Notes under the pieces: model-generated | Told to the model about the DNA's origin: nothing | Database searches by the model: none | What the model saw: the letters and a program-made list of their open reading frames with translations, nothing else | Shown here: piece after piece, positions 1 through 64,000 of the stretch | Position numbering within the stretch: position 1 is the stretch's first letter | Layout: each line of letters begins with the position of its first letter | Position numbers and translations under genes: made by a program | NCBI RefSeq assembly: GCF_009792295.1 | Contig: NZ_CP039934.1 | Location: 640,501 to 704,500, forward strand | Origin: Myroides fluvii | GTDB lineage: Bacteria > Bacteroidota > Bacteroidia > Flavobacteriales > Flavobacteriaceae | Reading direction: 5' to 3' | Length of the DNA stretch: 64,000 nucleotides

Positions 1-1
1 A

Positions 2-199
2 GGTTCCGTTCAAAAAATTGTATCAAAAGAATTACACGACAAACCTTGGCATGTTGAAGGTGAGATTAATGCAGAATGGATTTTAATGGACTACGTTAAT
101 GTAGTAGTACACGTGTTCCAGAAATCGATTCGCGAATTTTACAACTTAGAGAGCTTGTGGGGAGACGCAAAGATTACAAATATCAACAGCCAATACTAA
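2..199 (+). CDS. rsfS: Ribosome silencing factor RsfS, C-terminal part (cut by window start)
   Basis: The open frame from base 2 to the TAA at 197-199 encodes the last 65 residues of a RsfS/YbeB/Iojap-family protein. The typical segments W-H-V-E-G, then E-W-I-L-M-D-Y and V-V-V-H-V-F are all present, followed by R-E-F-Y-N-L-E-S-L-W-G-D-A. The family binds ribosomal protein L14 and blocks subunit joining during starvation. The N-terminus lies outside the window. It is followed after 19 bases by ftsH on the same strand, so the two are probably co-transcribed. Confidence 0.88.
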   Translation, partial: GSVQKIVSKELHDKPWHVEGEINAEWILMDYVNVVVHVFQKSIREFYNLESLWGDAKITNINSQY

Positions 200-218
200 A
201 CTTTAAAATTTATTCTTC

Positions 219-2183
219 ATGGCGGGAAACATAAAACCAAACCAAAACAAACCCAAATTTAGCCCGTGGATTTTATACGCGAGCATTGTGGTTATCGTAT
301 TGGTTATAAACTTTTTATCGAACAGCAGTGGTGTTGGAGATTCCAAACAACTGAGTCTTTCTAAATTTTTCGACTACCTAAAAGAAGGAAAAGTAGAAAA
401 GGTAGAATTCAATCGTTCTGTTGCTAAGGTATATTTGACGAAAGATGCTTTACAGAGTAAAGATTTTGAAGAATTACAACGAAAGTCAATCCTAGGTAAA
501 GAAAGTACAGGTCCACAGTTTGTAACTGAAATAGGTAACTCTGAGATATTCCAAAAGAAATTAGACGAGGCAGCTGGAGAAGGCAAATTAGTGGAGTATA
601 AATCCGAACCAGAAAGCAATTGGGGCGATTATTTTATTAGTTTCCTTCCTATCATCATTATCATTGGATTTTGGTTATTTATGATGAAGAGAATGACTGG
701 TGGCGGTGGTGCTGGCGGTGGCGGGCAAATTTTCTCTATTGGAAAATCAAAAGCCAAGCTTTTTGACGAGAAAAATGACCTCAAAATAACGTTTAGTGAT
801 GTTGCAGGATTAGAGGGGGCAAAAGAAGAAATTGTAGAAATAGTAGAATTCTTAAAGAACCCTGAGAAATATACTTCCATTGGAGGGAAAATACCAAAAG
901 GAGCGCTTTTAGTAGGGCCTCCAGGAACAGGTAAGACACTATTAGCTAAAGCAGTGGCAGGAGAGGCGAAAGTACCTTTCTTCTCCTTGTCCGGATCTGA
1001 TTTTGTTGAGATGTTTGTGGGTGTTGGAGCATCGCGTGTACGCGATTTATTCAAACAAGCAAAAGAAAAATCTCCTGCTATTATTTTCATCGATGAGATT
1101 GATGCTGTAGGTAGAGCACGTGGAAAAAGCAATTTCTCTGGTTCAAATGACGAAAGAGAAAACACGCTAAACCAATTGTTAACTGAGATGGATGGTTTTG
1201 GTTCTCATACCAATGTTATCGTATTAGCAGCGACAAATAGAGCTGAAATCTTAGATAAAGCTTTATTGCGTGCAGGTCGTTTTGACAGACAGATTTACGT
1301 TGATCTTCCCGATGTTAAGGAAAGAGAAGCAATCTTCAATGTACACTTGCGCAACATCAAACGAGTAGATGATTTAGACATTGATTTCTTGGCAAAACAA
1401 ACACCGGGATTCTCTGGAGCTGATATTGCCAATGTTTGTAACGAAGCCGCTTTAACAGCAGCGCGTAAGGACAAGAAAGAAGTAGATATGCAAGACTTCT
1501 TGGATGCGGTAGACCGAATTATTGGAGGTCTTGAAAAGAAAAACAAAATCATCACCGTAGAAGAGAAATACGCTATTGCAATACACGAAGCAGGTCACGC
1601 AACAGTAAGTTGGATGTGTGAACACGCAGCACCACTTGTAAAAGTAACCATTGTTCCTCGCGGACAAAGTTTAGGAGCTGCTTGGTACCTACCTGCAGAG
1701 CGACAAATTGTACGTACGGAACAAATGTTAGACGAAATGTGTGCTACTATGGGTGGACGTGCTGCGGAGAAAATTGTTTTTGACAAAATCTCTACAGGAG
1801 CGTTAAGTGACCTTGAAAAGGTAGCCAAACAAGCGAGAGCTATGGTAACCATTTACGGTTTAAATGACAAGCTAGGAAACATTACGTATTATGATTCATC
1901 AGGTCAAAGCGAATACAACTTTAGCAAACCTTATTCAGAAGATACGGCTAAAGTAATTGACCAAGAAATCTCCAAGTTAATTGAAGGACAATATGAGCGC
2001 GCTCAAGCCATCTTAACTGAACACAAAGACAAATTAATCCAACTGGCCGATTTACTTTGTGAGAAAGAGGTAATTTTCCAAAAAGATTTAGAAAATATCT
2101 TTGGTAAACGTCCTTTTGACAAATCAAATCCAGAGGAAAATCCGATTCAACCTCAAACGGATACAGAAAATACAATCGCTTAG
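219..2183 (+). CDS. ftsH: ATP-dependent zinc metalloprotease FtsH
   Basis: This 654-residue protein has the full FtsH layout. A first membrane helix lies at about residues 16-35, a periplasmic domain follows, and a second helix lies at about 138-156 before a Gly-rich linker. The AAA+ domain has Walker A GPPGTGKT near residue 233, Walker B IDEID near 290, and the arginine-finger region LRAGRFDRQ. The M41 protease domain has the zinc site HEAGH at 456-460. FtsH is an inner-membrane hexamer that degrades misassembled membrane proteins and some regulators. Length is normal for the family. It follows rsfS closely and ends before a strong terminator, so rsfS-ftsH is a unit. Confidence 0.97.
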
Positions 2184-2210
2184 TAAGACTTTACTAAGAA
2201 TCAATATAAA

Positions 2211-2250
2211 AATCTTAACTTAAAGACCCATTTAAGTTAAGATTTTTTTT
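2211..2250 (+). terminator. Rho-independent terminator after ftsH
   Basis: A perfect 14-bp stem (2211-2224 with 2231-2244) closes a 6-base loop and runs into a T tract ending at 2250. A smaller hairpin (TTAGTAA with TTACTAA) sits just upstream at about 2180-2197. Confidence 0.9.
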
Positions 2251-2257
2251 ATCTTTG
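2250..2257 (+). promoter_or_regulatory. Bacteroidota -7 box for the LUD-cdsA-psd operon
   Basis: TATCTTTG matches TAnnTTTG exactly. It directly follows the ftsH terminator and lies 37 bases before the LUD start codon. No clear -33 TTG is seen at the expected distance. Confidence 0.55.
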
Positions 2258-2293
2258 AAAATAATAAAATTTATACATTTCGACACTTAGCGT

Positions 2294-2899
2294 ATGAGCT
2301 TTCTAAAGAAGTTAATTAGCGGATTTATGTCAAAACAAAGCAACGAAGAGGCTGATGATTTAAGAAGCCAATATCTTCCAGAAACTGTTATGCCTGTTGA
2401 TGACCTTTTCACTGTTAACTTTAAGCATAACGGCGGTAAGTTTTTATACTGCGATACCCAAACCGAATTACAAGAAGCTTTTGTCAATGTTTTGATTGAA
2501 AATGACTGGTTTGAAAAGCAAGCTTTAACGAATGAAAAACAATTTCATTCGCTGTTGAAAGAGAATAACATCAACTTTATCAATGCTAAGCAGCCTTTAT
2601 TTTTTGTTTCATCCTGTGAAAGCTTAATCGCTGACGATGGAGCTATTCTGTTTTGTGACAAACAACTTAAGGACTATAAGCCGCATGAAATTCCCGACAA
2701 TGTTATTATCATTGCCGCAACAAGTCAAATTACACGAACAAAAAGCGATGGACTTCGCGAGATAAAAAGAAAATACAGCAGTGCCTTGCCTACCAATATT
2801 ACGGCAATCAATTGCTTTAAGCCTTCTGCCAATCAAGATTTCTTAAGTTATGGCAGATCTCCTAAAAACTTATATTTACTTTTATTAGAAGATCTATAA
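2294..2899 (+). CDS. LUD-domain protein (LutC/YkgG-like)
   Basis: The 201-residue product looks like a stand-alone LUD (DUF162) domain. The fold is suggested by a central stretch F-V-S-S-C-E-S-L-I-A-D-D-G-A-I-L-F, then the segment I-I-I-A-A-T-S-Q-I and a C-terminal L-Y-L-L-L-L-E-D. LUD proteins include LutB/LutC of lactate oxidation, but this flavobacterial type stands apart from lut genes and its substrate is unknown. It begins the operon LUD-cdsA-psd-ACBP-SOD and is separated from cdsA by 3 bases. Function in lipid metabolism is inferred only from this position. Confidence 0.72.
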   Translation: MSFLKKLISGFMSKQSNEEADDLRSQYLPETVMPVDDLFTVNFKHNGGKFLYCDTQTELQEAFVNVLIENDWFEKQALTNEKQFHSLLKENNINFINAKQPLFFVSSCESLIADDGAILFCDKQLKDYKPHEIPDNVIIIAATSQITRTKSDGLREIKRKYSSALPTNITAINCFKPSANQDFLSYGRSPKNLYLLLLEDL

Positions 2900-2902
2900 A
2901 TT

Positions 2903-3691
2903 ATGTCTGAAACCATTAAAAGAGCAATATCAGGTATTATCTATATTGTTCTACTGCTAAGTGCAACTTTATACGATGCACTAACATTCAAAATACTCTT
3001 TGGTTTTTTTATGGTTGTAGCAGCTTACGAGTTTGCTAAATTGATTAAACTATCCAAATACTTTTGTGTGGGTGTCAGTTTGGTTGCTGTTGCAGCTCTC
3101 TTCCAAGATTATGTTGCACTTCCAATTCAGACCATGGTAATGGTAACTTTTTTAATTTTACTTGCTATTACAGCAGAATTATTTACCACCCGTAAACCCA
3201 ATCGCAGTTTACCACTAAAGATTATTATTTTTCTAGGCTATGTAATTGGTACTTTTTTCGCTTTTTTACATCTTCCTTATACGGCCGAAGGCTATCAACC
3301 ACAAATCGTAATAGGCATCCTACTACTGGTATGGACCAACGATACTTTTGCCTATATTGTCGGCAAGAAATTCGGCAAACACAAGCTATTTGAACGCATT
3401 TCGCCAAAGAAAACAATTGAGGGTCTCTTAGGGGGAATTCTATTCGCTATTATCGCATCACTTATACTAAATCACTTTTTTACCTTTTTAAATGTGTATA
3501 TTTGGATTGCAAGTGCTATTTTTGTAGGATTATTTGGCACACTTGGCGACTTAGTTGAATCTCATTTCAAACGAGAAGCAGGCGTAAAAGATAGTGGCAG
3601 TATCATGCCAGGACACGGAGGTATCTTAGATCGCTTAGACAGTATCTTATTTATCTCACCATTTTTGTATATCATTTTTCAAATTTTATAA
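2903..3691 (+). CDS. cdsA: Phosphatidate cytidylyltransferase CdsA
   Basis: The 262-residue polytopic membrane protein makes CDP-diacylglycerol from phosphatidate and CTP, the branch point of phospholipid synthesis. The C-terminal family signature is complete at about residues 219-245: S-H-F-K-R-E-A-G-V-K-D-S, then P-G-H-G-G-I-L-D-R-L-D. About seven hydrophobic segments precede or flank it. The gene is packed between the LUD gene (3-base gap) and psd (3-base gap), so CdsA and Psd are made together. Confidence 0.96.
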   Translation: MSETIKRAISGIIYIVLLLSATLYDALTFKILFGFFMVVAAYEFAKLIKLSKYFCVGVSLVAVAALFQDYVALPIQTMVMVTFLILLAITAELFTTRKPNRSLPLKIIIFLGYVIGTFFAFLHLPYTAEGYQPQIVIGILLLVWTNDTFAYIVGKKFGKHKLFERISPKKTIEGLLGGILFAIIASLILNHFFTFLNVYIWIASAIFVGLFGTLGDLVESHFKREAGVKDSGSIMPGHGGILDRLDSILFISPFLYIIFQIL

Positions 3692-3694
3692 GTC

Positions 3695-4348
3695 ATGTTT
3701 CATAAAGAAGGAACTAAAATTATTTTTTTCTCGTTAGTAGTCGCTGTAATCTTTATTGTAGTTTTAGATTATGTGATAACGATTGATTGGTTAAGAATGA
3801 CCTTGTCATCTATTATTCTAGCCCTGCTAATCTTGGTCTTGCAATTCTTTAGAAATCCAAACCGAAACATTACCCCTAACGACCACGTTATTGTGGCGCC
3901 TGTGGATGGAAAAGTAGTTGTAATCGAAGAAGTTTATGAGCCTGAGTACTTTAAAGACAAACGTTTAATGGTTTCTATCTTCATGTCTCCAATTAACGTA
4001 CACGTTACGCGTTACGGGTTAAGCGGATTGATTAAATACAGTCAATATCACGCGGGAAAATACCTTGTAGCTTGGCATCCGAAGGCAAGTGAAGAAAACG
4101 AAAGAACGACAGTTGTCATCGAAAATCAAGTTTTTGGAGAGGTAATGTATCGCCAAATTGCAGGTGCATTAGCCAAACGCATTATAAATTATGCAAAACC
4201 AGGGATGCAAGCCATTCAAGGAACAGATGCTGGTTTTATTAAATTTGGATCTAGAGTAGATTTATATTTGCCGATTGGAACAAAAGTAGATGTGGTATTA
4301 AACCAAAAAGCTATTGGTAACAAAACGGTAATTGCAAAAAAACAATAA
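3695..4348 (+). CDS. psd: Phosphatidylserine decarboxylase proenzyme, short type
   Basis: This 217-residue protein converts phosphatidylserine to phosphatidylethanolamine. Two N-terminal hydrophobic segments (about residues 8-25 and 33-48) anchor it. The motif V-A-P-V-D-G-K-V follows, then S-I-F-M-S-P-I-N-V-H-V-T-R. The self-cleavage site is F-G-S at residues 184-186; Ser186 would become the pyruvoyl group. The length and GS (not LGST) site fit the short type common in Bacteroidota. Its stop codon overlaps the start of the next gene by one base. Confidence 0.94.
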   Translation: MFHKEGTKIIFFSLVVAVIFIVVLDYVITIDWLRMTLSSIILALLILVLQFFRNPNRNITPNDHVIVAPVDGKVVVIEEVYEPEYFKDKRLMVSIFMSPINVHVTRYGLSGLIKYSQYHAGKYLVAWHPKASEENERTTVVIENQVFGEVMYRQIAGALAKRIINYAKPGMQAIQGTDAGFIKFGSRVDLYLPIGTKVDVVLNQKAIGNKTVIAKKQ

Positions 4349-4617
4349 TGAACGAGCAACTAGATAAAGACTTCTTAGAAGCCTATAACCGAATTTCAAA
4401 GGAAGCGAGAAATTTGGCACCCGATGTTATGCTGCGGATTTATGCGTATTACAAACAAGCAACCAATGGTTTGAGTCACCAAGACTTTGAACATATGTCG
4501 CATGATTTGAAAAAAGCGTTTAAATTCAATGCTTGGACTCAGGTCAGTCACCTATCCACTGAACAAGCGAAAACAGAGTACATCAAGCTAGCTCAATCTA
4601 TTTTAAGCGAAGAATGA
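4348..4617 (+). CDS. Acyl-CoA-binding protein (ACBP family)
   Basis: The 89-residue protein matches the ACBP four-helix fold: L-D-K-D-F-L-E-A-Y at the start, then the ligand-binding helix L-R-I-Y-A-Y-Y-K-Q-A-T-N-G, and a C-terminal A-W-T-Q-V-S-H-L-S-T-E-Q-A-K-T-E-Y-I. ACBPs hold long-chain acyl-CoA esters in the cytoplasm. Start and stop overlap both neighbours (TAATG with psd, ATGA with the SOD gene), indicating translational coupling within a lipid operon. Confidence 0.88.
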   Translation: MNEQLDKDFLEAYNRISKEARNLAPDVMLRIYAYYKQATNGLSHQDFEHMSHDLKKAFKFNAWTQVSHLSTEQAKTEYIKLAQSILSEE

Positions 4618-5381
4618 AAAACATCAAGTTGTTACACCTCGCATTTCTTTTTTTAGCCCTATCAGCGTCTTCTTGTGGCAAGCAAAATGACCGCATTGAA
4701 GTAGAGATTCCTAAAAGAGAAACATTTGTCGTAGAGAAGAAATCGGTTCTTGGGCAGGAAAAAGTAAAAACCAAACAAGGCCCTTTCGATATGCCCGCGC
4801 TTTCTTTTCAATATGAAGAGATCGAGGACTTGTTTAAACCCGAAGATCTAGCGCTTCACTATGGTGTAATTCACTTGGACTACGTAAATCGATTAAACAC
4901 AGCTATTCACAATACACCTTATGTTACGGATAGCTTGGTGGGGATTCTAAACAAAGTTACACCCGCACAAATTGAGATAGCAAATTTAGCCGGCGCTTCT
5001 TATAATCACGATTTCTTTTGGCAGTCTATTAATAAAAATACAACAACGAGCCCTAATACAAGCTTATCTGCTTTGATAACTTCTAGCTTTGGCTCGTACA
5101 ACAATTTAAAAGCTGAAATCACGCGAATCGCAGTAGAATTCGAAGGAGCTGGTTGGTTGTGGTTGTTGGTTGACCACCGCAATAACTTGACTTTGGTTAC
5201 CACTGACAACAACACAAATCCAATCACTTTAAGACTGGGAAAACCTCTTTTAGTTATTGATTTATGGGAACACGCTTACTTGCCTTTGTATAAAAACGAC
5301 AAAGAAAAATACATCAAAGCACTGCTTCCTCATTTGAATTGGGAGTTTGCCAATCGCAGATTGGAAAATAGAGAGAGGTAA
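4614..5381 (+). CDS. Superoxide dismutase-family lipoprotein with altered active site
   Basis: An N-terminal signal with lipobox S-A-S-S-C (Cys21) is followed by a roughly 40-residue linker and a complete Fe/Mn superoxide dismutase fold. The four metal ligands are present: His82 (H-Y-G), His132 (Y-N-H-D-F-F-W), Asp216 and His220 (D-L-W-E-H-A-Y), plus the gateway Tyr90. The outer-sphere residues are not standard: the Fe-type Gln69 position is Ala129, the Mn-type Gln146 position is Asn200, and His30 is Ile86. It is predicted to be membrane-anchored outside the cytoplasm. Because these residues tune redox potential, activity, metal and even enzymatic function are uncertain. Confidence 0.85.
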   Translation: MKNIKLLHLAFLFLALSASSCGKQNDRIEVEIPKRETFVVEKKSVLGQEKVKTKQGPFDMPALSFQYEEIEDLFKPEDLALHYGVIHLDYVNRLNTAIHNTPYVTDSLVGILNKVTPAQIEIANLAGASYNHDFFWQSINKNTTTSPNTSLSALITSSFGSYNNLKAEITRIAVEFEGAGWLWLLVDHRNNLTLVTTDNNTNPITLRLGKPLLVIDLWEHAYLPLYKNDKEKYIKALLPHLNWEFANRRLENRER

Positions 5382-6280
5382 ATAGAGAGAGGGGAAAAGG
5401 GTAAATACTCTGATTTAATTCTATCCTTGCTTTTTTGTTTTGCTTTTTTGCTTTTTTGCAAGGTGCTTTTTTGCGTAATTCTTTCGATTAAAGAGTACAT
5501 GTCTATTTAGACAATTTCAACCGTCAACCGTCAACCGTCAACTGTCAACTATTAACCTCACCCTAAGATAGACACATCTGTCACTCAACACTGGTTCTGC
5601 TTTTTTACAAGGTACTTTTTTGTTATGCTTTTTTGTTTTTTTGCAAGGTGCTTTTTTGCGTAATTCTTTCGATTAAAGAGTACATGTCTATTTAGACAAT
5701 TTCAACCGTCAACCGTTAACTGTCAACCGTCAACTGATTACTATTCATCTCATCTAAACAAAAAAATCACTCCTATAAAGGAATGATTTTCTTACTATTG
5801 AATATCTTCTGTCAACCGTCAACTGTCAACCGTTAACTATTCATCTCATCTAAACAAAAAAATCACTCCTATAAAGGAATGATTTTCTTACTATTGAATA
5901 TCTTCTGTTAACTGTCAACTGTTAACTGTCAACTGTTAACTGTCAACTATTAACTATTAACCTCCCCCTAAGATAGACGCAGCGGATGCGACCCTTCGTT
6001 TCCTCAGGGTGACATACAGACCGGAGTGACAGGTTGGTAAATTGCCATTTGCCACTACGAGTTATTCCTCATCATCTCATCTAAACAAAAAAATCACTCC
6101 TATAAAGGAATGATTTTCTTACTATTGAATATCTTCTGTTAACCGTCAACCGTCAACTGTCAACCGTCAACCGTTAACTATTCATCTCATCTAAACAAAA
6201 AAATCACTCCTATAAAGGAATGATTTTCTTACTATTGAATATCTTCTGTTAACCGTCAACCGTCAACTGTCAACCGTTCA
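5382..6280. repeat. Intergenic repeat cluster: hairpin unit x4, Cys-rich-free heptamers, 80-bp repeat x2
   Basis: No gene is supported in these 900 bases. Four copies of a roughly 70-bp unit begin near 5743, 5838, 6071 and 6180; each holds a hairpin (AAAATCACTCC, loop, GGAATGATTTT). A second unit of about 80 bp occurs twice (near 5452-5540 and 5638-5716) and contains GCAAGGTGCTTTTTTGC followed by TTCGATTAAAGAGTA. Between them run heptamers of the form GTCAACC/GTCAACT/GTTAACT. Similar pieces recur at 44.7-45.7 kb and 47.1-47.7 kb. Confidence 0.85.
6200..6227 (-). terminator. Hairpin downstream of dnaB (fourth copy of the repeat unit)
   Basis: AAAATCACTCC pairs with GGAATGATTTT. In the minus-strand RNA the single mismatch becomes a G-U pair and the stem ends in a U run, so it can act as a terminator for dnaB. 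Three more copies lie further downstream at about 5764, 5859 and 6092. Confidence 0.6.
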
Positions 6281-7819
6281 CTAAAACGGTACATCATCAT
6301 CGTTAAATACATCCCTGGCGGGTGGTAAGTGTTGTGTCATATTGGCTCCACCTTCATTAATAGCGGAAGAATACACTCCATCACCACCAGTAAAACCTTC
6401 CATACGTGCATCTTCATCTAGGTTATCAAACTTACCAAACATACCTAAGAATTTTAGGCGGATATTGTCCAAACCACCATTTCTGTGTTTTGCTACAATA
6501 AATTCAGCTTGTCCTGCTGTAGGAGAACGGAACTCATCATCCCATTCTTCAATTTTATAGTACTCTGGACGATAAATAAACGATACGATATCCGCATCTT
6601 GCTCAATCGCTCCAGACTCCCTTAAATCCGATAATAAAGGTCGTTTAGACGTTCCTCTTGTTTCTACCGCACGCGATAACTGCGACAAGGCGATAACAGG
6701 AATATCCAACTCCTTGGCTAACGCTTTTAAATTTCGAGAAATCGTTGAAATCTCTTGCTCACGGTTTCCACCACCTTTTTGGCTTCCTCCTGCTGTCATC
6801 AACTGCAAGTAGTCAATCACGATTAGTTTAATGCCGTATTGCGAAGCTAAACGCCTTGCTTTCGCACGTAAATCGAAAATAGACAACGAAGGTGTATCAT
6901 CGATAAACAAAGGTGCACGTTCAAGATCTTTCACTTTTACGTTCAATTGCTCCCATTCGTGTTTCTCTAGTTTACCTGTACGCAATTTCTCAGAGGACAA
7001 TCCTGTTTCTGAGGAAATCAAACGCGTAATTAGCTGAACAGAGGACATCTCTAAGGAGAAAAAGGCTACTCCTGCTCCTGCTTCAATGGCAATATTACGT
7101 GCCATCGATAATACAAAAGCCGTTTTCCCCATCCCTGGACGTGCAGCGATAATAATCAAATCACTCGGTTGCCATCCAGACGTTAGCTCATCTAATTTAT
7201 GAAAACCCGTAGGCAAACCACTCAATCCTTCTTTGGTACTAATTTCTTCGATTCGCTTTTTGGCTTGTGCCACTAAACTTTGAGCTGTTTCCGAGCTCTT
7301 TTTAATATTTCCTTGTGTAACCTCATAAAGCTTCGCTTCCGCTTTGTCCAACAAATCAAAAACATCGGTTGTTTCATCATAAGCGTCTTCGATAATTTCA
7401 TTTGAAATTCGAATCAAACTGCGTTGAATAAATTTCTGCAGTATCACACGAGAGTGAAATTCAATATGCGCCGAAGAACTGATTTTTTGCGTTAAGCTAA
7501 CCAAATAAGCATCCCCACCTGCGATATCCAGTTTTGCGTTTTTTCGCAGCTGAGCAGATACAGTCAACAAATCAATAGGTTGGTTTCCCACGAACAATTG
7601 ATCAATTGCTTCAAAAATATACTTGTGTCCTTCCTTATAAAAAGCATCAGGCTGAAGGATATCAATCACTTCGTCAATTCCCTTTTTATCAATCATCATT
7701 GCACCCAACACAGCCTCCTCAAAGTCAGTAACTTGAGGCGGTAACTTCCCTTTCTCTAAAGCAATTACATCTTTATTAAAAGAGCTGGCATAGGTACGTA
7801 TATCTTTTGCTTGTTCCAT
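6281..7819 (-). CDS. dnaB: Replicative DNA helicase DnaB
   Basis: The 512-residue protein has the N-terminal DnaB domain (D-F-E-E-A-V-L-G-A-M-M-I-D at about residue 32) and the RecA-like helicase domain. Walker A (A-A-R-P-G-M-G-K-T-A-F) is near residue 230, Walker B is V-I-D-Y-L-Q-L-M, and the DNA-binding and arginine-finger region R-E-Q-E-I-S-T-I-S-R-N-L-K follows. It unwinds DNA as a hexamer at the replication fork. No intein is present. The stop codon abuts the repeat cluster, whose hairpins probably end its transcript. Confidence 0.97.
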   Translation of the reverse strand: MEQAKDIRTYASSFNKDVIALEKGKLPPQVTDFEEAVLGAMMIDKKGIDEVIDILQPDAFYKEGHKYIFEAIDQLFVGNQPIDLLTVSAQLRKNAKLDIAGGDAYLVSLTQKISSSAHIEFHSRVILQKFIQRSLIRISNEIIEDAYDETTDVFDLLDKAEAKLYEVTQGNIKKSSETAQSLVAQAKKRIEEISTKEGLSGLPTGFHKLDELTSGWQPSDLIIIAARPGMGKTAFVLSMARNIAIEAGAGVAFFSLEMSSVQLITRLISSETGLSSEKLRTGKLEKHEWEQLNVKVKDLERAPLFIDDTPSLSIFDLRAKARRLASQYGIKLIVIDYLQLMTAGGSQKGGGNREQEISTISRNLKALAKELDIPVIALSQLSRAVETRGTSKRPLLSDLRESGAIEQDADIVSFIYRPEYYKIEEWDDEFRSPTAGQAEFIVAKHRNGGLDNIRLKFLGMFGKFDNLDEDARMEGFTGGDGVYSSAINEGGANMTQHLPPARDVFNDDDVPF

Positions 7820-7920
7820 AATGCGAAAATAACTCTTTTTTTGTTACCTACTCTTCTATTCCATTTACAATCAATAAAAATATCCTATTTTCATTTGATT
7901 CAAGAAATAGTAAAGCACAA

Positions 7921-7946
7921 AAAATCCGAGTAAAAACTCGGATTTT
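7921..7946 (-). terminator. Terminator after accA
   Basis: An 11-bp perfect stem (7921-7931 with 7936-7946) around a 4-base loop lies 22 bases past the accA stop and before the dnaB start. Confidence 0.85.
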
Positions 7947-7967
7947 CTTTATGTATTACAGGTTTAA

Positions 7968-8921
7968 TTAGCTTTTGTATTCTCCCATTTCGAAGTACTT
8001 TTCCATGCGTTGGTCTAGTAACTTATCCAATGGAGTTTTTGCTAATTCCTTGTGTGTTTTTACAATATAAGATCTCACTGATTCAAAAGTAGCTTCTCTA
8101 TCTGAGTGAGCTCCACCAAGAGGTTCTGCAATAATATCATCAACAAGCTTATTCTTTTTCATGTCATAAGATGTTAATTTTAATGCATCTGCTGCTTGTT
8201 CTTTATATTCCCAGCTTCTCCATAAAATAGACGAACAAGATTCTGGTGAAATTACAGAGTACCAAGTATTTTCTAACATGGTTACGCGGTCACCCACACC
8301 AATCCCCAAAGCACCTCCTGAAGCACCTTCACCGATAATAATACAGATGATTGGCACTTTAATACGGAACATTTCGTAGATATTACGAGCGATAGCTTCA
8401 CCTTGTCCTCTTTCTTCAGCCTCTAATCCTGGGTATGCCCCTGGCGTATCGATTAAAGTAACAATTGGAATATTAAATTTCTCAGCCATTTGCATCAAAC
8501 GCAAAGCTTTTCTGTATCCTTCAGGATTTGCCATCCCAAAGTTTCTGAACTGTCTAGTCTTTGTGTTGAATCCCTTTTGTTGACCTACAAACATAAAACT
8601 CTGATCGCCAATTTTACCTAATCCACCGATCATTGCTTTATCATCTTTCACATTTCTATCACCAAATAATTCTAAAAACGTATCTCCGCAAAGCGCTTTA
8701 ATATAATCAACGGTATAAGGTCTGTTTGGGTGTCTTGACAACTGTACGCGTTGCCAAGGAGTCAAATTCTTATATATTGTTTTCTTTGTCTCTTCTAATT
8801 TTTTCTCGATTTGTGAGCAAGTCGTTGATACATCCACATCAGATTCTTCCCCGATTAACGTACATTTTTTTAACTGCTCCTCAAGTTCTTTAATAGGAAG
8901 CTCAAAATCTAAATATTCCAT
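7968..8921 (-). CDS. accA: Acetyl-CoA carboxylase carboxyltransferase subunit alpha
   Basis: The 317-residue product is full length for AccA, the alpha half of the carboxyltransferase that makes malonyl-CoA for fatty acid synthesis with AccD. Seen are the N-terminal coiled segment, [17 protein letters not shown], the oxyanion-hole region [12 protein letters not shown], and [19 protein letters not shown]. It stands alone, with its own terminator and a -7 box 34 bases upstream. Confidence 0.96.
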
Positions 8922-8954
8922 TTATGAATAAATTTTAGTTTCAATTACTAAGGA

Positions 8955-8962
8955 CAAAGATA
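8955..8962 (-). promoter_or_regulatory. -7 box upstream of accA
   Basis: On the minus strand TATCTTTG matches TAnnTTTG exactly, 34 bases before the accA start codon. No -33 TTG is found at the usual distance. Confidence 0.5.
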
Positions 8963-8985
8963 AAATTTTCCTCTATATAGCCCTA

Positions 8986-9879
8986 CTATATTTTGTCAAC
9001 TTTTATCTTTTTCCTGTTTTTAACAATAGCATTCAGTACTACTGTACTTAATATTAACAAGGCACCGACATAAAATTCGGGGCTCATTTTCTCACTGTCT
9101 TTAAAGATCAAAATTGCAAGTAGAATACCGTATACCGGTTCTAAGTTGATGGTTAACATCACGGTAAAGGGAGTAATATACTTCATTACATAGACCGAAC
9201 CGATGAATGCAAAAGCGGTGCAAAAAGTACCTAACACCAACAACCACAGCCAATCTGAAGTAGTAACGACAAAGAATTCTGCTGTAAACCCACCACTAAA
9301 CAACAAATAGAGGGACAGGATCAACAATCCGCCGACCATTTCGTAAAAGGTGATGATTGAAGCCGAGGAATGTTGTGCGAATTTTCCATTGATAATAGAA
9401 AAAACAGCAGACAAACAAGCTGCGGACAAGGCCAACATAATTCCTTCAACATATTCGGTACTCACGCTAAAAATCAATCCTAACGCACATACAACGATAA
9501 AACCAAAGAATACTTCATAGGCAATAATCTTGCGTTTATAGAAGATCGGTTCTAAAATTGAAGTAAAAAAAGCACCTGTTGACAAACAGGCCAAGGTAAC
9601 GGATACATTAGACACTTTAATGGCCCAAAAAAAGGTCAACCAATGCAGTGCGATAACTATTCCAGCGGCTAAAAATTTAGAGATATTACTCTTGCTTTCT
9701 TGTAGCGTTTGTCGTTTAAACGCAAACAGCAAGAGCAACGTAATAACAGCAATAACAATTCTGTACCAAACCAAAGGTAGAGCATCTAGTGTAATTAAAT
9801 TACCTAAAATAGCGGTAAACCCCCAAACGAATACAATGAGGTGTAACAGCAAATTACTCTTTACATTATCTGCGAGCAT
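8986..9879 (-). CDS. EamA/DMT-superfamily transporter
   Basis: The 297-residue protein is almost wholly hydrophobic, with about ten membrane helices in two EamA repeats. The first repeat has F-V-W-G-F-T-A-I-L-G-N-L near residue 20 and the second I-T-F-Y-E-M-V-G-G near 180, with the late motif I-N-L-E-P-V-Y-G-I-L-L. Such proteins export or import small metabolites in the inner membrane; the substrate cannot be told. Its start overlaps the end of the LptF/G permease gene by 14 bases, so it is the last gene of tgt-permease-EamA. Confidence 0.9.
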   Translation of the reverse strand: MLADNVKSNLLLHLIVFVWGFTAILGNLITLDALPLVWYRIVIAVITLLLLFAFKRQTLQESKSNISKFLAAGIVIALHWLTFFWAIKVSNVSVTLACLSTGAFFTSILEPIFYKRKIIAYEVFFGFIVVCALGLIFSVSTEYVEGIMLALSAACLSAVFSIINGKFAQHSSASIITFYEMVGGLLILSLYLLFSGGFTAEFFVVTTSDWLWLLVLGTFCTAFAFIGSVYVMKYITPFTVMLTINLEPVYGILLAILIFKDSEKMSPEFYVGALLILSTVVLNAIVKNRKKIKVDKI

Positions 9880-10939
9880 TTCGTAATAAAAATATAGCTA
9901 AAATTGCGAATGTGACATTGGGAATCCACACGGCCACTAAAGGTGACATACTAGAGGCTTCCGCTAAAACACTAAAAATCTTATCAAAAAAGACATAAAT
10001 AAAAGCTAAGGCAATACCAATAGCTAAGTTGATCCCCATCCCTCCTCTTCGCTTCATTGAAGACACGGATACGGCAATAATGGTCAAAATAAAAGCCGAT
10101 ACAGGCACACTGTATTTCTTATACAACACAACTAAGTGCACATTGATATTAGAAGACCCACGCATGCGTTCTTTTTCAATAAAGCGCTTCAACTGGCCTA
10201 AAGTCATCGTTTCTGCTGCGTAAACAACTGGACTTAAATCATCTATATCGAATTCTAATTTCAATTCCTTAGCATTAGCAGATTCCAAAACATCCCCCTT
10301 TTCTCCTACTTCTCTTTTAAAGTAATCGTACAGCGTATACATTTTCGTTTCTTCATTCCATTCAATGCGTTTCGCTTCAATTTTAGAGACTAACTTATTT
10401 CCGTCAAATTCTTCAATGGTAAAGTTATATCCCGTGTTGGTACTGTAGTTGAAGTTACTGACAAAGATAAATTCATTCGGATTGATTTGCTTGAATACGT
10501 TCTGACTTTCGCGCACCTCATCTCTTTTCAGGTATTTATAGCGAAAATCGTTATACCCCGCACTCGCTTTAGGCACGATATACATGGACATAGCTAGCGC
10601 TAGAAATGAAATTAATGTTGCACCAATCAAATAAGGGCGTAAAAATCGCGTAAAGGAAATTCCCGAACTTAAAATAGCTACAATTTCGGTATTATTCGCC
10701 AGTTTGGACGTAAACCAAATAATGGAAATAAACAGAAATATAGGAAACAACATATTGGCAAAATAGACGGTAAAATCCAAGTAATACAAAACTGTAGCTT
10801 GTACTGGCACCTTGTTTTCTAGGATTTTATTAATCTTTTCAGAGACGTCAATCACAATACCAATAGGTACAAATAGCAAGAGCATCACAAAAAAAGTGGC
10901 TAAATATCGCTTTAAAATATACCAGTCTATAATTTTCAT
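9866..10939 (-). CDS. LptF/LptG-family permease
   Basis: The 357-residue protein has the YjgP/YjgQ (LptF/LptG) architecture: helices at about residues 10-30, 50-75 and 95-120, a large periplasmic beta-rich domain (about 130-260), and three C-terminal helices. The start I-I-D-W-Y-I-L-K-R-Y-L is typical. LptF and LptG form the inner-membrane core of the LPS export machine with LptB. Only one paralogue is here, as usual for Bacteroidota, and whether it is F or G is not decided by sequence. It follows tgt by 37 bases. Confidence 0.9.
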   Translation of the reverse strand: MKIIDWYILKRYLATFFVMLLLFVPIGIVIDVSEKINKILENKVPVQATVLYYLDFTVYFANMLFPIFLFISIIWFTSKLANNTEIVAILSSGISFTRFLRPYLIGATLISFLALAMSMYIVPKASAGYNDFRYKYLKRDEVRESQNVFKQINPNEFIFVSNFNYSTNTGYNFTIEEFDGNKLVSKIEAKRIEWNEETKMYTLYDYFKREVGEKGDVLESANAKELKLEFDIDDLSPVVYAAETMTLGQLKRFIEKERMRGSSNINVHLVVLYKKYSVPVSAFILTIIAVSVSSMKRRGGMGINLAIGIALAFIYVFFDKIFSVLAEASSMSPLVAVWIPNVTFAILAIFLLRNARR

Positions 10940-10976
10940 CTGTACCCTACTTTTGCTATTTGACGTTTGTTGATTT

Positions 10977-12107
10977 TTACAATCTTTCTCCTAATTGCTT
11001 CACCATCTTATTTTTCCAAGTTGCGAATGTTCCTGCTAAGATTTGTTGGCGTGCTTCGCGTACCAACCACATATAGAAACCTAAATTGTGGATAGACGCA
11101 ATTTGTTTTCCAAGCGACTCATTAGCGGCAAATAGATGGCGCAAATACGCTTTCGAATAAGCCGTATCTACCCAAGTATGTCCCATTGCATCGATCGGAG
11201 AAAAGTCATTTTCCCACTTTTTATTTTTCATATTGATAATTCCTTCGGATGTAAATAACATCCCATTTCGCGCATTACGCGTAGGCATTACACAGTCGAA
11301 CATATCTACACCTAGGGCGATATTTTCTAAAATATTAATTGGTGTACCCACCCCCATCAAATAACGTGGTTTATCTTCTGGTAAAATAGAGGTAACCACA
11401 TCTGTCATGGCGTACATTTCTTCTGCAGGTTCTCCTACAGATAATCCACCAATGGCATTTCCTTCTGCTCCAACATTGGCAATATACTCTGCTGATTGTT
11501 GACGTAAATCTTTATACGTACTTCCTTGAACAATAGGGAATAATGCTTGAGAATACCCGTACATTTCAGGTGTGTTATTAAAATGAGTCACACAACGATC
11601 TAACCAACGGTGCGTCATGTGCATTGAGCGCTTTGCATAGCGATAATCACAAGGATAAGGCGTACATTCGTCAAAAGCCATGATGATATCCGCTCCAATC
11701 GCACGTTGAATTTCCATCACATTCTCTGGAGAGAAAAAGTGATACGATCCATCAATATGGGATTTAAATTTTACTCCTTCTTCTTTAATCTTTCTATTAG
11801 CAGAAAGCGAATACACTTGAAATCCTCCACTATCAGTTAAAATATTGCGGTCCCAATTCATGAATTTATGCAAACCACCGGCTTGCTTTAAAATTTCTAC
11901 TTTTGGTCGTAAATATAAATGGTAGGTATTTCCTAGAATGACATCTGGGTTAATTTCTTCTTTTAGTTCACGTTGGTGTACACCCTTTACTGTTGCAACT
12001 GTACCCACAGGCATGAAAATAGGTGTTTCAATTACGCCGTGATCCGTCGTAATTTTTCCAGCACGCGCACGTGACTGAACATCAGTATGTAATAATTCGA
12101 ACTTCAT
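10977..12107 (-). CDS. tgt: tRNA-guanine transglycosylase, zinc motif not evident
   Basis: The 376-residue enzyme exchanges guanine-34 for preQ1 in queuosine tRNAs. Catalytic and binding motifs are seen: L-T-D-S-G-G-F-Q-V-Y-S, the M-A-F-D-E-C-T-P-Y segment, G-G-L-S-V-G-E-P, and M-G-V-G-T-P-I-N-I-L-E with D-M-F-D-C-V-M-P-T-R-N-A-R. The usual C-x-C-x-x-C zinc motif is absent: the matching stretch reads G-H-T-W-V-D-T-A-Y-S-K-A-Y-L-R-H. It is the first gene of an operon with the LptF/G permease and EamA transporter. Confidence 0.95.
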   Translation of the reverse strand: MKFELLHTDVQSRARAGKITTDHGVIETPIFMPVGTVATVKGVHQRELKEEINPDVILGNTYHLYLRPKVEILKQAGGLHKFMNWDRNILTDSGGFQVYSLSANRKIKEEGVKFKSHIDGSYHFFSPENVMEIQRAIGADIIMAFDECTPYPCDYRYAKRSMHMTHRWLDRCVTHFNNTPEMYGYSQALFPIVQGSTYKDLRQQSAEYIANVGAEGNAIGGLSVGEPAEEMYAMTDVVTSILPEDKPRYLMGVGTPINILENIALGVDMFDCVMPTRNARNGMLFTSEGIINMKNKKWENDFSPIDAMGHTWVDTAYSKAYLRHLFAANESLGKQIASIHNLGFYMWLVREARQQILAGTFATWKNKMVKQLGERL

Positions 12108-12126
12108 ATTGTCTATTTACAGCTTG

Positions 12127-12154
12127 CAAAGATAATTTAAAAACTAGTCATCAA
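12127..12154 (-). promoter_or_regulatory. Promoter of tgt operon
   Basis: Minus strand TTG (12152-12154), a 17-base spacer, then TATCTTTG (12127-12134), which matches TAnnTTTG. The -7 box lies 20 bases before the tgt start codon. Confidence 0.6.
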
Positions 12155-12182
12155 GCTTAGTTTTTGTCTATTTTTCTATTTT

Positions 12183-13196
12183 CTAAAAAACGCGATATTT
12201 AAATAGCAAAGCAATTACGATGGGCGCTCCAAAAATAGCGGTAATGGCATTGATGGGCAGAATCGCGTGGGGCTGAATCTGTGTAAGCATGTCACAGAGT
12301 AAGAGGACAATACTTCCCATCCAAATACAAGCGCCAATTAATGTGCGATGCGTATTGGTTTTCCACAACAAACGCGCCATATGCGGAACCGCCAAGCCAA
12401 TAAAGGCAATCGGTCCAACAAATGCCGTTGCACCACCTGCCAATAGACTGGTAGTGATAATAATTAAATTTCTCGTTTGCTTGACGTTTATTCCCAGTGA
12501 AGTTGCATAGGCTTCTCCCAACAACAGCGCATCTAATCGTCGGATTAAAAATACAGACAGTAGCACCCCAATACCAACGACAATCAAAAAAAGCCAGAGC
12601 ATTTCTTTGGTTAAGTTTCCTAAACTGCCCGACATCCATACGGTGTACTTTTTGAGTTGTTCTGCTTCGCTAAAATAGGTTAGTATGGAGATGATGGCAT
12701 TGGCAAAACTACCAAACATCAAACCGACAATTAATACGGTAACGGAGTTCTTGACACGATGTGAGACTCCCAGAACTAACAGCAACAGCAGCGTACTACC
12801 TAAAACGGACGTAAGCAATAGCGCATAGCTAGAGGTAAGGTAGGGGGTAATAAAAGCGGGAAGCACTGCGCCTCCCATCAATACCAAGGCAACACCGAGT
12901 CCTGCCCCTGCGCTGATTCCCAAGACATAGGATTCTGCCATGGGATTTCGAAACAGTGTTTGCATTAACAACCCACTCAGTGATAGTGCTATCCCCACGA
13001 GCATGGCAACAATGGCCTTGGGCAATCGATAATGCAATACAATATACTCCCATGATGCTTTTGTTCCTTCTTGTCCTAGGAGAATGCGAACAACTTCTTT
13101 AAAGGGAATTTGAACACTCCCCCAAGAAAGGTTGAGTATCAGGACGAATAAAACGAGTATACTCCCGAGCCACCAACTTATTTTTTGTTTTTTCAT
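12183..13196 (-). CDS. FecCD/BtuC-family ABC transporter permease
   Basis: The 337-residue integral membrane protein has about ten helices and the FecCD signatures G-L-L-M-Q-T-L-F-R-N-P-M-A, S-Y-V-L-G-I-S-A-G-A-G-L-G and the loop G-P-I-A-F-I-G-L-A-V-P-H-M-A-R. The start at 13196 (M-K-K-Q-K-I-S-W-W) gives ATGA overlap with the binding-protein gene; a longer frame to 13301 exists but its extra residues are shadow translation of that gene. It would import a siderophore, haem or cobalamin. No ATPase gene follows, so the ATPase must come from elsewhere. Confidence 0.92.
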   Translation of the reverse strand: MKKQKISWWLGSILVLFVLILNLSWGSVQIPFKEVVRILLGQEGTKASWEYIVLHYRLPKAIVAMLVGIALSLSGLLMQTLFRNPMAESYVLGISAGAGLGVALVLMGGAVLPAFITPYLTSSYALLLTSVLGSTLLLLLVLGVSHRVKNSVTVLIVGLMFGSFANAIISILTYFSEAEQLKKYTVWMSGSLGNLTKEMLWLFLIVVGIGVLLSVFLIRRLDALLLGEAYATSLGINVKQTRNLIIITTSLLAGGATAFVGPIAFIGLAVPHMARLLWKTNTHRTLIGACIWMGSIVLLLCDMLTQIQPHAILPINAITAIFGAPIVIALLFKYRVF

Positions 13197-14335
13197 TCTT
13201 GTAATTGTCTGTAAAAATGAGGTTGATACTTTGGGAGAATTTCTGGATGTGCGATTTTGATTAGGTCCTTCAGCACAAGATCTGGTCGCAGTGGTCCCCA
13301 TTCATAAAAAAGAGTTCCTCCCGTTTCCCCTTTGGTCGGTGCAAAAGAATATACTTTTTTGTTTTTAAACGCATCAAATTCTTTGTAGTGCGGGTTAGCT
13401 GCGGCTAAATCACGCAGTGATTCATAATGTCCGGGATTAATCCAAAGATCCGCTTGTTGTCCTTTTTCCAGCACTTGTTCAAAAGATAAGGCTAAACTAC
13501 CGACCCCCTTTGTCTCTTGCCATAAATAATTGGTTTTAGCATCTTTAAAATAGGTTGCTGCCCAACTATTTCCCTCTGGTAAATACCATACATCGGCATA
13601 CATCACTCCACTTAATACGCTTGGTTGTTGTTTTTGTGTTGTTACCAGCTGTAAAGCAGCGGTATAATCGGTTAGCAGTTGATCAAAAAAGCGATTGGCT
13701 TCTTTTTCTTTATCGAACAAAACGCCAAACAGCTTGATCCATTCCGCCTTACCCAACGGATTTTGTTCCGTCCAATCTCCATTGTACAAAACGGGAATTC
13801 CAGCTTGTTCAATGGTTTGTAGTGCTTTATTTCCATTGTCCATTGCAAAGGCCATCAGTACATCGGGTTGCATATCAACTACGACTTCAACATTCAACGC
13901 CTCATTTTGCCCTAGTTCTTTGATTTTTCCAGCTTTAATTTGTTGTCGAACACTTGCTGTTGAAATATAATCTAAGCCTGCAAACCCAACAAGGGCAGGA
14001 ACTTCATCTAAAACGTCTAAAGCGGGAATATGGGTAGTAGACGTACAAGCCATTGTTCGAATAGGAATTTGAATTTGCGTATAGCGCTGCAGCGAATCAG
14101 GTACTTGCGCCTGTTGTCTTTTCAACACATAAGTAAAACGCTCCTTTGCGGAAACCCAAGGTTGGATAATTTGCACTACATATAGATTGTCATACGCAGT
14201 TAACGTAAAACCTTTGGCGTAGGTAATCAGGGGCTGTTGTGTCGTTTGTCCTACTTCTGTTGTTGGCTTATCCTTGCACCCAACAAACAAAAGCCCCCCC
14301 ATACACATCAACAAACAAAAAGCTATTTTTCTCAT
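13193..14335 (-). CDS. ABC transporter substrate-binding lipoprotein (BtuF/TroA-like)
   Basis: The 380-residue protein has a signal peptide with lipobox F-V-G-C (Cys20) and a two-lobe helical-backbone binding protein fold. Family-like segments are V-P-A-L-V-G-F-A-G-L-D-Y near residue 114, Q-P-D-V-L-M-A-F, and the second-lobe W-I-N-P-G-H-Y near 288. Related proteins bind Fe-siderophores, haem or vitamin B12. Stop and permease start overlap by 4 bases. The beta-propeller lipoprotein transcribed in the other direction at 15137 favours cobalamin, but no ligand residue proves it. Confidence 0.85.
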   Translation of the reverse strand: MRKIAFCLLMCMGGLLFVGCKDKPTTEVGQTTQQPLITYAKGFTLTAYDNLYVVQIIQPWVSAKERFTYVLKRQQAQVPDSLQRYTQIQIPIRTMACTSTTHIPALDVLDEVPALVGFAGLDYISTASVRQQIKAGKIKELGQNEALNVEVVVDMQPDVLMAFAMDNGNKALQTIEQAGIPVLYNGDWTEQNPLGKAEWIKLFGVLFDKEKEANRFFDQLLTDYTAALQLVTTQKQQPSVLSGVMYADVWYLPEGNSWAATYFKDAKTNYLWQETKGVGSLALSFEQVLEKGQQADLWINPGHYESLRDLAAANPHYKEFDAFKNKKVYSFAPTKGETGGTLFYEWGPLRPDLVLKDLIKIAHPEILPKYQPHFYRQLQE

Positions 14336-14355
14336 ACATACTTGCGTTTACCACA

Positions 14356-14363
14356 CAAAAATA
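14356..14363 (-). promoter_or_regulatory. -7 box upstream of the binding-protein/permease operon
   Basis: Minus strand TATTTTTG matches TAnnTTTG, 20 bases before the start codon. No riboswitch-like B12 box was found around it. Confidence 0.45.
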
Positions 14364-14417
14364 AACTTATTTCTTCTTATTTGGAGAGCGGAAAAAAGAA
14401 AGAGGAAAGAGGTCAGA

Positions 14418-14481
14418 AGAAAGGAGTGTGAATTCTCGATTAAAGAAGTGATTCTTTTTAAGAAAATTCACACTCCTTTCT
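14418..14481. other. 17-bp perfect inverted repeat in the spacer
   Basis: Bases 14418-14434 are perfectly complementary to 14465-14481, with a 30-base loop. The arm ends in GGAGTGTGAATT. There is no T run on either side, so it is not a typical terminator. The arm resembles the dispersed element AATTCACTCCTCTCCTC near 27.35 kb and 28.55 kb. Confidence 0.7.
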
Positions 14482-14525
14482 CCTTTCTTCTATCCGAACT
14501 AAAATAAAATTGTTTGATTCTAAAC

Positions 14526-14798
14526 TTAATCTCTTTCTTTTTTGTAGCATCTAAGTTGAAACTTAATTGTTTCTAACCACAAACGAATAAAAACTTCCTT
14601 CGAACTTTTGCCAATCAATCGCGCGTAATGCTCCGCCATTTTTTCAACATCTTGGATATTGGCTGTTAAATGCGCGAGGTTTTTCATGCAGTTGGCAAAA
14701 GACATCTCTTGATTGAATTTCATTCGATTTAAATCCACCAAGTAAAAAACAGCATGTAAAACTTCTAATTCACCTAGTAGGTTACAAAGCACCTTCAA
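14526..14798 (-). CDS. Small hypothetical helical protein
   Basis: A 90-codon frame starts with TTG at 14798; an ATG at 14723 would give 65 residues. The product looks wholly helical and soluble (Leu-rich start, then charged helices such as V-E-K-M-A-E-H-Y-A-R-L-I and a Lys/Arg-rich end). I do not recognise the family. A stop codon lies two codons before the TTG, so no longer form is possible. It sits between two oppositely transcribed uptake genes. Reality of the gene is moderately likely from its amino acid balance, but no motif proves it. Confidence 0.45.
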   Translation of the reverse strand: MKVLCNLLGELEVLHAVFYLVDLNRMKFNQEMSFANCMKNLAHLTANIQDVEKMAEHYARLIGKSSKEVFIRLWLETIKFQLRCYKKERD

Positions 14799-15136
14799 TT
14801 GTTAAAAATAGTTAACAAAAAAATAGCCCTTTCTCCTTTTTCAAAAAAAAACGCCTGTTTACTATACTACAATTCCCCAATTTACGTTAGGAGAAAGAGA
14901 AAGAAGAAGAAGGGAGAAAAGCGTATTTTATGGGGTTAAAATAGGTTGACAAATCCCTTCTGCTGCGAATGAATGGTACAGAACAAGTGATTTGAATGTA
15001 AATTAAGGAGTTGACCTATAAATTTTACCAATTAGCACTTGTTTATTTCAGAATAAAAACTAATTTTGAGAAAGATAAAAATTAACATTTTATTAAACTT
15101 TCACTTTTGTGTAATACTAATACTATGCAACTAAAT
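14799..15136. other. Spacer without recognised gene
   Basis: The spacer is AT-rich with a purine tract (14889-14921). I see no cobalamin riboswitch, no tRNA and no convincing reading frame; TTGAGAAAG at 15064 and ACTTTTG near 15098 are only weak promoter-like pieces for the downstream lipoprotein. Confidence 0.5.
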
Positions 15137-16165
15137 ATGAAAAAACTTTTATTTCTAGCACTATCATTATCAATCCTTTCAACATCTTGTAGTACATCGG
15201 ATGATCCTTTTGTAGAAGTACCACAAGTACCTAACCTTGACAACGGTTTACTTATTTTAAATCAAGGCGGTTTAGCGTATAATGATGCATCCATAGGATT
15301 TTCAAGTTTTGCTTACGATAAATATCATGCTAATATTGCGCAAACGGCAGATAGAGCATTAGGAGATGGTGCACAAAGTATGGCCTTCAAAGACAACAAA
15401 GCATTTGTTGTATTAAAAGGATCGAATAAAGTTGAAATTTTCAACCGCTATACCTTCAAACACGAAGGAACAATTACAGAAGGTTTAAACAAACCTTTAT
15501 CCATTGCTTTTGCAAACAACAAAGTGTATGTTACCAATGAAGAAACACAAACAGTAAGTGTGTACGATTCAAACTACCAATTCCTTACCTTGATTAAAAT
15601 CAATGCTCCAGTAGGACAAATTTTAGCTTGGCATACCAAAGTATACGTACAGAAAAACATTTCAGCAGATAAGAGTGAAATCGTTGTTGTGGATGAAAAA
15701 TTCAATATTATCAAGTCTATACCTGTTCAAAAAGAATTGAAGGACTTTGTAACATTAGGTGATTTTATTTTCGCTGTTTCAAGTACAGCAGACAAATCTT
15801 TTTTCTATAAGATTGATGCACAAACGGATGAGAAGGTAACTGAATTTTTCTCAACCAGAAACACAGCTGCTAAGAATTTGCGTGTAGACAATAACGACAT
15901 GTACTACACAAGTAATAACGCGGTGTACAAATGGAATCCACATGATACCAATGTACAAGTAGCTCCGGTATTGACAATTCCAGAAAAAGAATACATCGAA
16001 GCTTCAACTTTTTACGGCTTCAATGTAATTAAGAATACGATTTACGTGGGTGATGCAGGAGATATGCTAGATCCAAGCACGGTTCACGTTTACCAAAATG
16101 GACAGAAGGTGAGCAGTTTCACAGCAGGAATTCTAACGAAACATTTCTACGCGAACTACAAATAA
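15137..16165 (+). CDS. Beta-propeller lipoprotein (YncE/DUF5074-like), possible BtuG-type cobalamin binder
   Basis: The start at 15137 places the lipobox S-T-S-C at Cys18; ATG codons at 15107 and 15125 would only lengthen the signal. The 342-residue product has repeated blades of the type K-A-F-V-V-L-K-G-S-N-K-V-E-I-F-N, K-V-Y-V-T-N-E-E-T-Q-T-V-S-V-Y-D, and D-M-Y-Y-T-S-N-N-A-V-Y-K-W, as in YncE-like propellers. In Bacteroides, BtuG is such a surface lipoprotein that captures vitamin B12. Position opposite the binding protein/permease operon fits a shared uptake job; the B12 role is inference. Confidence 0.7.
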   Translation: MKKLLFLALSLSILSTSCSTSDDPFVEVPQVPNLDNGLLILNQGGLAYNDASIGFSSFAYDKYHANIAQTADRALGDGAQSMAFKDNKAFVVLKGSNKVEIFNRYTFKHEGTITEGLNKPLSIAFANNKVYVTNEETQTVSVYDSNYQFLTLIKINAPVGQILAWHTKVYVQKNISADKSEIVVVDEKFNIIKSIPVQKELKDFVTLGDFIFAVSSTADKSFFYKIDAQTDEKVTEFFSTRNTAAKNLRVDNNDMYYTSNNAVYKWNPHDTNVQVAPVLTIPEKEYIEASTFYGFNVIKNTIYVGDAGDMLDPSTVHVYQNGQKVSSFTAGILTKHFYANYK

Positions 16166-16170
16166 AAAAT

Positions 16171-16196
16171 AAAAGAGTCCTCAGGGACTCTTTTTT
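16171..16196 (+). terminator. Terminator after the propeller lipoprotein
   Basis: AAAAGAGTCC pairs with GGACTCTTTT around a 4-base loop, followed by T residues. Confidence 0.88.
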
Positions 16197-16291
16197 ATTG
16201 CTACTCGTCGACACTATCTTCGTAAAAAGTAATAATTTTTCAATTATATTTTCTATTTTTACTATAATATTAATTTAGTTCGCAAGAAATA

Positions 16292-16510
16292 ATGAAGAAC
16301 AAAAAAAACATCACTTACTTCATTGGCGGTATCCTGATTGTTAGCTTACTTGTCTTGATTGTACAATCTCAATATCTCAAGACGATACAAGCGCCACCCT
16401 CAGAGACCAATCTCGGCACTTTTTCCAATCCTGAACTCGCTTATCAGGAGTGTAAATCAATTTTATCCGAGGTTTCCAAAGCTTTAAATACTAGCGATAC
16501 AACTAATTAG
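16292..16510 (+). CDS. Small single-pass membrane protein before DUF4252 gene
   Basis: The 72-residue protein has a short basic start, one membrane helix at about residues 8-26 (I-T-Y-F-I-G-G-I-L-I-V-S-L-L-V-L-I-V) and an outer tail of about 45 residues. It ends 6 bases before the DUF4252 gene, with which it forms a two-gene operon closed by a terminator at 17049. In Bacteroidota, DUF4252 genes are often preceded by a small hypothetical gene of this kind, and often by a sigma factor, which is missing here. The function is unknown. Confidence 0.65.
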   Translation: MKNKKNITYFIGGILIVSLLVLIVQSQYLKTIQAPPSETNLGTFSNPELAYQECKSILSEVSKALNTSDTTN

Positions 16511-16516
16511 ATTTTT

Positions 16517-17041
16517 ATGAAACGAATCGTACCTTATTTGATCTGTTGCTTCTTATTATTTACAGCAAATGTAGTTTGGGCACAAGACAGCTTTTCAAAA
16601 TTTGAAAAAAATAAAAACATCAGCAATGTTGTTGTCAACAAAAAGATGTTCGAAATGATGGCTAACGTAAAAGTAGAAGCGACTAACACAGAAGAGCAAC
16701 GCTATTTTGACTTAATTAAAAAGCTGACAAGTTTACGCGTTTTCAACACAAAAACGCAAGAGGTAAAAAAAGACATGACTACTACAATCTCTGAGTACGT
16801 ACAGTCCAAAAATCTCAAGGAATTAATCAACAAAAAAGACAACGACTCTAAGATTGTTATTTACATCGACAAATCGGGAACGAATCAAACTATTTCGGAA
16901 CTAGTCATGTACAACGACAGTGTAGATCCAACAAAAGAAAGTGTTTTAGTACTCATTACAGGAAACTTCAGTTTAAAAGAACTTTCCTCTTTAACTAAAA
17001 AAATGAACCTTCCCTTAGGAAATACCTTAGATAAGCTATAG
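16517..17041 (+). CDS. DUF4252 domain-containing secreted protein
   Basis: The 174-residue protein begins with a cleavable signal (M-K-R-I-V-P-Y, hydrophobic core, cleavage near V-W-A-Q). The mature part matches the DUF4252 pattern: V-V-V-N-K-K-M-F-E-M-M-A-N, the L-R-V-F-N-T segment, and the end V-L-V-L-I-T-G-N-F-S-L-K-E-L-S-S-L. The family is restricted mainly to Bacteroidota and has no proven function. It is expected in the periplasm or outer membrane. Confidence 0.8.
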   Translation: MKRIVPYLICCFLLFTANVVWAQDSFSKFEKNKNISNVVVNKKMFEMMANVKVEATNTEEQRYFDLIKKLTSLRVFNTKTQEVKKDMTTTISEYVQSKNLKELINKKDNDSKIVIYIDKSGTNQTISELVMYNDSVDPTKESVLVLITGNFSLKELSSLTKKMNLPLGNTLDKL

Positions 17042-17048
17042 CAAACAG

Positions 17049-17080
17049 AAGCCCCTTTCCAAAAAAAAGGGGCTTTTTTT
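17049..17080 (+). terminator. Terminator after DUF4252 gene
   Basis: AAGCCCCTTT pairs with AAAGGGGCTT, followed by seven T residues. Confidence 0.92.
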
Positions 17081-17170
17081 ATTATTCACAATAAACAACT
17101 GACATTTATCAGACTATATTATTATTATTTTTCATAAATTAGTACAGAATAACATAAATAAACACGTATT

Positions 17171-17329
17171 ATGAACTTAATGAATTTACCTCTGTACAAT
17201 TTTGCTAATGGCACATTTATGATCATTATCTTTGGCTTAGTATGTGTGGGACTTGTCATAGCGATCTTCATGTTTATGGGAGGAAGCCCAAAAAAGGAAG
17301 AAGATGACGATGAGAACAAACTAGACTAA
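17171..17329 (+). CDS. 52-residue single-pass membrane protein
   Basis: A short frame, below usual length cut-offs, begins with ATG at 17171 and ends with TAA at 17327-17329. The product has a short N-terminal segment (M-N-L-M-N-L-P-L-Y-N-F), one hydrophobic helix at about residues 16-36, then G-G-S-P-K-K and a very acidic tail (E-E-D-D-D-E-N-K-L-D). The order helix, basic pair, acidic tail is coherent and a terminator follows 34 bases later. I recall similar mini-proteins in flavobacteria but know no function. The opposite strand frame over the same bases is a shadow. Confidence 0.65.
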   Translation: MNLMNLPLYNFANGTFMIIIFGLVCVGLVIAIFMFMGGSPKKEEDDDENKLD

Positions 17330-17362
17330 GCGCAAGACGATATACCCTTCACGTGAAAAAAA

Positions 17363-17390
17363 AAATTGTGATGCGCGACCATCACAATTT
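17363..17390. terminator. Bidirectional terminator between small protein and VOC gene
   Basis: An 11-bp perfect stem (AAATTGTGATG with CATCACAATTT) around 6 bases, flanked by A and T tracts; it can serve both convergent genes. Confidence 0.85.
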
Positions 17391-17430
17391 CTTTTTACCC
17401 AACTTTGGGTAGTATCTTGTATTGTCTTTT

Positions 17431-17823
17431 TTAGCCTCCCATGGCTGTACATAACTCAATTAGAAAACCATTACAATCGATAACATATGCTACGCTTTGC
17501 CCCCAAGGTTTTACCTTTAAGGGTTCATATAGGGTAGCTCCAGCTTCTATTGCTTTGTTTAGAGCTTCTGTTACATTGTCTACGACAAATCCCAATTCGA
17601 TGCCCATCACCTGCTCTTTACTTACAGCTGTATATCCTTTAGCTAAATTAGACTGTGCTAAATCTGCTGAGGCAAAAGCTAGTGTTGTCTCTCCTGAAAT
17701 TAATTCTGCATAATCGCCTTCTGGTGTAATAAACTTGCGTTCAAACCCAAAAGCACTTTCGTAAAACGCAACCGTAGCTTCTACGTGTTTTACGTACATA
17801 ATAGTATAACTGTACTTGATCAT
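17431..17823 (-). CDS. VOC-family protein (glyoxalase/bleomycin-resistance fold)
   Basis: The 130-residue protein has the paired beta-alpha-beta-beta-beta modules of the VOC superfamily: I-M-Y-V-K-H-V-E-A-T-V-A-F-Y-E-S-A-F-G-F at the start and the late G-Q-S-V-A-Y-V-I-D-C-N-G-F-L-I-E-L-C. The final Glu before L-C is a usual metal ligand. These proteins are dimeric metal enzymes or binding proteins; substrate unknown. It is a single gene closed by the hairpin at 17363. Confidence 0.88.
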   Translation of the reverse strand: MIKYSYTIMYVKHVEATVAFYESAFGFERKFITPEGDYAELISGETTLAFASADLAQSNLAKGYTAVSKEQVMGIELGFVVDNVTEALNKAIEAGATLYEPLKVKPWGQSVAYVIDCNGFLIELCTAMGG

Positions 17824-17898
17824 CTTGTGTGTTTTTCTACTCCAATATACAACTTGTCTCTCTCATGAAAATCACAAAAAAAACACTTTTTTGCACTT

Positions 17899-18438
17899 TT
17901 ATCCTTCAAAATCGCCACAATCGTGTACTTCAAATGTTTCCAACAAACTGCGCAAGGTATAAAAAGAGGCTTCTCTAAACATGGATTCGTCAATCTCATC
18001 TCCCTGTACTTTTAGGCTATACACGGGATACTCCTCTACTTGTTCAAATACAAATGTATGAGACTGCGTTCGGATGCTAATTTGCTTTCCTTTTTCCTCT
18101 ACTGATTCGATTGTATAAGACACTTGACTGTGTAAATCGCACGCATTCATCAAGGTAATCATCTCTCCGTCAATCAAGATATTCACCACGTCACACGCAT
18201 AGCAATTGCCCCCAAATTCCAATCCGTATTTGGCTGTTACCTCCTTAGCTGCGGGTTCTACAATTTCCATGGGAACCAATAACTCACTGCTTATCTTTTT
18301 AAGGGCTGCTGTAGTTGCAAAGGCTTTAGCCACTTCTTCTTTGGTTGTAGCTTGTTGTACCGGTGGTTCTTGTGTTGTATTTTGTTTACATCCTAATGCA
18401 AACAAACCTACGATTGCGAGTATTACTAGTTTTTTCAT
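17899..18438 (-). CDS. Hypothetical lipoprotein with paired cysteines
   Basis: The 179-residue protein has a lipobox F-A-L-G-C (Cys17). After a Gln/Thr-rich linker the mature part is a mixed alpha/beta domain with G-G-N-C-Y-A-C-D near residue 78, N-A-C-D-L-H near 97 and a C-terminal H-D-C-G-D-F. Four mature cysteines suggest disulfides or metal binding. I do not recognise the family. It stands alone; a -7 box lies about 17 bases upstream of the start. Confidence 0.65.
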   Translation of the reverse strand: MKKLVILAIVGLFALGCKQNTTQEPPVQQATTKEEVAKAFATTAALKKISSELLVPMEIVEPAAKEVTAKYGLEFGGNCYACDVVNILIDGEMITLMNACDLHSQVSYTIESVEEKGKQISIRTQSHTFVFEQVEEYPVYSLKVQGDEIDESMFREASFYTLRSLLETFEVHDCGDFEG

Positions 18439-18454
18439 GTGAGTTGATTTGATA

Positions 18455-18462
18455 CAAAGGTA
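18455..18462 (-). promoter_or_regulatory. -7 box upstream of hypothetical lipoprotein
   Basis: Minus strand TACCTTTG matches TAnnTTTG, 17 bases before the start codon at 18438. Confidence 0.45.
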
Positions 18463-18514
18463 GTATTTCTGAAGTAAAAGTAAACAAGGGATACATCATT
18501 TGATGTTCTCTATT

Positions 18515-18919
18515 TCAATACGTCAAATAGGTCTGAACAGATTGAATATCTTCTTCTGACAATTGATTTTTAAATGTTTGGAGATGAAACATACGTCCAT
18601 ATTCCACTTGATCTTTTTGTGCAGGATCAACGAGTAACCAACGCTGTAAAACCAGAGGATCTGCGTTTCTTAATCCTGGACCACTACCATCCATATCCAA
18701 CTTGTGACAAGCTAGACAATGCTGATAAAACAACGCTTTTCCTTGTTGTACTTCTTCTGGTAAATTAGGCACTCCACAAAACGCTTCATCAGCACTACTC
18801 CTGGGTCTTCGCTCTGTTTCTGCAATATAAAATAGTCCGCCAAATAGAATAAAAGCCGCTATCAAGATTCCCGAAATGCCCCAAATAAAACCTACAATAT
18901 ACTTGCGATAAGCATCCAT
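18515..18919 (-). CDS. Membrane-anchored mono-haem cytochrome c
   Basis: The 134-residue protein has one N-terminal membrane helix (about residues 8-32) and a periplasmic cytochrome c domain. The haem motif is C-L-A-C-H (Cys68, Cys71, His72), preceded by G-K-A-L-F-Y-Q-H, and a likely distal ligand is Met110 in Y-G-R-M-F. It can carry electrons in the respiratory chain or to a reductase; the partner is not in the window. It is the second gene after the TPR lipoprotein (45-base gap), possibly co-transcribed. Confidence 0.85.
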   Translation of the reverse strand: MDAYRKYIVGFIWGISGILIAAFILFGGLFYIAETERRPRSSADEAFCGVPNLPEEVQQGKALFYQHCLACHKLDMDGSGPGLRNADPLVLQRWLLVDPAQKDQVEYGRMFHLQTFKNQLSEEDIQSVQTYLTY

Positions 18920-18964
18920 ACTCCACTTTTAGATCTAAGTAAGATACGCATAAAACTGTTTATT

Positions 18965-19798
18965 TTACTCTTTATTTTGCTTCGGAATTTGATAGGGATA
19001 GCGCTCGTAAATAGCATTGGCTTCATTAATAGAAAACCCTTGTTCGTTGTAGGTAAAAAACAGATCTGAAGTTGCTTTAATCTTTTCTTTCGGTTCATTC
19101 ATTTTCCATTGGCATAAGCCCTTATAGTAATAAGCGTCTGAAAATTCTTTGTAGTTGACCACTGCTTGGTCAAAATAAGCGATGGCTTCTGCAAAGCGTT
19201 CTTGTTCGTAACAAACGATGCCCAAATAAAAAAGTTCGAGGTGATGCACATCCGGAAACACTTCTTTTTGCTTGGCTACGGCTTTTAAGAAATAGGCTTC
19301 GGCTTTGTCGAATTCATTGAGTTGTAAATAAGACAGTCCGATGTAAAAAGTATAGGTGTGATCCATTTCATAACGATCGCCCCAATGGGCAATACAGGTT
19401 TCGAAATCGGCAATAGCTTCGCGATAGGTTTTGGAGAAGATGCATTTGATAAAGGCGCGATAGCCCAAATAACGTTCTGCATCATACAACACGGCTTTGT
19501 TTATATACGCCATCCCCACTTCGTATTTTCTAGCCTTAAAATAAGGCATGGCCTTTTGCTGCCACAAATAGGCAATCGTAGGGTCTTGTGCCAACCCTTC
19601 ATCTAAAGCGTCTTGCCATTCTTTTAGTTGAACGGTGTAATTATACTGATGGGCTTTATTGGTCGCATAGGTTTCGATAAGGCGGTCTTGCTTGGCCTTT
19701 TGTTCGGGTGTGAGTGAAGCTGCCAACAAGGTTTGTGCTTGGGGCTGTTGACAACTGATCAATAACAAAACCAATATACTAAAAGGGAGGTATTTCAT
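18965..19798 (-). CDS. Tetratricopeptide-repeat lipoprotein
   Basis: The 277-residue protein has a lipobox L-I-S-C (Cys16). The mature part carries about five TPR-like helix pairs, for example A-M-P-Y-F-K-A-R-K-Y-E-V-G-M-A-Y-I-N-K-A, G-L-S-Y-L-Q-L-N-E-F-D-K-A-E-A-Y-F, and E-R-F-A-E-A-I-A-Y-F-D-Q-A. TPR arrays mediate protein contacts. It lies upstream of the cytochrome c gene; a shared role is only suggested by order. Confidence 0.82.
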   Translation of the reverse strand: MKYLPFSILVLLLISCQQPQAQTLLAASLTPEQKAKQDRLIETYATNKAHQYNYTVQLKEWQDALDEGLAQDPTIAYLWQQKAMPYFKARKYEVGMAYINKAVLYDAERYLGYRAFIKCIFSKTYREAIADFETCIAHWGDRYEMDHTYTFYIGLSYLQLNEFDKAEAYFLKAVAKQKEVFPDVHHLELFYLGIVCYEQERFAEAIAYFDQAVVNYKEFSDAYYYKGLCQWKMNEPKEKIKATSDLFFTYNEQGFSINEANAIYERYPYQIPKQNKE

Positions 19799-19848
19799 TT
19801 CAATTCGTTTCGATTAAATATAGGGAATATTTGGGTAGAGGAAAATAA

Positions 19849-19886
19849 AAAAGACCGACGTGAAGTGTTTCTTCAATCGGTCTTTT
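19849..19886 (-). terminator. Terminator after the PLD-helicase gene
   Basis: AAAGACCGA pairs with TCGGTCTTT, with an inner GAAG/CTTC pair in the loop and T residues on the minus strand. Confidence 0.8.
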
Positions 19887-19897
19887 ACTTTTTTATA

Positions 19898-22762
19898 TTA
19901 ATCCACTATGATTGCTCCTGATGTTATATATTCATATAATTCTTCTGCAACTGGCTGCTCTAATTGAAACTTAAAATGAACAACTGGCGATGCTGAATCT
20001 GTCATATAACTTTGTTGTACTGAGTCTTTAATTATACTTACATCTCCCATATAATAAAAATCCGTTCCTTCGGCATCCTCTTTTTTTACAAATAATAATA
20101 TTCTCTTTGAATTAAGTACATTTTTTATCTCAGGACTATCTAATTTCCTATTAGACCTAGAATCCCACGCAAAAATTGATGGACTTATAAAGTGATCATT
20201 ATATTTAATTGTTTCTTCAATATCATCCGATTTGTGGTATGTTACAAAACAAGGAGTAATTTCATTCACTGTTCTATAACCATATAATGTACTACTGATA
20301 TCTGTTGGCCAATTCAGTAATCGGCAAACATCCTTGCGACTATACTTATTATATAATACTAATCCATCTCTAAAATTAATTGGTGTAAACGACTTCCCAA
20401 ACGCTTGTATCGAATATTCAATCGTATCAACGAAGAAGTTTTTAAAAACACCCTTTTCAAGTATCTCGTTAAACTCTGGATGAAATTGAATATGGTCTTG
20501 ATTCTGTACAATTATCTTTTTAGACTCTTTAAGAAAGTCAAAATTAATATTTCTTATACACGAGTCTATTGTAGCATCAGTTGGTATGTAGTTAAACACT
20601 GTATAAATTCGCTCTTTAAGAAATTGAATTGTTACTTTTTTTTGCTCCAGCAATATTTTTAGCAAATAACTTTCTTCAACTCTTTTCGCATTATTTATTT
20701 CTCTTGAAAAGAGCATCAATAAATCGATACTACTCTCATCTAATTCAGGTTCAAAAGTATCATCAACACGCACTACAAAATTGTAATAAGATTTTGAATA
20801 GACAACAAACTGAAAAGGGTCTCTAGATTCATACGCTAGAAAATCAACCATCAAAGGTATTCTTCCTAATCTAAATTTTAATAATTGATAATCTTTTTTT
20901 AAATCCGACAGCGTAGACATATTAGCCGTAGCAATTGCTTCGTAAATTTTTTCTTTTGTTATCTCATCAAAATTAATTGTAGACGCACCTGGCAAATGCT
21001 TGCTTCCTTCGGAAATTAATCTTCTCAAAGTGTCTTTGTTGTATGAAGTATCCCCATACAAAGCTATAGGGATTAAATAATTATTTTCATAATTCCCTAT
21101 AAAGTCTACAATAGTTAAAAACTCTTTATTTTCAGCTTTTCTCAAACCACGTCCTAATTGCTGTACAAAAACAATGGCAGACTCAGTAGGTCTAATCATC
21201 AAAATCTGATTTATCTTAGGTATATCTATTCCTTCATTAAAAATATCTACCGTAAAAATATAATCCAATTTTTCTTTATTATCATCAGATTCTAATCTAG
21301 CAATTGCTTCTATTCGTTCATTTTCAGTACTTTTTCCAGATAAAGCAAGTGTTTTAAATCCACTTTCATTAAATTTTGACGATAAAAAAGCAGATTCAAC
21401 ATTACTCGAACAGAACACCAAGCCTCTAATGATGCCATTATCACTTCCAAAGCGTTTAGCATTAAAAATAATCTTATTTACTCTCTCGGTATCAGCTAAC
21501 AAATTAAAATCTCTTACATTTTCTCTATGTTCATTATTAACCAATAAATCAGAAATCCCATAGTAATGAAAATTACTCAACATATTTTCTTGCATAGCCG
21601 TATGCAGTCTTATCTCATAAGCAATATTATGATCAAAAAGACTAAAGATATCAAATCCATCTGTACGTTCAGGCGTTGCAGTCATTCCCAATAAAAATTT
21701 AGGGTCAAAATAGTCTAACAATCTCAGGTATGAAGCTCCTCCCAAACGATGAGATTCATCGACTATAATATAATCAAAGTGAGTTTTATCAAACTTGACT
21801 AAATTTTCTTCTTTTGAGATTGTTTGGATTGTTGAAAAGATAAAATCTGCTTCCATATCACGCTGGTCCCCAGAAAAAAGCCCATATGTTCTATCTTTCC
21901 CTAATAGCGTTTTAAATGTATGAAGCGCATCATTAGCAATATTTAAACGATGTACTACAAATAGCATTCTTTTAGGATTAACACTTTTCACATCAAAAGC
22001 TGACAAATATGTTTTTCCTGTTCCTGTAGCGGAAATTATCAATCCTTTATTTTTATTTGCTTGTCTTAGTTTTCTTAAATTTCCTAAGGCAACCTTTTGC
22101 ATTTTATTAGGTTGAATTACTATTTCACTATTGATCTCTTTTGATTCAATTTGTCTTTTCTCCTTTAACTTAAGATACAATTCTTCATAAAAAGTGATAA
22201 ATTTATCTGTAACCGAGATAGCTTCTTCAAAATCACGATGAAACTCATTCAAAACATCATCTACAATACCACTTGCATTTAATCCTGATATTTTAAGATT
22301 CCATTCTTTATTTACAGTTAAGGCATTTGCAGTTAAATTACTACTACCTATTACGATTGTATAATGAGTATCCTTACGAAAAATATATCCTTTTGTATGT
22401 GTATTGTTTTGTGTTGAAATTTTAAGCTCAATATTTTTAAAAGTTTTCAGTTTTTTAAGTGCTTCTGGCTGAGTAAAATTTAAGTATTGAGACACTAATA
22501 CTTTTCCTTTGATATTTCTCTTTTCTAAAGCAATAAGTGTATTAAACAATACCGCAATACCACTTGTTGTAACAAAAGCAACGGAGATAAGAAACTCATT
22601 ACAAGTATTGAGTTCGTGCAATAGTGTCGATAATACTTTCTCCTTAGGAATATCCTTATTTGTTAGAAGCTTAGGAATATTAATAGAATTAGATACAATA
22701 TCTTTATCTATAAAACCCTGATGAATACCTCCAATAAAATCATGGTGTAAACTTTCACTCAT
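19898..22762 (-). CDS. PLD-nuclease/SF2 helicase with C-terminal DUF3427 region
   Basis: This 954-residue protein combines an N-terminal phospholipase-D-like nuclease (His122-x-Lys124, then G-S-S-N-L-T at 139-144), an SF2 DEAD-type helicase (Walker A A-T-G-T-G-K-T at 245-251, D-E-S-H at 335-338, motif VI Q-Q-L-G-R-G-L-R-K) and a long C-terminal part of the DUF3427 type. Related proteins are found in defence islands and beside MutT-like genes. It is much richer in AT (many ATA and TTA codons) than its neighbours, a sign of transfer. The start overlaps the NUDIX gene end by 8 bases, so the two are translated together. Confidence 0.9.
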   Translation of the reverse strand: MSESLHHDFIGGIHQGFIDKDIVSNSINIPKLLTNKDIPKEKVLSTLLHELNTCNEFLISVAFVTTSGIAVLFNTLIALEKRNIKGKVLVSQYLNFTQPEALKKLKTFKNIELKISTQNNTHTKGYIFRKDTHYTIVIGSSNLTANALTVNKEWNLKISGLNASGIVDDVLNEFHRDFEEAISVTDKFITFYEELYLKLKEKRQIESKEINSEIVIQPNKMQKVALGNLRKLRQANKNKGLIISATGTGKTYLSAFDVKSVNPKRMLFVVHRLNIANDALHTFKTLLGKDRTYGLFSGDQRDMEADFIFSTIQTISKEENLVKFDKTHFDYIIVDESHRLGGASYLRLLDYFDPKFLLGMTATPERTDGFDIFSLFDHNIAYEIRLHTAMQENMLSNFHYYGISDLLVNNEHRENVRDFNLLADTERVNKIIFNAKRFGSDNGIIRGLVFCSSNVESAFLSSKFNESGFKTLALSGKSTENERIEAIARLESDDNKEKLDYIFTVDIFNEGIDIPKINQILMIRPTESAIVFVQQLGRGLRKAENKEFLTIVDFIGNYENNYLIPIALYGDTSYNKDTLRRLISEGSKHLPGASTINFDEITKEKIYEAIATANMSTLSDLKKDYQLLKFRLGRIPLMVDFLAYESRDPFQFVVYSKSYYNFVVRVDDTFEPELDESSIDLLMLFSREINNAKRVEESYLLKILLEQKKVTIQFLKERIYTVFNYIPTDATIDSCIRNINFDFLKESKKIIVQNQDHIQFHPEFNEILEKGVFKNFFVDTIEYSIQAFGKSFTPINFRDGLVLYNKYSRKDVCRLLNWPTDISSTLYGYRTVNEITPCFVTYHKSDDIEETIKYNDHFISPSIFAWDSRSNRKLDSPEIKNVLNSKRILLFVKKEDAEGTDFYYMGDVSIIKDSVQQSYMTDSASPVVHFKFQLEQPVAEELYEYITSGAIIVD

Positions 22763-23150
22763 CTTGCATCACTTTATACACAATAGGTAAATCTGCAGCT
22801 GCCCAATCCAATTCTAATAAATGTTCTTTCTTTAACCACACATGAGAAATATGTTCATTTAAAGTAATCTCTCTATTTGGCATATTACACAAGAAGCTAT
22901 GCATAGTTAATTCAAAATCTGGATATTGATGAACTACAGTAAGATAAAGCTCATTAATTTCAGGTTTTATATTCAGTTCTTCTTTTAATTCTCTTCTTAG
23001 AGCTTCTTTATGAGTTTCTCCTAGTTCAATTTTTCCTCCAGGAAATTCAAACTTTTTCGAAATATAATCTAATTTACTTTCCGCCCTTTGCGCACAAAGT
23101 ATTTCATCATTATGCATCAATATTGCTGCAACAACCTCTACTTTTTTCAT
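22755..23150 (-). CDS. NUDIX hydrolase (MutT-like (deoxy)nucleoside triphosphate pyrophosphohydrolase)
   Basis: The start at 23150 (M-K-K-V-E-V-V-A-A-I-L) gives 131 residues and fits the family N-terminus; ATGs at 23198 and 23210 would add up to 20 residues without a known motif. The Nudix box is complete: G-G-K-I-E-L-G-E then R-E-L-K-E-E-L. MutT enzymes remove oxidised nucleotides such as 8-oxo-dGTP. The 8-base overlap with the PLD-helicase gene and matching AT-rich composition suggest a functional pair, perhaps making or clearing a nucleotide signal, or DNA-damage repair. Confidence 0.88.
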   Translation of the reverse strand: MKKVEVVAAILMHNDEILCAQRAESKLDYISKKFEFPGGKIELGETHKEALRRELKEELNIKPEINELYLTVVHQYPDFELTMHSFLCNMPNREITLNEHISHVWLKKEHLLELDWAAADLPIVYKVMQDE

Positions 23151-23762
23151 ACTATTTAACTTATCTCTTTTGTCTGCTTCATTTAAACGTTTATTCATAG
23201 AATTAAGCAATCAAAAAATATTAGAATTTTTTTTCAGACATTAATTTGAATTATATATATCAAATTTAGGCATATTTAATTAACATTCCATTTATCTCCA
23301 TTAATAAACACAATTCCCCTATTCTCTCCAACATTGAAAATATTGAATTAGCGAATTTTCTTATTATAGACTGAACTCCCTTCCTACCTCCTCTACACCA
23401 CTCTTTCAATTTGCTCGACGAATCACCGACCTTCCATGGACAAGACAAGGAAAAACAGCCTTTTTGTCGAATCCAGGTCCAAGGAACCTCCAATTCATCT
23501 CCAAGCTAATGATATTTTCCTCAAAGCATACTACAAACAGCCCCCTAATCCCAACAAAATCGATCCCATGCCCTTACATCTTCATTTGCACCTTGCGCCT
23601 TGTTCTGCTCTGCCGTTTCTCATTTCAACTATTCACCTATTTTTCTTTCCCTTTCTTCCTGAACCCTCGTAAACACTGCATTTATTTATTTTACCCTGCT
23701 TTGATGCGTTAACTTTTTCTGCGTTGCTTTTTCGATATATTACAACTCTAAAAATCATAGCT
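23151..23762. other. AT-rich spacer without supported gene
   Basis: Minus-strand TAAATTTG at 23261-23268 matches the -7 consensus for the NUDIX gene. From 23.27 to 23.7 kb both strands show short open frames, but their products are low-complexity (Pro/His/Leu-rich) and have no motif; I regard this as decayed sequence at the cassette edge. Confidence 0.45.
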
Positions 23763-24413
23763 ATGGCAGAATTAAAAGAAGGTATCTTTGGAGGAATAAG
23801 TGGAAGAATTGGAGGTTTTGTAGGGGTTCAGTGGAGAGGTCGAAGTTTATTGCGCACGTGGCCTGGAAAATCGTCAAAAAAAGCAACTCCAGCCCAAAAA
23901 CTACAACGAGACAAACTGCGTTTGGTCTCTGGTTTTGTGCGTAAAGTGAGCGAAGCCGTGAAGCTTTACTATCCGCATGCGATGGTAAACGGCAAAAAAA
24001 TATCGGGAAAAGAACAATTAATTTCCTTACTGATGAAAAAGGGAATTGAAGTGATTGATGGAGAACCTCACCTCCTTATTGATCAAGCGCTACTCGCTGT
24101 CGGAACACTACCCGCAGCACATACGGTGGAAATTCAGCAAATTGCAGCAACCACAGTACGCATCACTTGGGATACTTCGTTGATGAATATTCTCGCCCAT
24201 AAGGAAGATAAATTAACCTTGTGTCTCTATTGTGAAAAACAAGACAAATGCTTTGTTTGCATTCAAATAAGTGAACGTCAAAAAGGAGAGCTTGAGCTTC
24301 CTGTTTTATTTTTACCAAAAGTTCAACGCCTCCACATTTGGACGATTTGGGAGTCTGCTCAAGGAGATAGGAATAGTTCGAGTCAGTATCACCAATTTAT
24401 AAAGGAAGACTAG
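23763..24413 (+). CDS. DUF6266 family protein
   Basis: The start at 23763 (M-A-E-L-K-E-G-I-F-G-G-I-S-G-R-I-G) fits the family; a frame to 23724 adds 13 unsupported residues. The 216-residue protein has the DUF6266 hallmark start, then V-G-V-Q-W-R-G-R-S-L-L-R-T-W-P followed by P-A-Q-K-L-Q-R-D-K-L. The family occurs in Bacteroidota, often in multiple copies, and has no proven function. The C-terminal half looks like an Ig-like beta domain (V-E-I-Q-Q-I-A-A-T-T-V-R-I-T-W-D). It converges with the next gene, ending 9 bases away. Confidence 0.8.
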   Translation: MAELKEGIFGGISGRIGGFVGVQWRGRSLLRTWPGKSSKKATPAQKLQRDKLRLVSGFVRKVSEAVKLYYPHAMVNGKKISGKEQLISLLMKKGIEVIDGEPHLLIDQALLAVGTLPAAHTVEIQQIAATTVRITWDTSLMNILAHKEDKLTLCLYCEKQDKCFVCIQISERQKGELELPVLFLPKVQRLHIWTIWESAQGDRNSSSQYHQFIKED

Positions 24414-24422
24414 TTGCCATCA

Positions 24423-24872
24423 TTAGGACTTGATGGAGGGCTGTTGTTGCACTTTACAATTTCCCCACACCAATACAGCAGAACTAAGGAGGATAATCCA
24501 AAGGCTATGCTCCACCGTCGCGTAGAGTGCTTCTTGTGTGGTATAGGTGCTCCATCCAGCTTCTCGGTCCTGAAAAATACCAAAATCAATCCAAAACCAA
24601 AGCAAACCAACAACAAGTAGATGGACCACAAGCTGCAACAACCAAGGTTTAATGCGCAAAACAAGGAATAGCGCCAATACATAGCCTACACTGACAAGCA
24701 GGGAAGCAAAAAAAGCATCCGTATAAAAATCGAAGGATAAACTACTGGAAGGCTGATCTTTAAATGGATACATAGCAAGGGACGCTTGTACAAAAGACAA
24801 GGCCACAAACAACAGTTCATACAATAGGACACGTTGCCAAAAAGTAATTCGTTTGGAAGGTGCTACAGTCAT
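24423..24872 (-). CDS. Hypothetical four-helix membrane protein
   Basis: The 149-residue protein has four hydrophobic segments at about residues 13-34, 53-72, 77-95 and 120-138, and a Trp-rich loop (L-L-W-F-W-I-D-F-G). It is an inner-membrane protein of unknown role; I do not recognise the family. No downstream partner is seen. Confidence 0.6.
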   Translation of the reverse strand: MTVAPSKRITFWQRVLLYELLFVALSFVQASLAMYPFKDQPSSSLSFDFYTDAFFASLLVSVGYVLALFLVLRIKPWLLQLVVHLLVVGLLWFWIDFGIFQDREAGWSTYTTQEALYATVEHSLWIILLSSAVLVWGNCKVQQQPSIKS

Positions 24873-25040
24873 GGGGCAATTTTATTTTTCAGTACTGCCA
24901 AGATACTATAAAAACAGCGGTAACACGCATTTTTAGGCACTTTCCTTGTGTTTTTTTAGGTGTAATTGTTTTTTTATCCCTGCACGAACGAAAAAAGAAG
25001 GAAACCTCAACTTGAAACTCATTCACTGCAAGGAACAAAA

Positions 25041-25070
25041 AAAAGGGTGCTCCGATTGGAACACCCTTTT
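25041..25070 (-). terminator. Terminator after PQQ-type propeller gene
   Basis: On the minus strand GGGTGTTCC pairs with GGAGCACCC (one G-U) around AATC, with an eight-T tail. Confidence 0.88.
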
Positions 25071-25089
25071 GCTGTTTATTTCAACTGAA

Positions 25090-27018
25090 TTACTTCGTGT
25101 AAATCTTCAGCGTACTACCACTGGCGTAGTATAGATTTTCATTCACTGGATCAATTTCATATAGCGGTTTATTCCCATCTAATTCAATCTTTACCACTTC
25201 TTTTCCATCTTGCTTGCGCACCTTGATCAATTCAGGTCCTTTCTCTCCTCTATTGGCTACGAAAGCATATTCGTCATTTTGTTTCATCGCGTTGAAACGA
25301 CTTTTTACTTTAGCAGTTAGGTTTTTATCTAACGCATCCGCAGCTCCACCAAAAGCATCTGCATTTCTATTTGCGCGATTTTGTGCTGATTCCGTTAATA
25401 AATGTCCGGTTTCAGATTTCAACTCTCCGTTTGTATCTCTATAGGTCATTGTTACCGTTGCATTCGCCATTGCTGCATTCGCTCCTTGTCCTGTTTGCAA
25501 CAAGGCTCCTCCAACAATACCTGCTGATTTCAACAATCTTCGTTGTCCTTCTCCTGGCTCTTTGTAGGTATTGTGATACAGTTGATTGCCTTCGTAATCC
25601 AAACCAATGACATCGTTCTCCCCTACTAAACACACGCCCCAATCAAAAGCTTCAATGCTTTTAATGGTTTTATCGTTGTTTACTTCTACTTTCCCTTTTG
25701 GTTTTGGATCATCTGTAGAATTGGCATCGAACGTATAAATACGCTTGTTGTTATACACTAAAAACTTATCTCCTGTAACAGAATAAACTAACGGTCTTTT
25801 CTTGTCAAACTTCACGTTCTTCTTCCAAATTTTCTTTCCTGAGACATAGTCTACCATGTTGCCATAGGTATCGGTTAAATAGAAAACACGGTCGCTACCT
25901 ACTTTATCTAAATAGTACACTTCGTCTTTTTCATCATCTGCAATCTCAACAAACTTCTTCCATTTGTTTTCTCCACTGTTATTCACCAAGTTCATTTCAT
26001 TATCTGCGATATACAAATAATCTTGATCCACTGGAATTACGCGTTTGATGTTCTTTCCTTTAGCGTCTTTCTTCCAAACTTTTTTACCGTCCTTATAGCT
26101 AAAGAAGTTGAATCCTGTAGTATGCGCTACTAAAATTTTATCTTGATGATCTTCTAAATATGAAATATTCTTGGTGGTGATATTGTCTTTCCACAACTTA
26201 TCGCCATTGGAAAGGTTCAATACATTCAGGGCGTATTTGGATGAAAACAAACTCGATTCATCTGTAATTACCACTACTTTATCTTTGTTTTGATTGATAA
26301 AGAAACTGGTAATCGCATAAGAAGTATTCCAATTTACTTTTCCTGAGCTTTTATCGATGTTGTATAAAACGCCTTTTACCGTCACCATTATCGTTGAGCC
26401 TACTGCTACAATCTTATCTTCGGCTACTCGTTTTACTTTAAATAATCCGCCTAAGGTTTTTCCTAAACTATCTACCGTTCCTACCGAATTAGACCATTTG
26501 ATTCCCTTTGTATTTAAATCAAAGTTGACAAATTCAATTTGATCGCCTTTTACTCCTAAAACCAATAGCGTGTTTTCAGCAAGTAGGTAATAGGTTTCTA
26601 AAATGCGGTAACCGGCATCAGCAGAATTAAATACTACTTTTCCCGTTGCTGCATTGATGATTAAATCGTTGTTTTCTAAATTCACTAATGCGAAGGGAGA
26701 ATTGGGAATTAACGAAATTTCTTCGTTTTTGGAAAAAGCGCCAATAAAGTCATTCGCCGATACTTTTGAATTTATTTTATCGATGCTTTGCAAAGCCGTC
26801 GTACTGACATAGTCTTTTTTTGCGATACTCCAAACCACTTTGTGGCTTTCAGCATCAATAGCAGAGATATTTTCTTTATCCTCTACCAATACATTTCCCG
26901 TTAACGGTTCTAGGAGAACCTGCTCGATGGTGTGCTTTAAATCCACATTCACTTGCGCATTTACCCAAGCACTACTCAACAAGGCTGCTACTACGTAGTA
27001 TTTTAATTTCATATGCAA
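25090..27018 (-). CDS. Secreted PQQ-binding-like beta-propeller repeat protein
   Basis: The 642-residue protein has a signal peptide (cleavage near V-N-A-Q, residue 21) and at least six propeller repeats, recognisable by Trp-containing strand ends: G-K-V-N-W-N-T-S, N-G-D-K-L-W-K-D, D-G-K-K-V-W-K-K, S-G-E-N-K-W-K-K, S-G-K-K-I-W-K-K. Such PQQ-like propellers without the enzyme residues act as scaffolds. The region after residue 480 (A-L-L-Q-T-G-Q-G-A-N-A-A-M-A-N-A) is not propeller-like. An ATG at 27012 is an equally possible start. Role unknown. Confidence 0.82.
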   Translation of the reverse strand: MHMKLKYYVVAALLSSAWVNAQVNVDLKHTIEQVLLEPLTGNVLVEDKENISAIDAESHKVVWSIAKKDYVSTTALQSIDKINSKVSANDFIGAFSKNEEISLIPNSPFALVNLENNDLIINAATGKVVFNSADAGYRILETYYLLAENTLLVLGVKGDQIEFVNFDLNTKGIKWSNSVGTVDSLGKTLGGLFKVKRVAEDKIVAVGSTIMVTVKGVLYNIDKSSGKVNWNTSYAITSFFINQNKDKVVVITDESSLFSSKYALNVLNLSNGDKLWKDNITTKNISYLEDHQDKILVAHTTGFNFFSYKDGKKVWKKDAKGKNIKRVIPVDQDYLYIADNEMNLVNNSGENKWKKFVEIADDEKDEVYYLDKVGSDRVFYLTDTYGNMVDYVSGKKIWKKNVKFDKKRPLVYSVTGDKFLVYNNKRIYTFDANSTDDPKPKGKVEVNNDKTIKSIEAFDWGVCLVGENDVIGLDYEGNQLYHNTYKEPGEGQRRLLKSAGIVGGALLQTGQGANAAMANATVTMTYRDTNGELKSETGHLLTESAQNRANRNADAFGGAADALDKNLTAKVKSRFNAMKQNDEYAFVANRGEKGPELIKVRKQDGKEVVKIELDGNKPLYEIDPVNENLYYASGSTLKIYTK

Positions 27019-27045
27019 TTATTAATTTAATAATTATTTTGCACA

Positions 27046-27053
27046 CAAAATTA
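27046..27053 (-). promoter_or_regulatory. -7 box upstream of propeller gene
   Basis: Minus strand TAATTTTG matches TAnnTTTG, 28 bases before the start codon; a TTG lies 23 bases further upstream. Confidence 0.45.
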
Positions 27054-27353
27054 ACAAAAAATAACAGATATAAAAACAACAAAAAAACAGAAATACAATA
27101 CTTTAGCAAACAATATTTCCATGGGGTTATCTCAGTAGGTTTAGATGTATCTCAGTAGGTTTATGTTTTATTTTGGAGTTCGATGAATCTTCACTACGCT
27201 TCGATTTTATTTTTGCCGTCTTTTCAATTATTTGACTTGTGTTGGGTTTAGCTTATCGTTTAAAGGGTCTTATTCTATTTAGAAAATATAGCTTTTCTTT
27301 CTTTTCTCAAATTCATTGTCATTTGATAATGAAATCTTCTTCAATCCAAAAAT
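27054..27353. repeat. Spacer with short direct repeats that recur on the far side of acr3
   Basis: A 20-bp tandem duplication (ATCTCAGTAGGTTTA) lies at about 27127-27165. TTTATTTTGGAGTTCGATGA with ACGCTTCGATTTT (27168-27212) and AATTCACTCCTCTCCTCTCT (27349-27368) both have close copies near 28548-28615, so acr3 is framed by direct repeats. No gene is seen. Confidence 0.6.
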
Positions 27354-28403
27354 TCACTCCTCTCCTCTCTCCTCTTTCTTCTTTCCATACCTCAATGTCA
27401 AACTAGCTTTTACGAGTAAAATCAACACCGGCACCTCAACCAAAGGACCGATTACGCCCACAAAAGCTTGAGGGGAATGAATTCCAAACACCGATATGGC
27501 TACGGCAATCGCCAACTCGAAGTTATTTCCTGTTGCGGTAAAAGCGATGGCGGCATTTTTATCATAAGGAACACCCCAAGATTTGTTGATGAAAAAGCTA
27601 ATAAAAAACATCAAAACAAAGTAAATCACCAAGGGAATGGCTACTTGAAATACCTGTCCTGGGAGTTGCACGATTTGTTCTCCTTTGAGGCTGAACATAA
27701 ACACAATGGTAAACAACAAGGCATATAGCGTAAAAGGAGAAATAAAGGGAATAAACGTATGGTTGTACCAGGTTTCTCCTTTGTATTGCAACAGGTATTT
27801 ATGACTGAGAAAACCCGCTAAGAATGGAATACCCAAATAAAGGGCGACACTTTGAACCACATCCATCATGTCAATGGAAACACCATAGGCTTCAAATCCA
27901 AAATACGGAGGCAATACATTGATGAACAGCCAAACAAATACGCTGTAAAACAGGATTTGAAAAATACTGTTCAAGGCAATGAGTAAAGCGGCATATTCTC
28001 GATTTCCCTTCGCGAGATCATTCCACACAATCACCATGGCAATACAACGCGCCAAACCAATCAGGATAACCCCTACCATTAAATCGGGCTGCTGACGTAA
28101 AAAAAGAAGGGCTAAAACAAACATCAATAACGGCCCAACAATCCAGTTTAACACCAACGATAGACTTAATACTTTTTTATCCTTAAAGGCCAAAGGCAAT
28201 AAGGTATAATTCACTTTAGCTAAAGGGGGATACATCATGACAATTAATCCAATGGCCAAGGGAATATTGGTACTTCCTACACTGAATTGATTCATCGCTG
28301 TTGGCAAGTTGGGAAATACATTCCCCAACAAAACGCCTAATCCCATGGCTAAAAAGATCCATAGCGTAAGGTAGCGGTCTAAAAATTTCATTCTGGTTTG
28401 CAT
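27354..28403 (-). CDS. acr3: Arsenite efflux transporter, ACR3 family
   Basis: The 349-residue protein has ten hydrophobic segments and the ACR3 signature around the essential Cys: [16 protein letters not shown] near residue 120, plus [11 protein letters not shown] near 295. It exports arsenite (and perhaps antimonite) across the inner membrane by proton exchange. A start at 28391 (M-K-F-L-D-R-Y-L) is also possible. It was probably the distal gene of an arsR operon, but an IS3 element now separates it from arsR and DUF6428, and no arsenate reductase is present here. Confidence 0.93.
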
Positions 28404-28659
28404 GCGTATGTGTTTTGTGAATTTGTGGTGGTGTGAAGGTGAGGTGTTTGTTGTAGGAAGGGGGTGAGAGGGTGTGAAGGTGAGACGGTGAGGTGGTGAG
28501 GGGTTGAGCGATTTTTGTTGAATAAAAAGAATCTTCTTTAATCCGAAAATTCACTCCTCTCCTCTCTATCTCATTGGATTTATATTTTATTTTGGTATTC
28601 GATGAATCTACGCTGTGTACGTCTCTGATATAGGTTGACCATAAAAAGTCAATTTTCCT

Positions 28660-29058
28660 ATGAAAGTAAACGTTAAAAAAATTCAAAAGAGTCGTGTTTA
28701 TTCTGAAGAATTCAAACGCGAGATTGTTAGTTTATTTGAAAAAGGGACCTATAGTGTCCTTCAAATAAGTCGTTTATACAAAATTCCTAACTCTGCAATT
28801 TACCGATGGATTTATAAATTTTCTATCTTTAATGAACCAGGACAAAGAATTGTAGAGATGAAAGCAAGTAACACAAACAAAGTAAAAGAGCTAGAAGCTA
28901 AGGTTAAAGAACTAGAGCGCATGGTTGGTCAGAAACAAATTCAGGTAGATTTCTATTCTAAACTTATAGAAATCGCTAGTGAAGAGTTAGATTATGACAT
29001 ATTAAAAAACTCAAACACCCCACAATCAACTGGTTCCGCCAAGAAAAGGAACAAATAA
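28660..29058 (+). CDS. IS3-family transposase OrfA
   Basis: The 132-residue protein has the N-terminal helix-turn-helix of IS3 OrfA (Y-S-E-E-F-K-R-E-I-V-S-L-F-E-K-G, then V-L-Q-I-S-R-L-Y-K-I-P-N-S-A-I-Y-R-W) and a leucine-zipper-like coiled coil at about residues 75-100 (K-V-K-E-L-E-A-K-V-K-E-L-E-R-M-V). It binds the element ends. The slippery heptamer A-AAA-AAC at 29004-29010 lets some ribosomes move to the OrfB frame and make OrfAB. Confidence 0.9.
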   Translation: MKVNVKKIQKSRVYSEEFKREIVSLFEKGTYSVLQISRLYKIPNSAIYRWIYKFSIFNEPGQRIVEMKASNTNKVKELEAKVKELERMVGQKQIQVDFYSKLIEIASEELDYDILKNSNTPQSTGSAKKRNK

Positions 29059-29903
29059 GCTATTCTTTAAATAGTTTATATCGGACTATTGGAATTAGTA
29101 AACAAGCCGTAAATCAATATGCTAAGAAACAAGTTGTTTTTGATACAGAAGTATCTAAACTTGTATTAGAGGTGGATGATTTACGAGGCGAACATCCTGG
29201 TTGTGGGGTTGAGAAGATGTACTATACTTTAAAACCCAGTTTTTTAGGTAGAGATAAGTTTATAGAGATTTTTATGAGCTTAGGGTATCGTTTGCACAAA
29301 CGCAAGAATTATATCAAAACTACAGTAGCTTCTACTATACACTATCCAAATTTAATTAAAGGCATGCAGGTAAATGCTCCTTCAACCATATGGCAATCAG
29401 ATATAACTTATATCAGAATAGGAGAAACTTTTTATTATGCTGTCTTTATTATAGATGTTTATACAAAGAAAATTGTAGGTTATCACGTCTCTGATAATAT
29501 GAGAGCACAAGCCAATATAAAAGCCTTAAACATGGCTTTTAAAAACAATACTCCTCCTTTGATCCATCATTCGGACAGAGGAAGTCAATATACTTATAAG
29601 GGATATGTTCAGTTGCTTAAAAACAAAGGAATAAATATTAGTATGGCTCTTTCTGCACAAGATAATGCCTATGCTGAACGTATTAATAGAACCATTAAAA
29701 ATGATTATTTAGAATATTGGAAACCTAAAAACTTCTGTGAACTCAAAAGATTAATTAAAAAAGCAGTCAACCACTATAATAATACCAGACCTCATAATTC
29801 AATAGCTAAAATGACGCCAGTTGAATTTGAAAACAAATGGTTTGGAAAAAGTACTTTTTCCAAACCATTTATTACTATATTTAATAATGAAGTTAATGTT
29901 TAA
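28998..29903 (+). CDS. IS3-family transposase OrfB (via -1 frameshift)
   Basis: The frame is open from 28998; without frameshifting a GTG at 29172 could start a shorter product. The DDE integrase core is complete: Asp in W-Q-S-D-I-T-Y-I, Asp in H-H-S-D-R-G-S-Q-Y, Glu in N-A-Y-A-E-R-I-N-R-T-I-K. An HTH_21-like N-terminal part (H-P-G-C-G-V-E-K-M-Y-Y-T-L) precedes it and N-N-T-R-P-H-N-S-I-A-K-M-T-P ends it. OrfAB cuts and joins the IS ends. Confidence 0.92.
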   Translation, partial: HIKKLKHPTINWFRQEKEQISYSLNSLYRTIGISKQAVNQYAKKQVVFDTEVSKLVLEVDDLRGEHPGCGVEKMYYTLKPSFLGRDKFIEIFMSLGYRLHKRKNYIKTTVASTIHYPNLIKGMQVNAPSTIWQSDITYIRIGETFYYAVFIIDVYTKKIVGYHVSDNMRAQANIKALNMAFKNNTPPLIHHSDRGSQYTYKGYVQLLKNKGINISMALSAQDNAYAERINRTIKNDYLEYWKPKNFCELKRLIKKAVNHYNNTRPHNSIAKMTPVEFENKWFGKSTFSKPFITIFNNEVNV

Positions 29904-29973
29904 AAACGGTCAACCATATTTAGGGACGTTCACTGCGCTCCGATTTCCCCTCTCTTCTCTCTTCTCTCTATTC

Positions 29974-30429
29974 TTAACAGCAACCAGAATTAGGATCACA
30001 ACAAGAACTTGCCGTTTCTGGTAAATCTTCTGGTTTGATCCCACAGGCATCTTCAGCCAAACAAGCCGTTAAAGTGTTGACCAAGATAAAATGGGTTCCA
30101 TTAAAGGCTAAGTTATACTTACCAATGGTTGTTTTTCCTTGAAACTCTACCTCTACCTCACCCTCTTCAATACCCAACTTGTTTTCTGATAAACGAATAA
30201 TATTCAATAATTTCCCTGCCTTTAATCGATGCTCAAAATCATTGGCATTCCACAACTGAAAACTCACTTTCTTTTCGGTGCGAATTACGCCTCCACAATC
30301 GATGTATTTCTTTTCTACCTGTCCTACTTCCGTTACGTGAAAATGTTCGGGAACAAAGCTTCCATCTTCCAATTGAAAATCTACTTTTTCCAATCCGGCT
30401 AATACTTGTTTTACTTCTGATAATTTCAT
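29974..30429 (-). CDS. DUF6428 family protein of the arsenic locus
   Basis: The 151-residue protein is found next to arsR in Bacteroidota arsenic operons. The N-terminal part has E-H-F-H-V-T-E-V-G and D-C-G-G; the end is Cys-rich, C-C-D-P-N-S-G-C-C, well suited to bind As(III). Its exact role (sensor, chaperone) is unknown. It follows arsR with a 57-base gap that holds a second copy of the arsR operator. The IS3 element sits 42 bases past its stop codon. Confidence 0.8.
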   Translation of the reverse strand: MKLSEVKQVLAGLEKVDFQLEDGSFVPEHFHVTEVGQVEKKYIDCGGVIRTEKKVSFQLWNANDFEHRLKAGKLLNIIRLSENKLGIEEGEVEVEFQGKTTIGKYNLAFNGTHFILVNTLTACLAEDACGIKPEDLPETASSCCDPNSGCC

Positions 30430-30449
30430 GATTTCTATTTTTATATTAC

Positions 30450-30465
30450 ATCGTAATATTACGAT
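30450..30465. promoter_or_regulatory. ArsR operator copy 2
   Basis: ATCGTAATATTACGAT, a perfect 16-bp palindrome, lies between arsR and the DUF6428 gene. It is identical to the copy upstream of arsR, which suggests an internal regulated start site. Confidence 0.8.
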
Positions 30466-30486
30466 ACGTTAGAATAAAAAAATGCT

Positions 30487-30816
30487 TTAGCAGCATTTGT
30501 CAATATGGGTGGATTGGCCGAAGAAAGCAGCGAACTCTTCTGCAAATTCGTTCCAAACCTCCTCATCAATACAGTAGCAAACGGTTTTACCTTCTACTGA
30601 CCCTTGTAATAACCCGATGTTCTTTAACTCTTTTAAATGTTGAGAAATGGTGGCTTGTGCTAATCCAAGTTCTTCAACCAAATCACTGCAAATGCACGCT
30701 TTTTGATTGATGATAAACTGTAAAATAGCCAAACGAGCGGGATGTCCCAACACTTTAAACATGGCTGCTAAACGGTTTTTCTTGTCGCTAAATAATTCTG
30801 ATTTTGTAATTCCCAT
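30487..30816 (-). CDS. arsR: ArsR-family metalloregulator
   Basis: The 109-residue winged-helix repressor has K-V-L-G-H-P-A-R-L-A-I-L-Q, the metal-sensing A-C-I-C-S-D-L-V (Cys-x-Cys at the start of the DNA-binding helix region), then A-Q-A-T-I-S-Q-H-L-K-E-L-K-N-I-G-L-L. A C-terminal K-C-C may add ligands. It would release its operators on arsenite binding. It heads the operon with DUF6428 (and formerly acr3), and palindromes on both sides of the gene match a single binding motif. Confidence 0.92.
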   Translation of the reverse strand: MGITKSELFSDKKNRLAAMFKVLGHPARLAILQFIINQKACICSDLVEELGLAQATISQHLKELKNIGLLQGSVEGKTVCYCIDEEVWNEFAEEFAAFFGQSTHIDKCC

Positions 30817-30836
30817 ACTTTTTACTTCTATCTATC

Positions 30837-30861
30837 ATCGTAATATTACGATACAAAGATA
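30837..30861 (-). promoter_or_regulatory. arsR operator copy 1 and -7 box
   Basis: The palindrome ATCGTAATATTACGAT (30837-30852) is followed, upstream on the minus strand, by TATCTTTG (30854-30861), an exact TAnnTTTG box. The predicted transcription start falls inside the palindrome, so bound ArsR would block RNA polymerase directly. Confidence 0.82.
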
Positions 30862-31031
30862 GCTGTTTATTTTTACTTGTTTCGATAAAGTTCTCTTTTT
30901 TTAAGTAAAAATACAACTGCATGAAACCGTATAAAAATGGCTATACTTTGTTAATCTTTCTTTTTTTAACCAGCTCTTTTTTTTATTTACACCCTAAAAA
31001 AGAGCTAATAATCGTATATTAGAAAAAAAAT

Positions 31032-31598
31032 ATGATTATGGGAATTTTTATTGGAATTGGCGTTCTTGTTCTACTGGTACTTTGGTATATTGTGACCAAC
31101 AACAAATTAGTCGCCTTAAAAAACAACAGAGAAAATGCGTTTGCAGACATTGACGTACAGTTAAAACAACGTCATGATTTAATTCCGCAACTTGTTTCTT
31201 CTGTAAAAGGATACATGGAACACGAGGCTAGCACCTTGGAAAAACTAACAGCAGCCCGTACGGCAGCACTTCAGGCAGGAGACATCAACTCCAAGATTCA
31301 AGCAGAACAACAAGTTTCGTCTGCATTAGCCGGATTGCGTGTTGCAGTAGAAGCGTATCCTGATTTGAAAGCCAATACGAACTTCTTACAGTTGCAAAAT
31401 GAAATCTCGGATATTGAGAACAAATTAGCAGCGGTTCGCCGTTACTTCAACTCCGCTACGAAAGAATTAAATACAGCTATTGAATCGATTCCTTCAAACA
31501 TTGTAGCGGGAATGAAAAATATGACAACTCAACCTTTCTTTGAGTTAGGTGTTGAACAAAGAGCGCAGCTTGATGTAGCTCCTGAGATTAAATTTTAA
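31032..31598 (+). CDS. lemA: LemA family protein
   Basis: The 188-residue protein has one N-terminal membrane helix (about residues 5-21) and a long helical bundle with LemA motifs: R-E-N-A-F-A-D-I-D-V-Q-L-K-Q-R-H-D-L-I-P-Q-L-V and A-V-R-R-Y-F-N-S-A-T-K-E-L-N. The last base of its stop codon is the first base of the HtpX-like protease start. LemA/HtpX pairs are common and thought to act in membrane protein quality control. Confidence 0.93.
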   Translation: MIMGIFIGIGVLVLLVLWYIVTNNKLVALKNNRENAFADIDVQLKQRHDLIPQLVSSVKGYMEHEASTLEKLTAARTAALQAGDINSKIQAEQQVSSALAGLRVAVEAYPDLKANTNFLQLQNEISDIENKLAAVRRYFNSATKELNTAIESIPSNIVAGMKNMTTQPFFELGVEQRAQLDVAPEIKF

Positions 31599-32530
31599 TG
31601 GCATACGTTGGTTTACATACACAAATAAGACGAAATAATACCAAGTCCATTCTACTTTTATTCGCTTTTCCCTTGTTAATTTTATTGGGGATTGTCTTTA
31701 TTTTGTACTACTTAGCTAGTTGGAATTGGGAAATGGCCTATGATCCCATCTTGCAAGTCACTCCAATTGTTTTTGTCGTCGTTGGGGTTTGGTTTGTTAT
31801 TTCTTATTTCTTTCACAACCAAATGATTCAACGGGCTACCCACGCAAAACCGTTGGACCGAAAGGACAATATGCGGGTGTATAATCTGACAGAAAATCTA
31901 TGCATGTCTGTGGGTATGCCCATGCCGAAACTCTTTATTATTGAAACAGAGGCTTTAAATGCCTTTGCTTCGGGGATCAATCAGCAATCACATTCTGTTA
32001 CCTTAACTAGGGGAATCATAGAGAAATTAGACGATAAAGAATTGGAAGGGGTGATTGCTCATGAATTGATGCACATCCGAAATAACGATGTGCGATTACT
32101 GATCGTAACCATTGTATTTGTAGGAATCTTGGGCGTTATTCTGGATTTATTACTCCGCGGATTATTCCATGGTTTGGGACGAAGACGAGGTGGAAAAGAC
32201 AATGGAGGAGCTATCATTATCCTTATTTTGGTGGTAACGCTTGTCATCTACTTTTTCTCAATGATCTTTAAATTTGCCCTATCGAGAAGTCGAGAATATA
32301 TGGCCGATGCTGGAGCAGTAGAAATGACCAAAGATGCACATGCCTTGGCTAGCGCCCTACGTAAAATTAGCGGCAATTCTAAACTAGATACAACGAACGA
32401 CGAAGTAAAAGAACTCTTCATTGACAATAGTTCCGATTCGGAAAGCAAAGGATTTATGGGAAGCATTGGTTCTATTTTTAGTACCCACCCTCCGATCGAA
32501 AAACGAATTGATTTTCTGGAAAAAATGTAA
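31598..32530 (+). CDS. M48-family membrane zinc metalloprotease (HtpX-like)
   Basis: The 310-residue protein has two N-terminal helices (about residues 20-42 and 55-75), the zinc motif V-I-A-H-E-L-M-H-I near residue 152, a further helix pair (about 168-185 and 205-225), and the third-ligand region S-R-S-R-E-Y-M-A-D-A-G-A. It cleaves membrane proteins at the cytoplasmic face. Translation is coupled to lemA by the overlapping TAATG. Confidence 0.93.
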   Translation: MAYVGLHTQIRRNNTKSILLLFAFPLLILLGIVFILYYLASWNWEMAYDPILQVTPIVFVVVGVWFVISYFFHNQMIQRATHAKPLDRKDNMRVYNLTENLCMSVGMPMPKLFIIETEALNAFASGINQQSHSVTLTRGIIEKLDDKELEGVIAHELMHIRNNDVRLLIVTIVFVGILGVILDLLLRGLFHGLGRRRGGKDNGGAIIILILVVTLVIYFFSMIFKFALSRSREYMADAGAVEMTKDAHALASALRKISGNSKLDTTNDEVKELFIDNSSDSESKGFMGSIGSIFSTHPPIEKRIDFLEKM

Positions 32531-32582
32531 TTTTTATCCAATCATACAATGAGATAAACCACCAATCCTAGGTGTTATAAAT

Positions 32583-32621
32583 AAAAAAATCTACTTGGCT
32601 TTCACTCAAGTAGATTTTTTT
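32583..32621 (+). terminator. Terminator after lemA operon
   Basis: ATCTACTTG pairs perfectly with CAAGTAGAT, framed by A and T runs. Confidence 0.9.
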
Positions 32622-32639
32622 TATACCTTCGTAAAAGTA

Positions 32640-32653
32640 TTTGACTAATCAAA
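32640..32653. promoter_or_regulatory. Candidate MarR autoregulatory site
   Basis: TTTGA-CTAA-TCAAA, an inverted repeat 10 bases before the marR start codon. A related half, GTTTGATTAATC, occurs after the gene at about 33102. Confidence 0.45.
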
Positions 32654-32663
32654 CATATTTCAA

Positions 32664-33083
32664 ATGATAAATGAATCATTACAACTGTTGTTCAACCTGA
32701 CAAAAACTCAATCCATCCTTCAGCGAAAGTTTGATCGATTGAGTGTACATGGATTGAGTTATACTGATTTTATGTTACTCCATTTGCTTGCCTCTGATGC
32801 AGAAGGTAAGATGAGGAGAATTGATCTGGCGAGTCGCATAGGACTTACTCCATCAGGGGTGACGCGCTTACTGAGTCCGTTGGAAAAAAATGGATTAGTG
32901 GGAAGAGAGAGCAATACACGAGACGCCCGTGTTAGTTATGTCGTGCTAACTGAAACAGGGCAACGCGTCTATGCTGAAGCAAAAGTAACAGCAGAGGCTG
33001 TTGCCGTGGAATTACTTCCTAAAGTAAAAAGCAACCAACTACAAGCGGTTATGGACTTGTTTAGACAAATTGACAAGGAATAA
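32664..33083 (+). CDS. MarR-family transcriptional regulator
   Basis: The 139-residue protein shows the MarR winged helix: L-S-Y-T-D-F-M-L-L-H-L-L-A, R-I-D-L-A-S-R-I-G-L-T-P-S-G-V-T-R-L-L-S-P-L-E-K-N-G-L-V, and the wing R-E-S-N-T-R-D-A-R-V-S-Y-V-V-L-T. The regulated gene is not evident; no efflux pump adjoins it. The inverted repeat just upstream may be its own operator. Confidence 0.92.
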   Translation: MINESLQLLFNLTKTQSILQRKFDRLSVHGLSYTDFMLLHLLASDAEGKMRRIDLASRIGLTPSGVTRLLSPLEKNGLVGRESNTRDARVSYVVLTETGQRVYAEAKVTAEAVAVELLPKVKSNQLQAVMDLFRQIDKE

Positions 33084-33512
33084 TTGTTGATGATGGATTA
33101 ATTGGTTAGTTTGATTAATCGGTTAACCCTCCTAACCCTCCTAACCCTCCTAACCCTCTTCACAAATCGAAACGAAGTAGAGATAAAAAAGTGATCAGTA
33201 GATTCTACTAAAAGAAAAGATTCCTTCCTTTAATCGAAGGATTGTAACCGCCCGAGCAAGTACATCTTGTGTAGTCTAAAAATTATTCCACAACGTTTGT
33301 AATTAACTGATTACTAATTTTTTTCTATAATTAGTACCTGGCATTGATTTTGTAATCTAACCAAAGATCGTATCCTAAATAACGGTACAGAACTAATTTT
33401 ACTTGTATAATACAATTGAAAATTAGTATCTTACATTCGTATTATAGATAGACTCGTTTTAGGTTTTAGAAGGTCTCTTTTATATATTTGTAAACGCTAA
33501 ACACATGAAGCT
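33084..33512. other. Spacer with a 9-bp tandem repeat and the XRE promoter
   Basis: CCCTCCTAA is repeated about four times (33126-33158). TATATTTG at 33483-33490 matches the -7 consensus, 23 bases before the XRE start. I see no gene in between. Confidence 0.6.
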
Positions 33513-33926
33513 ATGACCACCACCACTCGTAAACATATAGGAAGAAATATTAGTCGAATCCGTGAAATAAAAGGAATGAAACAAACAACGTTAGCTGAGC
33601 TTTTAGGCGTTAGTCAGCAACAAGTATCTAATATTGAAAATAGTGAAACGGTTGAGGAAACTAAACTGGAAAGTATTGCTAAGATTCTAGAAGTGCCTGT
33701 TGAGGTAATTAAAGAATATTCTGATGATAAAGTAATGAATATTATTAGCAATAATACCTTTCAAGATGATTCTTCTGCAATAAAGAATTTATACAACCCT
33801 ACATTCAATCCATTAGATAAATTAGTAGAAGCGTATGAAGAAAATAAAAAATTGTATGAGCGTCTATTAGAAGCGGAGAAAGAAAAAACAGCCTATTTAG
33901 AGAAGTTGTTCATGGAAAAAAAATAA
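33513..33926 (+). CDS. XRE-family helix-turn-helix regulator with coiled-coil tail
   Basis: The 137-residue protein has a typical HTH_3 domain at about residues 8-62 (I-G-R-N-I-S-R-I-R-E-I-K-G-M-K-Q, then L-A-E-L-L-G-V-S-Q-Q-Q-V-S-N-I-E-N) and a C-terminal coiled coil rich in E/K/L (residues 105-137). The target is unknown. It converges with the T6SS immunity/effector operon, whose decayed fragment begins 17 bases after its stop codon. Confidence 0.88.
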   Translation: MTTTTRKHIGRNISRIREIKGMKQTTLAELLGVSQQQVSNIENSETVEETKLESIAKILEVPVEVIKEYSDDKVMNIISNNTFQDDSSAIKNLYNPTFNPLDKLVEAYEENKKLYERLLEAEKEKTAYLEKLFMEKK

Positions 33927-33942
33927 CTGGAAGTTAAAGGCA

Positions 33943-34023
33943 GTTGAAAGTAGTTCTTTACGCCTTTTCTTCCTTCGCTCATCTTGGCGTTGTTGCGTGC
34001 TATTCGCGCGTTGTAGGCTGATA
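33943..34023 (-). pseudogene. 81-bp copy of the T6SS effector linker (orphan fragment)
   Basis: These 81 bases are identical to 36690-36770 inside the effector gene, in the same orientation. On the minus strand they encode the linker S-A-Y-N-A-R-I-A-R-N-N-A-K-M-S-E-G-R then K-G-V-K-N-Y-F-Q-Q-L before running into unrelated sequence. It looks like a relic of a second or displaced effector C-terminus. Confidence 0.85.
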
Positions 34024-34025
34024 CT

Positions 34026-34054
34026 AAAAAAGCTCAACTTCCGCTGAGCCTTTA
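34026..34054 (-). terminator. Terminator after immunity gene
   Basis: GCTCA pairs with TGAGC, with six T residues on the minus strand; it ends the T6SS cargo operon, just after the frameshifted tail of the immunity gene. Confidence 0.65.
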
Positions 34055-34058
34055 TTTA

Positions 34059-34201
34059 CTACATTCCATGCTCCATACGAATCTCTTCGATCATCTCTGG
34101 ATAATCATTATAACCAAAATAGTTATGCTTCTTCAAATAAGCGAGTAATTCGGTTCTGCTTTCTGGTAGATACAATTGAGAATACAAGGCACTATAATGA
34201 C
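34059..34201 (-). pseudogene. Out-of-frame C-terminal tail of the immunity lipoprotein
   Basis: Directly after the TAG of the immunity gene another frame stays open to a TAG at 34059-34061 and encodes L-G-H-Y-S-A-L-Y-S-Q-L-Y-L-P-E-S-R-T-E-L then L-A-Y-L-K-K-H-N-Y-F-G-Y-N-D-Y-P-E-M-I-E. It has protein-like composition and no start codon. Adding one C (GAC-CTA-GGT instead of GAC-TAG-GT) would join it to the gene, so a single-base deletion or a sequencing error is likely. Confidence 0.7.
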
Positions 34202-35386
34202 CTAGTCTTCTACATTCTCAATCCCTTTACCTGCTACTTTTGCTGCTTCCCAAAAACTCTCTAGGGCTTCAAATCCATAAAAGTTATTTGTTCTAAACTC
34301 CTTGTCGTATTGTTCTTTTACCAAACTCGTTTCATAAAAATCTCCTACTACTAAAATAGCATCTTCTTTTTCTCCAAGCCTTCTTACCATCTCCAAGACA
34401 CAGGCAGCAACTTTTGCCTTCTCATAAAAATGGATTCCTTTACCGCTATTGTCATTAGGTCCATCTAGTAATTGTAGTAGTAATTTCAGATTGCTATAAT
34501 TGTGTTCTTCATTGGAGGAGGCCATCATGTTCATTACTTCAAAATGAAATTTTATATCTTCTTCATTACAAGTATAAGAATAGAACAATTTTAAGTATTT
34601 ATTCAAATCCATCCCACCAAATTCTGAATGCAACGAAGATTCTTCTATTACCCATTCCAAAAGTTCTTTGTCTTTTTCATATCCTACTACTTTCACTAAA
34701 TCTCTTACAAAAAACTCATCATAAGCCATTAACCATCTTAGACTCGCTTTACTACTATTCAAAAAATAGTTATTCCTGTGATAATCTACTTTTCTATTTT
34801 GAGCATTATTTTCATCAGGATTGTAAGAATAACTATCATCTTCATGAATGATAATAAATGAATCTAAAGGTAACGAAGGAAGCACTATTCTATTTTTTAA
34901 ATCAAAAAATAAATTCTTCGTAATCGCAGGCGATACATACATTCCAGCTTCCTCCTCTAGTGTACTCTTTTGTCTATCCATCAACTCTCCATGATACACA
35001 ATATAGCGGTCGCTAATCTTTCCATAGCTAAGACAGTTACAGTCTATAGGAAATATATTTTTTAACCTTTTTAGAAATTCACTTTCCGATAGTTGTTTAT
35101 AACCATTTTTCTTATATTCATACAGCATCAAATCCGAGATCAGATCTAAATCTACTTGTGCTAAATTATAAGCTCCATCATCTTCATCACTATATGATCT
35201 GTCTTTCTGTAATTCAAACTGTTTTTTCAACAAAGAGACATTCACAATGTCTGACAACTCCGCAATATTATTCTTTTTCACTTGTTCCATTACATTTTCT
35301 TCTTGTGGTTGTTTTGGTTGATTCGCTGTTTTCTTACATCCTAAAAACAGCACTAGAAATAACAAACTGAGATTTACTATTTTCAT
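34202..35386 (-). CDS. Putative T6SS immunity lipoprotein
   Basis: The 394-residue product has a lipobox F-L-G-C (Cys17) and a large soluble domain with no family I recognise. It directly follows the effector gene (5-base gap), and its location outside the cytoplasm is where protection against a peptidoglycan-cutting effector is needed; these two facts make it the likely immunity protein. The protein probably should be about 442 residues: the last 48 codons lie in another frame after an apparent one-base deletion. Whether the short form still protects is open. Confidence 0.6.
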   Translation of the reverse strand: MKIVNLSLLFLVLFLGCKKTANQPKQPQEENVMEQVKKNNIAELSDIVNVSLLKKQFELQKDRSYSDEDDGAYNLAQVDLDLISDLMLYEYKKNGYKQLSESEFLKRLKNIFPIDCNCLSYGKISDRYIVYHGELMDRQKSTLEEEAGMYVSPAITKNLFFDLKNRIVLPSLPLDSFIIIHEDDSYSYNPDENNAQNRKVDYHRNNYFLNSSKASLRWLMAYDEFFVRDLVKVVGYEKDKELLEWVIEESSLHSEFGGMDLNKYLKLFYSYTCNEEDIKFHFEVMNMMASSNEEHNYSNLKLLLQLLDGPNDNSGKGIHFYEKAKVAACVLEMVRRLGEKEDAILVVGDFYETSLVKEQYDKEFRTNNFYGFEALESFWEAAKVAGKGIENVED

Positions 35387-35391
35387 CTTTA

Positions 35392-38300
35392 TTAATTGGT
35401 TTTATTTTTAGATTCTTTTTCCACTGATATTCCGAAAGATGCATTAAAAGATTTATAGTCAAAATCATACCTATCGTCCTCTGTAAGTTTATCACTTTCA
35501 TTCACTTCATAATCGGAGGGTATGTAATAACCATACAACTTTTTTGTTTTTTTTCGATCAGCATACAATCCATATTCTGCAAAAGCAATCCTATCATCTT
35601 GATTTCCACCTAACAGAATATTATTTCCTTCTTTTGTCAAACCATACAAAAAACCAGTATGTCCATTTCTTCCATTGTCAGACATATACACCACAATACA
35701 CCCATAAATAGGCTCTTCTATTTTTTTATAGCGATTACTTTTATCCCATAAGGGAGCTAATGAAGCGGCTGATGCTACATGAGAATATCCTACGTGTTTA
35801 ACACACCAATTCATAAAGGCTGCACACCATGGTCCATAAGTACCATCTGTTGGTTCTTTCATATTATCACAATATCTCAAATATGTTTTTGCGTTAAGAT
35901 ACATCGGGTTACTATCTTCGGTACTCCCTTTCATTTCTTTGGCTTTTTCAATAGCGATATACATCCAAGGAGCTCTATAGTTATAAAACTTTTCTTTATC
36001 AACGTGATCACAAGCACCTATATATTTACTACAACTTCCCCAACTAAAAACTTCTTGTACTATTTCATCTACTTCCCACACATAGGTTTTGCCATTTTTT
36101 AATAATTTCTCCTCTTTTTCTAACATGAATTTAGGATTATTTCTATAGGCATTCCTTTGTTCTTTGATTTCTGAATCAAGAATAACATAATTTGGATTAC
36201 TTCCATTACCTGCAGTTATAGGTCTAAAAATCATCAAATACAGATCAACTGGTACTTTTAGTTTTGTATAATTCTTCTTCAAAAATTTCTCAACATAATC
36301 CATTTGTTCCACGAATGTCATTTTCGCCAAATCATCTTGTGTTGTACCAATATCTTTTGAACCACTTTTACCAAACTGTATTAACCCAACATTTCCTTGT
36401 GTATTCTTAATACTTGGATCATATGTTTTATTAGTTTCCGTATAAATTATAGTCATTATATAATTAGCCCACTTGATTTTATCCTCTTCTCCCCACAACC
36501 TTCCTGCTACTTCTATCACCTTTTTACGTTCTTCACAGCTTTTTAAATACATTCCAAAATAAAGTTGTTTGCATATACAATCCTTACGATGCGCTGATTC
36601 TGAATTTCCACTTTCCACCTTCACTGGTACCCGCTTTTTATTTCGATTCTGTACCTCATTGTATATCGGATTAACCGCGAGTTTTAGCTGTTGAAAGTAG
36701 TTCTTTACGCCTTTTCTTCCTTCGCTCATCTTGGCGTTGTTGCGTGCTATTCGCGCGTTGTAGGCTGATAGCGTTTGTATCTCCTGATCGATTGCCTTGA
36801 TTTCACGGTCCAATTGTTCGTAAATTTGAATAAAAGGAGCATATTTTTTTCTGAACTCATCACCTCTATCATTCATCCCTTCTATAGCATTTGCCATATA
36901 CTTCTGATTGAGTTCTTGCTTGCGTTTCTTTTCCGCTTTCTTTTTCTTTAGATTTGCAATATACTGGGCTTTATCCTCCTCTTCTAATTCAATAATGCTA
37001 CTGTCATTTTGGCTTTTAACTCCTAAGTTTTCAGGATACATCATCCTAAATTTAAGCTTACTGCTATTGCTATACGTACTCCTTTTTTGAGCGGGTTGTC
37101 CCTTCAAGCGATTAAACTCTTTTTGGTCTTCTTTCTTCCATTTATATAGGATAAAATAAAACAACCGAGGATTTTTCTCATTGCCTTTATCTTGCACATG
37201 GGTAGATGATCCATACGCAGCACTAGAGGTAGGGAGTTGAATATAATTGACAATTTCCGTTTCATGAGCCACTATATTGTAACACTCAATAAATTTGTCG
37301 TCTCCTTTTTTATTCTCATAGAGGTGGATTTCGTAAATCGTCTGATCTATTTCATTTTCAAATCCTTTATAGAGCTGAAGGGCAATAGAAGTCTGATCGG
37401 TATACTGAACAATCGCATCTAAAGCTTTCTTATCCTTATCGACAAATTTCCCAACACCATGTGGTTGTTCAGCCAAAATAGCATAGGTCCCTGAAGCTAT
37501 ACTTTGATTGGGAAATACATGCCCTTTTCGAAACTCACTATGGTATACTTCTTCGTTTTGATTCTCACAAGGCACTTCTACCTCGGAAAGGGTAAAGTAA
37601 AAATTAAAAATTTCTTCTTTTGTTTGTTTACTACCCACTACTTCAACCAATTTTTTCCAAAAATCAGTACCTTCTCCTATCGTTCTATTTAGTACCCCTT
37701 TGCTGTCGAAAGTAACTTCTTGGCTATAAATTAAGTGATGTCGCTCTTTTTCGATGGTTGCTGCTGCCTTACTGTGCTTTAAGATTGTTCCACCGTTTGT
37801 ACGATTGTCCCACCAAATATGGAGCTTCCCTTTTTTATTGGTCCATCCCTCTACCGTTGCAGTGATACCAAAATTCTGTTTATATCCAATCCTCGTTGTT
37901 TTGTGTTTGCCATCGTGAAAAAACCACTGTTTTATACGTCCCTTCCTGCTGTTTAAAACGACCTCAACGGGAGTATCCTGCCCCAACTGAACGCTCAAAA
38001 AATACATCCCTTCGCTGCACAAAGTCAAGTCTAAGGTAGCCGTACTTGCAGTAAAGTAAACAGGAGTAATTCCTATTTTTTTTGTTATCTCTCTGCTTAG
38101 TTTTATTTCGCCTTCGGTTTGATTAGAACCTTTTCCCAAATACGATAGGCTATAAAGTAACAAAGGATCTTTTTTACTTTTATTCGCATGGATATAAACT
38201 AGGGCTTCTTCATTGGAGGCATGGAAATTCAACGCACTCGTATTCGAAGTAGGTGCTACAGCCTCATAAACATAATCTAAAGGCGTACCGATATGAACTA

Positions 38301-40143
38301 CAACACGCTGATTGACAAAGACAGTATAATTTTCGCCTTCTTCTTTTGCCACAGCATGCTGTACTGTTACGCCTTCTATTTTATTGTCGATTACTTCAAT
38401 CTGCTTCTGCACCTTCTCTTGGTCAAAAAATAGGCGACTTCCATAGAGGCATTGTAGGGCATACTTTCCTAACTCTCTAAAAACAAATATTCCTGTCTCT
38501 CCCACTTTTTCCTCTCCATACGTTCTTCCTTGAGGACTTATAATTCTCCATCTTATTTTAGTTGTATCTACTGTATTTCCATTCTTTAAAATTGCCTGAT
38601 AACTAGCTTGGGTTCCACGACGAATACGTCCTTCCACTTGTTTAATATCAATCACTTTGTTTTCTAACACTTCCATTGATTGACGAAACGCAGTCAATTC
38701 CTGTCCGTCTTGTAGTATTTTAATCGTAAACAAACCCGAATTTACACAGGTAAACTTCGCCTCTAATTTATTGGCAGTCTGTGTGTAGCGTTTACTGTTC
38801 ACCATTGATTCGATAGAAGAATCGCGATAACTATACAGTATAGATTCCTGCCCCGTTATTGATACGGATGCTATTGTTATAGTCAGACTTCTCAACGTTG
38901 TTGAGGATAAAGGAAGGTTGCTAATCACGGTAATTGTTACCTCATTTCCAATAAAAATCTCCTGATTGATTCCCTTTACACTAAGGGCAGTGATACTCGC
39001 TTGATCTACTACTTCGATATAAAAATACTGGTCTTTATAGTAAGCCCATTCCTTACCTGCTTCTTTCTCACGGGAACTTGCATCTATAATATAGCGTCCA
39101 CTTTTGGCAAAGGCGAAACCAAACGGATTAGTGACTCGTTTAAAGGCTTTATACACGACTTTATTTTGGTCAGCTAGCTGTAATTTATAGGTTTTTGACG
39201 AAGAACTTTTCGCCCCTGTAAATACATCTTCTGAAAGAATTTCTGTAATTCCCCAACTGATATTATTTCCTCTTCTTTTGTGTTTATCCGCTGTATTGAC
39301 GGTTACTGTTGCTCTAAAATCGACAAACTGACCTTTCAACACATAGAAAGCGCGGGTATTACCTTCGCTTTGAGGGGTTAGGATAATATCCTCACTTGCT
39401 ATATATTCTAGTTTAGACACATCACTAACATATTCTTCTGGATATTTTTGTTCTTCTGATGGGAGTTCTTCATAACTCAGCATGGCATTGATCGCACTCA
39501 TATCAACAAAAGCATCCTCTACTTCTTGTACGTCCTCACCGTCTATATCTACAGTTTGACCATGGGTCATAATTGTCAATGTCCCTCCTATGGCACAGCT
39601 CAATGTTCCTAATTCCGTGAGAATATCCTTGCCTCCTACTTCTGGAAATTTGGCATTATTGGGCACTTTCCACTTCCCTTTGGGGGCATAGGTACAAGTT
39701 TTATCATTGCCCTTTTTATGACTACATGTGATAAAGGGTGAAACTCCTTCCTTAAACATCACATCTTCAACCGTAGCAATAGGTTTATCTGTTCCTTGAT
39801 CATTGATGTAGTATTTCTTATGGGTAGTAACCTCTAAAGTTCCCTTAGCCGAAGGATTCCCATCACAGTTACAAGTAGCTCCTTTACAAACCACATATTG
39901 TGCTGATATCGTTTCATTAGCGGTATCATTTTCTTGTTTTTCTTCTTGAGTTTGCTCTACACTTGACACAACAGCATCACAGTTATCCTGATCCATTTGA
40001 GTTGCATCATTTAGTTCTTCTACCGAGATGATGAGACTTTCTCTTGCTTGTGTAGCAGTAGATTCTCCTGAGCCTACTGCTTCCTGCTTGTTAGGAGGAT
40101 CTTGTTCAATTGGTCCGGCTGTTATTTGATTGTCCTTTTTCAT
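35392..40143 (-). CDS. T6SS effector: PAAR-like (DUF4280) head with muramidase-like and NlpC/P60-CHAP-type domains
   Basis: The 1583-residue protein starts with an acidic linker, then a Cys-rich PAAR-like DUF4280 domain (about residues 82-200, V-C-K-G-A-T-C-N-C-D to M-T-H-G-Q-T), which should sit on the VgrG tip. A long beta-rich middle (200-1080) resembles repeated Ig-like carriers. A charged coiled-coil linker (about 1080-1150) follows. The end has a lysozyme/transglycosylase-like region with Glu1236 (Y-T-E-T-N, then G-N-V-G-L-I-Q-F-G) and a Cys-His hydrolase (P-W-C-A-A-F with Cys1440, G-H-T-G-F with His1495). It could cut both glycan and peptide bonds of the wall. Confidence 0.85.
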   Translation of the reverse strand: MKKDNQITAGPIEQDPPNKQEAVGSGESTATQARESLIISVEELNDATQMDQDNCDAVVSSVEQTQEEKQENDTANETISAQYVVCKGATCNCDGNPSAKGTLEVTTHKKYYINDQGTDKPIATVEDVMFKEGVSPFITCSHKKGNDKTCTYAPKGKWKVPNNAKFPEVGGKDILTELGTLSCAIGGTLTIMTHGQTVDIDGEDVQEVEDAFVDMSAINAMLSYEELPSEEQKYPEEYVSDVSKLEYIASEDIILTPQSEGNTRAFYVLKGQFVDFRATVTVNTADKHKRRGNNISWGITEILSEDVFTGAKSSSSKTYKLQLADQNKVVYKAFKRVTNPFGFAFAKSGRYIIDASSREKEAGKEWAYYKDQYFYIEVVDQASITALSVKGINQEIFIGNEVTITVISNLPLSSTTLRSLTITIASVSITGQESILYSYRDSSIESMVNSKRYTQTANKLEAKFTCVNSGLFTIKILQDGQELTAFRQSMEVLENKVIDIKQVEGRIRRGTQASYQAILKNGNTVDTTKIRWRIISPQGRTYGEEKVGETGIFVFRELGKYALQCLYGSRLFFDQEKVQKQIEVIDNKIEGVTVQHAVAKEEGENYTVFVNQRVVVHIGTPLDYVYEAVAPTSNTSALNFHASNEEALVYIHANKSKKDPLLLYSLSYLGKGSNQTEGEIKLSREITKKIGITPVYFTASTATLDLTLCSEGMYFLSVQLGQDTPVEVVLNSRKGRIKQWFFHDGKHKTTRIGYKQNFGITATVEGWTNKKGKLHIWWDNRTNGGTILKHSKAAATIEKERHHLIYSQEVTFDSKGVLNRTIGEGTDFWKKLVEVVGSKQTKEEIFNFYFTLSEVEVPCENQNEEVYHSEFRKGHVFPNQSIASGTYAILAEQPHGVGKFVDKDKKALDAIVQYTDQTSIALQLYKGFENEIDQTIYEIHLYENKKGDDKFIECYNIVAHETEIVNYIQLPTSSAAYGSSTHVQDKGNEKNPRLFYFILYKWKKEDQKEFNRLKGQPAQKRSTYSNSSKLKFRMMYPENLGVKSQNDSSIIELEEEDKAQYIANLKKKKAEKKRKQELNQKYMANAIEGMNDRGDEFRKKYAPFIQIYEQLDREIKAIDQEIQTLSAYNARIARNNAKMSEGRKGVKNYFQQLKLAVNPIYNEVQNRNKKRVPVKVESGNSESAHRKDCICKQLYFGMYLKSCEERKKVIEVAGRLWGEEDKIKWANYIMTIIYTETNKTYDPSIKNTQGNVGLIQFGKSGSKDIGTTQDDLAKMTFVEQMDYVEKFLKKNYTKLKVPVDLYLMIFRPITAGNGSNPNYVILDSEIKEQRNAYRNNPKFMLEKEEKLLKNGKTYVWEVDEIVQEVFSWGSCSKYIGACDHVDKEKFYNYRAPWMYIAIEKAKEMKGSTEDSNPMYLNAKTYLRYCDNMKEPTDGTYGPWCAAFMNWCVKHVGYSHVASAASLAPLWDKSNRYKKIEEPIYGCIVVYMSDNGRNGHTGFLYGLTKEGNNILLGGNQDDRIAFAEYGLYADRKKTKKLYGYYIPSDYEVNESDKLTEDDRYDFDYKSFNASFGISVEKESKNKTN

Positions 40144-40179
40144 AGTCCTTTTTTTTCGTCTAGCTATAGCTAGCCTACT

Positions 40180-40956
40180 TTATTTTTTTGTTATCGTAAA
40201 AGCGGTAGTGCGTATCACATTTTCTCCTTGCTTATAACGCTCGTTTCGAACAAGGCTGACAAGTTCCCGATCGCTATTATACTCACTGTTACAGTGCTCT
40301 TCGCCATTCAACTCTTCCTCTACATTTAGCTTCCACTTCTGTTTTAATTGTTCTAATTCAGCTGCAGTTTTCTTTACACTTTCTTGTATTGTTCTCCCAT
40401 TTTTTGTTTGTTCTATCTGATAGCTAGAATGGAGACTCCCTACTTTTGTGTAGGCCCCAGTAGCATCGTTTTTGACATACTCTCCTAGATTGTGCTTGAT
40501 CCAGTGATAAAAAAACGGGTCCTGTTCAATTTTCCTTATCAATTGCGGTTCGCTTTTAACCAGTTGATCTAATTGGGCGATTAATCCCTGAATACGCGTA
40601 CCTTCATATCGCTGCGCCAGTTTAAATTGTAATGTGGTTGTCCAATAGTCCTGAATCTCTTTTAAATTGACAATCTTCTTTATTTCTCCATCGTTGTTTA
40701 TCAAAAGATGTAACTCCTTCCAAAGGGAACTCGTCAACTGTAACACTTCCATATAAGGATTATCGACTACTGGAAATACAATTTGAGGTGTTCGCTTAAT
40801 GATATAATGAGTATTGAGCCAACCGTCTACTTTTTTAATTTCCGTAGCATAGCGAATTTCTTGTTGTTTATCACCGTTGACAATCTTAATCACAACATCA
40901 TACTCTACTCGTGTATTTAAAAACGAAAAACTCAGGTACTTCTTCTTCCCTTCCAT
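40180..40956 (-). CDS. Hypothetical protein between vgrG and effector (possible adaptor/chaperone)
   Basis: The 258-residue soluble protein has no signal peptide and no motif I know. It has a beta-rich N-terminal half (Y-L-S-F-S-F-L-N-T-R-V-E-Y-D-V-V-I-K) and a helical charged C-terminal half (L-E-Q-L-K-Q-K-W-K-L-N-V-E-E-E-L). It starts 5 bases after vgrG and ends 36 bases before the effector. Genes in this place often encode loading adaptors for T6SS cargo, so that role is inferred from order only. Confidence 0.65.
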   Translation of the reverse strand: MEGKKKYLSFSFLNTRVEYDVVIKIVNGDKQQEIRYATEIKKVDGWLNTHYIIKRTPQIVFPVVDNPYMEVLQLTSSLWKELHLLINNDGEIKKIVNLKEIQDYWTTTLQFKLAQRYEGTRIQGLIAQLDQLVKSEPQLIRKIEQDPFFYHWIKHNLGEYVKNDATGAYTKVGSLHSSYQIEQTKNGRTIQESVKKTAAELEQLKQKWKLNVEEELNGEEHCNSEYNSDRELVSLVRNERYKQGENVIRTTAFTITKK

Positions 40957-40961
40957 AAGCC

Positions 40962-42899
40962 TTAAAACATTTTTACTTTTTTAGTACTGAGCATTTCTAC
41001 TTCACAACTCGAAGACAACTGCAGATTATCTCTTGTTGCTTCTATACGGCCTACCTGACTTGTAACAAAGTACTCTTTGGTTTTTATATTGGTCTGAGTG
41101 CTAATCTGAGTATAATTATTTTTGGCTGTTAGGCTAAACGTTTCTCCTGCCATCTGATCGATATTTTGTTCTGCTTGTATGCGAATATTCCCACCGGCAT
41201 GAGCTACAATATTTTCACTGGCTTGAAGTTGGATGTTTCTCGCTGTAAGCAGGATATTTTCTGGTGCGGATACGGTGATACTTTTTCCAGTTGTATCCAA
41301 TACAATGTAGTTTCCACTAGCATCAAAGATCTCGATGGATTTCTCTTCTGTAAACTTAAGGGTATGACCACTGCGGGTTTGGATACTCTTAATTTGGTTG
41401 TTTACACCTCCTCCAGCTGCGTTTTCTCCGTAAAATAAACTCCCCATCACAAACGGACGATCGGGGTGATTACCCACAAAACTCACCATTACTTGATCGC
41501 CTTTTTCGGGTATAAAAACCATACCGCGATTCTTTTTTACTTGATCACTACTTCCTGCATCTCCACTCATTACCCGAATGAAGTCGGTGTATTGACTCGT
41601 GTCTTGCCAGCCAAACTGTACCTGTACGCGTCCTTTCCCCTCGGGATCTTCATTGCTGACTACCGTACCGATATGTTGTTCTACCATAGGAGATTTAAAA
41701 ACAGAAGGAGGTATATACCCCGTTTGCGCATCAACTGCTTTAAACTCGCCTTTATATTGACCTAAAGCATCAACCCTGTGTTCTATATCCGTAATAATTA
41801 CAGTTGTAAAATGACTACTCCCTTTTTTATTGGGTTGTAGCATATTCAACTCAACCACACAACCGGGGTATAAGAAGGGAATCGTCGTAACTCCTGTAAT
41901 GACAAACACTTGAATCCCTTCACCGCCAATTACACCGCGTTGAGCGTATAAAACATCTTGATCGCTAGGGGACTTTAGCGGGACTTGCTGTAGAGAAGGC
42001 GCTTTGAAAATTTCTTTGGATCGCGCATAAGAAGCCTGGGCCAAGGTGCCTTTTACCCCTAAATCTGTTGCACTAGCTGCCCGTAAATGTTCATGGTTAA
42101 AACTGTTATACCCATAGAGATTGCGATTGACATGACGCCCTTGCATGCGTATTTCTACCTGACTAACATCGCGTCCATATACCAATGAAATGGGTTTTTC
42201 TCCATGGGGTAATTCTCCAAAATGAAGAACCTCCCCATCATAAAAAAATTGTTCCCCATGCATAGCCGCTAAACGCGCTAAATAATTATAGGCGGTTTCA
42301 TTGTACTGACAACTGTAGGAAACAGTCATTGCACGAGACAATTTTATGCTAGACTGAAACAGGTGATTCTGATGATAGCCCTGGTCGAGAATCTTATGGA
42401 CAATATAATCCAACGGGTCAGGAGCACTTCCTCCAAAACTCTGAATATGAAGGGCCTGATCCAAAAGAATGGTCGGGCTATTGCCTTTTAAAACCAAATA
42501 CCCCTCACTACCATGCCCTTGTTCAAAGCTTACTTGAGTAATAACCCCTGAAAAAAAACGCTCCGGTTTATCTAGTAGATTCTTATAGCGCATAGAAACC
42601 AAGAGGCGTTTACCCAATAGTTTTTGAGCTTCTTCCATGCGGTAGGTCTCTTTAACTCCTAAGCAATCGTGACTAAACGATACTGCAAATGCATGATGCA
42701 TTTGAGTACTTTGTTTGAGCTCAAAACTCTTATAGTGAATCAACTCTTTCCCCTCGGCCATAAACTTGACATCTACTAATTGATTCACCCCAGGTATATA
42801 GTGTTTGGCAATGGCTACGGCATTACTCTGTTGGTTTGCAGCAGAAAAAAAAGGAGTTCTGTCTGTTGCCCCGGTATAAGTTGAAAATATATCCTTCAT
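40962..42899 (-). CDS. vgrG: Type VI secretion system spike protein VgrG
   Basis: The 645-residue protein has the gp27-like N-terminal part (T-G-V-I-T-Q-V-S style barrel, P-T-I-L-L-D-Q-A), the gp5 OB-fold (G-T-V-V-S-N-E-D-P-E-G-K-G-R-V-Q-V-Q-F near residue 395) and a C-terminal repeated beta-helix spike (A-P-E-N-I-L-L-T-A-R-N-I-Q-L-Q-A-S-E). It is the puncturing tip of the secretion tube and heads the operon vgrG-adaptor-effector-immunity. No other T6SS structural gene is in the window, so this is a vgrG island. Confidence 0.95.
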   Translation of the reverse strand: MKDIFSTYTGATDRTPFFSAANQQSNAVAIAKHYIPGVNQLVDVKFMAEGKELIHYKSFELKQSTQMHHAFAVSFSHDCLGVKETYRMEEAQKLLGKRLLVSMRYKNLLDKPERFFSGVITQVSFEQGHGSEGYLVLKGNSPTILLDQALHIQSFGGSAPDPLDYIVHKILDQGYHQNHLFQSSIKLSRAMTVSYSCQYNETAYNYLARLAAMHGEQFFYDGEVLHFGELPHGEKPISLVYGRDVSQVEIRMQGRHVNRNLYGYNSFNHEHLRAASATDLGVKGTLAQASYARSKEIFKAPSLQQVPLKSPSDQDVLYAQRGVIGGEGIQVFVITGVTTIPFLYPGCVVELNMLQPNKKGSSHFTTVIITDIEHRVDALGQYKGEFKAVDAQTGYIPPSVFKSPMVEQHIGTVVSNEDPEGKGRVQVQFGWQDTSQYTDFIRVMSGDAGSSDQVKKNRGMVFIPEKGDQVMVSFVGNHPDRPFVMGSLFYGENAAGGGVNNQIKSIQTRSGHTLKFTEEKSIEIFDASGNYIVLDTTGKSITVSAPENILLTARNIQLQASENIVAHAGGNIRIQAEQNIDQMAGETFSLTAKNNYTQISTQTNIKTKEYFVTSQVGRIEATRDNLQLSSSCEVEMLSTKKVKMF

Positions 42900-43397
42900 T
42901 GGCTATTGTGTATTGAATGATTAATAAAAACAAGAATGAAACAACGCGGATACACCTCACACAGCTTAACCTTTGACCTACCCGCTGATTCTATACAAAG
43001 AGTGGTGGCACTGTTTGCTTTTGATAAAAGTTCCAACCACCTGATTCTGAATTTCAATTTTATTGATTAATAAAAATGCACGGTTAAAAAATAGTATACC
43101 AGAGAACACACGTTGCCTTTTGTTAAAGGAACAACAAGCACAAGCCAGGTACAACGATTTTGGTTGCCCCTGCTTATTTTAGCCTCAAACCTAGAATTAT
43201 AAGCCTTATGAAAATGATCTGCTAACGACTACCAGCAAGAATTAAACCGAACCTATAACCCCAAATACCTTATATGTGATTTGAGCATGTAATTACAATC
43301 CTTTCTTCGTTTTTTGATGGAAATATTTTTAGGCTATGCCTCTAACCCAATAAGGTTAAAGCTAAAGTCTTTCATCTAATTCGATTAGATAAAGAAA
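42900..43397. other. Spacer upstream of vgrG, no supported gene
   Basis: Only short broken frames are seen. No promoter of the TAnnTTTG type stands out before vgrG. The bases near 42.94-43.07 kb read partly open (M-K-Q-R-G-Y-T-S-H-S-L) but stop quickly and lack a motif. Confidence 0.4.
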
Positions 43398-43428
43398 AAA
43401 GCGCAAGGAATAGAATCCCTTGCGCTTT
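43398..43428. terminator. Strong hairpin before the decayed transporter
   Basis: AAAGCGCAAGG pairs with CCTTGCGCTTT around nine bases; it lies 34 bases past the old stop codon of the minus-strand transporter relic and was probably its terminator. Confidence 0.8.
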
Positions 43429-43461
43429 GCGTTCTTATCTACTATAATAGGAATTTCCTAT

Positions 43462-43785
43462 TTACTTTAAATACTCAAAAAAATCAGTGAATTCTTGTAA
43501 GAATAATACCCATAGGATAATAACAATCGTTCCCACAAAAGCACCGAACATTCCCCCTAATCTAAAATCCTTTTGTTTGAGCATTCCCGTACCGAATACA
43601 ATGGCATTAGGAGGTGTTGATACAGGTAAAAATAACCCACAAGACGCACAAAGCTATTGGTCATTTCCAACGCTTAATTCACAAAAGAAACATCTAGTCC
43701 TTTCACTTTGGATGCATATTTTTTTACAATAGCCCATCAGAATCCCGCTAATAAAATAACGGCGAGTATTCCATGTCCTGTAATA
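43462..43785 (-). pseudogene. Relic of a DASS/SLC13-type anion:sodium symporter
   Basis: Minus-strand pieces read L-A-V-I-L-L-A-G-F, stop, W-A-I-V-K-K-Y-A-S-K-V-K-G-L-D-V-S-F, stop, then C-G-L-F-L-P-V-S-T-P-P-N-A-I-V-F-G-T-G and a final hydrophobic segment to TAA at 43462. P-V-[SA]-T-P-P-N-A-I-V-F is the C-terminal hallmark of DASS carriers. In-frame stops and a missing middle show it is dead. Confidence 0.75.
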
Positions 43786-43950
43786 ATTATACATGGAACA
43801 ATTGATCCTATTTTCCCCCAAGCACATGGTTTGGATTTACACACCGCTATTCCTCAATCGAAATTGGTATTAATCGAACAGATGGGACACGATTTACATC
43901 CTGCTAGATACTCAATACTATTAGATGCATTTATCCAAAATCAGGGGTAA
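43757..43950 (+). pseudogene. C-terminal relic of an alpha/beta hydrolase
   Basis: The plus strand encodes P-C-P-V-I-I-I-H-G-T-I-D-P-I-F-P, then L-V-L-I-E-Q-M-G-H-D-L-H-P and ends at TAA 43948-43950. These are the acid (Asp) and His parts of an alpha/beta hydrolase; nucleophile and core are missing. It is fused end-to-end with the transporter relic near 43.77 kb, marking an old deletion. Confidence 0.7.
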
Positions 43951-43999
43951 ATAACCGTCTTATTTCTTTTACCTTTACCTCAAACAAAAAATAACTGTT

Positions 44000-44647
44000 A
44001 TGAATCTAACGGAAGAACAGCGTATCGCAATCAAAGAGGCTAATATTGCGCGTATTGCAAAAAAGAATTACCGCTATATTGATTGGTTGCCCATTTTAGA
44101 AAATCCGAATATGCGCAGTCAAGAAGCGTTGATTGGACGTATGTCTGTGATGAATGCGTTGATTAACATCTCTTTTGAAGCTCCTGTAGACGTGGTTCAA
44201 CAATGGATTGAAGACCAAAACTTAACTGCACACTTATCCACTTGGGAAAAAGAAGTTTTAACCAAAACACAAGCGGATTTGGATCAATATGAAATCAATA
44301 CCCTACGTTGGTATTTGGAAGGATTATGGGCCTTGATGTGGGCAGCGAAAATGATTCCTCATTTAGATGAAACCGAATGGAACGACGAGTCGATGGCTAC
44401 GATGTTACCGAATCTGGAAGAAGGAGAAGACAACAGCCGATTGAATCAAATTACAATTAGTCGAACAGTTGAAGATATTTATACCCAACTTGATTATTAC
44501 TACCGCTTGCATTGGTATTGCGTGGATGAACGCCTCCAAGGTAAAGAAGCAGTTATTAATGAAGGGATTGTGTACGAACGCCGTCGTGCTTTCGAGTGGT
44601 TAATTAATCAAGAAACCGATTGGGATGCAATTGAAATGGGGACTTAA
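44000..44647 (+). CDS. DUF4272 domain-containing protein
   Basis: The 215-residue cytoplasmic protein matches the DUF4272 pattern: R-S-Q-E-A-L-I-G-R-M-S-V-M-N-A-L, then L-E-G-L-W-A-L-M-W-A-A, the Y-Y-R-L-H-W-Y-C-V-D-E-R segment and the end E-R-R-R-A-F-E-W-L-I-N then D-W-D-A-I-E-M-G-T. The family has no proven role. It stands alone between decayed genes and a repeat block. Confidence 0.8.
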   Translation: MNLTEEQRIAIKEANIARIAKKNYRYIDWLPILENPNMRSQEALIGRMSVMNALINISFEAPVDVVQQWIEDQNLTAHLSTWEKEVLTKTQADLDQYEINTLRWYLEGLWALMWAAKMIPHLDETEWNDESMATMLPNLEEGEDNSRLNQITISRTVEDIYTQLDYYYRLHWYCVDERLQGKEAVINEGIVYERRRAFEWLINQETDWDAIEMGT

Positions 44648-45661
44648 CAGTTTACGGTTTACGGTTAACTGTTAACAGTGCCCTGCAAACCGCAAACTGT
44701 AAACCTTTAAATTTGCTTTTTCGTTTTTTCGCAAGTTGCTTTTTCGCCAGATTATCGATTAAAGAATATATGTATTCTTAAATCAAAAAATTAACCGATA
44801 CCCCATAACTGATAACTATTTTGGACACACAGTATGTCCTCGACGCAAGGAGAGGACGCATCCGTTACTCAAAGCTTTCGATTAGAGAACAATTTACCTA
44901 TTCAGAAAACGCAAACCGTAAACCTTTAAATTTGCTTTTTCGTTTTTTCGCAAGTTGCTTTTTCGCCAGATTATCGATTAAAGAATATATGTATCCTTAA
45001 ATCAAAAAATTAACCGATACCCCATAACTGATAACTATTTTGGACACACAGTATGTCCTCGACGCAAGGAGAGGACGCATCCGTTACTCAAAGCTTTCGA
45101 TTAGAGAACAATTTACCTATTCAGAAAACGCAAACCGCAAACCGTAAACCGTAAACTGTAAACCGCAAACCGTAAACCTTTAAATTTGCTTTTTCGTTTT
45201 TTCGCAAGTTGCTTTTTCGCCAGATTATCGATTAAAGAATATATGTATTCTTAAATCAAAAAATTAACCGATACCCCATAACTGATTACTATTTTGGACA
45301 CACAGTATGTCCTCGACGCAAGGAGAGGACGCATCCGTTACTCAAAGCTTTCGATTAGAGAACAATTTACCTATTCAGAAAACGCAAACCGCAAACCGTA
45401 AACCGTAAACTGTAAACCGCAAACCGTAAACCTTTAAATTTGCTTTTTCGTTTTTTCGCAAGTTGCTTTTTCGCCAGATTATCGATTAAAGAATATATGT
45501 ATTCTTAAATCAAAAAATTAACCGATACCCCATAACTGATTACTATTTTGGACACACAGTATGTCCTCGACGCAAGGAGAGGACGCATCCGTTACTCAAA
45601 GCTTTCGATTAGAGAACAATTTACCTATTCAGAAAACGCAAACCGTTAACCGTCAACCAAC
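44648..45661. repeat. Four tandem copies of a 219-254-bp repeat
   Basis: Copies begin at 44701, 44920, 45174 and 45428. Each runs from AAACCTTTAAATTTGC through GCAAGTTGCTTTTTCGCC, ATCGATTAAAGAATATATG, a hairpin (GTCCTC with GAGGAC) and ends in CAGAAAACGCAAACCG. Length differs because of varying numbers of TAAACCG/CAAACCG heptamers at the joints. Copies are nearly identical. The core resembles the 80-bp repeats at 5.45-5.72 kb. The block follows the end of rtcB; a 60-codon frame inside is a by-product. Confidence 0.92.
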
Positions 45662-47092
45662 TCAATCCTCTCTACTTCCGTCATCGGCCATACGGACGAT
45701 TTTAGGGGTAAACATCGCTACTACATCGACTAACTCACCTTGAGCGGCCATCACTTGATGAATATCTTTATACGCCATCGGTGCTTCATCTTTTCCAGCT
45801 CCGATGAGTTCTACTCCGTGATCTTGTAGAACAGCCTTTATATCGCGTGCTTTTAGCGTTTTAATGGCTTGTGTTCGACTCATTTGTCGACCAGCTCCAT
45901 GGGAAGCAGAATGCAAGGCTTCCTCTTCTCCTTTTCCTCGAACTAAAAATCCTGGTGCGGTCATGGATCCTGGGATAATTCCCATCACTCCTTTACTGGC
46001 TGGTGTTGCTCCTTTACGGTGGACAATCACCTCTTTCCCTTGGTACATTTCCTTCCACGCAAAATTATGGTGGTTCTCAATTTTAGCTAACACTTCTGCT
46101 CCAATGGCTTTGGTCAATTTATCGTGAATCACCTCATGACAAGCGGATGCATAATCACCTGCTAAATTCATCAACGTCCAATATTCTTGTCCGGCTTCTG
46201 AATTCAGATCCAAGTACGCCAAGTTCTTCGCTTCATGTGGCAACTTACATTGGTCTTTGGCAATTTGGGTATATCGACCAGCAATCATGGCTCCCATTCC
46301 TCGGGATCCTGAATGGGTCAGTAGAGCCACATAAGTTCCTTTATCAATATTCAATACCTCATCGCGTTCCAAGAACTCCATCAGTCCCCATTCTACAAAG
46401 TGATTTCCCCCTCCAGAAGAACCCAATTGCGCCCATGCTTTATCGTGTAAATTCTTGATAAAAGGGTTCAGGTTAAATTCACCACGGTCTAAAATAGCAT
46501 GTTGCGCTTTGTATTGTCCCAGGAACCCATGCCCTGCACCAAACTTGGTATGTTTCACCAATTGTTCTTTTAATAGGGCTTCCATTCCGTAGAATTCTAT
46601 TCCCTTCATATCAAAAATAGACAAGGCCATTCGACATCCAATATCCACCCCAACTCCATAGGGAATAACGGCATTTTCTGTGGCTAAAACCCCTCCAATA
46701 GGCAATCCATACCCTTGGTGGGCATCGGGCATCAAGGCTCCAGCAACCGCCACGGGTAATTTTACGGCTACTTCCATCTGACGAATAGCTCCTTCTTCAA
46801 TATGCTCTGATCCGTAGATACTATAAGCAACGGCTTCTTCTCTCAGTGGGATCACCTCTTCTTCTTCTCGTTGACCAACGCCTTCGATAATAGCAGTGGC
46901 TAGTTTTCCAAATATCTTATGGTTGGTGTAATCTTCGGCATTATCCAACACCATTTTGTAATGGGCTAACATTTCTATTTTCGTTAACCCTGTTCGCTTT
47001 TTATTTGCCTTTAACGCAATACCTACTAGTTCTGTTTGTGGGTATCCTAAGGCTATTAAATCGTTCCCGTTAATTGGGGTATTCTTTTCCAT
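45662..47092 (-). CDS. rtcB: RtcB-family RNA ligase
   Basis: The 476-residue protein is a complete RtcB, the GTP- and Mn-dependent ligase that joins RNA 2',3'-cyclic phosphate (or 3'-phosphate) to 5'-OH ends. Metal and nucleotide motifs are seen: P-D-A-H-Q-G-Y-G-L-P-I-G-G, V-G-V-D-I-G-C-R-M-A, S-G-G-G-N-H-F-V-E, T-H-S-G-S-R-G-M-G, and S-H-G-A-G-R-Q-M-S-R with the guanylylated His. It lies downstream of slipin on the same strand, with a 605-base gap filled by heptamer repeats. No RtcA, Rsr or PrfH gene is present. Confidence 0.95.
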   Translation of the reverse strand: MEKNTPINGNDLIALGYPQTELVGIALKANKKRTGLTKIEMLAHYKMVLDNAEDYTNHKIFGKLATAIIEGVGQREEEEVIPLREEAVAYSIYGSEHIEEGAIRQMEVAVKLPVAVAGALMPDAHQGYGLPIGGVLATENAVIPYGVGVDIGCRMALSIFDMKGIEFYGMEALLKEQLVKHTKFGAGHGFLGQYKAQHAILDRGEFNLNPFIKNLHDKAWAQLGSSGGGNHFVEWGLMEFLERDEVLNIDKGTYVALLTHSGSRGMGAMIAGRYTQIAKDQCKLPHEAKNLAYLDLNSEAGQEYWTLMNLAGDYASACHEVIHDKLTKAIGAEVLAKIENHHNFAWKEMYQGKEVIVHRKGATPASKGVMGIIPGSMTAPGFLVRGKGEEEALHSASHGAGRQMSRTQAIKTLKARDIKAVLQDHGVELIGAGKDEAPMAYKDIHQVMAAQGELVDVVAMFTPKIVRMADDGSRED

Positions 47093-47136
47093 TTTTTTTG
47101 TTTTTTGTTTTTTGCTCGGTGAGATGGTGTGAGGTG

Positions 47137-47697
47137 ACCGTCAACCATCAACTGTCAACCATCAACTGTCAACCATCAACTGTCAACCATCAACTGTCAA
47201 CCGTCAACCATCAACCGTCAACCGTCAACCGTCAACCATCAACCATCAACCGTCAACCATCAACCGTCAACCATCAACCATCAACCGTCAACCATCAACC
47301 GTCAACCATCAACCATCAACCATCAACCATCAACCGTCAACCGTCAACCATCAACCGTCAACCATCAACCATCAACCATCAACCATCAACCATCAACCAT
47401 CAACCATCAACCATCAACCATCAACCATCAACCATCAACCATCAACCATCAACCGTCAACCATCAACCATCAACCGTCAACCATCAACCGTCAACCGTCA
47501 ACCGTCAACTGTCAACCGTCAACCGTCAACTGTCAACCATCAACTGTCAATCGTCAACCGTCAACTGTCAACCGTCAACCATCAACCGTCAACCATCAAC
47601 CGTCAACCATCAACCATCAACCATCAACTGTCAACCGTCAACCATCAACCGTCAACCATCAACTGTCAACTGTCAACCGTCAACCGTTAACGATCAA
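47137..47697. repeat. About 80 tandem heptamers (TCAACYR) between slipin and rtcB
   Basis: The plus strand is a head-to-tail array of TCAACCA, TCAACCG and TCAACTG; TA at the two variable positions does not occur in the main array. All plus-strand frames stay open and produce a heptapeptide repeat (P-S-T-V-N-H-Q); on the minus strand, the direction of the operon, TGA stops recur every 21 bases in each frame. It therefore is non-coding in the operon mRNA. Similar heptamers occur at 5.5-6.3 kb, 44.7-45.7 kb and 53.05 kb. Confidence 0.95.
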
Positions 47698-48789
47698 CTA
47701 CCCAAATACTTCTTTTAATTGTTTCAATACATTTCCACCACCAGACAAACTGATTTCCCCAACTTTATCAGCGATTTTCTCCATGTATTCCATCTCTTTC
47801 AATCGCATCAACATATCATTTTCTTCCATCAATTTGGCGGTGTTCAGCAAACTACGGGTAGCCGCTGTTTCTTCTCTTCTCGTAATCATATTGGCTTGTG
47901 CTTTTTTCTCTGCAATCAACACCTGATTCATAATCTCTCGAATATCTCCTGGCAAGATGATATCTTTGATACCACAAGCTTTTAAGTCGATTCCCAAAGC
48001 GACAAGTTCCGCTTGCACGTCTTCCAAAATAGCTTGGGAAACATTTTCTTTGTTTTCCATCAATTCATCGAAAGATAGGCGACCTACTTTTTGTCTCAAC
48101 ATCAATTGAACGACATTGTACATTTGCTTCTCTACCTCTTTGTTTGCCACATAAGCGATTAACAAATCACGGACTTGATAGACGATGTTGAAATTGATGC
48201 GCAATTGTACTTTGTCCTTGGTCAAGATTTCTTGTCCATTCATATCCATCGTTTGTTGACGTACATCCACAACGAGGACTTGCACTTTAATTTCATTTTT
48301 CCAATAGCAGTAATCTCCTGCATTCAAAACCCCTTGAAATTGTTCATCGACAAATAGCAATCCCTTTTCATTTGCTCCCACAGTGTACATACGCAAGAAG
48401 TTGAGCATATTGCCTTTGGTTCTGATGTTTCTAGCAATCGCAACAGGCACTTCTAAGGTGGTTGTCTGATAGCGTTCAAACGAATAGATTCCATTGTCTT
48501 TCCAATAGATATAACGTCCTGCAGCTACTGCCGTATGAAAGATTTTGTTTTTGTACACCAAAACCACTTCGTTATCCATCACATCGACGATTTCTAACAT
48601 CTCCACTAGCTGCTCATTTTTCAACAACGCATCCATATCTCTACGCATAGGGAATAGTTCGGCTTTGTTATACTCTACCACTTCTTTATTTCCCCATAAC
48701 CAATACTGACCTGCGGAATGTACTTTTTGCAATTCTCCTTGGTTAAACACTAAGGCTACGTGGTTGGTTTTTACTTGTAACTTTTTCAT
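47698..48789 (-). CDS. Slipin-family SPFH/band-7 protein
   Basis: The 363-residue protein has an N-terminal region with repeated hydrophobic strands (H-S-A-G-Q-Y-W-L-W-G, V-A-A-G-R-Y-I-Y-W, L-N-A-G-D-Y-C-Y-W), then the band-7 domain (V-V-D-V-R-Q-Q-T-M-D-M-N-G-Q-E-I-L-T-K-D) and a helical end (A-E-K-K-A-Q-A-N-M-I-T-R-R-E-E-T-A). It lacks a clear membrane helix. Slipins form large membrane-linked rings and are found beside rtcB in several bacteria. It is the first protein gene after the tRNA-like leader. Confidence 0.85.
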   Translation of the reverse strand: MKKLQVKTNHVALVFNQGELQKVHSAGQYWLWGNKEVVEYNKAELFPMRRDMDALLKNEQLVEMLEIVDVMDNEVVLVYKNKIFHTAVAAGRYIYWKDNGIYSFERYQTTTLEVPVAIARNIRTKGNMLNFLRMYTVGANEKGLLFVDEQFQGVLNAGDYCYWKNEIKVQVLVVDVRQQTMDMNGQEILTKDKVQLRINFNIVYQVRDLLIAYVANKEVEKQMYNVVQLMLRQKVGRLSFDELMENKENVSQAILEDVQAELVALGIDLKACGIKDIILPGDIREIMNQVLIAEKKAQANMITRREETAATRSLLNTAKLMEENDMLMRLKEMEYMEKIADKVGEISLSGGGNVLKQLKEVFG

Positions 48790-48871
48790 TTTTATCTTTT
48801 TTATTTTTTATGTCATGTGTATAAAAGAACAGCCTCAATTAGGTTTCCCTTGCGGTTGGCGGAAAAAGAAG

Positions 48872-48906
48872 CAGACTAAAAAATTAGATTATTTGTTTAT
48901 AGTCTG
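48872..48906 (-). terminator. Candidate attenuator/terminator inside the leader
   Basis: CAGACTA pairs with TAGTCTG across 21 bases; on the minus strand CTTCTTTTT follows. It is weaker than the other terminators here, so partial read-through into slipin is plausible. Confidence 0.4.
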
Positions 48907-49064
48907 GAATCCCTCAGCAAGCAAGTGATTCGCCCTATATCATCCCTAATCCTCTTTTGTAGCCTCGCTTGTTTTTACAGGCTTAGGCAAGGTGTTTTGT
49001 GCAGTCTTTCTCAAGAGAAAAACAGCTAAAACAGAAACACTAATGGACTGAACTTTTTTTTGGA

Positions 49065-49085
49065 GGAGATTTTTAGAAGATCTCC
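49065..49085 (-). ncRNA. Leader hairpin with 9-nt loop
   Basis: GGAGAT pairs with ATCTCC around CTTCTAAAA. It is followed by an A run, not U, in the operon direction, so it is not a terminator. Confidence 0.55.
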
Positions 49086-49097
49086 AACTTCATCATG

Positions 49098-49114
49098 ATT
49101 GCTTTTAAGGCAAT
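49098..49114 (-). ncRNA. Anticodon-arm-like hairpin (5-bp stem, 7-nt loop)
   Basis: On the minus strand ATTGC pairs with GCAAT around the loop CTTAAAA. A 5-bp stem with a 7-nt loop, U at position 33 and A at 37 is what an anticodon arm shows; the loop would read UAA at positions 34-36. Its stem sequence equals that of the acceptor stem of the adjacent tRNA-like unit, so the two can exchange partners. Confidence 0.6.
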
Positions 49115-49117
49115 TGG

Positions 49118-49185
49118 TATTCTACTCTAACCAGCTGAGTTATATTGCTACTGCAATAGTAGGATTCGAACCTACGACCCGAATA
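49118..49185 (-). ncRNA. Circularly permuted tRNA-like element (unit 2)
   Basis: Read on the minus strand from 49185: TATTC (anticodon stem 3' side), GGGTC (variable loop), GTAGG-TTCGAAT-CCTAC (T arm, 5 bp, 7-nt loop), TATTGC-AGTA-GCAATA (acceptor stem closed by 4 nt), TA (positions 8-9), ACTC-AGCTGGTTA-GAGT (D arm, 4 bp), A26, GAATA (anticodon stem 5' side). GAATA and TATTC pair perfectly. All four cloverleaf stems thus pair fully and loop consensus bases (TTCGAAT, A14, GG, A21, U8) are kept, but the 3' half precedes the 5' half and the anticodon loop is where the element is open. Ordinary tRNA order does not fold. Confidence 0.82.
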
Positions 49186-49186
49186 A

Positions 49187-49247
49187 CAGAATTAAACCAC
49201 TAGTCATTCACCGAAGCGAATGTGAGGAGTCGAACCTCATTATTCTA
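49187..49247 (-). ncRNA. Second, degenerate permuted tRNA-like element (unit 1)
   Basis: On the minus strand from 49247: TAGAAT, TGAGG-TTCGACT-CCTCA (T arm, 5 bp, 7-nt loop), CATTCGC-TTCG-GTGAATG (acceptor stem of 7 bp including one G-U, capped by a UUCG tetraloop), then a D-loop-like AGTGGTTTA with a poor stem, and ATTCTG, which pairs with TAGAAT (one G-U). Same order as unit 2 and one base from it. The D arm is weak, so this unit is less tRNA-like. Confidence 0.62.
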
Positions 49248-49351
49248 CACATACAAACAGGATAAGGGGAACGATTGTGCCTTACTTCCGCGCTATACTG
49301 AAACGCTTCCAAGGTTTGTATCTTTCGAACAGTACAAAGATGCATACCCAT

Positions 49352-49372
49352 GTCCGCAAGCGAACTGCGTAG
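49352..49372. promoter_or_regulatory. Operator-like site 3 (GTCCGCA-N7-TGCGTAG)
   Basis: Same 7-base spacing and same right arm (TGCGTAG, then AT) as the perfect sites; the left arm differs at two positions. It lies just inside the predicted start of the leader RNA, exactly 100 bases from site 2. Confidence 0.6.
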
Positions 49373-49385
49373 ATGAAAATATTTT

Positions 49386-49415
49386 CAAAATAAAACCGTA
49401 AACACTGTAAATCAA
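49386..49415 (-). promoter_or_regulatory. Predicted promoter of the leader-slipin-rtcB operon
   Basis: Minus strand TTG (49413-49415), 19 bases, then TTATTTTG (49386-49393), seven of eight matches to TAnnTTTG. It lies between operator sites 2 and 3. Confidence 0.55.
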
Positions 49416-49451
49416 GGAATTAAAAATTAAAAAAAGAGTATAAAAAAACAA

Positions 49452-49472
49452 CTACGCATAACTATTGCGTAG
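49452..49472. promoter_or_regulatory. Operator site 2 (CTACGCA-N7-TGCGTAG)
   Basis: A perfect 7-bp inverted repeat spaced by TAACTAT. With its A-rich left flank it is identical over about 29 bases to the site over the WYL gene promoter. It lies upstream of the -33 element of the leader promoter. Confidence 0.82.
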
Positions 49473-49534
49473 ATAAAGAATAAAAGTAGAATAAATCACC
49501 TAAAAAAGTAGACTGTATGGTCTATAAACAAAAA

Positions 49535-49564
49535 AAAGAGGTGCTTCTTTGGAACAACCTCTTT
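49535..49564 (-). terminator. Terminator after GNAT gene
   Basis: AAAGAGGT pairs with ACCTCTTT and the minus strand continues in T residues. It insulates the GNAT gene from the slipin-rtcB promoter. Confidence 0.85.
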
Positions 49565-49591
49565 CGACCTACAGCTTTATAGGGGAAGATA

Positions 49592-50149
49592 TTACAACTG
49601 AACCTGCATGATTTGATTGTTGTAATAGCGATGATTAGCTTTGATAAAAGCAGGCATGATGCCAATGGTTGTAAAACCGTGTTTTTGGTACAACGCAATA
49701 GCTGCCTTGTTTTCTTCATAAACCTGAAGCCAAATTAATTCTAGTTGACGCTGTTGCTTAGCCCAATCCATCGCCTGACAAACAAGTGCGGTTCCTAAAC
49801 CACAACCTCTCCATTCCTTTAGCATTCCCATCCCTAAAATAGCGGTATGTTGCAATGCCTTCCTTCCATGTCCGGTTAAGTCGAGATTCCCTATAATCCT
49901 TCCTTCATATTCTGCCAACAAAAAAAGCGAATTAGAAGCTGTTTGCAAAGAAGTAATCCAGTGTACTCCTTCTTCTTCTGTTTTCGTAAATTCAGCTGGT
50001 TCTAATGGAATGTATTCGCTGTCTTCTAAATACGTTTGTATCAATTGAATTAGAGCCAAAGCATCTTCAGGTTGAGCTTCTCTAATGACCACCTGTTTCT
50101 TGTTCTTTAAAAGAACGCATTGGGAATGAAAGTTGGGTTTTATCGTCAT
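49592..50149 (-). CDS. GNAT-family N-acetyltransferase
   Basis: The 185-residue protein has the GNAT acetyl-CoA site M-G-M-L-K-E-W-R-G-C-G-L-G-T-A-L (R/Q-x-x-G-x-G/A type, near residue 111) and N-K-A-A-I-A-L-Y-Q-K-H-G-F at the end of the domain. The substrate is unknown; the N-terminal segment V-V-I-R-E-A-Q-P-E-D-A resembles RimI/RimL-like amino-acetylases. It sits between the RNA-repair operon and its regulator, but its own terminator suggests it is not part of either unit. Confidence 0.9.
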   Translation of the reverse strand: MTIKPNFHSQCVLLKNKKQVVIREAQPEDALALIQLIQTYLEDSEYIPLEPAEFTKTEEEGVHWITSLQTASNSLFLLAEYEGRIIGNLDLTGHGRKALQHTAILGMGMLKEWRGCGLGTALVCQAMDWAKQQRQLELIWLQVYEENKAAIALYQKHGFTTIGIMPAFIKANHRYYNNQIMQVQL

Positions 50150-50217
50150 GGATGATTAGTTTGAATCCTAAAGATACAAGTTTAAATGATAGGACTCTCC
50201 CTTGCTAAAAAAAACAA

Positions 50218-50262
50218 CTACGCATAACTATTGCGTACTTCTGTGCATTTTGCGTATTTTTG
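50218..50262 (+). promoter_or_regulatory. WYL gene promoter overlapped by operator site 1
   Basis: CTACGCA-N7-TGCGTA (50218-50237) contains the -33 TTG (50231-50233). After 21 bases comes TATTTTTG (50255-50262), an exact TAnnTTTG box, 25 bases before the ATG. The operator covering the -33 element predicts autoregulation. Confidence 0.82.
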
Positions 50263-50286
50263 AAGGACTATTACAAGTAAAATCTC

Positions 50287-51309
50287 ATGGCAACAAACAA
50301 ACTAGCGCTTTTGCGTTACCGCATTATTGATGAATGTTTACAGAATCGATTCAGAAAATGGACCTTGAACGACCTAATTGAAAAGGTGGCCGATGGGTTA
50401 TATGAATACGAAGGCATAGATACGGGAATTAGCAAGCGCACGATTCAATCGGATATTCAGAGTATGCGCAGTGATAGTTTGGGCTATAATGCGCCTATTG
50501 TTGTGGTAGATCGAAAGTACTATACCTATGAAGATCCGCAGTACAGCATAAAAAACTCACCGATCAATGAGGCGGATATGGAAAAGCTCAAAGAAGTGGT
50601 TTCAATTTTAAAACACCTCAATGGATTTAGCCAGGTAGATGAAATGAGTGAGGTGATTGCCAAACTAGACAATAGTTTGCTAACGCGCAGTACACAAGCC
50701 CCGAACTACATTCAGATGGAGGGCAACCCATTGTTGAAGGGAATTAAGTTCATTAGCCCGCTATACGAAGCGATAAAGAGCAAGCAAACCTTATTGATCG
50801 AATACAAATCATTCAAGTCCAAAGAGGCTTCTAAACAGTTCTATTATCCGTATTTACTCAAGGAATACCGCAACCGTTGGTTTTTGGTTACTAGAGCGAG
50901 TAAAGGGCGTCATTTACTCACCTTGGCCTTAGACCGCATCGTCAATGTTTATTCCATTGCCAATGAACCGTACAAAGCATACCAAGGGGTTGATTTTGAT
51001 CGTTACTTTGAAGATACTTTAGGTGTAACCAAAACAGAACAAGACCGCGCACAAAAAGTAATCCTCTGGGTGAATCAGTACCATGCCCCTTATGTCAAAA
51101 CAAAACCCCTACACAGCTCTCAAGTGGTGTTAGAAGAAAATGAAAAGGGAATGAAAATTCGCTTGGATGTGGTGCTTAACTTTGAACTAGAGCGCGAAAT
51201 ACTGGGCTTTGGGGAAGCCATCGTCGTTCTTTCTCCCCGTCATCTGCAACGACAGATTGCCAAACGCGTGGAGAAAATGCATCAACATTATTTGAAAGAA
51301 GAGCTCTAA
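50287..51309 (+). CDS. WYL-domain transcriptional regulator
   Basis: The 340-residue protein has an N-terminal winged helix (about residues 1-80: L-R-Y-R-I-I-D-E-C-L, R-K-W-T-L-N-D-L-I-E, G-I-S-K-R-T-I-Q-S-D-I), the WYL domain (about 160-235) with Y-Y-P-Y-L-L-K-E-Y-R-N-R-W-F-L-V near residue 185-202, and a WCX-type C-terminus (V-L-W-V-N-Q-Y-H-A-P-Y to R-Q-I-A-K-R-V). WYL domains sense nucleic acids or nucleotides in known defence and DNA-damage regulators. The same palindrome at its promoter and before the slipin-rtcB leader makes it the likely controller of both. Confidence 0.9.
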   Translation: MATNKLALLRYRIIDECLQNRFRKWTLNDLIEKVADGLYEYEGIDTGISKRTIQSDIQSMRSDSLGYNAPIVVVDRKYYTYEDPQYSIKNSPINEADMEKLKEVVSILKHLNGFSQVDEMSEVIAKLDNSLLTRSTQAPNYIQMEGNPLLKGIKFISPLYEAIKSKQTLLIEYKSFKSKEASKQFYYPYLLKEYRNRWFLVTRASKGRHLLTLALDRIVNVYSIANEPYKAYQGVDFDRYFEDTLGVTKTEQDRAQKVILWVNQYHAPYVKTKPLHSSQVVLEENEKGMKIRLDVVLNFELEREILGFGEAIVVLSPRHLQRQIAKRVEKMHQHYLKEEL

Positions 51310-51330
51310 AAGAGGATTGGCACAAACAAA

Positions 51331-51357
51331 GAAAGAAGCCTTAAAAGGGCTTCTTTC
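51331..51357. terminator. Bidirectional terminator between WYL gene and next gene
   Basis: GAAAGAAGCC pairs with GGCTTCTTTC around seven bases; both convergent genes end beside it. Confidence 0.85.
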
Positions 51358-51359
51358 GC

Positions 51360-52286
51360 TTACATTATTTTTTGAAACTCTTTGATTTTCCTTTCCCCTT
51401 CTTTAGATAGTCCTAAATCTTCAATTTCCAAACTCAAGGTTATTAACTCTTTTCGATGTGATAATTCGGCTATCATTTTGGTCCCCATAGTAAAAAAAGT
51501 ATAACTACCCTTATCCAAAGGGGTTGTCTTCATTTTTTTATACATCAAATCCAAGATCTCCTTGTCTTCTTTACCCCTCAAATGATTCAATAATCGAATA
51601 TCTATGTCATCTAATTCTTTTTTACTAAAAACAAGTGGACGTAATTCTTTGTTCTGCTCACTACTTAAAGGATAAGGATTAGCAACTAGTTTGCGTTCAG
51701 GAGTATCCTCCAATTTTTCATTGAGTAAATCAAAAGTACCATCCCAACGCGTTAATGGTTCTTTGATGCACTCTACCATCCAATCAACATATTGCTGTTC
51801 TTGAATCGCTTTATCCGAATTATCCAATATAGTTTGTAAATCGACTAGTTTCTTCTTGTACAGTAGGTACTCCTCTGCCTTTAGTTCTCTTGCCCCATAC
51901 GACCAGGCATAAGTCCAATAAAAATTTTCTTTTCCATCTTTATTCAGAAAAAGTAACACTTCTTGTCCTTCTGTAAAATCAAAAGGTTCAGGACACATCA
52001 TTCCACGATAATGTGCAATGCAAATCTCCGTTTCTTTGACTTCTCCCTTTATCTCCTCTCTTACTAAGAGTTGAACCATTGAATTATACATTTGAGGTGG
52101 AGGTGGAGGTTTCGTTGGATCTGAATCTTCCTTTACTTCAATAAATCCAACCACTTTGCCATACACCACATGATCTGCTGCTTTATATACATCACTTAGC
52201 GTTCGTGGAAAAATGGGATAAGCTTGTAAAGAAGTACACGTTCCCATACTAAACAAAAACAGTAAAAAAGGTAAAAAATGTTTCAT
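51360..52286 (-). CDS. Hypothetical secreted protein
   Basis: The 308-residue protein starts with a signal peptide (hydrophobic core to residue 17, likely cleavage at L-Q-A-Y). The N-terminal half is beta-rich with a K-P-P-P-P-P loop and V-R-E-E-I-K-G-E-V-K-E-T-E-I-C-I, reminiscent of TIMP/NTR-like domains in other hypothetical secreted proteins; the rest is helical. I do not recognise a family with certainty. Two mature cysteines (E-I-C-I and M-M-C-P) could form a disulfide. Confidence 0.6.
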   Translation of the reverse strand: MKHFLPFLLFLFSMGTCTSLQAYPIFPRTLSDVYKAADHVVYGKVVGFIEVKEDSDPTKPPPPPQMYNSMVQLLVREEIKGEVKETEICIAHYRGMMCPEPFDFTEGQEVLLFLNKDGKENFYWTYAWSYGARELKAEEYLLYKKKLVDLQTILDNSDKAIQEQQYVDWMVECIKEPLTRWDGTFDLLNEKLEDTPERKLVANPYPLSSEQNKELRPLVFSKKELDDIDIRLLNHLRGKEDKEILDLMYKKMKTTPLDKGSYTFFTMGTKMIAELSHRKELITLSLEIEDLGLSKEGERKIKEFQKIM

Positions 52287-52416
52287 CTGCTGAATTAAAA
52301 ATATACTTCTCCTATTTGTTTATCTAATATACTATAGATTCTTGTATTTAAAATTATTTATTTTTCTAAAGCAACACAATAATATTAAATTTTATTTAAA
52401 CTTAACTTAATTTTAT

Positions 52417-52424
52417 TATATTTG
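52417..52424 (+). promoter_or_regulatory. -7 box upstream of DUF1648 gene
   Basis: TATATTTG matches TAnnTTTG, 29 bases before the start codon. Confidence 0.5.
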
Positions 52425-52453
52425 ATTTTAACTTTATTAAACAAACAACCCAA

Positions 52454-52960
52454 ATGAATCAAAGACCTGTACTTAAAATTACCCCTACTCCTATCGATCG
52501 TTGCCTCGATGGAATGAATATTCTAATACTACTGGCTTTTGTAGGAGTTACTGCCTTTTACTACAATCAGTTACCCGAAACCATCCCGACCCACTTTAAT
52601 GCAGCAGGAGAGCCAGATGCTTATGGAGATAAAGCTGCGCTCTTTTTATTGGTGGGAATAGGTGTTTTCGTTTTTGCTTTATTGCGTTACTTTCAGAATA
52701 AACCCCATCTATATAATTATCCAACGGAAATAACAGAAGAAAATGCAGCAGTGTATTATACCAAAGCCACGCGTATGATGCGTGTTTTAAACCTAACCAC
52801 ACTCATCATTCTGTTCTACCTTCAGTTCCAAACCATTCAAACCGCTCTAGGAAATGCAGAAGGGTTAGGTACCTATTTTATTGTCATTGTCATACTAGCC
52901 GGATTTCTTCCTTTGCTTTTCTTACTTCCTTCAAAAAAGAAACAACGTATAGTCAAATGA
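52454..52960 (+). CDS. DUF1648 domain-containing membrane protein
   Basis: The 168-residue protein has four hydrophobic segments (about residues 22-40, 60-78, 112-130, 140-160). The DUF1648 motif is clear after the first helix: Y-N-Q-L-P-E-T-I-P-T-H-F-N-A-A-G-E-P-D-A-Y-G-D-K. Proteins of this type include SdpI-like immunity proteins, but the function of stand-alone forms is unknown. Confidence 0.85.
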   Translation: MNQRPVLKITPTPIDRCLDGMNILILLAFVGVTAFYYNQLPETIPTHFNAAGEPDAYGDKAALFLLVGIGVFVFALLRYFQNKPHLYNYPTEITEENAAVYYTKATRMMRVLNLTTLIILFYLQFQTIQTALGNAEGLGTYFIVIVILAGFLPLLFLLPSKKKQRIVK

Positions 52961-53000
52961 TAAATAGTCAAAAGGTAAAAGCCAAAACATCTAATACAAA

Positions 53001-53031
53001 AAAAGGGACCGTCACTTAGACAATCCCTTTT
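53001..53031. terminator. Terminator after DUF1648 gene
   Basis: AAAAGGGA pairs with TCCCTTTT around 15 bases. A short run of GTAAACCG-type heptamers follows at about 53051-53078. Confidence 0.7.
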
Positions 53032-53079
53032 ATATTTATATCGCTACCGTGAATTGTAAACCGTTCACCGTAAACCAAA

Positions 53080-54384
53080 CTAGATTTCTCTATTAATATC
53101 CCAAGCTTCTAAAATGTCAGCTACACGCTTCACAAATGAACCTCCTAATGCTCCATCTACTACACGGTGATCATAACTGTGTGACAAGAACATTTTTTGA
53201 CGGATACCGATGAAGTCTCCTTCTGGTGTTTCAATAACCGCTGGTACTTTTCTAATAGCTCCTAAAGCTAAAATACCCACTTGTGGTTGGTTGATGATTG
53301 GCGTACCAAAAACACTTCCAAACGTACCCACGTTTGTTACAGTATACGTTCCACCTTGTGTATCATCTGGTTTTAATTTACCTGCTTTTGCACGGTTCCC
53401 TAGGTCGTTTACCGCTTTTGCCATGCCAACTAAGTTCAATTGATCTGCGTTTTTAATTACAGGTACAATTAAGTTTCCGTTTGGTAAGGCTGCTGCCATT
53501 CCTAAGTTGATATTCTTTTTCTTGATGATGAAATCTCCATCAACAGAAATATTCATTCCTGGGAAATCTTTTAACGCTTTAGCAACTGCTTCCATGAAGA
53601 TTGGCGTGAACGTCAATTTTTCACCCTCTCTTTTCTCGAAAGAATTTTTAACTTTATTTCTCCAGTTTACGATATTCGTCACGTCTACTTCGATAAACGA
53701 TTGTACGTGCGCTGAAGTTTGAAGTGATTGTACCATGTATCCTGAAATCAGTTTACGCATACGATCCATTTCCACAATCTCATCTCCACCGTTAACAGAC
53801 ACAGGAACTGCTTTAGCTGCTGTTGCAGGAGCTGCTGCTGGTTTTGCTACTTCCACTTTAGCAACTGGTGCAGCTACAGCTTGTGGTTGAGCACCTCTTG
53901 TCTCAACATAAGCTAAAATATCGTTTTTAGTCACTCGTCCTTCTTTTCCTGTTCCTTGGATAGCTTCCAATTCACTCAAAGATATTCCTTCTTCTTTTGC
54001 GATATTTTTAACTAAAGGTGAAAAGAATTTCTCCGATGCTGAAAAATCTACTGGTGCAGCAACGTCTTGTGCTACTTGTACGGTTTGTTCTACTGCTGCA
54101 GTTGGTGTTGCTGTAGCAGCTGGAGTTGAAGCTACTTCGCCTCCTTCTGTTTCAATAATAGCGATTGTTTGTCCTACTTGAACAACATCGTCTACTTGAA
54201 ATAATATTTCAACCAAAGTTCCCTCGACTTCTGATGGAACTTCACTGTCAACTTTATCCGTTGCGATTTCTAATACTGTCTCATCAGCCTCAATGCGATC
54301 CCCTACATTCTTCAACCAGTTTGTAATGGTTGCTTCCGCAACACTTTCTCCCATTTTGGGTAATTTCAATTCGAACTTTGCCAT
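53080..54384 (-). CDS. Dihydrolipoamide acyltransferase (E2 of a 2-oxoacid dehydrogenase complex)
   Basis: The 434-residue protein has a single lipoyl domain with Lys44 in A-T-D-K-V-D-S-E, an Ala/Pro/Thr-rich hinge, a peripheral subunit-binding domain (about residues 118-160, V-K-N-I-A-K-E-E-G-I to T-K-N-D-I-L-A-Y), a second Ala/Pro hinge and a catalytic domain ending in S-Y-D-H-R-V-V-D-G (His406, Asp410). The lipoyl motif and M-G-E-S-V-A-E-A start fit branched-chain or mixed-specificity E2 of Bacteroidota. E1 and E3 genes are not adjacent. Confidence 0.93.
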   Translation of the reverse strand: MAKFELKLPKMGESVAEATITNWLKNVGDRIEADETVLEIATDKVDSEVPSEVEGTLVEILFQVDDVVQVGQTIAIIETEGGEVASTPAATATPTAAVEQTVQVAQDVAAPVDFSASEKFFSPLVKNIAKEEGISLSELEAIQGTGKEGRVTKNDILAYVETRGAQPQAVAAPVAKVEVAKPAAAPATAAKAVPVSVNGGDEIVEMDRMRKLISGYMVQSLQTSAHVQSFIEVDVTNIVNWRNKVKNSFEKREGEKLTFTPIFMEAVAKALKDFPGMNISVDGDFIIKKKNINLGMAAALPNGNLIVPVIKNADQLNLVGMAKAVNDLGNRAKAGKLKPDDTQGGTYTVTNVGTFGSVFGTPIINQPQVGILALGAIRKVPAVIETPEGDFIGIRQKMFLSHSYDHRVVDGALGGSFVKRVADILEAWDINREI

Positions 54385-54421
54385 ATTTATAACCTAAGGT
54401 TGTGTTTCTTAATTCAGATTA

Positions 54422-54429
54422 CAAATTTA
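54422..54429 (-). promoter_or_regulatory. -7 box upstream of E2 gene
   Basis: Minus strand TAAATTTG matches TAnnTTTG, 38 bases before the E2 start codon. Confidence 0.45.
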
Positions 54430-54467
54430 ATAATATTTCGGACTTTTTCCACGTAAAGATAAAATTA

Positions 54468-55637
54468 TCATTCTTCTAAAATTATCACGGATCCTTTACT
54501 ATTACTATCATTACTACCAATCAAAAACAAAGAATTCACAGGTTTAATTTTATAAATTATTTCTGATCTATAATTTTTATGCATAAAGGTAATGATCTCT
54601 TTATTAGTTAAATAATCGCCATCAAAGATAATTTCTACTAAATAGTCATTTTCTTTTGCTTTTTGATCTATTTCACCTTGTAATTGAGCTAGACTGTCCA
54701 CCTGAATAATCGCCTTTTGCAGGGCTGCTTCAATCTGTTGCTTTAACCTTGAACTATTGCTAACCACTAAAGTCGAACTGACAACTTCTAAGTTTGGACT
54801 TTTTGTTCTTTGTTTGGCAAATAGAAAAGTGAATGCAATTAAACGCATGGCAAATTCAAAGATGTATGATTTACGAAAGTGCTTTTCATAAAATATTTGT
54901 GTACCTCGATGAAATCGCTTTACGTATTCAAGATCTTTTACTGTGCTTTCTCCTTTGTAATGAATAATCATTGTATCCGCTAAATAATAATTTTCATATC
55001 CCGCTTTCAAGCTAGAATAAGACAAATCGGTATCTTCGACGTACATAAAAAATCGCTCATCAAATCCTCCTAATTCTAAATATAAAGCACGAGGCATAAA
55101 CATAAAGGCCCCCACCAATATCTCAACAGCTCCATTTTGGTGTTGAGGCAAATGGGAAGCGTAATAGCCATTTGCAAAGGTACTCGTCGGAAATAGCTTA
55201 TATAAGCCCGTTACCTTCATTAAAGAGCGCCAATAGGTTGGAATCCCTCTTTTTGACTCGGGTAAAAAACCACCGCGACCATCAATTAATTGACAACCGA
55301 CAATTCCCAATCGTTCTTTGTGCTCAAAAAGTGCTAAAAGCTGTTCGAATGTATCTTCTGCAACAACAGTATCGGGATTAAGAATACAGATGTATTTGCC
55401 TTTGGCGTGTTTTACTCCGATATTATTTCCCTTGGGAAAACCTAAGTTATCCTGATTTTCAAAATAAAGAACCTCCGGAAAAATGTCGTGCATCATAGCA
55501 GCACTACTATCCTGAGAATTATTATCTACTACTATAATCTCTGCATCAATTGCCTTTATTGCAGATTGGACAGATTTAATACATTGTTCTAAAAAATAGC
55601 GAACATTATAATTTAAAATAATAATAGATAGTTGCAT
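54468..55637 (-). CDS. Family 2 glycosyltransferase
   Basis: The 389-residue protein has a GT-A fold of the WbbL/rhamnosyltransferase type: S-I-I-I-L-N-Y-N-V-R-Y-F-L, I-I-V-V-D-N-N-S-Q-D, the divalent-cation D-x-D equivalent L-N-P-D-T, and G-G-F-D-E-R-F-F-M-Y-V-E-D-T-D-L-S near residue 195. After residue 290 comes an unusual, roughly 100-residue domain (V-V-S-S-T-L-V-V-S-N-S-S onward) not seen in simple GT2 enzymes. It probably builds cell-surface glycans. Its promoter lies so close that the mRNA may lack a leader. Confidence 0.9.
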   Translation of the reverse strand: MQLSIIILNYNVRYFLEQCIKSVQSAIKAIDAEIIVVDNNSQDSSAAMMHDIFPEVLYFENQDNLGFPKGNNIGVKHAKGKYICILNPDTVVAEDTFEQLLALFEHKERLGIVGCQLIDGRGGFLPESKRGIPTYWRSLMKVTGLYKLFPTSTFANGYYASHLPQHQNGAVEILVGAFMFMPRALYLELGGFDERFFMYVEDTDLSYSSLKAGYENYYLADTMIIHYKGESTVKDLEYVKRFHRGTQIFYEKHFRKSYIFEFAMRLIAFTFLFAKQRTKSPNLEVVSSTLVVSNSSRLKQQIEAALQKAIIQVDSLAQLQGEIDQKAKENDYLVEIIFDGDYLTNKEIITFMHKNYRSEIIYKIKPVNSLFLIGSNDSNSKGSVIILEE

Positions 55638-55641
55638 CCGG

Positions 55642-55670
55642 CAAATATAGTAGGATTAGGAAAACTACAA
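55642..55670 (-). promoter_or_regulatory. Promoter of the glycosyltransferase gene, next to the start codon
   Basis: Minus strand TTG (55668-55670), 18 bases, TATATTTG (55642-55649), an exact TAnnTTTG. Only 4 bases separate the -7 box from the ATG, so transcription should begin at or next to the start codon. Confidence 0.65.
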
Positions 55671-55686
55671 TAGAAATTGCATAAAA

Positions 55687-55719
55687 AAAAGGCTGAATAC
55701 CTTAGATATTCAGCCTTTT
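55687..55719 (-). terminator. Terminator after TPR gene
   Basis: AAAAGGCTGAATA pairs perfectly with TATTCAGCCTTTT around seven bases. Confidence 0.92.
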
Positions 55720-55738
55720 ACTTCTTTTATATAATTTA

Positions 55739-57421
55739 TTATCCTTTTTGAATCGCTTCCATTGTTTTTTTAGCAAAACTATTCGATGGATCTAAATTTA
55801 ATACTTTTTTAAATTCCTCTACAGCTTCCTTATTTCTATTTTTATTTGCATAATAAGTAGCTATTGACGTATGTGCCTCGATTACTTGCTCTTTATTTGA
55901 AGTGTTTTTCAATTCATTCTTCTCTGTTAACACTTTCAAGAACCCTTGGTATGATTCAAACATTCGATCATAAGCATCTACGTGATCGATGTAGCGATTT
56001 GCACGTGCTCTATAGAAATACGCTTCTTGTGTTAGTGGCGATGCTTCGATTGTTTTTGCTAAATATTCATCTGCTTTTTTCAATAAATCCTCACTGTCCG
56101 GACGATCTGTTGACCCTAATAAGTAATAAGAATACCCAACATAATAGTTATCGTAAATATAACCAGACGATTCTTTAACCTCTGCAGAGATGCTCAAAAT
56201 ATCAATTACCTCTTGGTATTTTTTTGCTCTAAACAAATCCAACCCATAACGATTGAATTCACCCGCAATAGCAATTTCTACATTCACTGCATCTTTCAGG
56301 TGATTTAGTCCTTTGTGGTATAGTTCTTTGTTTGCTCCGTCATTTGACAATCCAATTTCAGACAAACCTAAATACATATAATCTCTACCAATAGCGTTTA
56401 AGCTTTTTGATTCTTTCAAGTACACTTTTAAGAATTTATCCAAAGCATCCGCACTCACTTGATAATTTTTATTTTCGTAAGCTGCATAGCCTAAATATCT
56501 ATGGATACGTGGGTTTACACCTTTGATATCTTTCATTTGCATGGCTACACGCTCTAATTCAGGGTAGTTTTCTGTTAAAACCAAGAAATCCGCATAACGC
56601 ATTTGAGAATCAATTGAGTTGTCTGTTGCCTTGATAAACTTTTTGTAGTTTTCTCCTGCTTTCGCAATCAATTCTTTTTCTTTTGGTGCGTTTGCTTTAG
56701 ACCACATATATGAAATTTCAGCAATTTCTCTATAAGCTGGAGCATAATCAGGGGTTGTAGCTAAGATTTCCTCACACGCTTTGATTGCATCAGCATAAGC
56801 TCTTGCGCGCTTTGTAATCATAGCCATTTGCAATTTAGCTTCAACTAATGTATTATCTAAATCGTATGCATTTCTAAATGATGCAAATGCGTCATTTAAA
56901 TTTTTCTGTTCTAAGAATGAACGACCTAAAAGCAAATGCCCCATTGGGTTGTTGTAATCTTTCGCTACAACATCAGCTGCGATAGTTTGTGCTGCTTTTG
57001 CATCTGGCATTTTTGAGTTCAAATAAGCCGCCGCAATCAACAACTGCTCACTGTAATCTTTCTTTCTAATCTCTTTTTCAGCCTTGTTGAAATTAGTAAC
57101 TGCCTCAGCTGCGCGATTGTTATCTAATTCAATTTGACCTAAACCGATATAGTTTAATGAACCTTTTGATTTCGCTAAAAGCCCTTTATCGAAATAATAA
57201 CGTGCTGAATCAGATTGGTCTTCTTTTAAGAATACATCTCCTAAATAGTAGTAGTTAATTCCGTCTGCTGGCTTTTTACCAATTAAATCTTTTAAAATCT
57301 CTTTAGCCTTATCAAATTGCTCTGCATTGATTGCTGTTTTTGCTTCATTTATACTTTGAGCAAAAGCAAAAGAACTACTTAAAGCTAAAGTTAACAATGA
57401 AATAGAATACTTTTTATTCAT
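55739..57421 (-). CDS. Secreted tetratricopeptide-repeat protein
   Basis: The 560-residue protein has a signal peptide (cleavage near A-F-A-Q, residue 22) and about a dozen TPR units along its length, e.g. Y-Y-Y-L-G-D-V-F-L-K-E-D-Q-S-D-S-A-R-Y-Y-F near residue 56 and the final N-K-E-A-V-E-E-F-K-K-V-L-N-L-D-P-S-N-S-F-A. It is a periplasmic scaffold of unknown partner. It follows the PstS-like lipoprotein gene by 35 bases and both lie next to the ExbB/D-TonB operon, an order common in flavobacteria. Confidence 0.88.
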   Translation of the reverse strand: MNKKYSISLLTLALSSSFAFAQSINEAKTAINAEQFDKAKEILKDLIGKKPADGINYYYLGDVFLKEDQSDSARYYFDKGLLAKSKGSLNYIGLGQIELDNNRAAEAVTNFNKAEKEIRKKDYSEQLLIAAAYLNSKMPDAKAAQTIAADVVAKDYNNPMGHLLLGRSFLEQKNLNDAFASFRNAYDLDNTLVEAKLQMAMITKRARAYADAIKACEEILATTPDYAPAYREIAEISYMWSKANAPKEKELIAKAGENYKKFIKATDNSIDSQMRYADFLVLTENYPELERVAMQMKDIKGVNPRIHRYLGYAAYENKNYQVSADALDKFLKVYLKESKSLNAIGRDYMYLGLSEIGLSNDGANKELYHKGLNHLKDAVNVEIAIAGEFNRYGLDLFRAKKYQEVIDILSISAEVKESSGYIYDNYYVGYSYYLLGSTDRPDSEDLLKKADEYLAKTIEASPLTQEAYFYRARANRYIDHVDAYDRMFESYQGFLKVLTEKNELKNTSNKEQVIEAHTSIATYYANKNRNKEAVEEFKKVLNLDPSNSFAKKTMEAIQKG

Positions 57422-57456
57422 AATATATCGTTATTGTTTTATAAGTATGTGGTTTA

Positions 57457-58410
57457 TTATTTAATCTCTTTTGTTACGACAATTTCTCTTGGTGGTGTAT
57501 TAAATGGAAACAAGCCCGATTTTAATACAATACGCTGTCCTTTATATCCAGCAATATACGAAGCAAATCCTGTTCCTAAGCCATTTTTACCTTGCATATC
57601 CCAAATGTATAATTTTCGAATTAACGGATAAGTCCCTTCGGCAAGATTGTTCTGACTTGGTTTATAGTATTGCTTATCTGCGTCGTTTTTAACTGCTAAT
57701 ACTTTAACAGCTTCAATATTCTTTTGAATCGCGGCATTGGGTTGTGTCAACCAATTCAATCCAATTACGCCAATCGCTTTTGGGTTTTTGACAACATAGT
57801 CAATCACTTCTTCAGTTGTATTGAGAAAATAGGCATAGTCCTTAGGAAAAGAATCGAAGCCTGTTGCTTTTCTAAATGCGGAAGAAACGCTAGAGTTGTA
57901 ATTATCAAAAACAAGAAAAGAGTCAGCTTCATTCAATCGGCCTTTTTCCAATTGCTTTAAAATAGCGGTATAATCCACGATAGAATCCACGGCCATTTTA
58001 CTCGTTACAAAAACAATGGCATCACTGGCAAAGTGCGTTTGCTTTGGAGCAACAACTCCTTTATAGTGTTCCAATTCTTCCTCCGTCAACAAACGAGGCA
58101 TCACAGCTACGCGAATCGAATCGGCAAACAATAAATTGAGCACTTCGCGTTCTGATTTAGGGAGTAGGGTTAGTTTTGCATTTTTATATTCATTTTCAAA
58201 AAGAACAGCCACATCTTCAACGATTGGAAAGACAGATTCGTCTACTCCTATTGTTAGCTTGCCGCTTAATAAAGTCTCTTCTTGAGAAACTACTTCTGAA
58301 TTGGAATCAGCAGTTGTCGTGTTTTTATCTTTACACTGAAAGAACAAACTCGTTGCTACTAAAACACCAGCTAAAATTCCCATTCTAGCAGCGCTTCTTC
58401 TTTGAATCAT
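57457..58410 (-). CDS. PstS-like substrate-binding lipoprotein
   Basis: The start at 58410 (M-I-Q-R-R-S-A-A-R) gives a signal with lipobox L-F-F-Q-C; an ATG at 58446 adds 12 residues ahead of it. The mature part (about 290 residues) is a type II periplasmic binding protein: G-K-L-T-I-G-V-D-E-S-V-F-P-I-V-E, F-A-S-D-A-I-V-F-V-T-S-K, and F-A-S-Y-I-A-G-Y-K-G-Q-R-I-V-L-K-S-G-L. This resembles PstS phosphate-binding proteins, yet no phosphate permease is near; it may serve TonB-linked envelope functions. Confidence 0.8.
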   Translation of the reverse strand: MIQRRSAARMGILAGVLVATSLFFQCKDKNTTTADSNSEVVSQEETLLSGKLTIGVDESVFPIVEDVAVLFENEYKNAKLTLLPKSEREVLNLLFADSIRVAVMPRLLTEEELEHYKGVVAPKQTHFASDAIVFVTSKMAVDSIVDYTAILKQLEKGRLNEADSFLVFDNYNSSVSSAFRKATGFDSFPKDYAYFLNTTEEVIDYVVKNPKAIGVIGLNWLTQPNAAIQKNIEAVKVLAVKNDADKQYYKPSQNNLAEGTYPLIRKLYIWDMQGKNGLGTGFASYIAGYKGQRIVLKSGLFPFNTPPREIVVTKEIK

Positions 58411-58521
58411 ATAAAACAAATTTAGAACAAAACTTAGTTTGCTCATTTACTTTCGTCTAAGATAGATATTCTTTGCAAGAAGGAAAAAATAAAAGTAGTT
58501 TTTAACATAAAAACTAGGAAT

Positions 58522-58554
58522 AAAAAAAGCTTCGAATGAATCGAAGCTTTTTTT
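58522..58554 (-). terminator. Terminator of the exbB-tonB operon
   Basis: A 14-bp perfect stem (58522-58535 with 58541-58554) around ATGAA, with T residues on both sides; it begins at the stop codon of the last small gene. Confidence 0.92.
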
Positions 58555-58781
58555 TAATCTTTTCCCATATTAGTACTCCACAAACGGTAGAATCTAAAAA
58601 AACCGTAGACTATTAATACAATACCGAATAAGATTCGGTGATTGTCTTCCATTTGAAAAGGGAGTGACTTACTTACGATAAGTGCAATACCACAAAACAA
58701 ATAAAGAAGAAAAAACAAGAGTCCAAAAAAGAACAAAAATCGCTCAATGAGCGATTTTTGTTTGAATTTATTGTTAAACAT
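58554..58781 (-). CDS. Small two-helix membrane protein after tonB
   Basis: The start at 58781 (M-F-N-N-K-F-K-Q-K) lies 2 bases after the tonB stop; a longer frame to 58859 only overlaps tonB. The 75-residue product has two membrane helices (about residues 14-35 and 48-65). It is the last gene of exbB-exbD-exbD-tonB. Function unknown; co-transcription suggests an accessory to the energising complex. Confidence 0.7.
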   Translation of the reverse strand: MFNNKFKQKSLIERFLFFFGLLFFLLYLFCGIALIVSKSLPFQMEDNHRILFGIVLIVYGFFRFYRLWSTNMGKD

Positions 58782-58783
58782 TA

Positions 58784-59635
58784 CTATTGAACTTGAATTG
58801 TAATAGGTAATGTAAACTGTGATCGAACTGTTTTCCCGTTTTGTACGGCTGGTTTCCACTTCGGCATGTTATTCAACACGCGTACTGCTTCTTTTCCAGC
58901 TCCGTAACCTGGGTCACGTACAACTTTGATATCAGTTAAAGATCCGTCTTTTTCAACGATAAACATAACGATAACACGGATAGATTTCACACCTGAATCG
59001 ATGTCTGGGGTTCTGAAACGTTGAATAAATTGCTTATTAAACGCTTGCATACCTCCAGGGTATTCAGCTGGTACTTGTACAGCGATGAAAACTTCGTTTC
59101 CATCTCCGTCACCACCTGAACCAGTTCCTTTGTCCGCTTCTCCTGTTTTTTCTTTAATCTTGATTTCCCCTTTGTCCTTATCACCTTTCATATCCTTTGT
59201 TCCTACGTCAGCTGATTCCAGCTCTTTTTGAGAAACAATCTCTTCCTTCACTTCCTCTTTCTTAGCAATTTCGGGTTCAGTAAACTTTTTAGTATCGTTT
59301 ATTGACTTAACCTCATCTGCTGGTGGAGGTGGTGGAGGTGGTGGTACATCCTCTGGTGGTGGAGGTGGTGGTGGGATATCCTCAGGCAAATTTAAATTTT
59401 CCATCTCGATAACCTTATCCAACTTATCCACCTTATTATTTCCAAAAGTTCCTTTTGCCATATCGATTAACATGGGTGAAACCAATGCTAAACCGAACAA
59501 AGCAATACCTGAGAACAATGCTACAGTTGTTACTTTTGGGTTTTCAGATCGCAATTGATATGCTCCGTAAGACTTGTTACGTCCTTCGAAGATAATATCA
59601 ACCCAATCCTTTTTAAAGATATTTAATTTTGACAT
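58784..59635 (-). CDS. tonB: Energy transducer TonB
   Basis: The 283-residue protein has a cytoplasmic N-terminus, one helix (about residues 37-58), a Pro-rich periplasmic spacer with two runs of P (about residues 86-105), an acidic/Lys linker and the TonB C-terminal domain (P-A-E-Y-P-G-G-M-Q-A-F-N-K then V-K-S-I-R-V-I-V-M-F-I-V-E-K-D-G-S). It transfers proton-motive energy from ExbB/ExbD to outer-membrane receptors. N-terminal F-E-G-R-N-K-S-Y-G-A-Y-Q-L-R is the usual Bacteroidota form. Confidence 0.95.
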   Translation of the reverse strand: MSKLNIFKKDWVDIIFEGRNKSYGAYQLRSENPKVTTVALFSGIALFGLALVSPMLIDMAKGTFGNNKVDKLDKVIEMENLNLPEDIPPPPPPPEDVPPPPPPPPADEVKSINDTKKFTEPEIAKKEEVKEEIVSQKELESADVGTKDMKGDKDKGEIKIKEKTGEADKGTGSGGDGDGNEVFIAVQVPAEYPGGMQAFNKQFIQRFRTPDIDSGVKSIRVIVMFIVEKDGSLTDIKVVRDPGYGAGKEAVRVLNNMPKWKPAVQNGKTVRSQFTLPITIQVQ

Positions 59636-59661
59636 AATTTCTTAATTTCTCAGAACGTTAA

Positions 59662-60207
59662 CTACTTCTCACCTAATATTTCTAAATCTTCAGGCGTGAT
59701 ATCTACTAATGCATATGATTTAATACCTGAGATAGCCATCTCATCTAAAATATCAACTAAATTGCGATAAGTAGCTTTTTCACTAGCTCTGATGATCACG
59801 ATCAATCCTTTGTCTGCTTCTCTCGAGTAAGCAATCGCTTGTTTGTCTTTCTCTAACAATACTTGACGAATACCAGCTTTGCCATACGTTTGATCTGTAG
59901 GTCCTTCTATTGGGTTGTTTACCATACCCATATACCATTTTACTTTATTGTCTCCGCCAATTAGTATCGTCATTGTACGGTTCTCATCTACCTTAGTCTT
60001 CTGGTCTTCAATATCAAGCTCTGCTTGTTTATCAGGCATCGCAAGATTCATAGACTGAGGCTTGTTCATAGATGTTGTCAACATAAAGAACGTAATCAAT
60101 AAGAACGCTAAATCCACCATCGCAGTTAAATCTACTCCGGCATTTTGTTTCTTACTTCTTACTTTTTTATCCTTATTGCCTCCGCCGCCTGTATTTAATT
60201 CAGCCAT
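59662..60207 (-). CDS. exbD: ExbD-family protein (second copy)
   Basis: The 181-residue protein has one helix (about residues 24-43) with the proton-path Asp in A-G-V-D-L-T-A-M-V-D-L-A-F-L-L-I-T-F-F and a periplasmic domain that ends in Y-R-N-L-V-D-I-L-D-E-M-A-I-S-G-I-K-S-Y. A Gly/Lys-rich N-terminus precedes it. It is one of two ExbD paralogues lying between exbB and tonB. Confidence 0.94.
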   Translation of the reverse strand: MAELNTGGGGNKDKKVRSKKQNAGVDLTAMVDLAFLLITFFMLTTSMNKPQSMNLAMPDKQAELDIEDQKTKVDENRTMTILIGGDNKVKWYMGMVNNPIEGPTDQTYGKAGIRQVLLEKDKQAIAYSREADKGLIVIIRASEKATYRNLVDILDEMAISGIKSYALVDITPEDLEILGEK

Positions 60208-60229
60208 TTACAGTTTAATTTTTTAATGA

Positions 60230-60859
60230 TTAAAAATCTTCGTTTCTAAGCCCTGTAACTAGGAAGAATTTATTTACACGTTGTTCTTGCAAGATATCGA
60301 TAACTTTTTTCACTGCAGGGTAGTTTGCTTCCGCATCTCCCTTAATTGCAACGTCTAAAACTTTGTTATTTCTCTCTTTTGCCACTGTACGTGCCATCTC
60401 AACCCAATCTTTTAATTGATTGTTCAACGAGTCAGTTGGAACACCTGGTTGGTCTGCTCCAATTTTATTTCTAACATCGGCTGGTTGATTTAAAAATTTC
60501 TTCAATTCGTTAATAGGAGTTCCGATACCTTCAGTATAAGCAAATACTTGCTTCTCTTCATCATTAAACTCAATCTGATAACGACTACCCATTTTTTCAA
60601 GTGTAGCAATACGATCTTCTTTTCCCAAAACTCCGAAGAAAACCTTTTCTTTACCTGGCTCTCCTCCAATTGTAACTGTTGCTAAGTTACTTTCTGGCAA
60701 CTTCGTTTGAACGGTTGAATTTGGTGTATCTACTGGTAATGGCTCCGGAAGCTTTGCTGTCGATGTTAATACGAAGAAAGTTAAGAGTAAGAATGACACG
60801 TCACACATTGCGGTCATATCTACGCTCATACTCTTCTTTTTCATTTTACCTTTAGCCAT
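60230..60859 (-). CDS. exbD: ExbD-family protein (first copy)
   Basis: The 209-residue protein has the same plan: S-V-D-M-T-A-M-C-D-V-S-F-L-L-L-T-F-F (about residues 12-32) and a periplasmic domain, longer than in the second copy, with Y-P-A-V-K-K-V-I-D-I-L-Q-E-Q near the end. The pair probably forms mixed or alternative ExbD dimers inside the ExbB pentamer. Confidence 0.94.
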   Translation of the reverse strand: MAKGKMKKKSMSVDMTAMCDVSFLLLTFFVLTSTAKLPEPLPVDTPNSTVQTKLPESNLATVTIGGEPGKEKVFFGVLGKEDRIATLEKMGSRYQIEFNDEEKQVFAYTEGIGTPINELKKFLNQPADVRNKIGADQPGVPTDSLNNQLKDWVEMARTVAKERNNKVLDVAIKGDAEANYPAVKKVIDILQEQRVNKFFLVTGLRNEDF

Positions 60860-60919
60860 TGATAAATCTTTTTAACTCCTATATTTCTCAATATAAGATA
60901 ATTAATACTTATTCTAAAA

Positions 60920-61756
60920 TTATTTTACTAATCCTTTGAATCTTCTGTATGCTTGAGTAATAGCAAATCCAGCTTCATCAATTGAATAAGTTAATCTATC
61001 AATTTTTGTAGTAAATGAGTTATACATTACAATCGCTAATGTAGAAGTACCAATACCTGTTGCAGTACAAACTAATGCTTCAGAAATACCTGTTGCTAAT
61101 GCAGCTGAGTCAGGAGTACCAGAAGTTGCTAAAGCAGAGAACGCTTTAATCATCCCTGTTACTGTACCTAATAATCCACATAATGTACCAATAGATACTA
61201 ATGTAGCCAATACAATCATGTTTTTCTCTAACATTGGCATCTCAAGCGTTGTAGCTTCTTCGATTTCTTTTTGGATTGCTTCAGTAGCTTCTTCGCTATT
61301 GTATCCTTCTTTTTTCATTTGTTGATACTTAACTAAACCAGCTCTAACAACGTTAGCTACTGATCCTTTTTGAGTATCACACGCTTCCATAGCTTCTTCG
61401 ATTCTTCCTTCATTGATAGAAACTTGGATTTCTTTAACGAACTTCCCAACATCTCCTTTTCCAGAAGCTTTAGAGATTACTAAAAATCTCTCGATTGAGA
61501 AAACAATTGTCATAGTTAATAAACCAATTAACACAGCAACAACAGGACCTCCTTTATACACCATTCCCATAAAGTTACCTGGTAGTGGATGTCCAGCTGG
61601 ATCACCATTCTCAAAGTTTGCTGGGTTACCCATAATGAATTCCCAAATAAGGTAACCAAATACAATACATAAAACTACTGCTAATGATGCAAATAATCTA
61701 CTTGCTCCTGAGCTTGACCCTACTTTTTCAACTGATTCGTTTGATACGTTTGTCAT
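60920..61756 (-). CDS. exbB: ExbB/TolQ/MotA-family proton channel protein
   Basis: The 278-residue protein has helices at about residues 20-40, 72-92, 190-215 and 235-255. The family core is L-L-G-T-V-T-G-M-I-K-A-F and A-L-V-C-T-A-T-G-I-G-T-S-T-L-A-I. It forms the inner-membrane channel that, with ExbD, drives TonB. It is the first gene of the operon; the -7 box lies about 73 bases upstream. Confidence 0.95.
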   Translation of the reverse strand: MTNVSNESVEKVGSSSGASRLFASLAVVLCIVFGYLIWEFIMGNPANFENGDPAGHPLPGNFMGMVYKGGPVVAVLIGLLTMTIVFSIERFLVISKASGKGDVGKFVKEIQVSINEGRIEEAMEACDTQKGSVANVVRAGLVKYQQMKKEGYNSEEATEAIQKEIEEATTLEMPMLEKNMIVLATLVSIGTLCGLLGTVTGMIKAFSALATSGTPDSAALATGISEALVCTATGIGTSTLAIVMYNSFTTKIDRLTYSIDEAGFAITQAYRRFKGLVK

Positions 61757-62091
61757 CTTTTTAAAATTTAATTCTTTTTTTCAATTATTACTTATTACTT
61801 TTTTACTTTTTTAAAGTCATCAGTGTCGCAAATTTATGTTTTTAGATGAAATAAAAAAATTAAAATCTATTTTTTTAAAATAAGCTAACCTTGACTTAAC
61901 ATAAGACTTTTTTATACTTACCTTAACTTTTAAAAAATAGTAAGCAGTGGTAAAGATAATAAGTCTAAATGAATTTTACTATCTTTATTTCATCAACACA
62001 GATACATTTAACATTTGATAATTATAACATTTATTCACATAAACTTGTGTATTTGACTCAAAATCATCTTTAATTATATAAAATATACAAC
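61757..62091. other. Divergent AT-rich spacer with exbB -7 box
   Basis: Minus strand TAAATTTG at 61829-61836 matches the -7 consensus for exbB. Between the two divergent genes I see no reading frame and no RNA gene; the sequence is more than 75 percent AT. Confidence 0.5.
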
Positions 62092-63630
62092 ATGAGCCTA
62101 GCGAATTTTAAAACTGACATCATTAATGGCTATAGTCATAAAAGTGATTTTATTGCGATTGGCTGCGCAAATCTAGATCAAAAAATTGTTGCAGATGCTT
62201 TTATTAATCTTCCATTAAAAACGTTAAATCGCCATGGATTAATAGCAGGAGCAACAGGAACAGGAAAGACAAAAACCATACAGGTACTATCCGAACAGCT
62301 ATCTGCAAAGGGGATTCCCGTTCTTATGATGGATATTAAAGGAGACTTTAGCGGTATCGCAGAGCCAGGCGTGCTCAATGACTTTATTCAAAATCGCCAC
62401 GAACAAATGAATTTGCCTTTTGCTCCTAGTGGTTTTCCCGTTGAATTACTGACGCTTTCACAGCAAAACGGGGTACGATTGCGCGCTACAATAGCTGAAT
62501 TTGGTCCAATATTGCTCAGCCGAATACTTGAACTCAACGATACACAAGCTGGAATTATCGCTTTGCTCTTCAAGTTTGCAGCAGATCACAACCTAGAATT
62601 AGTTGATTTACGCGATTTTAAAAAGCTTTTACAGTACTTAACCAACGAAGGAAAGGGTGAAATTGAAAATGAATACGGGCGAATTTCCCCTGCTTCCACG
62701 AATGCCATCCTCAGAAAGGTAATCGAATTAGAGCAACAAGGTGCTGATTTGTTCTTTGGTCAGCCGTCTTTTGATGTATTAGATTTGATGCGGTACGATG
62801 AAAAAGGAAGGGGATACATCAATATTTTGCGTTTAACCGACATTCAAGACAAGCCCAAACTGTTTTCTACATTTATGTTGAACCTGCTAACACAGATTTA
62901 CAATAAGATGCCTGAACAAGGGGACAGTGGACAACCCGAATTAGTTTTATTTATAGATGAAGCGCACCTTATCTTCAATGAAGCGAGCAAAGCCTTATTA
63001 AATCAAATTGAAACAATTGTTAAGTTAATTCGCTCTAAAGGGATTGGTATTTACTTCATCACTCAAAATCCAACCGACATTCCCAATGGCGTATTGGCAC
63101 AGCTGGGATTAAAAATCCAACATGCGCTTCGAGCGTTTACTGAAAAAGACAGAAAAGCCATCAAAGCAGCTTCCGAAAACTTCCCTTCTACTGCTTATTA
63201 CACAACCAACGAGATCATTACTCAACTAGGGACTGGGGAGGCATTGGTAACAGCTTTAAACGAAAAGGGAATTCCCACTCCTTTAGTTGTTTGTACAATG
63301 CGCGCTCCGATGAGTCGTATGGATGTATTGACAGCAGGTGAAATCAAGCAGATCACAGATCAATCTAAACTCGTGCAGCGATACAATCAAACGGTAGCGG
63401 TTGAAAGCGCCTATGAAATTTTAGAAAAGCGATCAACAGCACTAAATGAACAAGCCGAGGCCACAACGACAAAAACAACGTCATCTGCTAAAAAGGAAGA
63501 CAACACCGTAGCCAAGAGTATATTAAAAGTGGTTACAAGTGCCACCTTTATAAAAGGCGCATTTAGCTTACTCAATAAGGTAATGGGAGGTTCAACTAAT
63601 TCCTCCCGATCAACCAAAAAACGAAAATAG
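62092..63630 (+). CDS. HerA-like ATPase (DUF853 family)
   Basis: The 512-residue protein has Walker A G-A-T-G-T-G-K-T at 53-60, L-M-M-D-I-K-G-D-F-S-G-I-A-E-P-G after it, Walker B E-L-V-L-F-I-D-E-A-H-L-I-F and R-S-K-G-I-G-I-Y-F-I-T-Q-N-P-T-D-I-P, the standard DUF853 set. A variable linker and basic tail end it. Family members are HerA/FtsK-like ATPases thought to act on DNA. No NurA gene is adjacent. The last codons form half of a hairpin shared with the kmo end. Confidence 0.92.
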   Translation: MSLANFKTDIINGYSHKSDFIAIGCANLDQKIVADAFINLPLKTLNRHGLIAGATGTGKTKTIQVLSEQLSAKGIPVLMMDIKGDFSGIAEPGVLNDFIQNRHEQMNLPFAPSGFPVELLTLSQQNGVRLRATIAEFGPILLSRILELNDTQAGIIALLFKFAADHNLELVDLRDFKKLLQYLTNEGKGEIENEYGRISPASTNAILRKVIELEQQGADLFFGQPSFDVLDLMRYDEKGRGYINILRLTDIQDKPKLFSTFMLNLLTQIYNKMPEQGDSGQPELVLFIDEAHLIFNEASKALLNQIETIVKLIRSKGIGIYFITQNPTDIPNGVLAQLGLKIQHALRAFTEKDRKAIKAASENFPSTAYYTTNEIITQLGTGEALVTALNEKGIPTPLVVCTMRAPMSRMDVLTAGEIKQITDQSKLVQRYNQTVAVESAYEILEKRSTALNEQAEATTTKTTSSAKKEDNTVAKSILKVVTSATFIKGAFSLLNKVMGGSTNSSRSTKKRK

Positions 63631-63656
63631 AGGATTAAGATCCTCTATTTTCGTTT
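63619..63656. terminator. 17-bp terminator hairpin made by the ends of two convergent genes
   Basis: Bases 63619-63635 pair perfectly with 63640-63656 around TAAG. The left arm contains the last codons of the HerA-like gene, the right arm the last codons of kmo. On the minus strand a T tract follows; the plus side lacks one. Confidence 0.9.
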
Positions 63657-64000
63657 ATCAACTGTTTTAATTTTTCTTCAATTTCACTGCTATCCCAGCG
63701 TGTTTCGATTTCATTCATCGCCATAATCACATCCATAATTGCTGCTTGTTGGTCTCCAATGGCTAAAGCCTCTTGGTAGCTTCCTTGACTAAAGGTTACA
63801 CGATCATATAAAGGCAACCACAAATCAGGATATTTTTTAGCAAACTTACTCTCTATTTTCTTGCGCAGCAAAAACAAGGGGTTTGCCGTGAGTTCACTCA
63901 TTTCTCTAAAGTTGCGATACGACAATTCTGCAATAGCATCGGCATTCACTTTGCGAGAATGTTGATACGCATCCAACGCATCCGTCCAATTCGCATCATG
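63635..64000 (-). CDS. kmo: Kynurenine 3-monooxygenase, C-terminal part (cut by window end)
   Basis: The frame stays open to the window edge and gives the last 121 residues. The segments S-R-K-V-N-A-D-A-I-A-E-L-S-Y-R-N-F, R-E-M-S-E-L-T, F-L-L-R-K-K-I-E-S-K-F, W-L-P-L-Y-D-R-V-T-F-S and Q-G-S-Y-Q-E-A-L are the C-terminal hallmarks of FAD-dependent kynurenine monooxygenase, which makes 3-hydroxykynurenine in tryptophan breakdown. The flavin domain lies outside the window. The gene converges on the HerA-like gene with a 4-base gap. Confidence 0.82.
   Translation of the reverse strand, partial: HDANWTDALDAYQHSRKVNADAIAELSYRNFREMSELTANPLFLLRKKIESKFAKKYPDLWLPLYDRVTFSQGSYQEALAIGDQQAAIMDVIMAMNEIETRWDSSEIEEKLKQLINENRGS

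What the first reader, a model, noticed from the sequence alone, without database searches (positions are those of the whole stretch)
49118..49185. A circularly permuted tRNA-like RNA in the leader of an RtcB operon
Seen: on the minus strand the order is anticodon-stem 3' side, variable loop, T arm, 3' acceptor strand, 4-nt loop, 5' acceptor strand, D arm, anticodon-stem 5' side. Stems pair 5/5 (T), 6/6 (acceptor), 4/4 (D) and 5/5 (anticodon), and loop consensus bases are kept. Four fully paired stems in one consistent permuted order are unlikely by chance. Known: RtcB joins RNA broken at anticodon loops; some rtcB operons (rsr-yrl-rtcBA) include ncRNAs with tRNA-like domains. Inference: this RNA imitates a tRNA already opened at its anticodon loop, either as an RtcB substrate that becomes a circle, a decoy for anticodon nucleases, or a damage sensor.
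Basis: partly seen in the sequence, partly recalled or inferred. Interest (0 to 1): 0.93.

Follow-up and report, generated by a model that had tools for sequence, protein, structure and literature searches.

The report
Permuted tRNA mimics in RNA-repair leader
Upstream of an RNA-repair operon, many Bacteroidota carry a large conserved RNA holding one or two scrambled-order copies of a transfer RNA, most with an intact but species-variable anticodon hairpin, which may act as bait for enzymes that cut transfer RNAs.

Summary
Window 49118-49185 (-) folds as a circularly permuted tRNA. A model trained without Myroides sequences scores it at 74 bits, E=1.8e-16; Rfam's YrlA model hits it at E=1.5e-7, below its cut-off. 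The stems covary. The element lies in a structured RNA of about 485 nt (48858-49343) in front of slipin-rtcB, conserved across Myroides, Chryseobacterium, Pedobacter, Flexithrix and Saprospiraceae; most non-Myroides leaders have two tandem mimics. All 23 sampled Flavobacteriaceae genomes with the slipin ortholog have it; Ro60 occurs in 1 of 199. In relatives such hairpins vary in the triplet while the stem hardly changes. So the RNA does not simply imitate a tRNA opened at its anticodon loop. A palindrome precedes the RNA in 68 of 79 leaders; a divergent WYL gene lies upstream in 23 of 78 loci. Best reading: a YrlA-type tRNA mimic that does not need Ro60, induced with RNA repair, serving as bait for tRNA-cleaving enzymes (function inferred; no expression data). 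New variant of a known kind.

The parts
48858..49343 (-). large structured RNA (leader of slipin-rtcB) containing the permuted tRNA mimic(s)
   Evidence: conserved in 12 Myroides-group leaders; RNAalifold 97 pairs, 29 with two-sided changes; predicted long-range closing helix GGAA 49310-49307 / TTCC 48864-48861, which never varies and so is untested by covariation
49181..49185 (-). anticodon-stem 3' strand TATTC
   Evidence: pairs GAATA 49118-49122
49159..49175 (-). T arm GTAGG-TTCGAAT-CCTAC
49143..49158 (-). acceptor stem closed by a 4-nt loop TATTGC-AGTA-GCAATA, no CCA end
49124..49140 (-). D arm ACTC-AGCTGGTTA-GAGT
   Evidence: positions equivalent to A14, G18 and A21 invariant in 53 sequences (tRNA numbering is mine)
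49118..49122 (-). anticodon-stem 5' strand GAATA
49098..49114 (-). separate anticodon-type hairpin ATTGC-CTTAAAA-GCAAT (U33, triplet UAA)
49188..49246 (-). second, weaker permuted unit (T arm TGAGG-TTCGACT-CCTCA; acceptor CATTCGC-TTCG-GTGAATG; poor D arm); its T arm is present in 6 of 12 Myroides-group leaders
   Evidence: 22.6 bits, E=0.0047
49335..49343 (-). possible flavobacterial -7 element GCATCTTTG (inference; motif recalled, not from a call)
   Evidence: similar words at similar distance behind the palindrome in many loci, by eye
49353..49371 (.). palindrome YRCGCA-N7-TGCGYR, one mismatch, at the presumed RNA promoter
49453..49471 (.). perfect copy of the palindrome
50219..50237 (.). 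perfect copy of the palindrome in front of the WYL gene
47698..48789 (-). slipin (SPFH/Band 7) gene downstream of the RNA
   Evidence: PF01145, 2.4e-30
45662..47092 (-). rtcB, RNA ligase
   Evidence: PF01139, 1.3e-80
50287..51309 (+). WYL-WCX regulator gene, divergent (a GNAT gene lies between it and the leader in the window)

Best explanation
SHOWN by sequence: the leader of the slipin-(RlaP)-rtcB operon is a large conserved structured RNA carrying one or two circularly permuted tRNA bodies (capped acceptor end, intact T and D elbow) and, in most loci, one or two complete anticodon-type hairpins with U33. It resembles the tRNA-like half of a YrlA RNA and is kept in genomes without Ro60. INFERRED: a WYL repressor sits on the palindrome at its promoter and is released when tRNAs are damaged; the RNA is made together with the repair operon and, in some lineages, with spare tRNAs. 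The bodies bind enzymes that recognise tRNA by its elbow and anticodon, and the variable anticodon hairpins act as bait for locally relevant tRNA-cleaving nucleases or toxins, sparing real tRNAs; any cut could be resealed by RtcB. The capped acceptor keeps the mimic out of charging and translation.
For: Covariation and held-out model; no unpermuted acceptor pairing in 0 of 56 loci reaching 5/6. 23 of 23 Flavobacteriaceae genomes with the slipin ortholog (my cut E<1e-90) have an R1 hit 0.33-0.74 kb upstream on the same strand. Ro60 in 1 of these 199 genomes, so the RNA persists without it. In 15 Ro60+ Chryseobacterium genomes a further YrlA-like hit lies beyond the Ro60 side of the slipin locus in 15 of 15 by coordinates, spanning the whole model in 13; two inspected have a terminal stem. 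Hairpin B in 52 of 67 non-Myroides leaders, U33 in 49 of 52; mononucleotide shuffles give a hairpin there in 7.1%, with U33 in 1.9%. In 42 Chryseobacterium-type loci stem entropy is 0-0.53 bit while positions 34-38 have 1.19-1.96 bit; UUU is the commonest triplet, 14 of 52. D-arm type and loop go together (A34 in 10 of 11 Leu-like versus 6 of 41 others), as if whole tRNA identities were copied. Acceptor loops are 3-9 nt, CCA in 2 of 139. Neighbours include RlaP, RtcB, an RNase_T exonuclease, Ro60 and tRNA genes. Palindrome in 68 of 79 leaders versus 0.3% of shuffles.
Against: No expression, binding or cleavage data. Fragments of Salmonella YrlA were not detected, so it is not a substrate of that nuclease (PMC7790460 passages; the same authors suggest competitive inhibition, which fits a decoy without cutting). 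Variable triplets could be relaxed constraint and not tuning. Hairpin B was not found in 15 of 67 non-Myroides leaders, among them all 7 Pedobacter. rtcB is in the fetched flank of only 24 of 78 loci. The stricter palindrome was found in only 10 of 22 unnamed Flavobacteriaceae leaders. The window's second unit has a poor D arm. Rfam's ordinary tRNA model passes its cut-off in the leader of 8 of 10 relatives scanned, so part of the RNA can also be read in unpermuted order.
Confidence: 0.42

Rival explanations
1. Scaffold: as in Y RNAs, the tRNA-like bodies tether tRNA-handling proteins (RtcB, RlaP, a nuclease, modification enzymes, or membrane-bound slipin) in a ribonucleoprotein; the hairpins only complete the tRNA shape.
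For: Rfam YrlA match in the window and in the leaders of 5 of 9 relatives at E<=0.001; large RNA with further predicted domains; linkage to slipin in 23 of 23 genomes. YrlA is described as binding Rsr by its basal stem and PNPase by its tRNA-like domain, and as a DusA and TruB substrate (PMC8394870 passages).
Against: Terminal YrlA positions (1-20, 90-114) are not matched in the window; no Ro60 found in 198 of 199 family genomes; does not explain variable triplets in a nearly fixed stem.
Confidence: 0.27
2. Cis sensor: the mimics in the 5' leader are cut by the same nucleases that damage tRNA, and cutting or refolding changes expression of slipin-rtcB.
For: Position directly upstream of slipin in 75 of 79 leaders by the parse, behind a conserved palindrome in 68 of 79; intact anticodon-type hairpins.
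Against: A divergent WYL gene (23 of 78 loci) and the palindrome already offer a transcriptional sensor. Pairing with the ribosome-binding site was not examined, so this is weak evidence only.
Confidence: 0.2
3. RtcB substrate that becomes a circle.
For: rtcB in the operon here and RtcB genes in 22 of 23 genomes tested.
Against: The body is not bounded by an open anticodon loop: the hairpin is separate and intact. It is embedded in a larger conserved region. rtcB is within the fetched flank of only 24 of 78 loci.
Confidence: 0.05
4. Leftover of a tandem tRNA array, or a permuted tRNA gene that yields a working tRNA.
For: R1 also hits junctions of tandem genuine tRNAs, so such arrays are a natural origin; genuine tRNA genes lie close in many loci; the ordinary Rfam tRNA model passes in 8 of 10 leaders scanned.
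Against: Compensatory change shows continued selection on the permuted pairing; the unpermuted acceptor pairing is absent (0 of 56 at 5/6 or better). Acceptor loops of 3-9 nt, CCA in 2 of 139, leave little room for a mature 3' end.
Confidence: 0.03

Closest known systems
YrlA (RF02553), bacterial Y RNA of rsr-yrl-rtcBA operons
   Same: permuted tRNA-like module (T arm, closed acceptor, D arm, anticodon stem as exit); RNA-repair operon; Rfam match E=1.5e-7
   Different: no match reached the Rfam cut-off in the window, in the 10 loci, the 9 or the 15 genomes; terminal stem not matched in the window; Ro60 found in only 1 of 199 Flavobacteriaceae genomes; one to two tandem bodies in a ~485-nt or longer leader; complete anticodon-type hairpins added; in Ro60+ genomes further YrlA-like hits lie elsewhere in the same cluster
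Circularly permuted tRNA genes (algae, archaea)
   Same: order 3' half - short link - 5' half
   Different: link of 3-9 nt, CCA in 2 of 139 loops, so not a likely source of working tRNA; those genes are linked to a bulge-helix-bulge motif (PMC3978253, search listing and start of abstract only)
Anabaena trn tRNA operon / TrcR regulon
   Same: a silent tRNA array, rtcB and a slipin gene under one repressor (PMC10272220 passages); many loci here also have tRNA genes beside slipin
   Different: RHH repressor there, WYL gene here; 'tRNA-like' does not occur in that paper's main text
tmRNA tRNA-like domain
   Same: tRNA mimic in a larger RNA
   Different: no tmRNA match is listed for the window leader (overlapping matches of one clan are collapsed there)

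Membership tests
YrlA / bacterial Y RNA | permuted tRNA-like effector module | tested here: met
   RF02553 positions 21-89 matched, E=1.5e-7
YrlA / bacterial Y RNA | Rfam gathering score of 69 bits | tested here: not met
   41 bits in the window; leader hits of 36.7-42.2 bits in 5 of 9 relatives, no hit at E<=0.001 in the other 4
YrlA / bacterial Y RNA | terminal Ro60-binding stem | tested here: inconclusive
   Window: model positions 1-20 and 90-114 not matched. In some relatives leader hits do span positions 1-114 (L054; several genomes); in the two such leader alignments printed (L105, L073) the 'terminal stem' is made of unit A's D-arm letters and letters behind hairpin B, which looks forced. 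L129 and L131, outside the leader, show a terminal stem of their own.
YrlA / bacterial Y RNA | Ro60 (TROVE) partner in the genome | tested here: not met
   own genome 0; 1 of 199 family genomes. Met in part of the relatives: Ro60 downstream of slipin in 15 of 78 loci, all Chryseobacterium
YrlA / bacterial Y RNA | binding to Ro60 and an effector protein | not testable with these tools
   needs biochemistry
Circularly permuted tRNA gene | processable 3' end / CCA between the halves | tested here: not met
   acceptor loops 3-9 nt, CCA in 2 of 139
Circularly permuted tRNA gene | recognised as tRNA by standard search | tested here: inconclusive
   ARAGORN 0 genes in the window, Rfam tRNA 15.9 bits; but Rfam tRNA passes its 29-bit cut-off in the leader of 8 of 10 relatives
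RNA-repair operon leader | RNA-repair genes downstream | tested here: met
   slipin and RtcB; RlaP in 8 of 78 relatives (domain identified)
Cis-regulatory RNA (riboswitch-like) | leader switches downstream expression | not testable with these tools
   no expression data

The most novel reading that the evidence does not exclude
A damage-induced bait RNA: tandem permuted tRNA mimics, unable to be charged, present exchangeable anticodon hairpins that are retuned between species to match prevailing tRNA-cleaving toxins, made with spare tRNAs and the RtcB repair kit under a WYL sensor. It would be an RNA antitoxin against tRNA nucleases, evolved by detaching the YrlA mimic from Ro60.
Probability: 0.33. 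Interest if true: 0.93.

Novelty: new variant of a known kind. Interest (0 to 1): 0.8.

Why it matters
It enlarges the class of bacterial YrlA-type permuted tRNA mimics to a widespread, mostly two-domain RNA with anticodon-type hairpins that persists without Ro60, placed at the head of RNA-repair operons in several lineages of Bacteroidota. It makes an open question testable: what the tRNA mimic of rtcB operons is for. The variable anticodon loops give a direct prediction (match to tRNA-cleaving enzymes) that Salmonella YrlA, described as resembling the D, T and acceptor arms only (PMC8394870 passages), cannot offer.

Tried and rejected
Single-sequence folding energy gave no signal, and ARAGORN saw no tRNA in the window. 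The R1 scan of whole genomes is noisy: 147 of 199 genomes match at E<=0.01; of 5 non-slipin hits fetched, 4 are junctions of tandem genuine tRNAs and the fifth lies near a contig end beside a tRNA. R2 likewise gives 76 matches over 34 sources, some at tRNA genes. An alternative pairing of the unit-A anticodon-stem strands with hairpin A (the same ATAG/CTAT words in Chryseobacterium) was considered as a switch and dropped by eye, because the words do not change together in Myroides, L051 and L101; it was not tested formally. An unpermuted reading (Rfam tRNA above cut-off in leaders of L049, L054, L060, L064, L066, L071, L085, L088 but not L043, L082) was tested and rejected for units A-B; a reading of unit B with hairpin A as T arm (L073) was not tested further. 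A first palindrome pattern with the wrong spacing (N6) was replaced by N7. Unit A being the Ro60-bound Y RNA was rejected for Ro60-less genomes and is unlikely in Chryseobacterium, though the full-span YrlA matches in some leaders keep this slightly open. Functional permuted tRNA and pseudogene were rejected. Eight paper searches showed no report of this RNA in their listings; they cover only this open library, listings are capped, and the primary YrlA papers (Chen 2014, Wang 2018, Sim and Wolin 2018) are not held. One search fetched an unrelated paper through a wrongly recalled DOI.

Full report
WHAT WAS CHECKED. The 68 nt at 49118-49185 (-) read TATTC GGGTC | GTAGG TTCGAAT CCTAC | TATTGC AGTA GCAATA | TA | ACTC AGCTGGTTA GAGT | A GAATA. 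All four stems pair fully. ARAGORN finds no tRNA in the window and Rfam nothing at gathering thresholds. A sensitive Rfam scan of 48790-49600 gives one strong match, YrlA RF02553, at 49116-49185 (-), 41 bits, E=1.5e-7, model positions 21-89 of 114; the gathering score is 69.

CONSERVATION. The genome is a Myroides relative: the nearest slipin relatives are Myroides species, up to 88% identical. The slipin protein brought 79 loci from named genomes. I used L032-L109 (78) and dropped L110, a 52-residue match with no T arm upstream. Upstream sequences of the 11 Myroides-group relatives and the window align well from about 49343 to 48858. On this alignment, made without regard to pairing, 25 pairs are 97.9% formed, 8 show changes on both sides, 0 of 500 shuffles reach the covariation score, and slid pairings form only 30-55%. 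Examples: acceptor TATTGC/GCAATA, CATTGC/GCAATG; D stem ACTC/GAGT, GCTC/GAGC, GATC/GATC; anticodon stem TATTC/GAATA, TATTT/AAATA, TGTTC/GAACA. The downstream hairpin adds no two-sided change within Myroides.

BREADTH. A T-arm scan finds two or more units in almost all leaders of Chryseobacterium, Epilithonimonas, Pedobacter, Flexithrix and Saprospiraceae; L048 and L051 have one. A structural parse accepted unit A in 75 of 79 leaders, window included. An alignment of 53 of the 74 distinct sequences gives 97.5% paired cells, 18 of 20 pairs with two-sided changes and 283 such cells against 79 in shuffles. Because those rows had passed a pairing filter, I also built a model from 35 of the 63 distinct non-Myroides sequences and applied it to sequences outside its training set: the window element scores 74 bits (E=1.8e-16), and each of 34 sources has a best hit of at least 51 bits. 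In 199 Flavobacteriaceae genomes slipin matches at E<=0.001 in 134, but only 23, the window's genome included, are orthologs by my cut of E<1e-90; the next best match is 1.5e-17. All 23 have an R1 hit on the slipin strand 0.33-0.74 kb upstream (searches compared). R1 contains Myroides rows, so the window's own R1 score is by construction.

ORDER. Rfam's ordinary tRNA model passes its 29-bit cut-off in the leader of 8 of 10 relatives scanned, combining parts of neighbouring units, so I tested the unpermuted pairing. In 56 loci with both units parsed, the acceptor strands pair within unit A at 0.99 and within unit B at 0.97 (favoured by the parse), but unit A's 5' strand with unit B's 3' strand only at 0.47, and never at 5/6 or better. 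A reading of unit B with hairpin A in the place of a T arm (L073) was not tested.

ANATOMY. Positions equivalent to tRNA U8, A9, A14, G18, G19, A21 and the T-loop core are invariant or nearly so in unit A (numbering mine). The acceptor end is capped: loops of 3-9 nt, CCA in 2 of 139 parsed units. In the window it is 49098-49114, ATTGC-CTTAAAA-GCAAT. Hairpins of this class (A) were found in 56 of 79 leaders (10 of 12 Myroides-group), loops mostly CTCAAAA, CTGAAAA or CTTAAAA; outside Myroides I looked for particular stem words, so their stem conservation says nothing. A second class (B), close behind the D arm of unit B, was found in 52 of 67 non-Myroides leaders, U33 in 49 of 52; mononucleotide-shuffled windows give a hairpin there in 7.1%, with U33 in 1.9%. 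In 42 Chryseobacterium-type loci the B stem hardly varies (0-0.53 bit) while loop positions 34-38 have 1.19-1.96 bit; triplets over all 52 include UUU 14, UCA 5, ACG 4, GUC 4. Leu-like D arms go with A34 loops (10 of 11 versus 6 of 41, Fisher p=4.8e-6, relatedness not corrected). Class A stems read ATAGA/TCTAT in many Chryseobacterium and ATGGA/TCCAT in several unnamed Flavobacteriaceae, a compensatory change. B was not found in 15 of 67, including all 7 Pedobacter. RNAalifold on the Myroides region predicts 97 pairs, 29 with two-sided changes, and a long-range closing helix whose core never varies, so the mimic is a domain of a larger RNA.

SURROUNDINGS. Downstream are slipin and RtcB. Among the 78 fetched loci: a WYL gene on the opposite strand upstream in 23; RtcB in 24 (21 downstream on the same strand, 3 upstream); RlaP in 8; Ro60 downstream in 15, all Chryseobacterium. 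ARAGORN calls tRNAs in 15; one call is the mimic itself, leaving 14. Flanks are 3 kb at most and several contigs are shorter, so absence is not proven. RtcB exists in 22 of 23 genomes tested. In 22 unnamed Flavobacteriaceae leaders ARAGORN calls at least one upstream tRNA in 18; leaving out calls that overlap a mimic, 16; in four (L004, L005, L008, L009) tRNA genes lie between palindrome and mimics. A palindrome ACGCA-N6/7-TGCG precedes the RNA in 68 of 79 leaders against 0.3% of mononucleotide shuffles; a stricter form was found in 10 of the 22 unnamed leaders. The pattern YRCGCA-N7-TGCGYR has 3 exact sites in the 3.77-Mb genome, two of them here (49453-49471 and 50219-50237), and a one-mismatch copy lies at 49353-49371; with one mismatch allowed, pattern and reversed control are equally frequent genome-wide (46 and 44), so the count itself is no signal, only the clustering here (3 sites in the window against 0.71 expected, 2 of 100 shuffles as many). 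That WYL binds it is inference.

RELATION TO Y RNA. Ro60 is absent from the own genome and found in 1 of 199 family genomes. In 15 Ro60+ Chryseobacterium genomes no YrlA hit reaches the Rfam cut-off. By coordinates, a further YrlA-like hit lies beyond the Ro60 side of the slipin locus in 15 of 15 and spans the whole model in 13; for one (G200) no leader hit confirms that the contig is the same. Two inspected ones have a terminal stem. Against a clean separation: in several of these genomes the leader itself gives a full-span match, and L054 does too; in the two printed alignments (L105, L073) the terminal pairing uses unit A's D-arm letters and letters behind hairpin B, which I read as forced. 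The leader RNA is thus a relative of the YrlA effector module, in Myroides certainly without Ro60.

MECHANISM. Committed reading: bait or competitive inhibitor for tRNA-cleaving enzymes, induced with RNA repair (0.42). Shown: structure, conservation, linkage, capped acceptor, variable anticodon-type loops. Inferred: transcription from the predicted promoter, WYL control, nuclease binding, RtcB resealing. Hughes et al. (PMC7790460, passages) report that Salmonella YrlA fragments were not detected and suggest competitive inhibition; that supports inhibition and speaks against cleavage. A review (PMC8394870, passages) describes YrlA as a basal stem plus tRNA-like domain modified by DusA and TruB. 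Anabaena TrcR represses a tRNA array, rtcB and a slipin gene (PMC10272220, passages), an analogous grouping. RlaP is described as acting alongside RNA ligases (PMC7824862, passages). From PMC4012209 (passages) I take only that WYL domains are predicted ligand sensors.

VERDICT. Observation confirmed; interpretation partly supported; new variant of a known kind.

Noticed in passing
window 47137-47698: About 40 copies of a 14-bp tandem unit (ACCGTCAACCATCA) fill the gap between slipin and rtcB; similar TCAACCG arrays occur between 5517 and 6301.
   Followed up: no
window 44687-45658: Tandem array of long units (219-254 bp, 98% matches) with AAACCGT micro-repeats just downstream of rtcB.
   Followed up: no
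window 49453-50237: The perfect palindrome occurs twice with identical letters on either side of a GNAT gene (49592-50149); a GNAT relative lies between WYL and the leader in the window and L041 but was not found in the other Myroides-group loci, suggesting an insertion with operator duplication.
   Followed up: partly
L094, L097: In two Saprospiraceae the slipin locus is flanked on both sides by tRNA arrays (13 and 15 tRNA genes in about 7 kb).
   Followed up: partly
L077:2742-2816, L082:6452-6540, L073:6929-7045, L105:6571-6654, L129:777-869: Flavo-1 RNA (RF01705) matches lie in or near these clusters; L082, L073 and L105 pass the Rfam cut-off, L077 (inside the leader between mimics and slipin) and L129 do not.
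   Followed up: no
G000:C1:2320549-2320979: Regularly spaced (about 108 nt) run of R1 hits, probably a tandem tRNA array read across gene borders, showing how a permuted mimic could arise from tandem tRNAs.
   Followed up: no
L131:2030-2121, L129:1789-1864: Beside the Ro60 genes, additional tRNA-like modules with long acceptor loops that also weakly match tmRNA.
   Followed up: no
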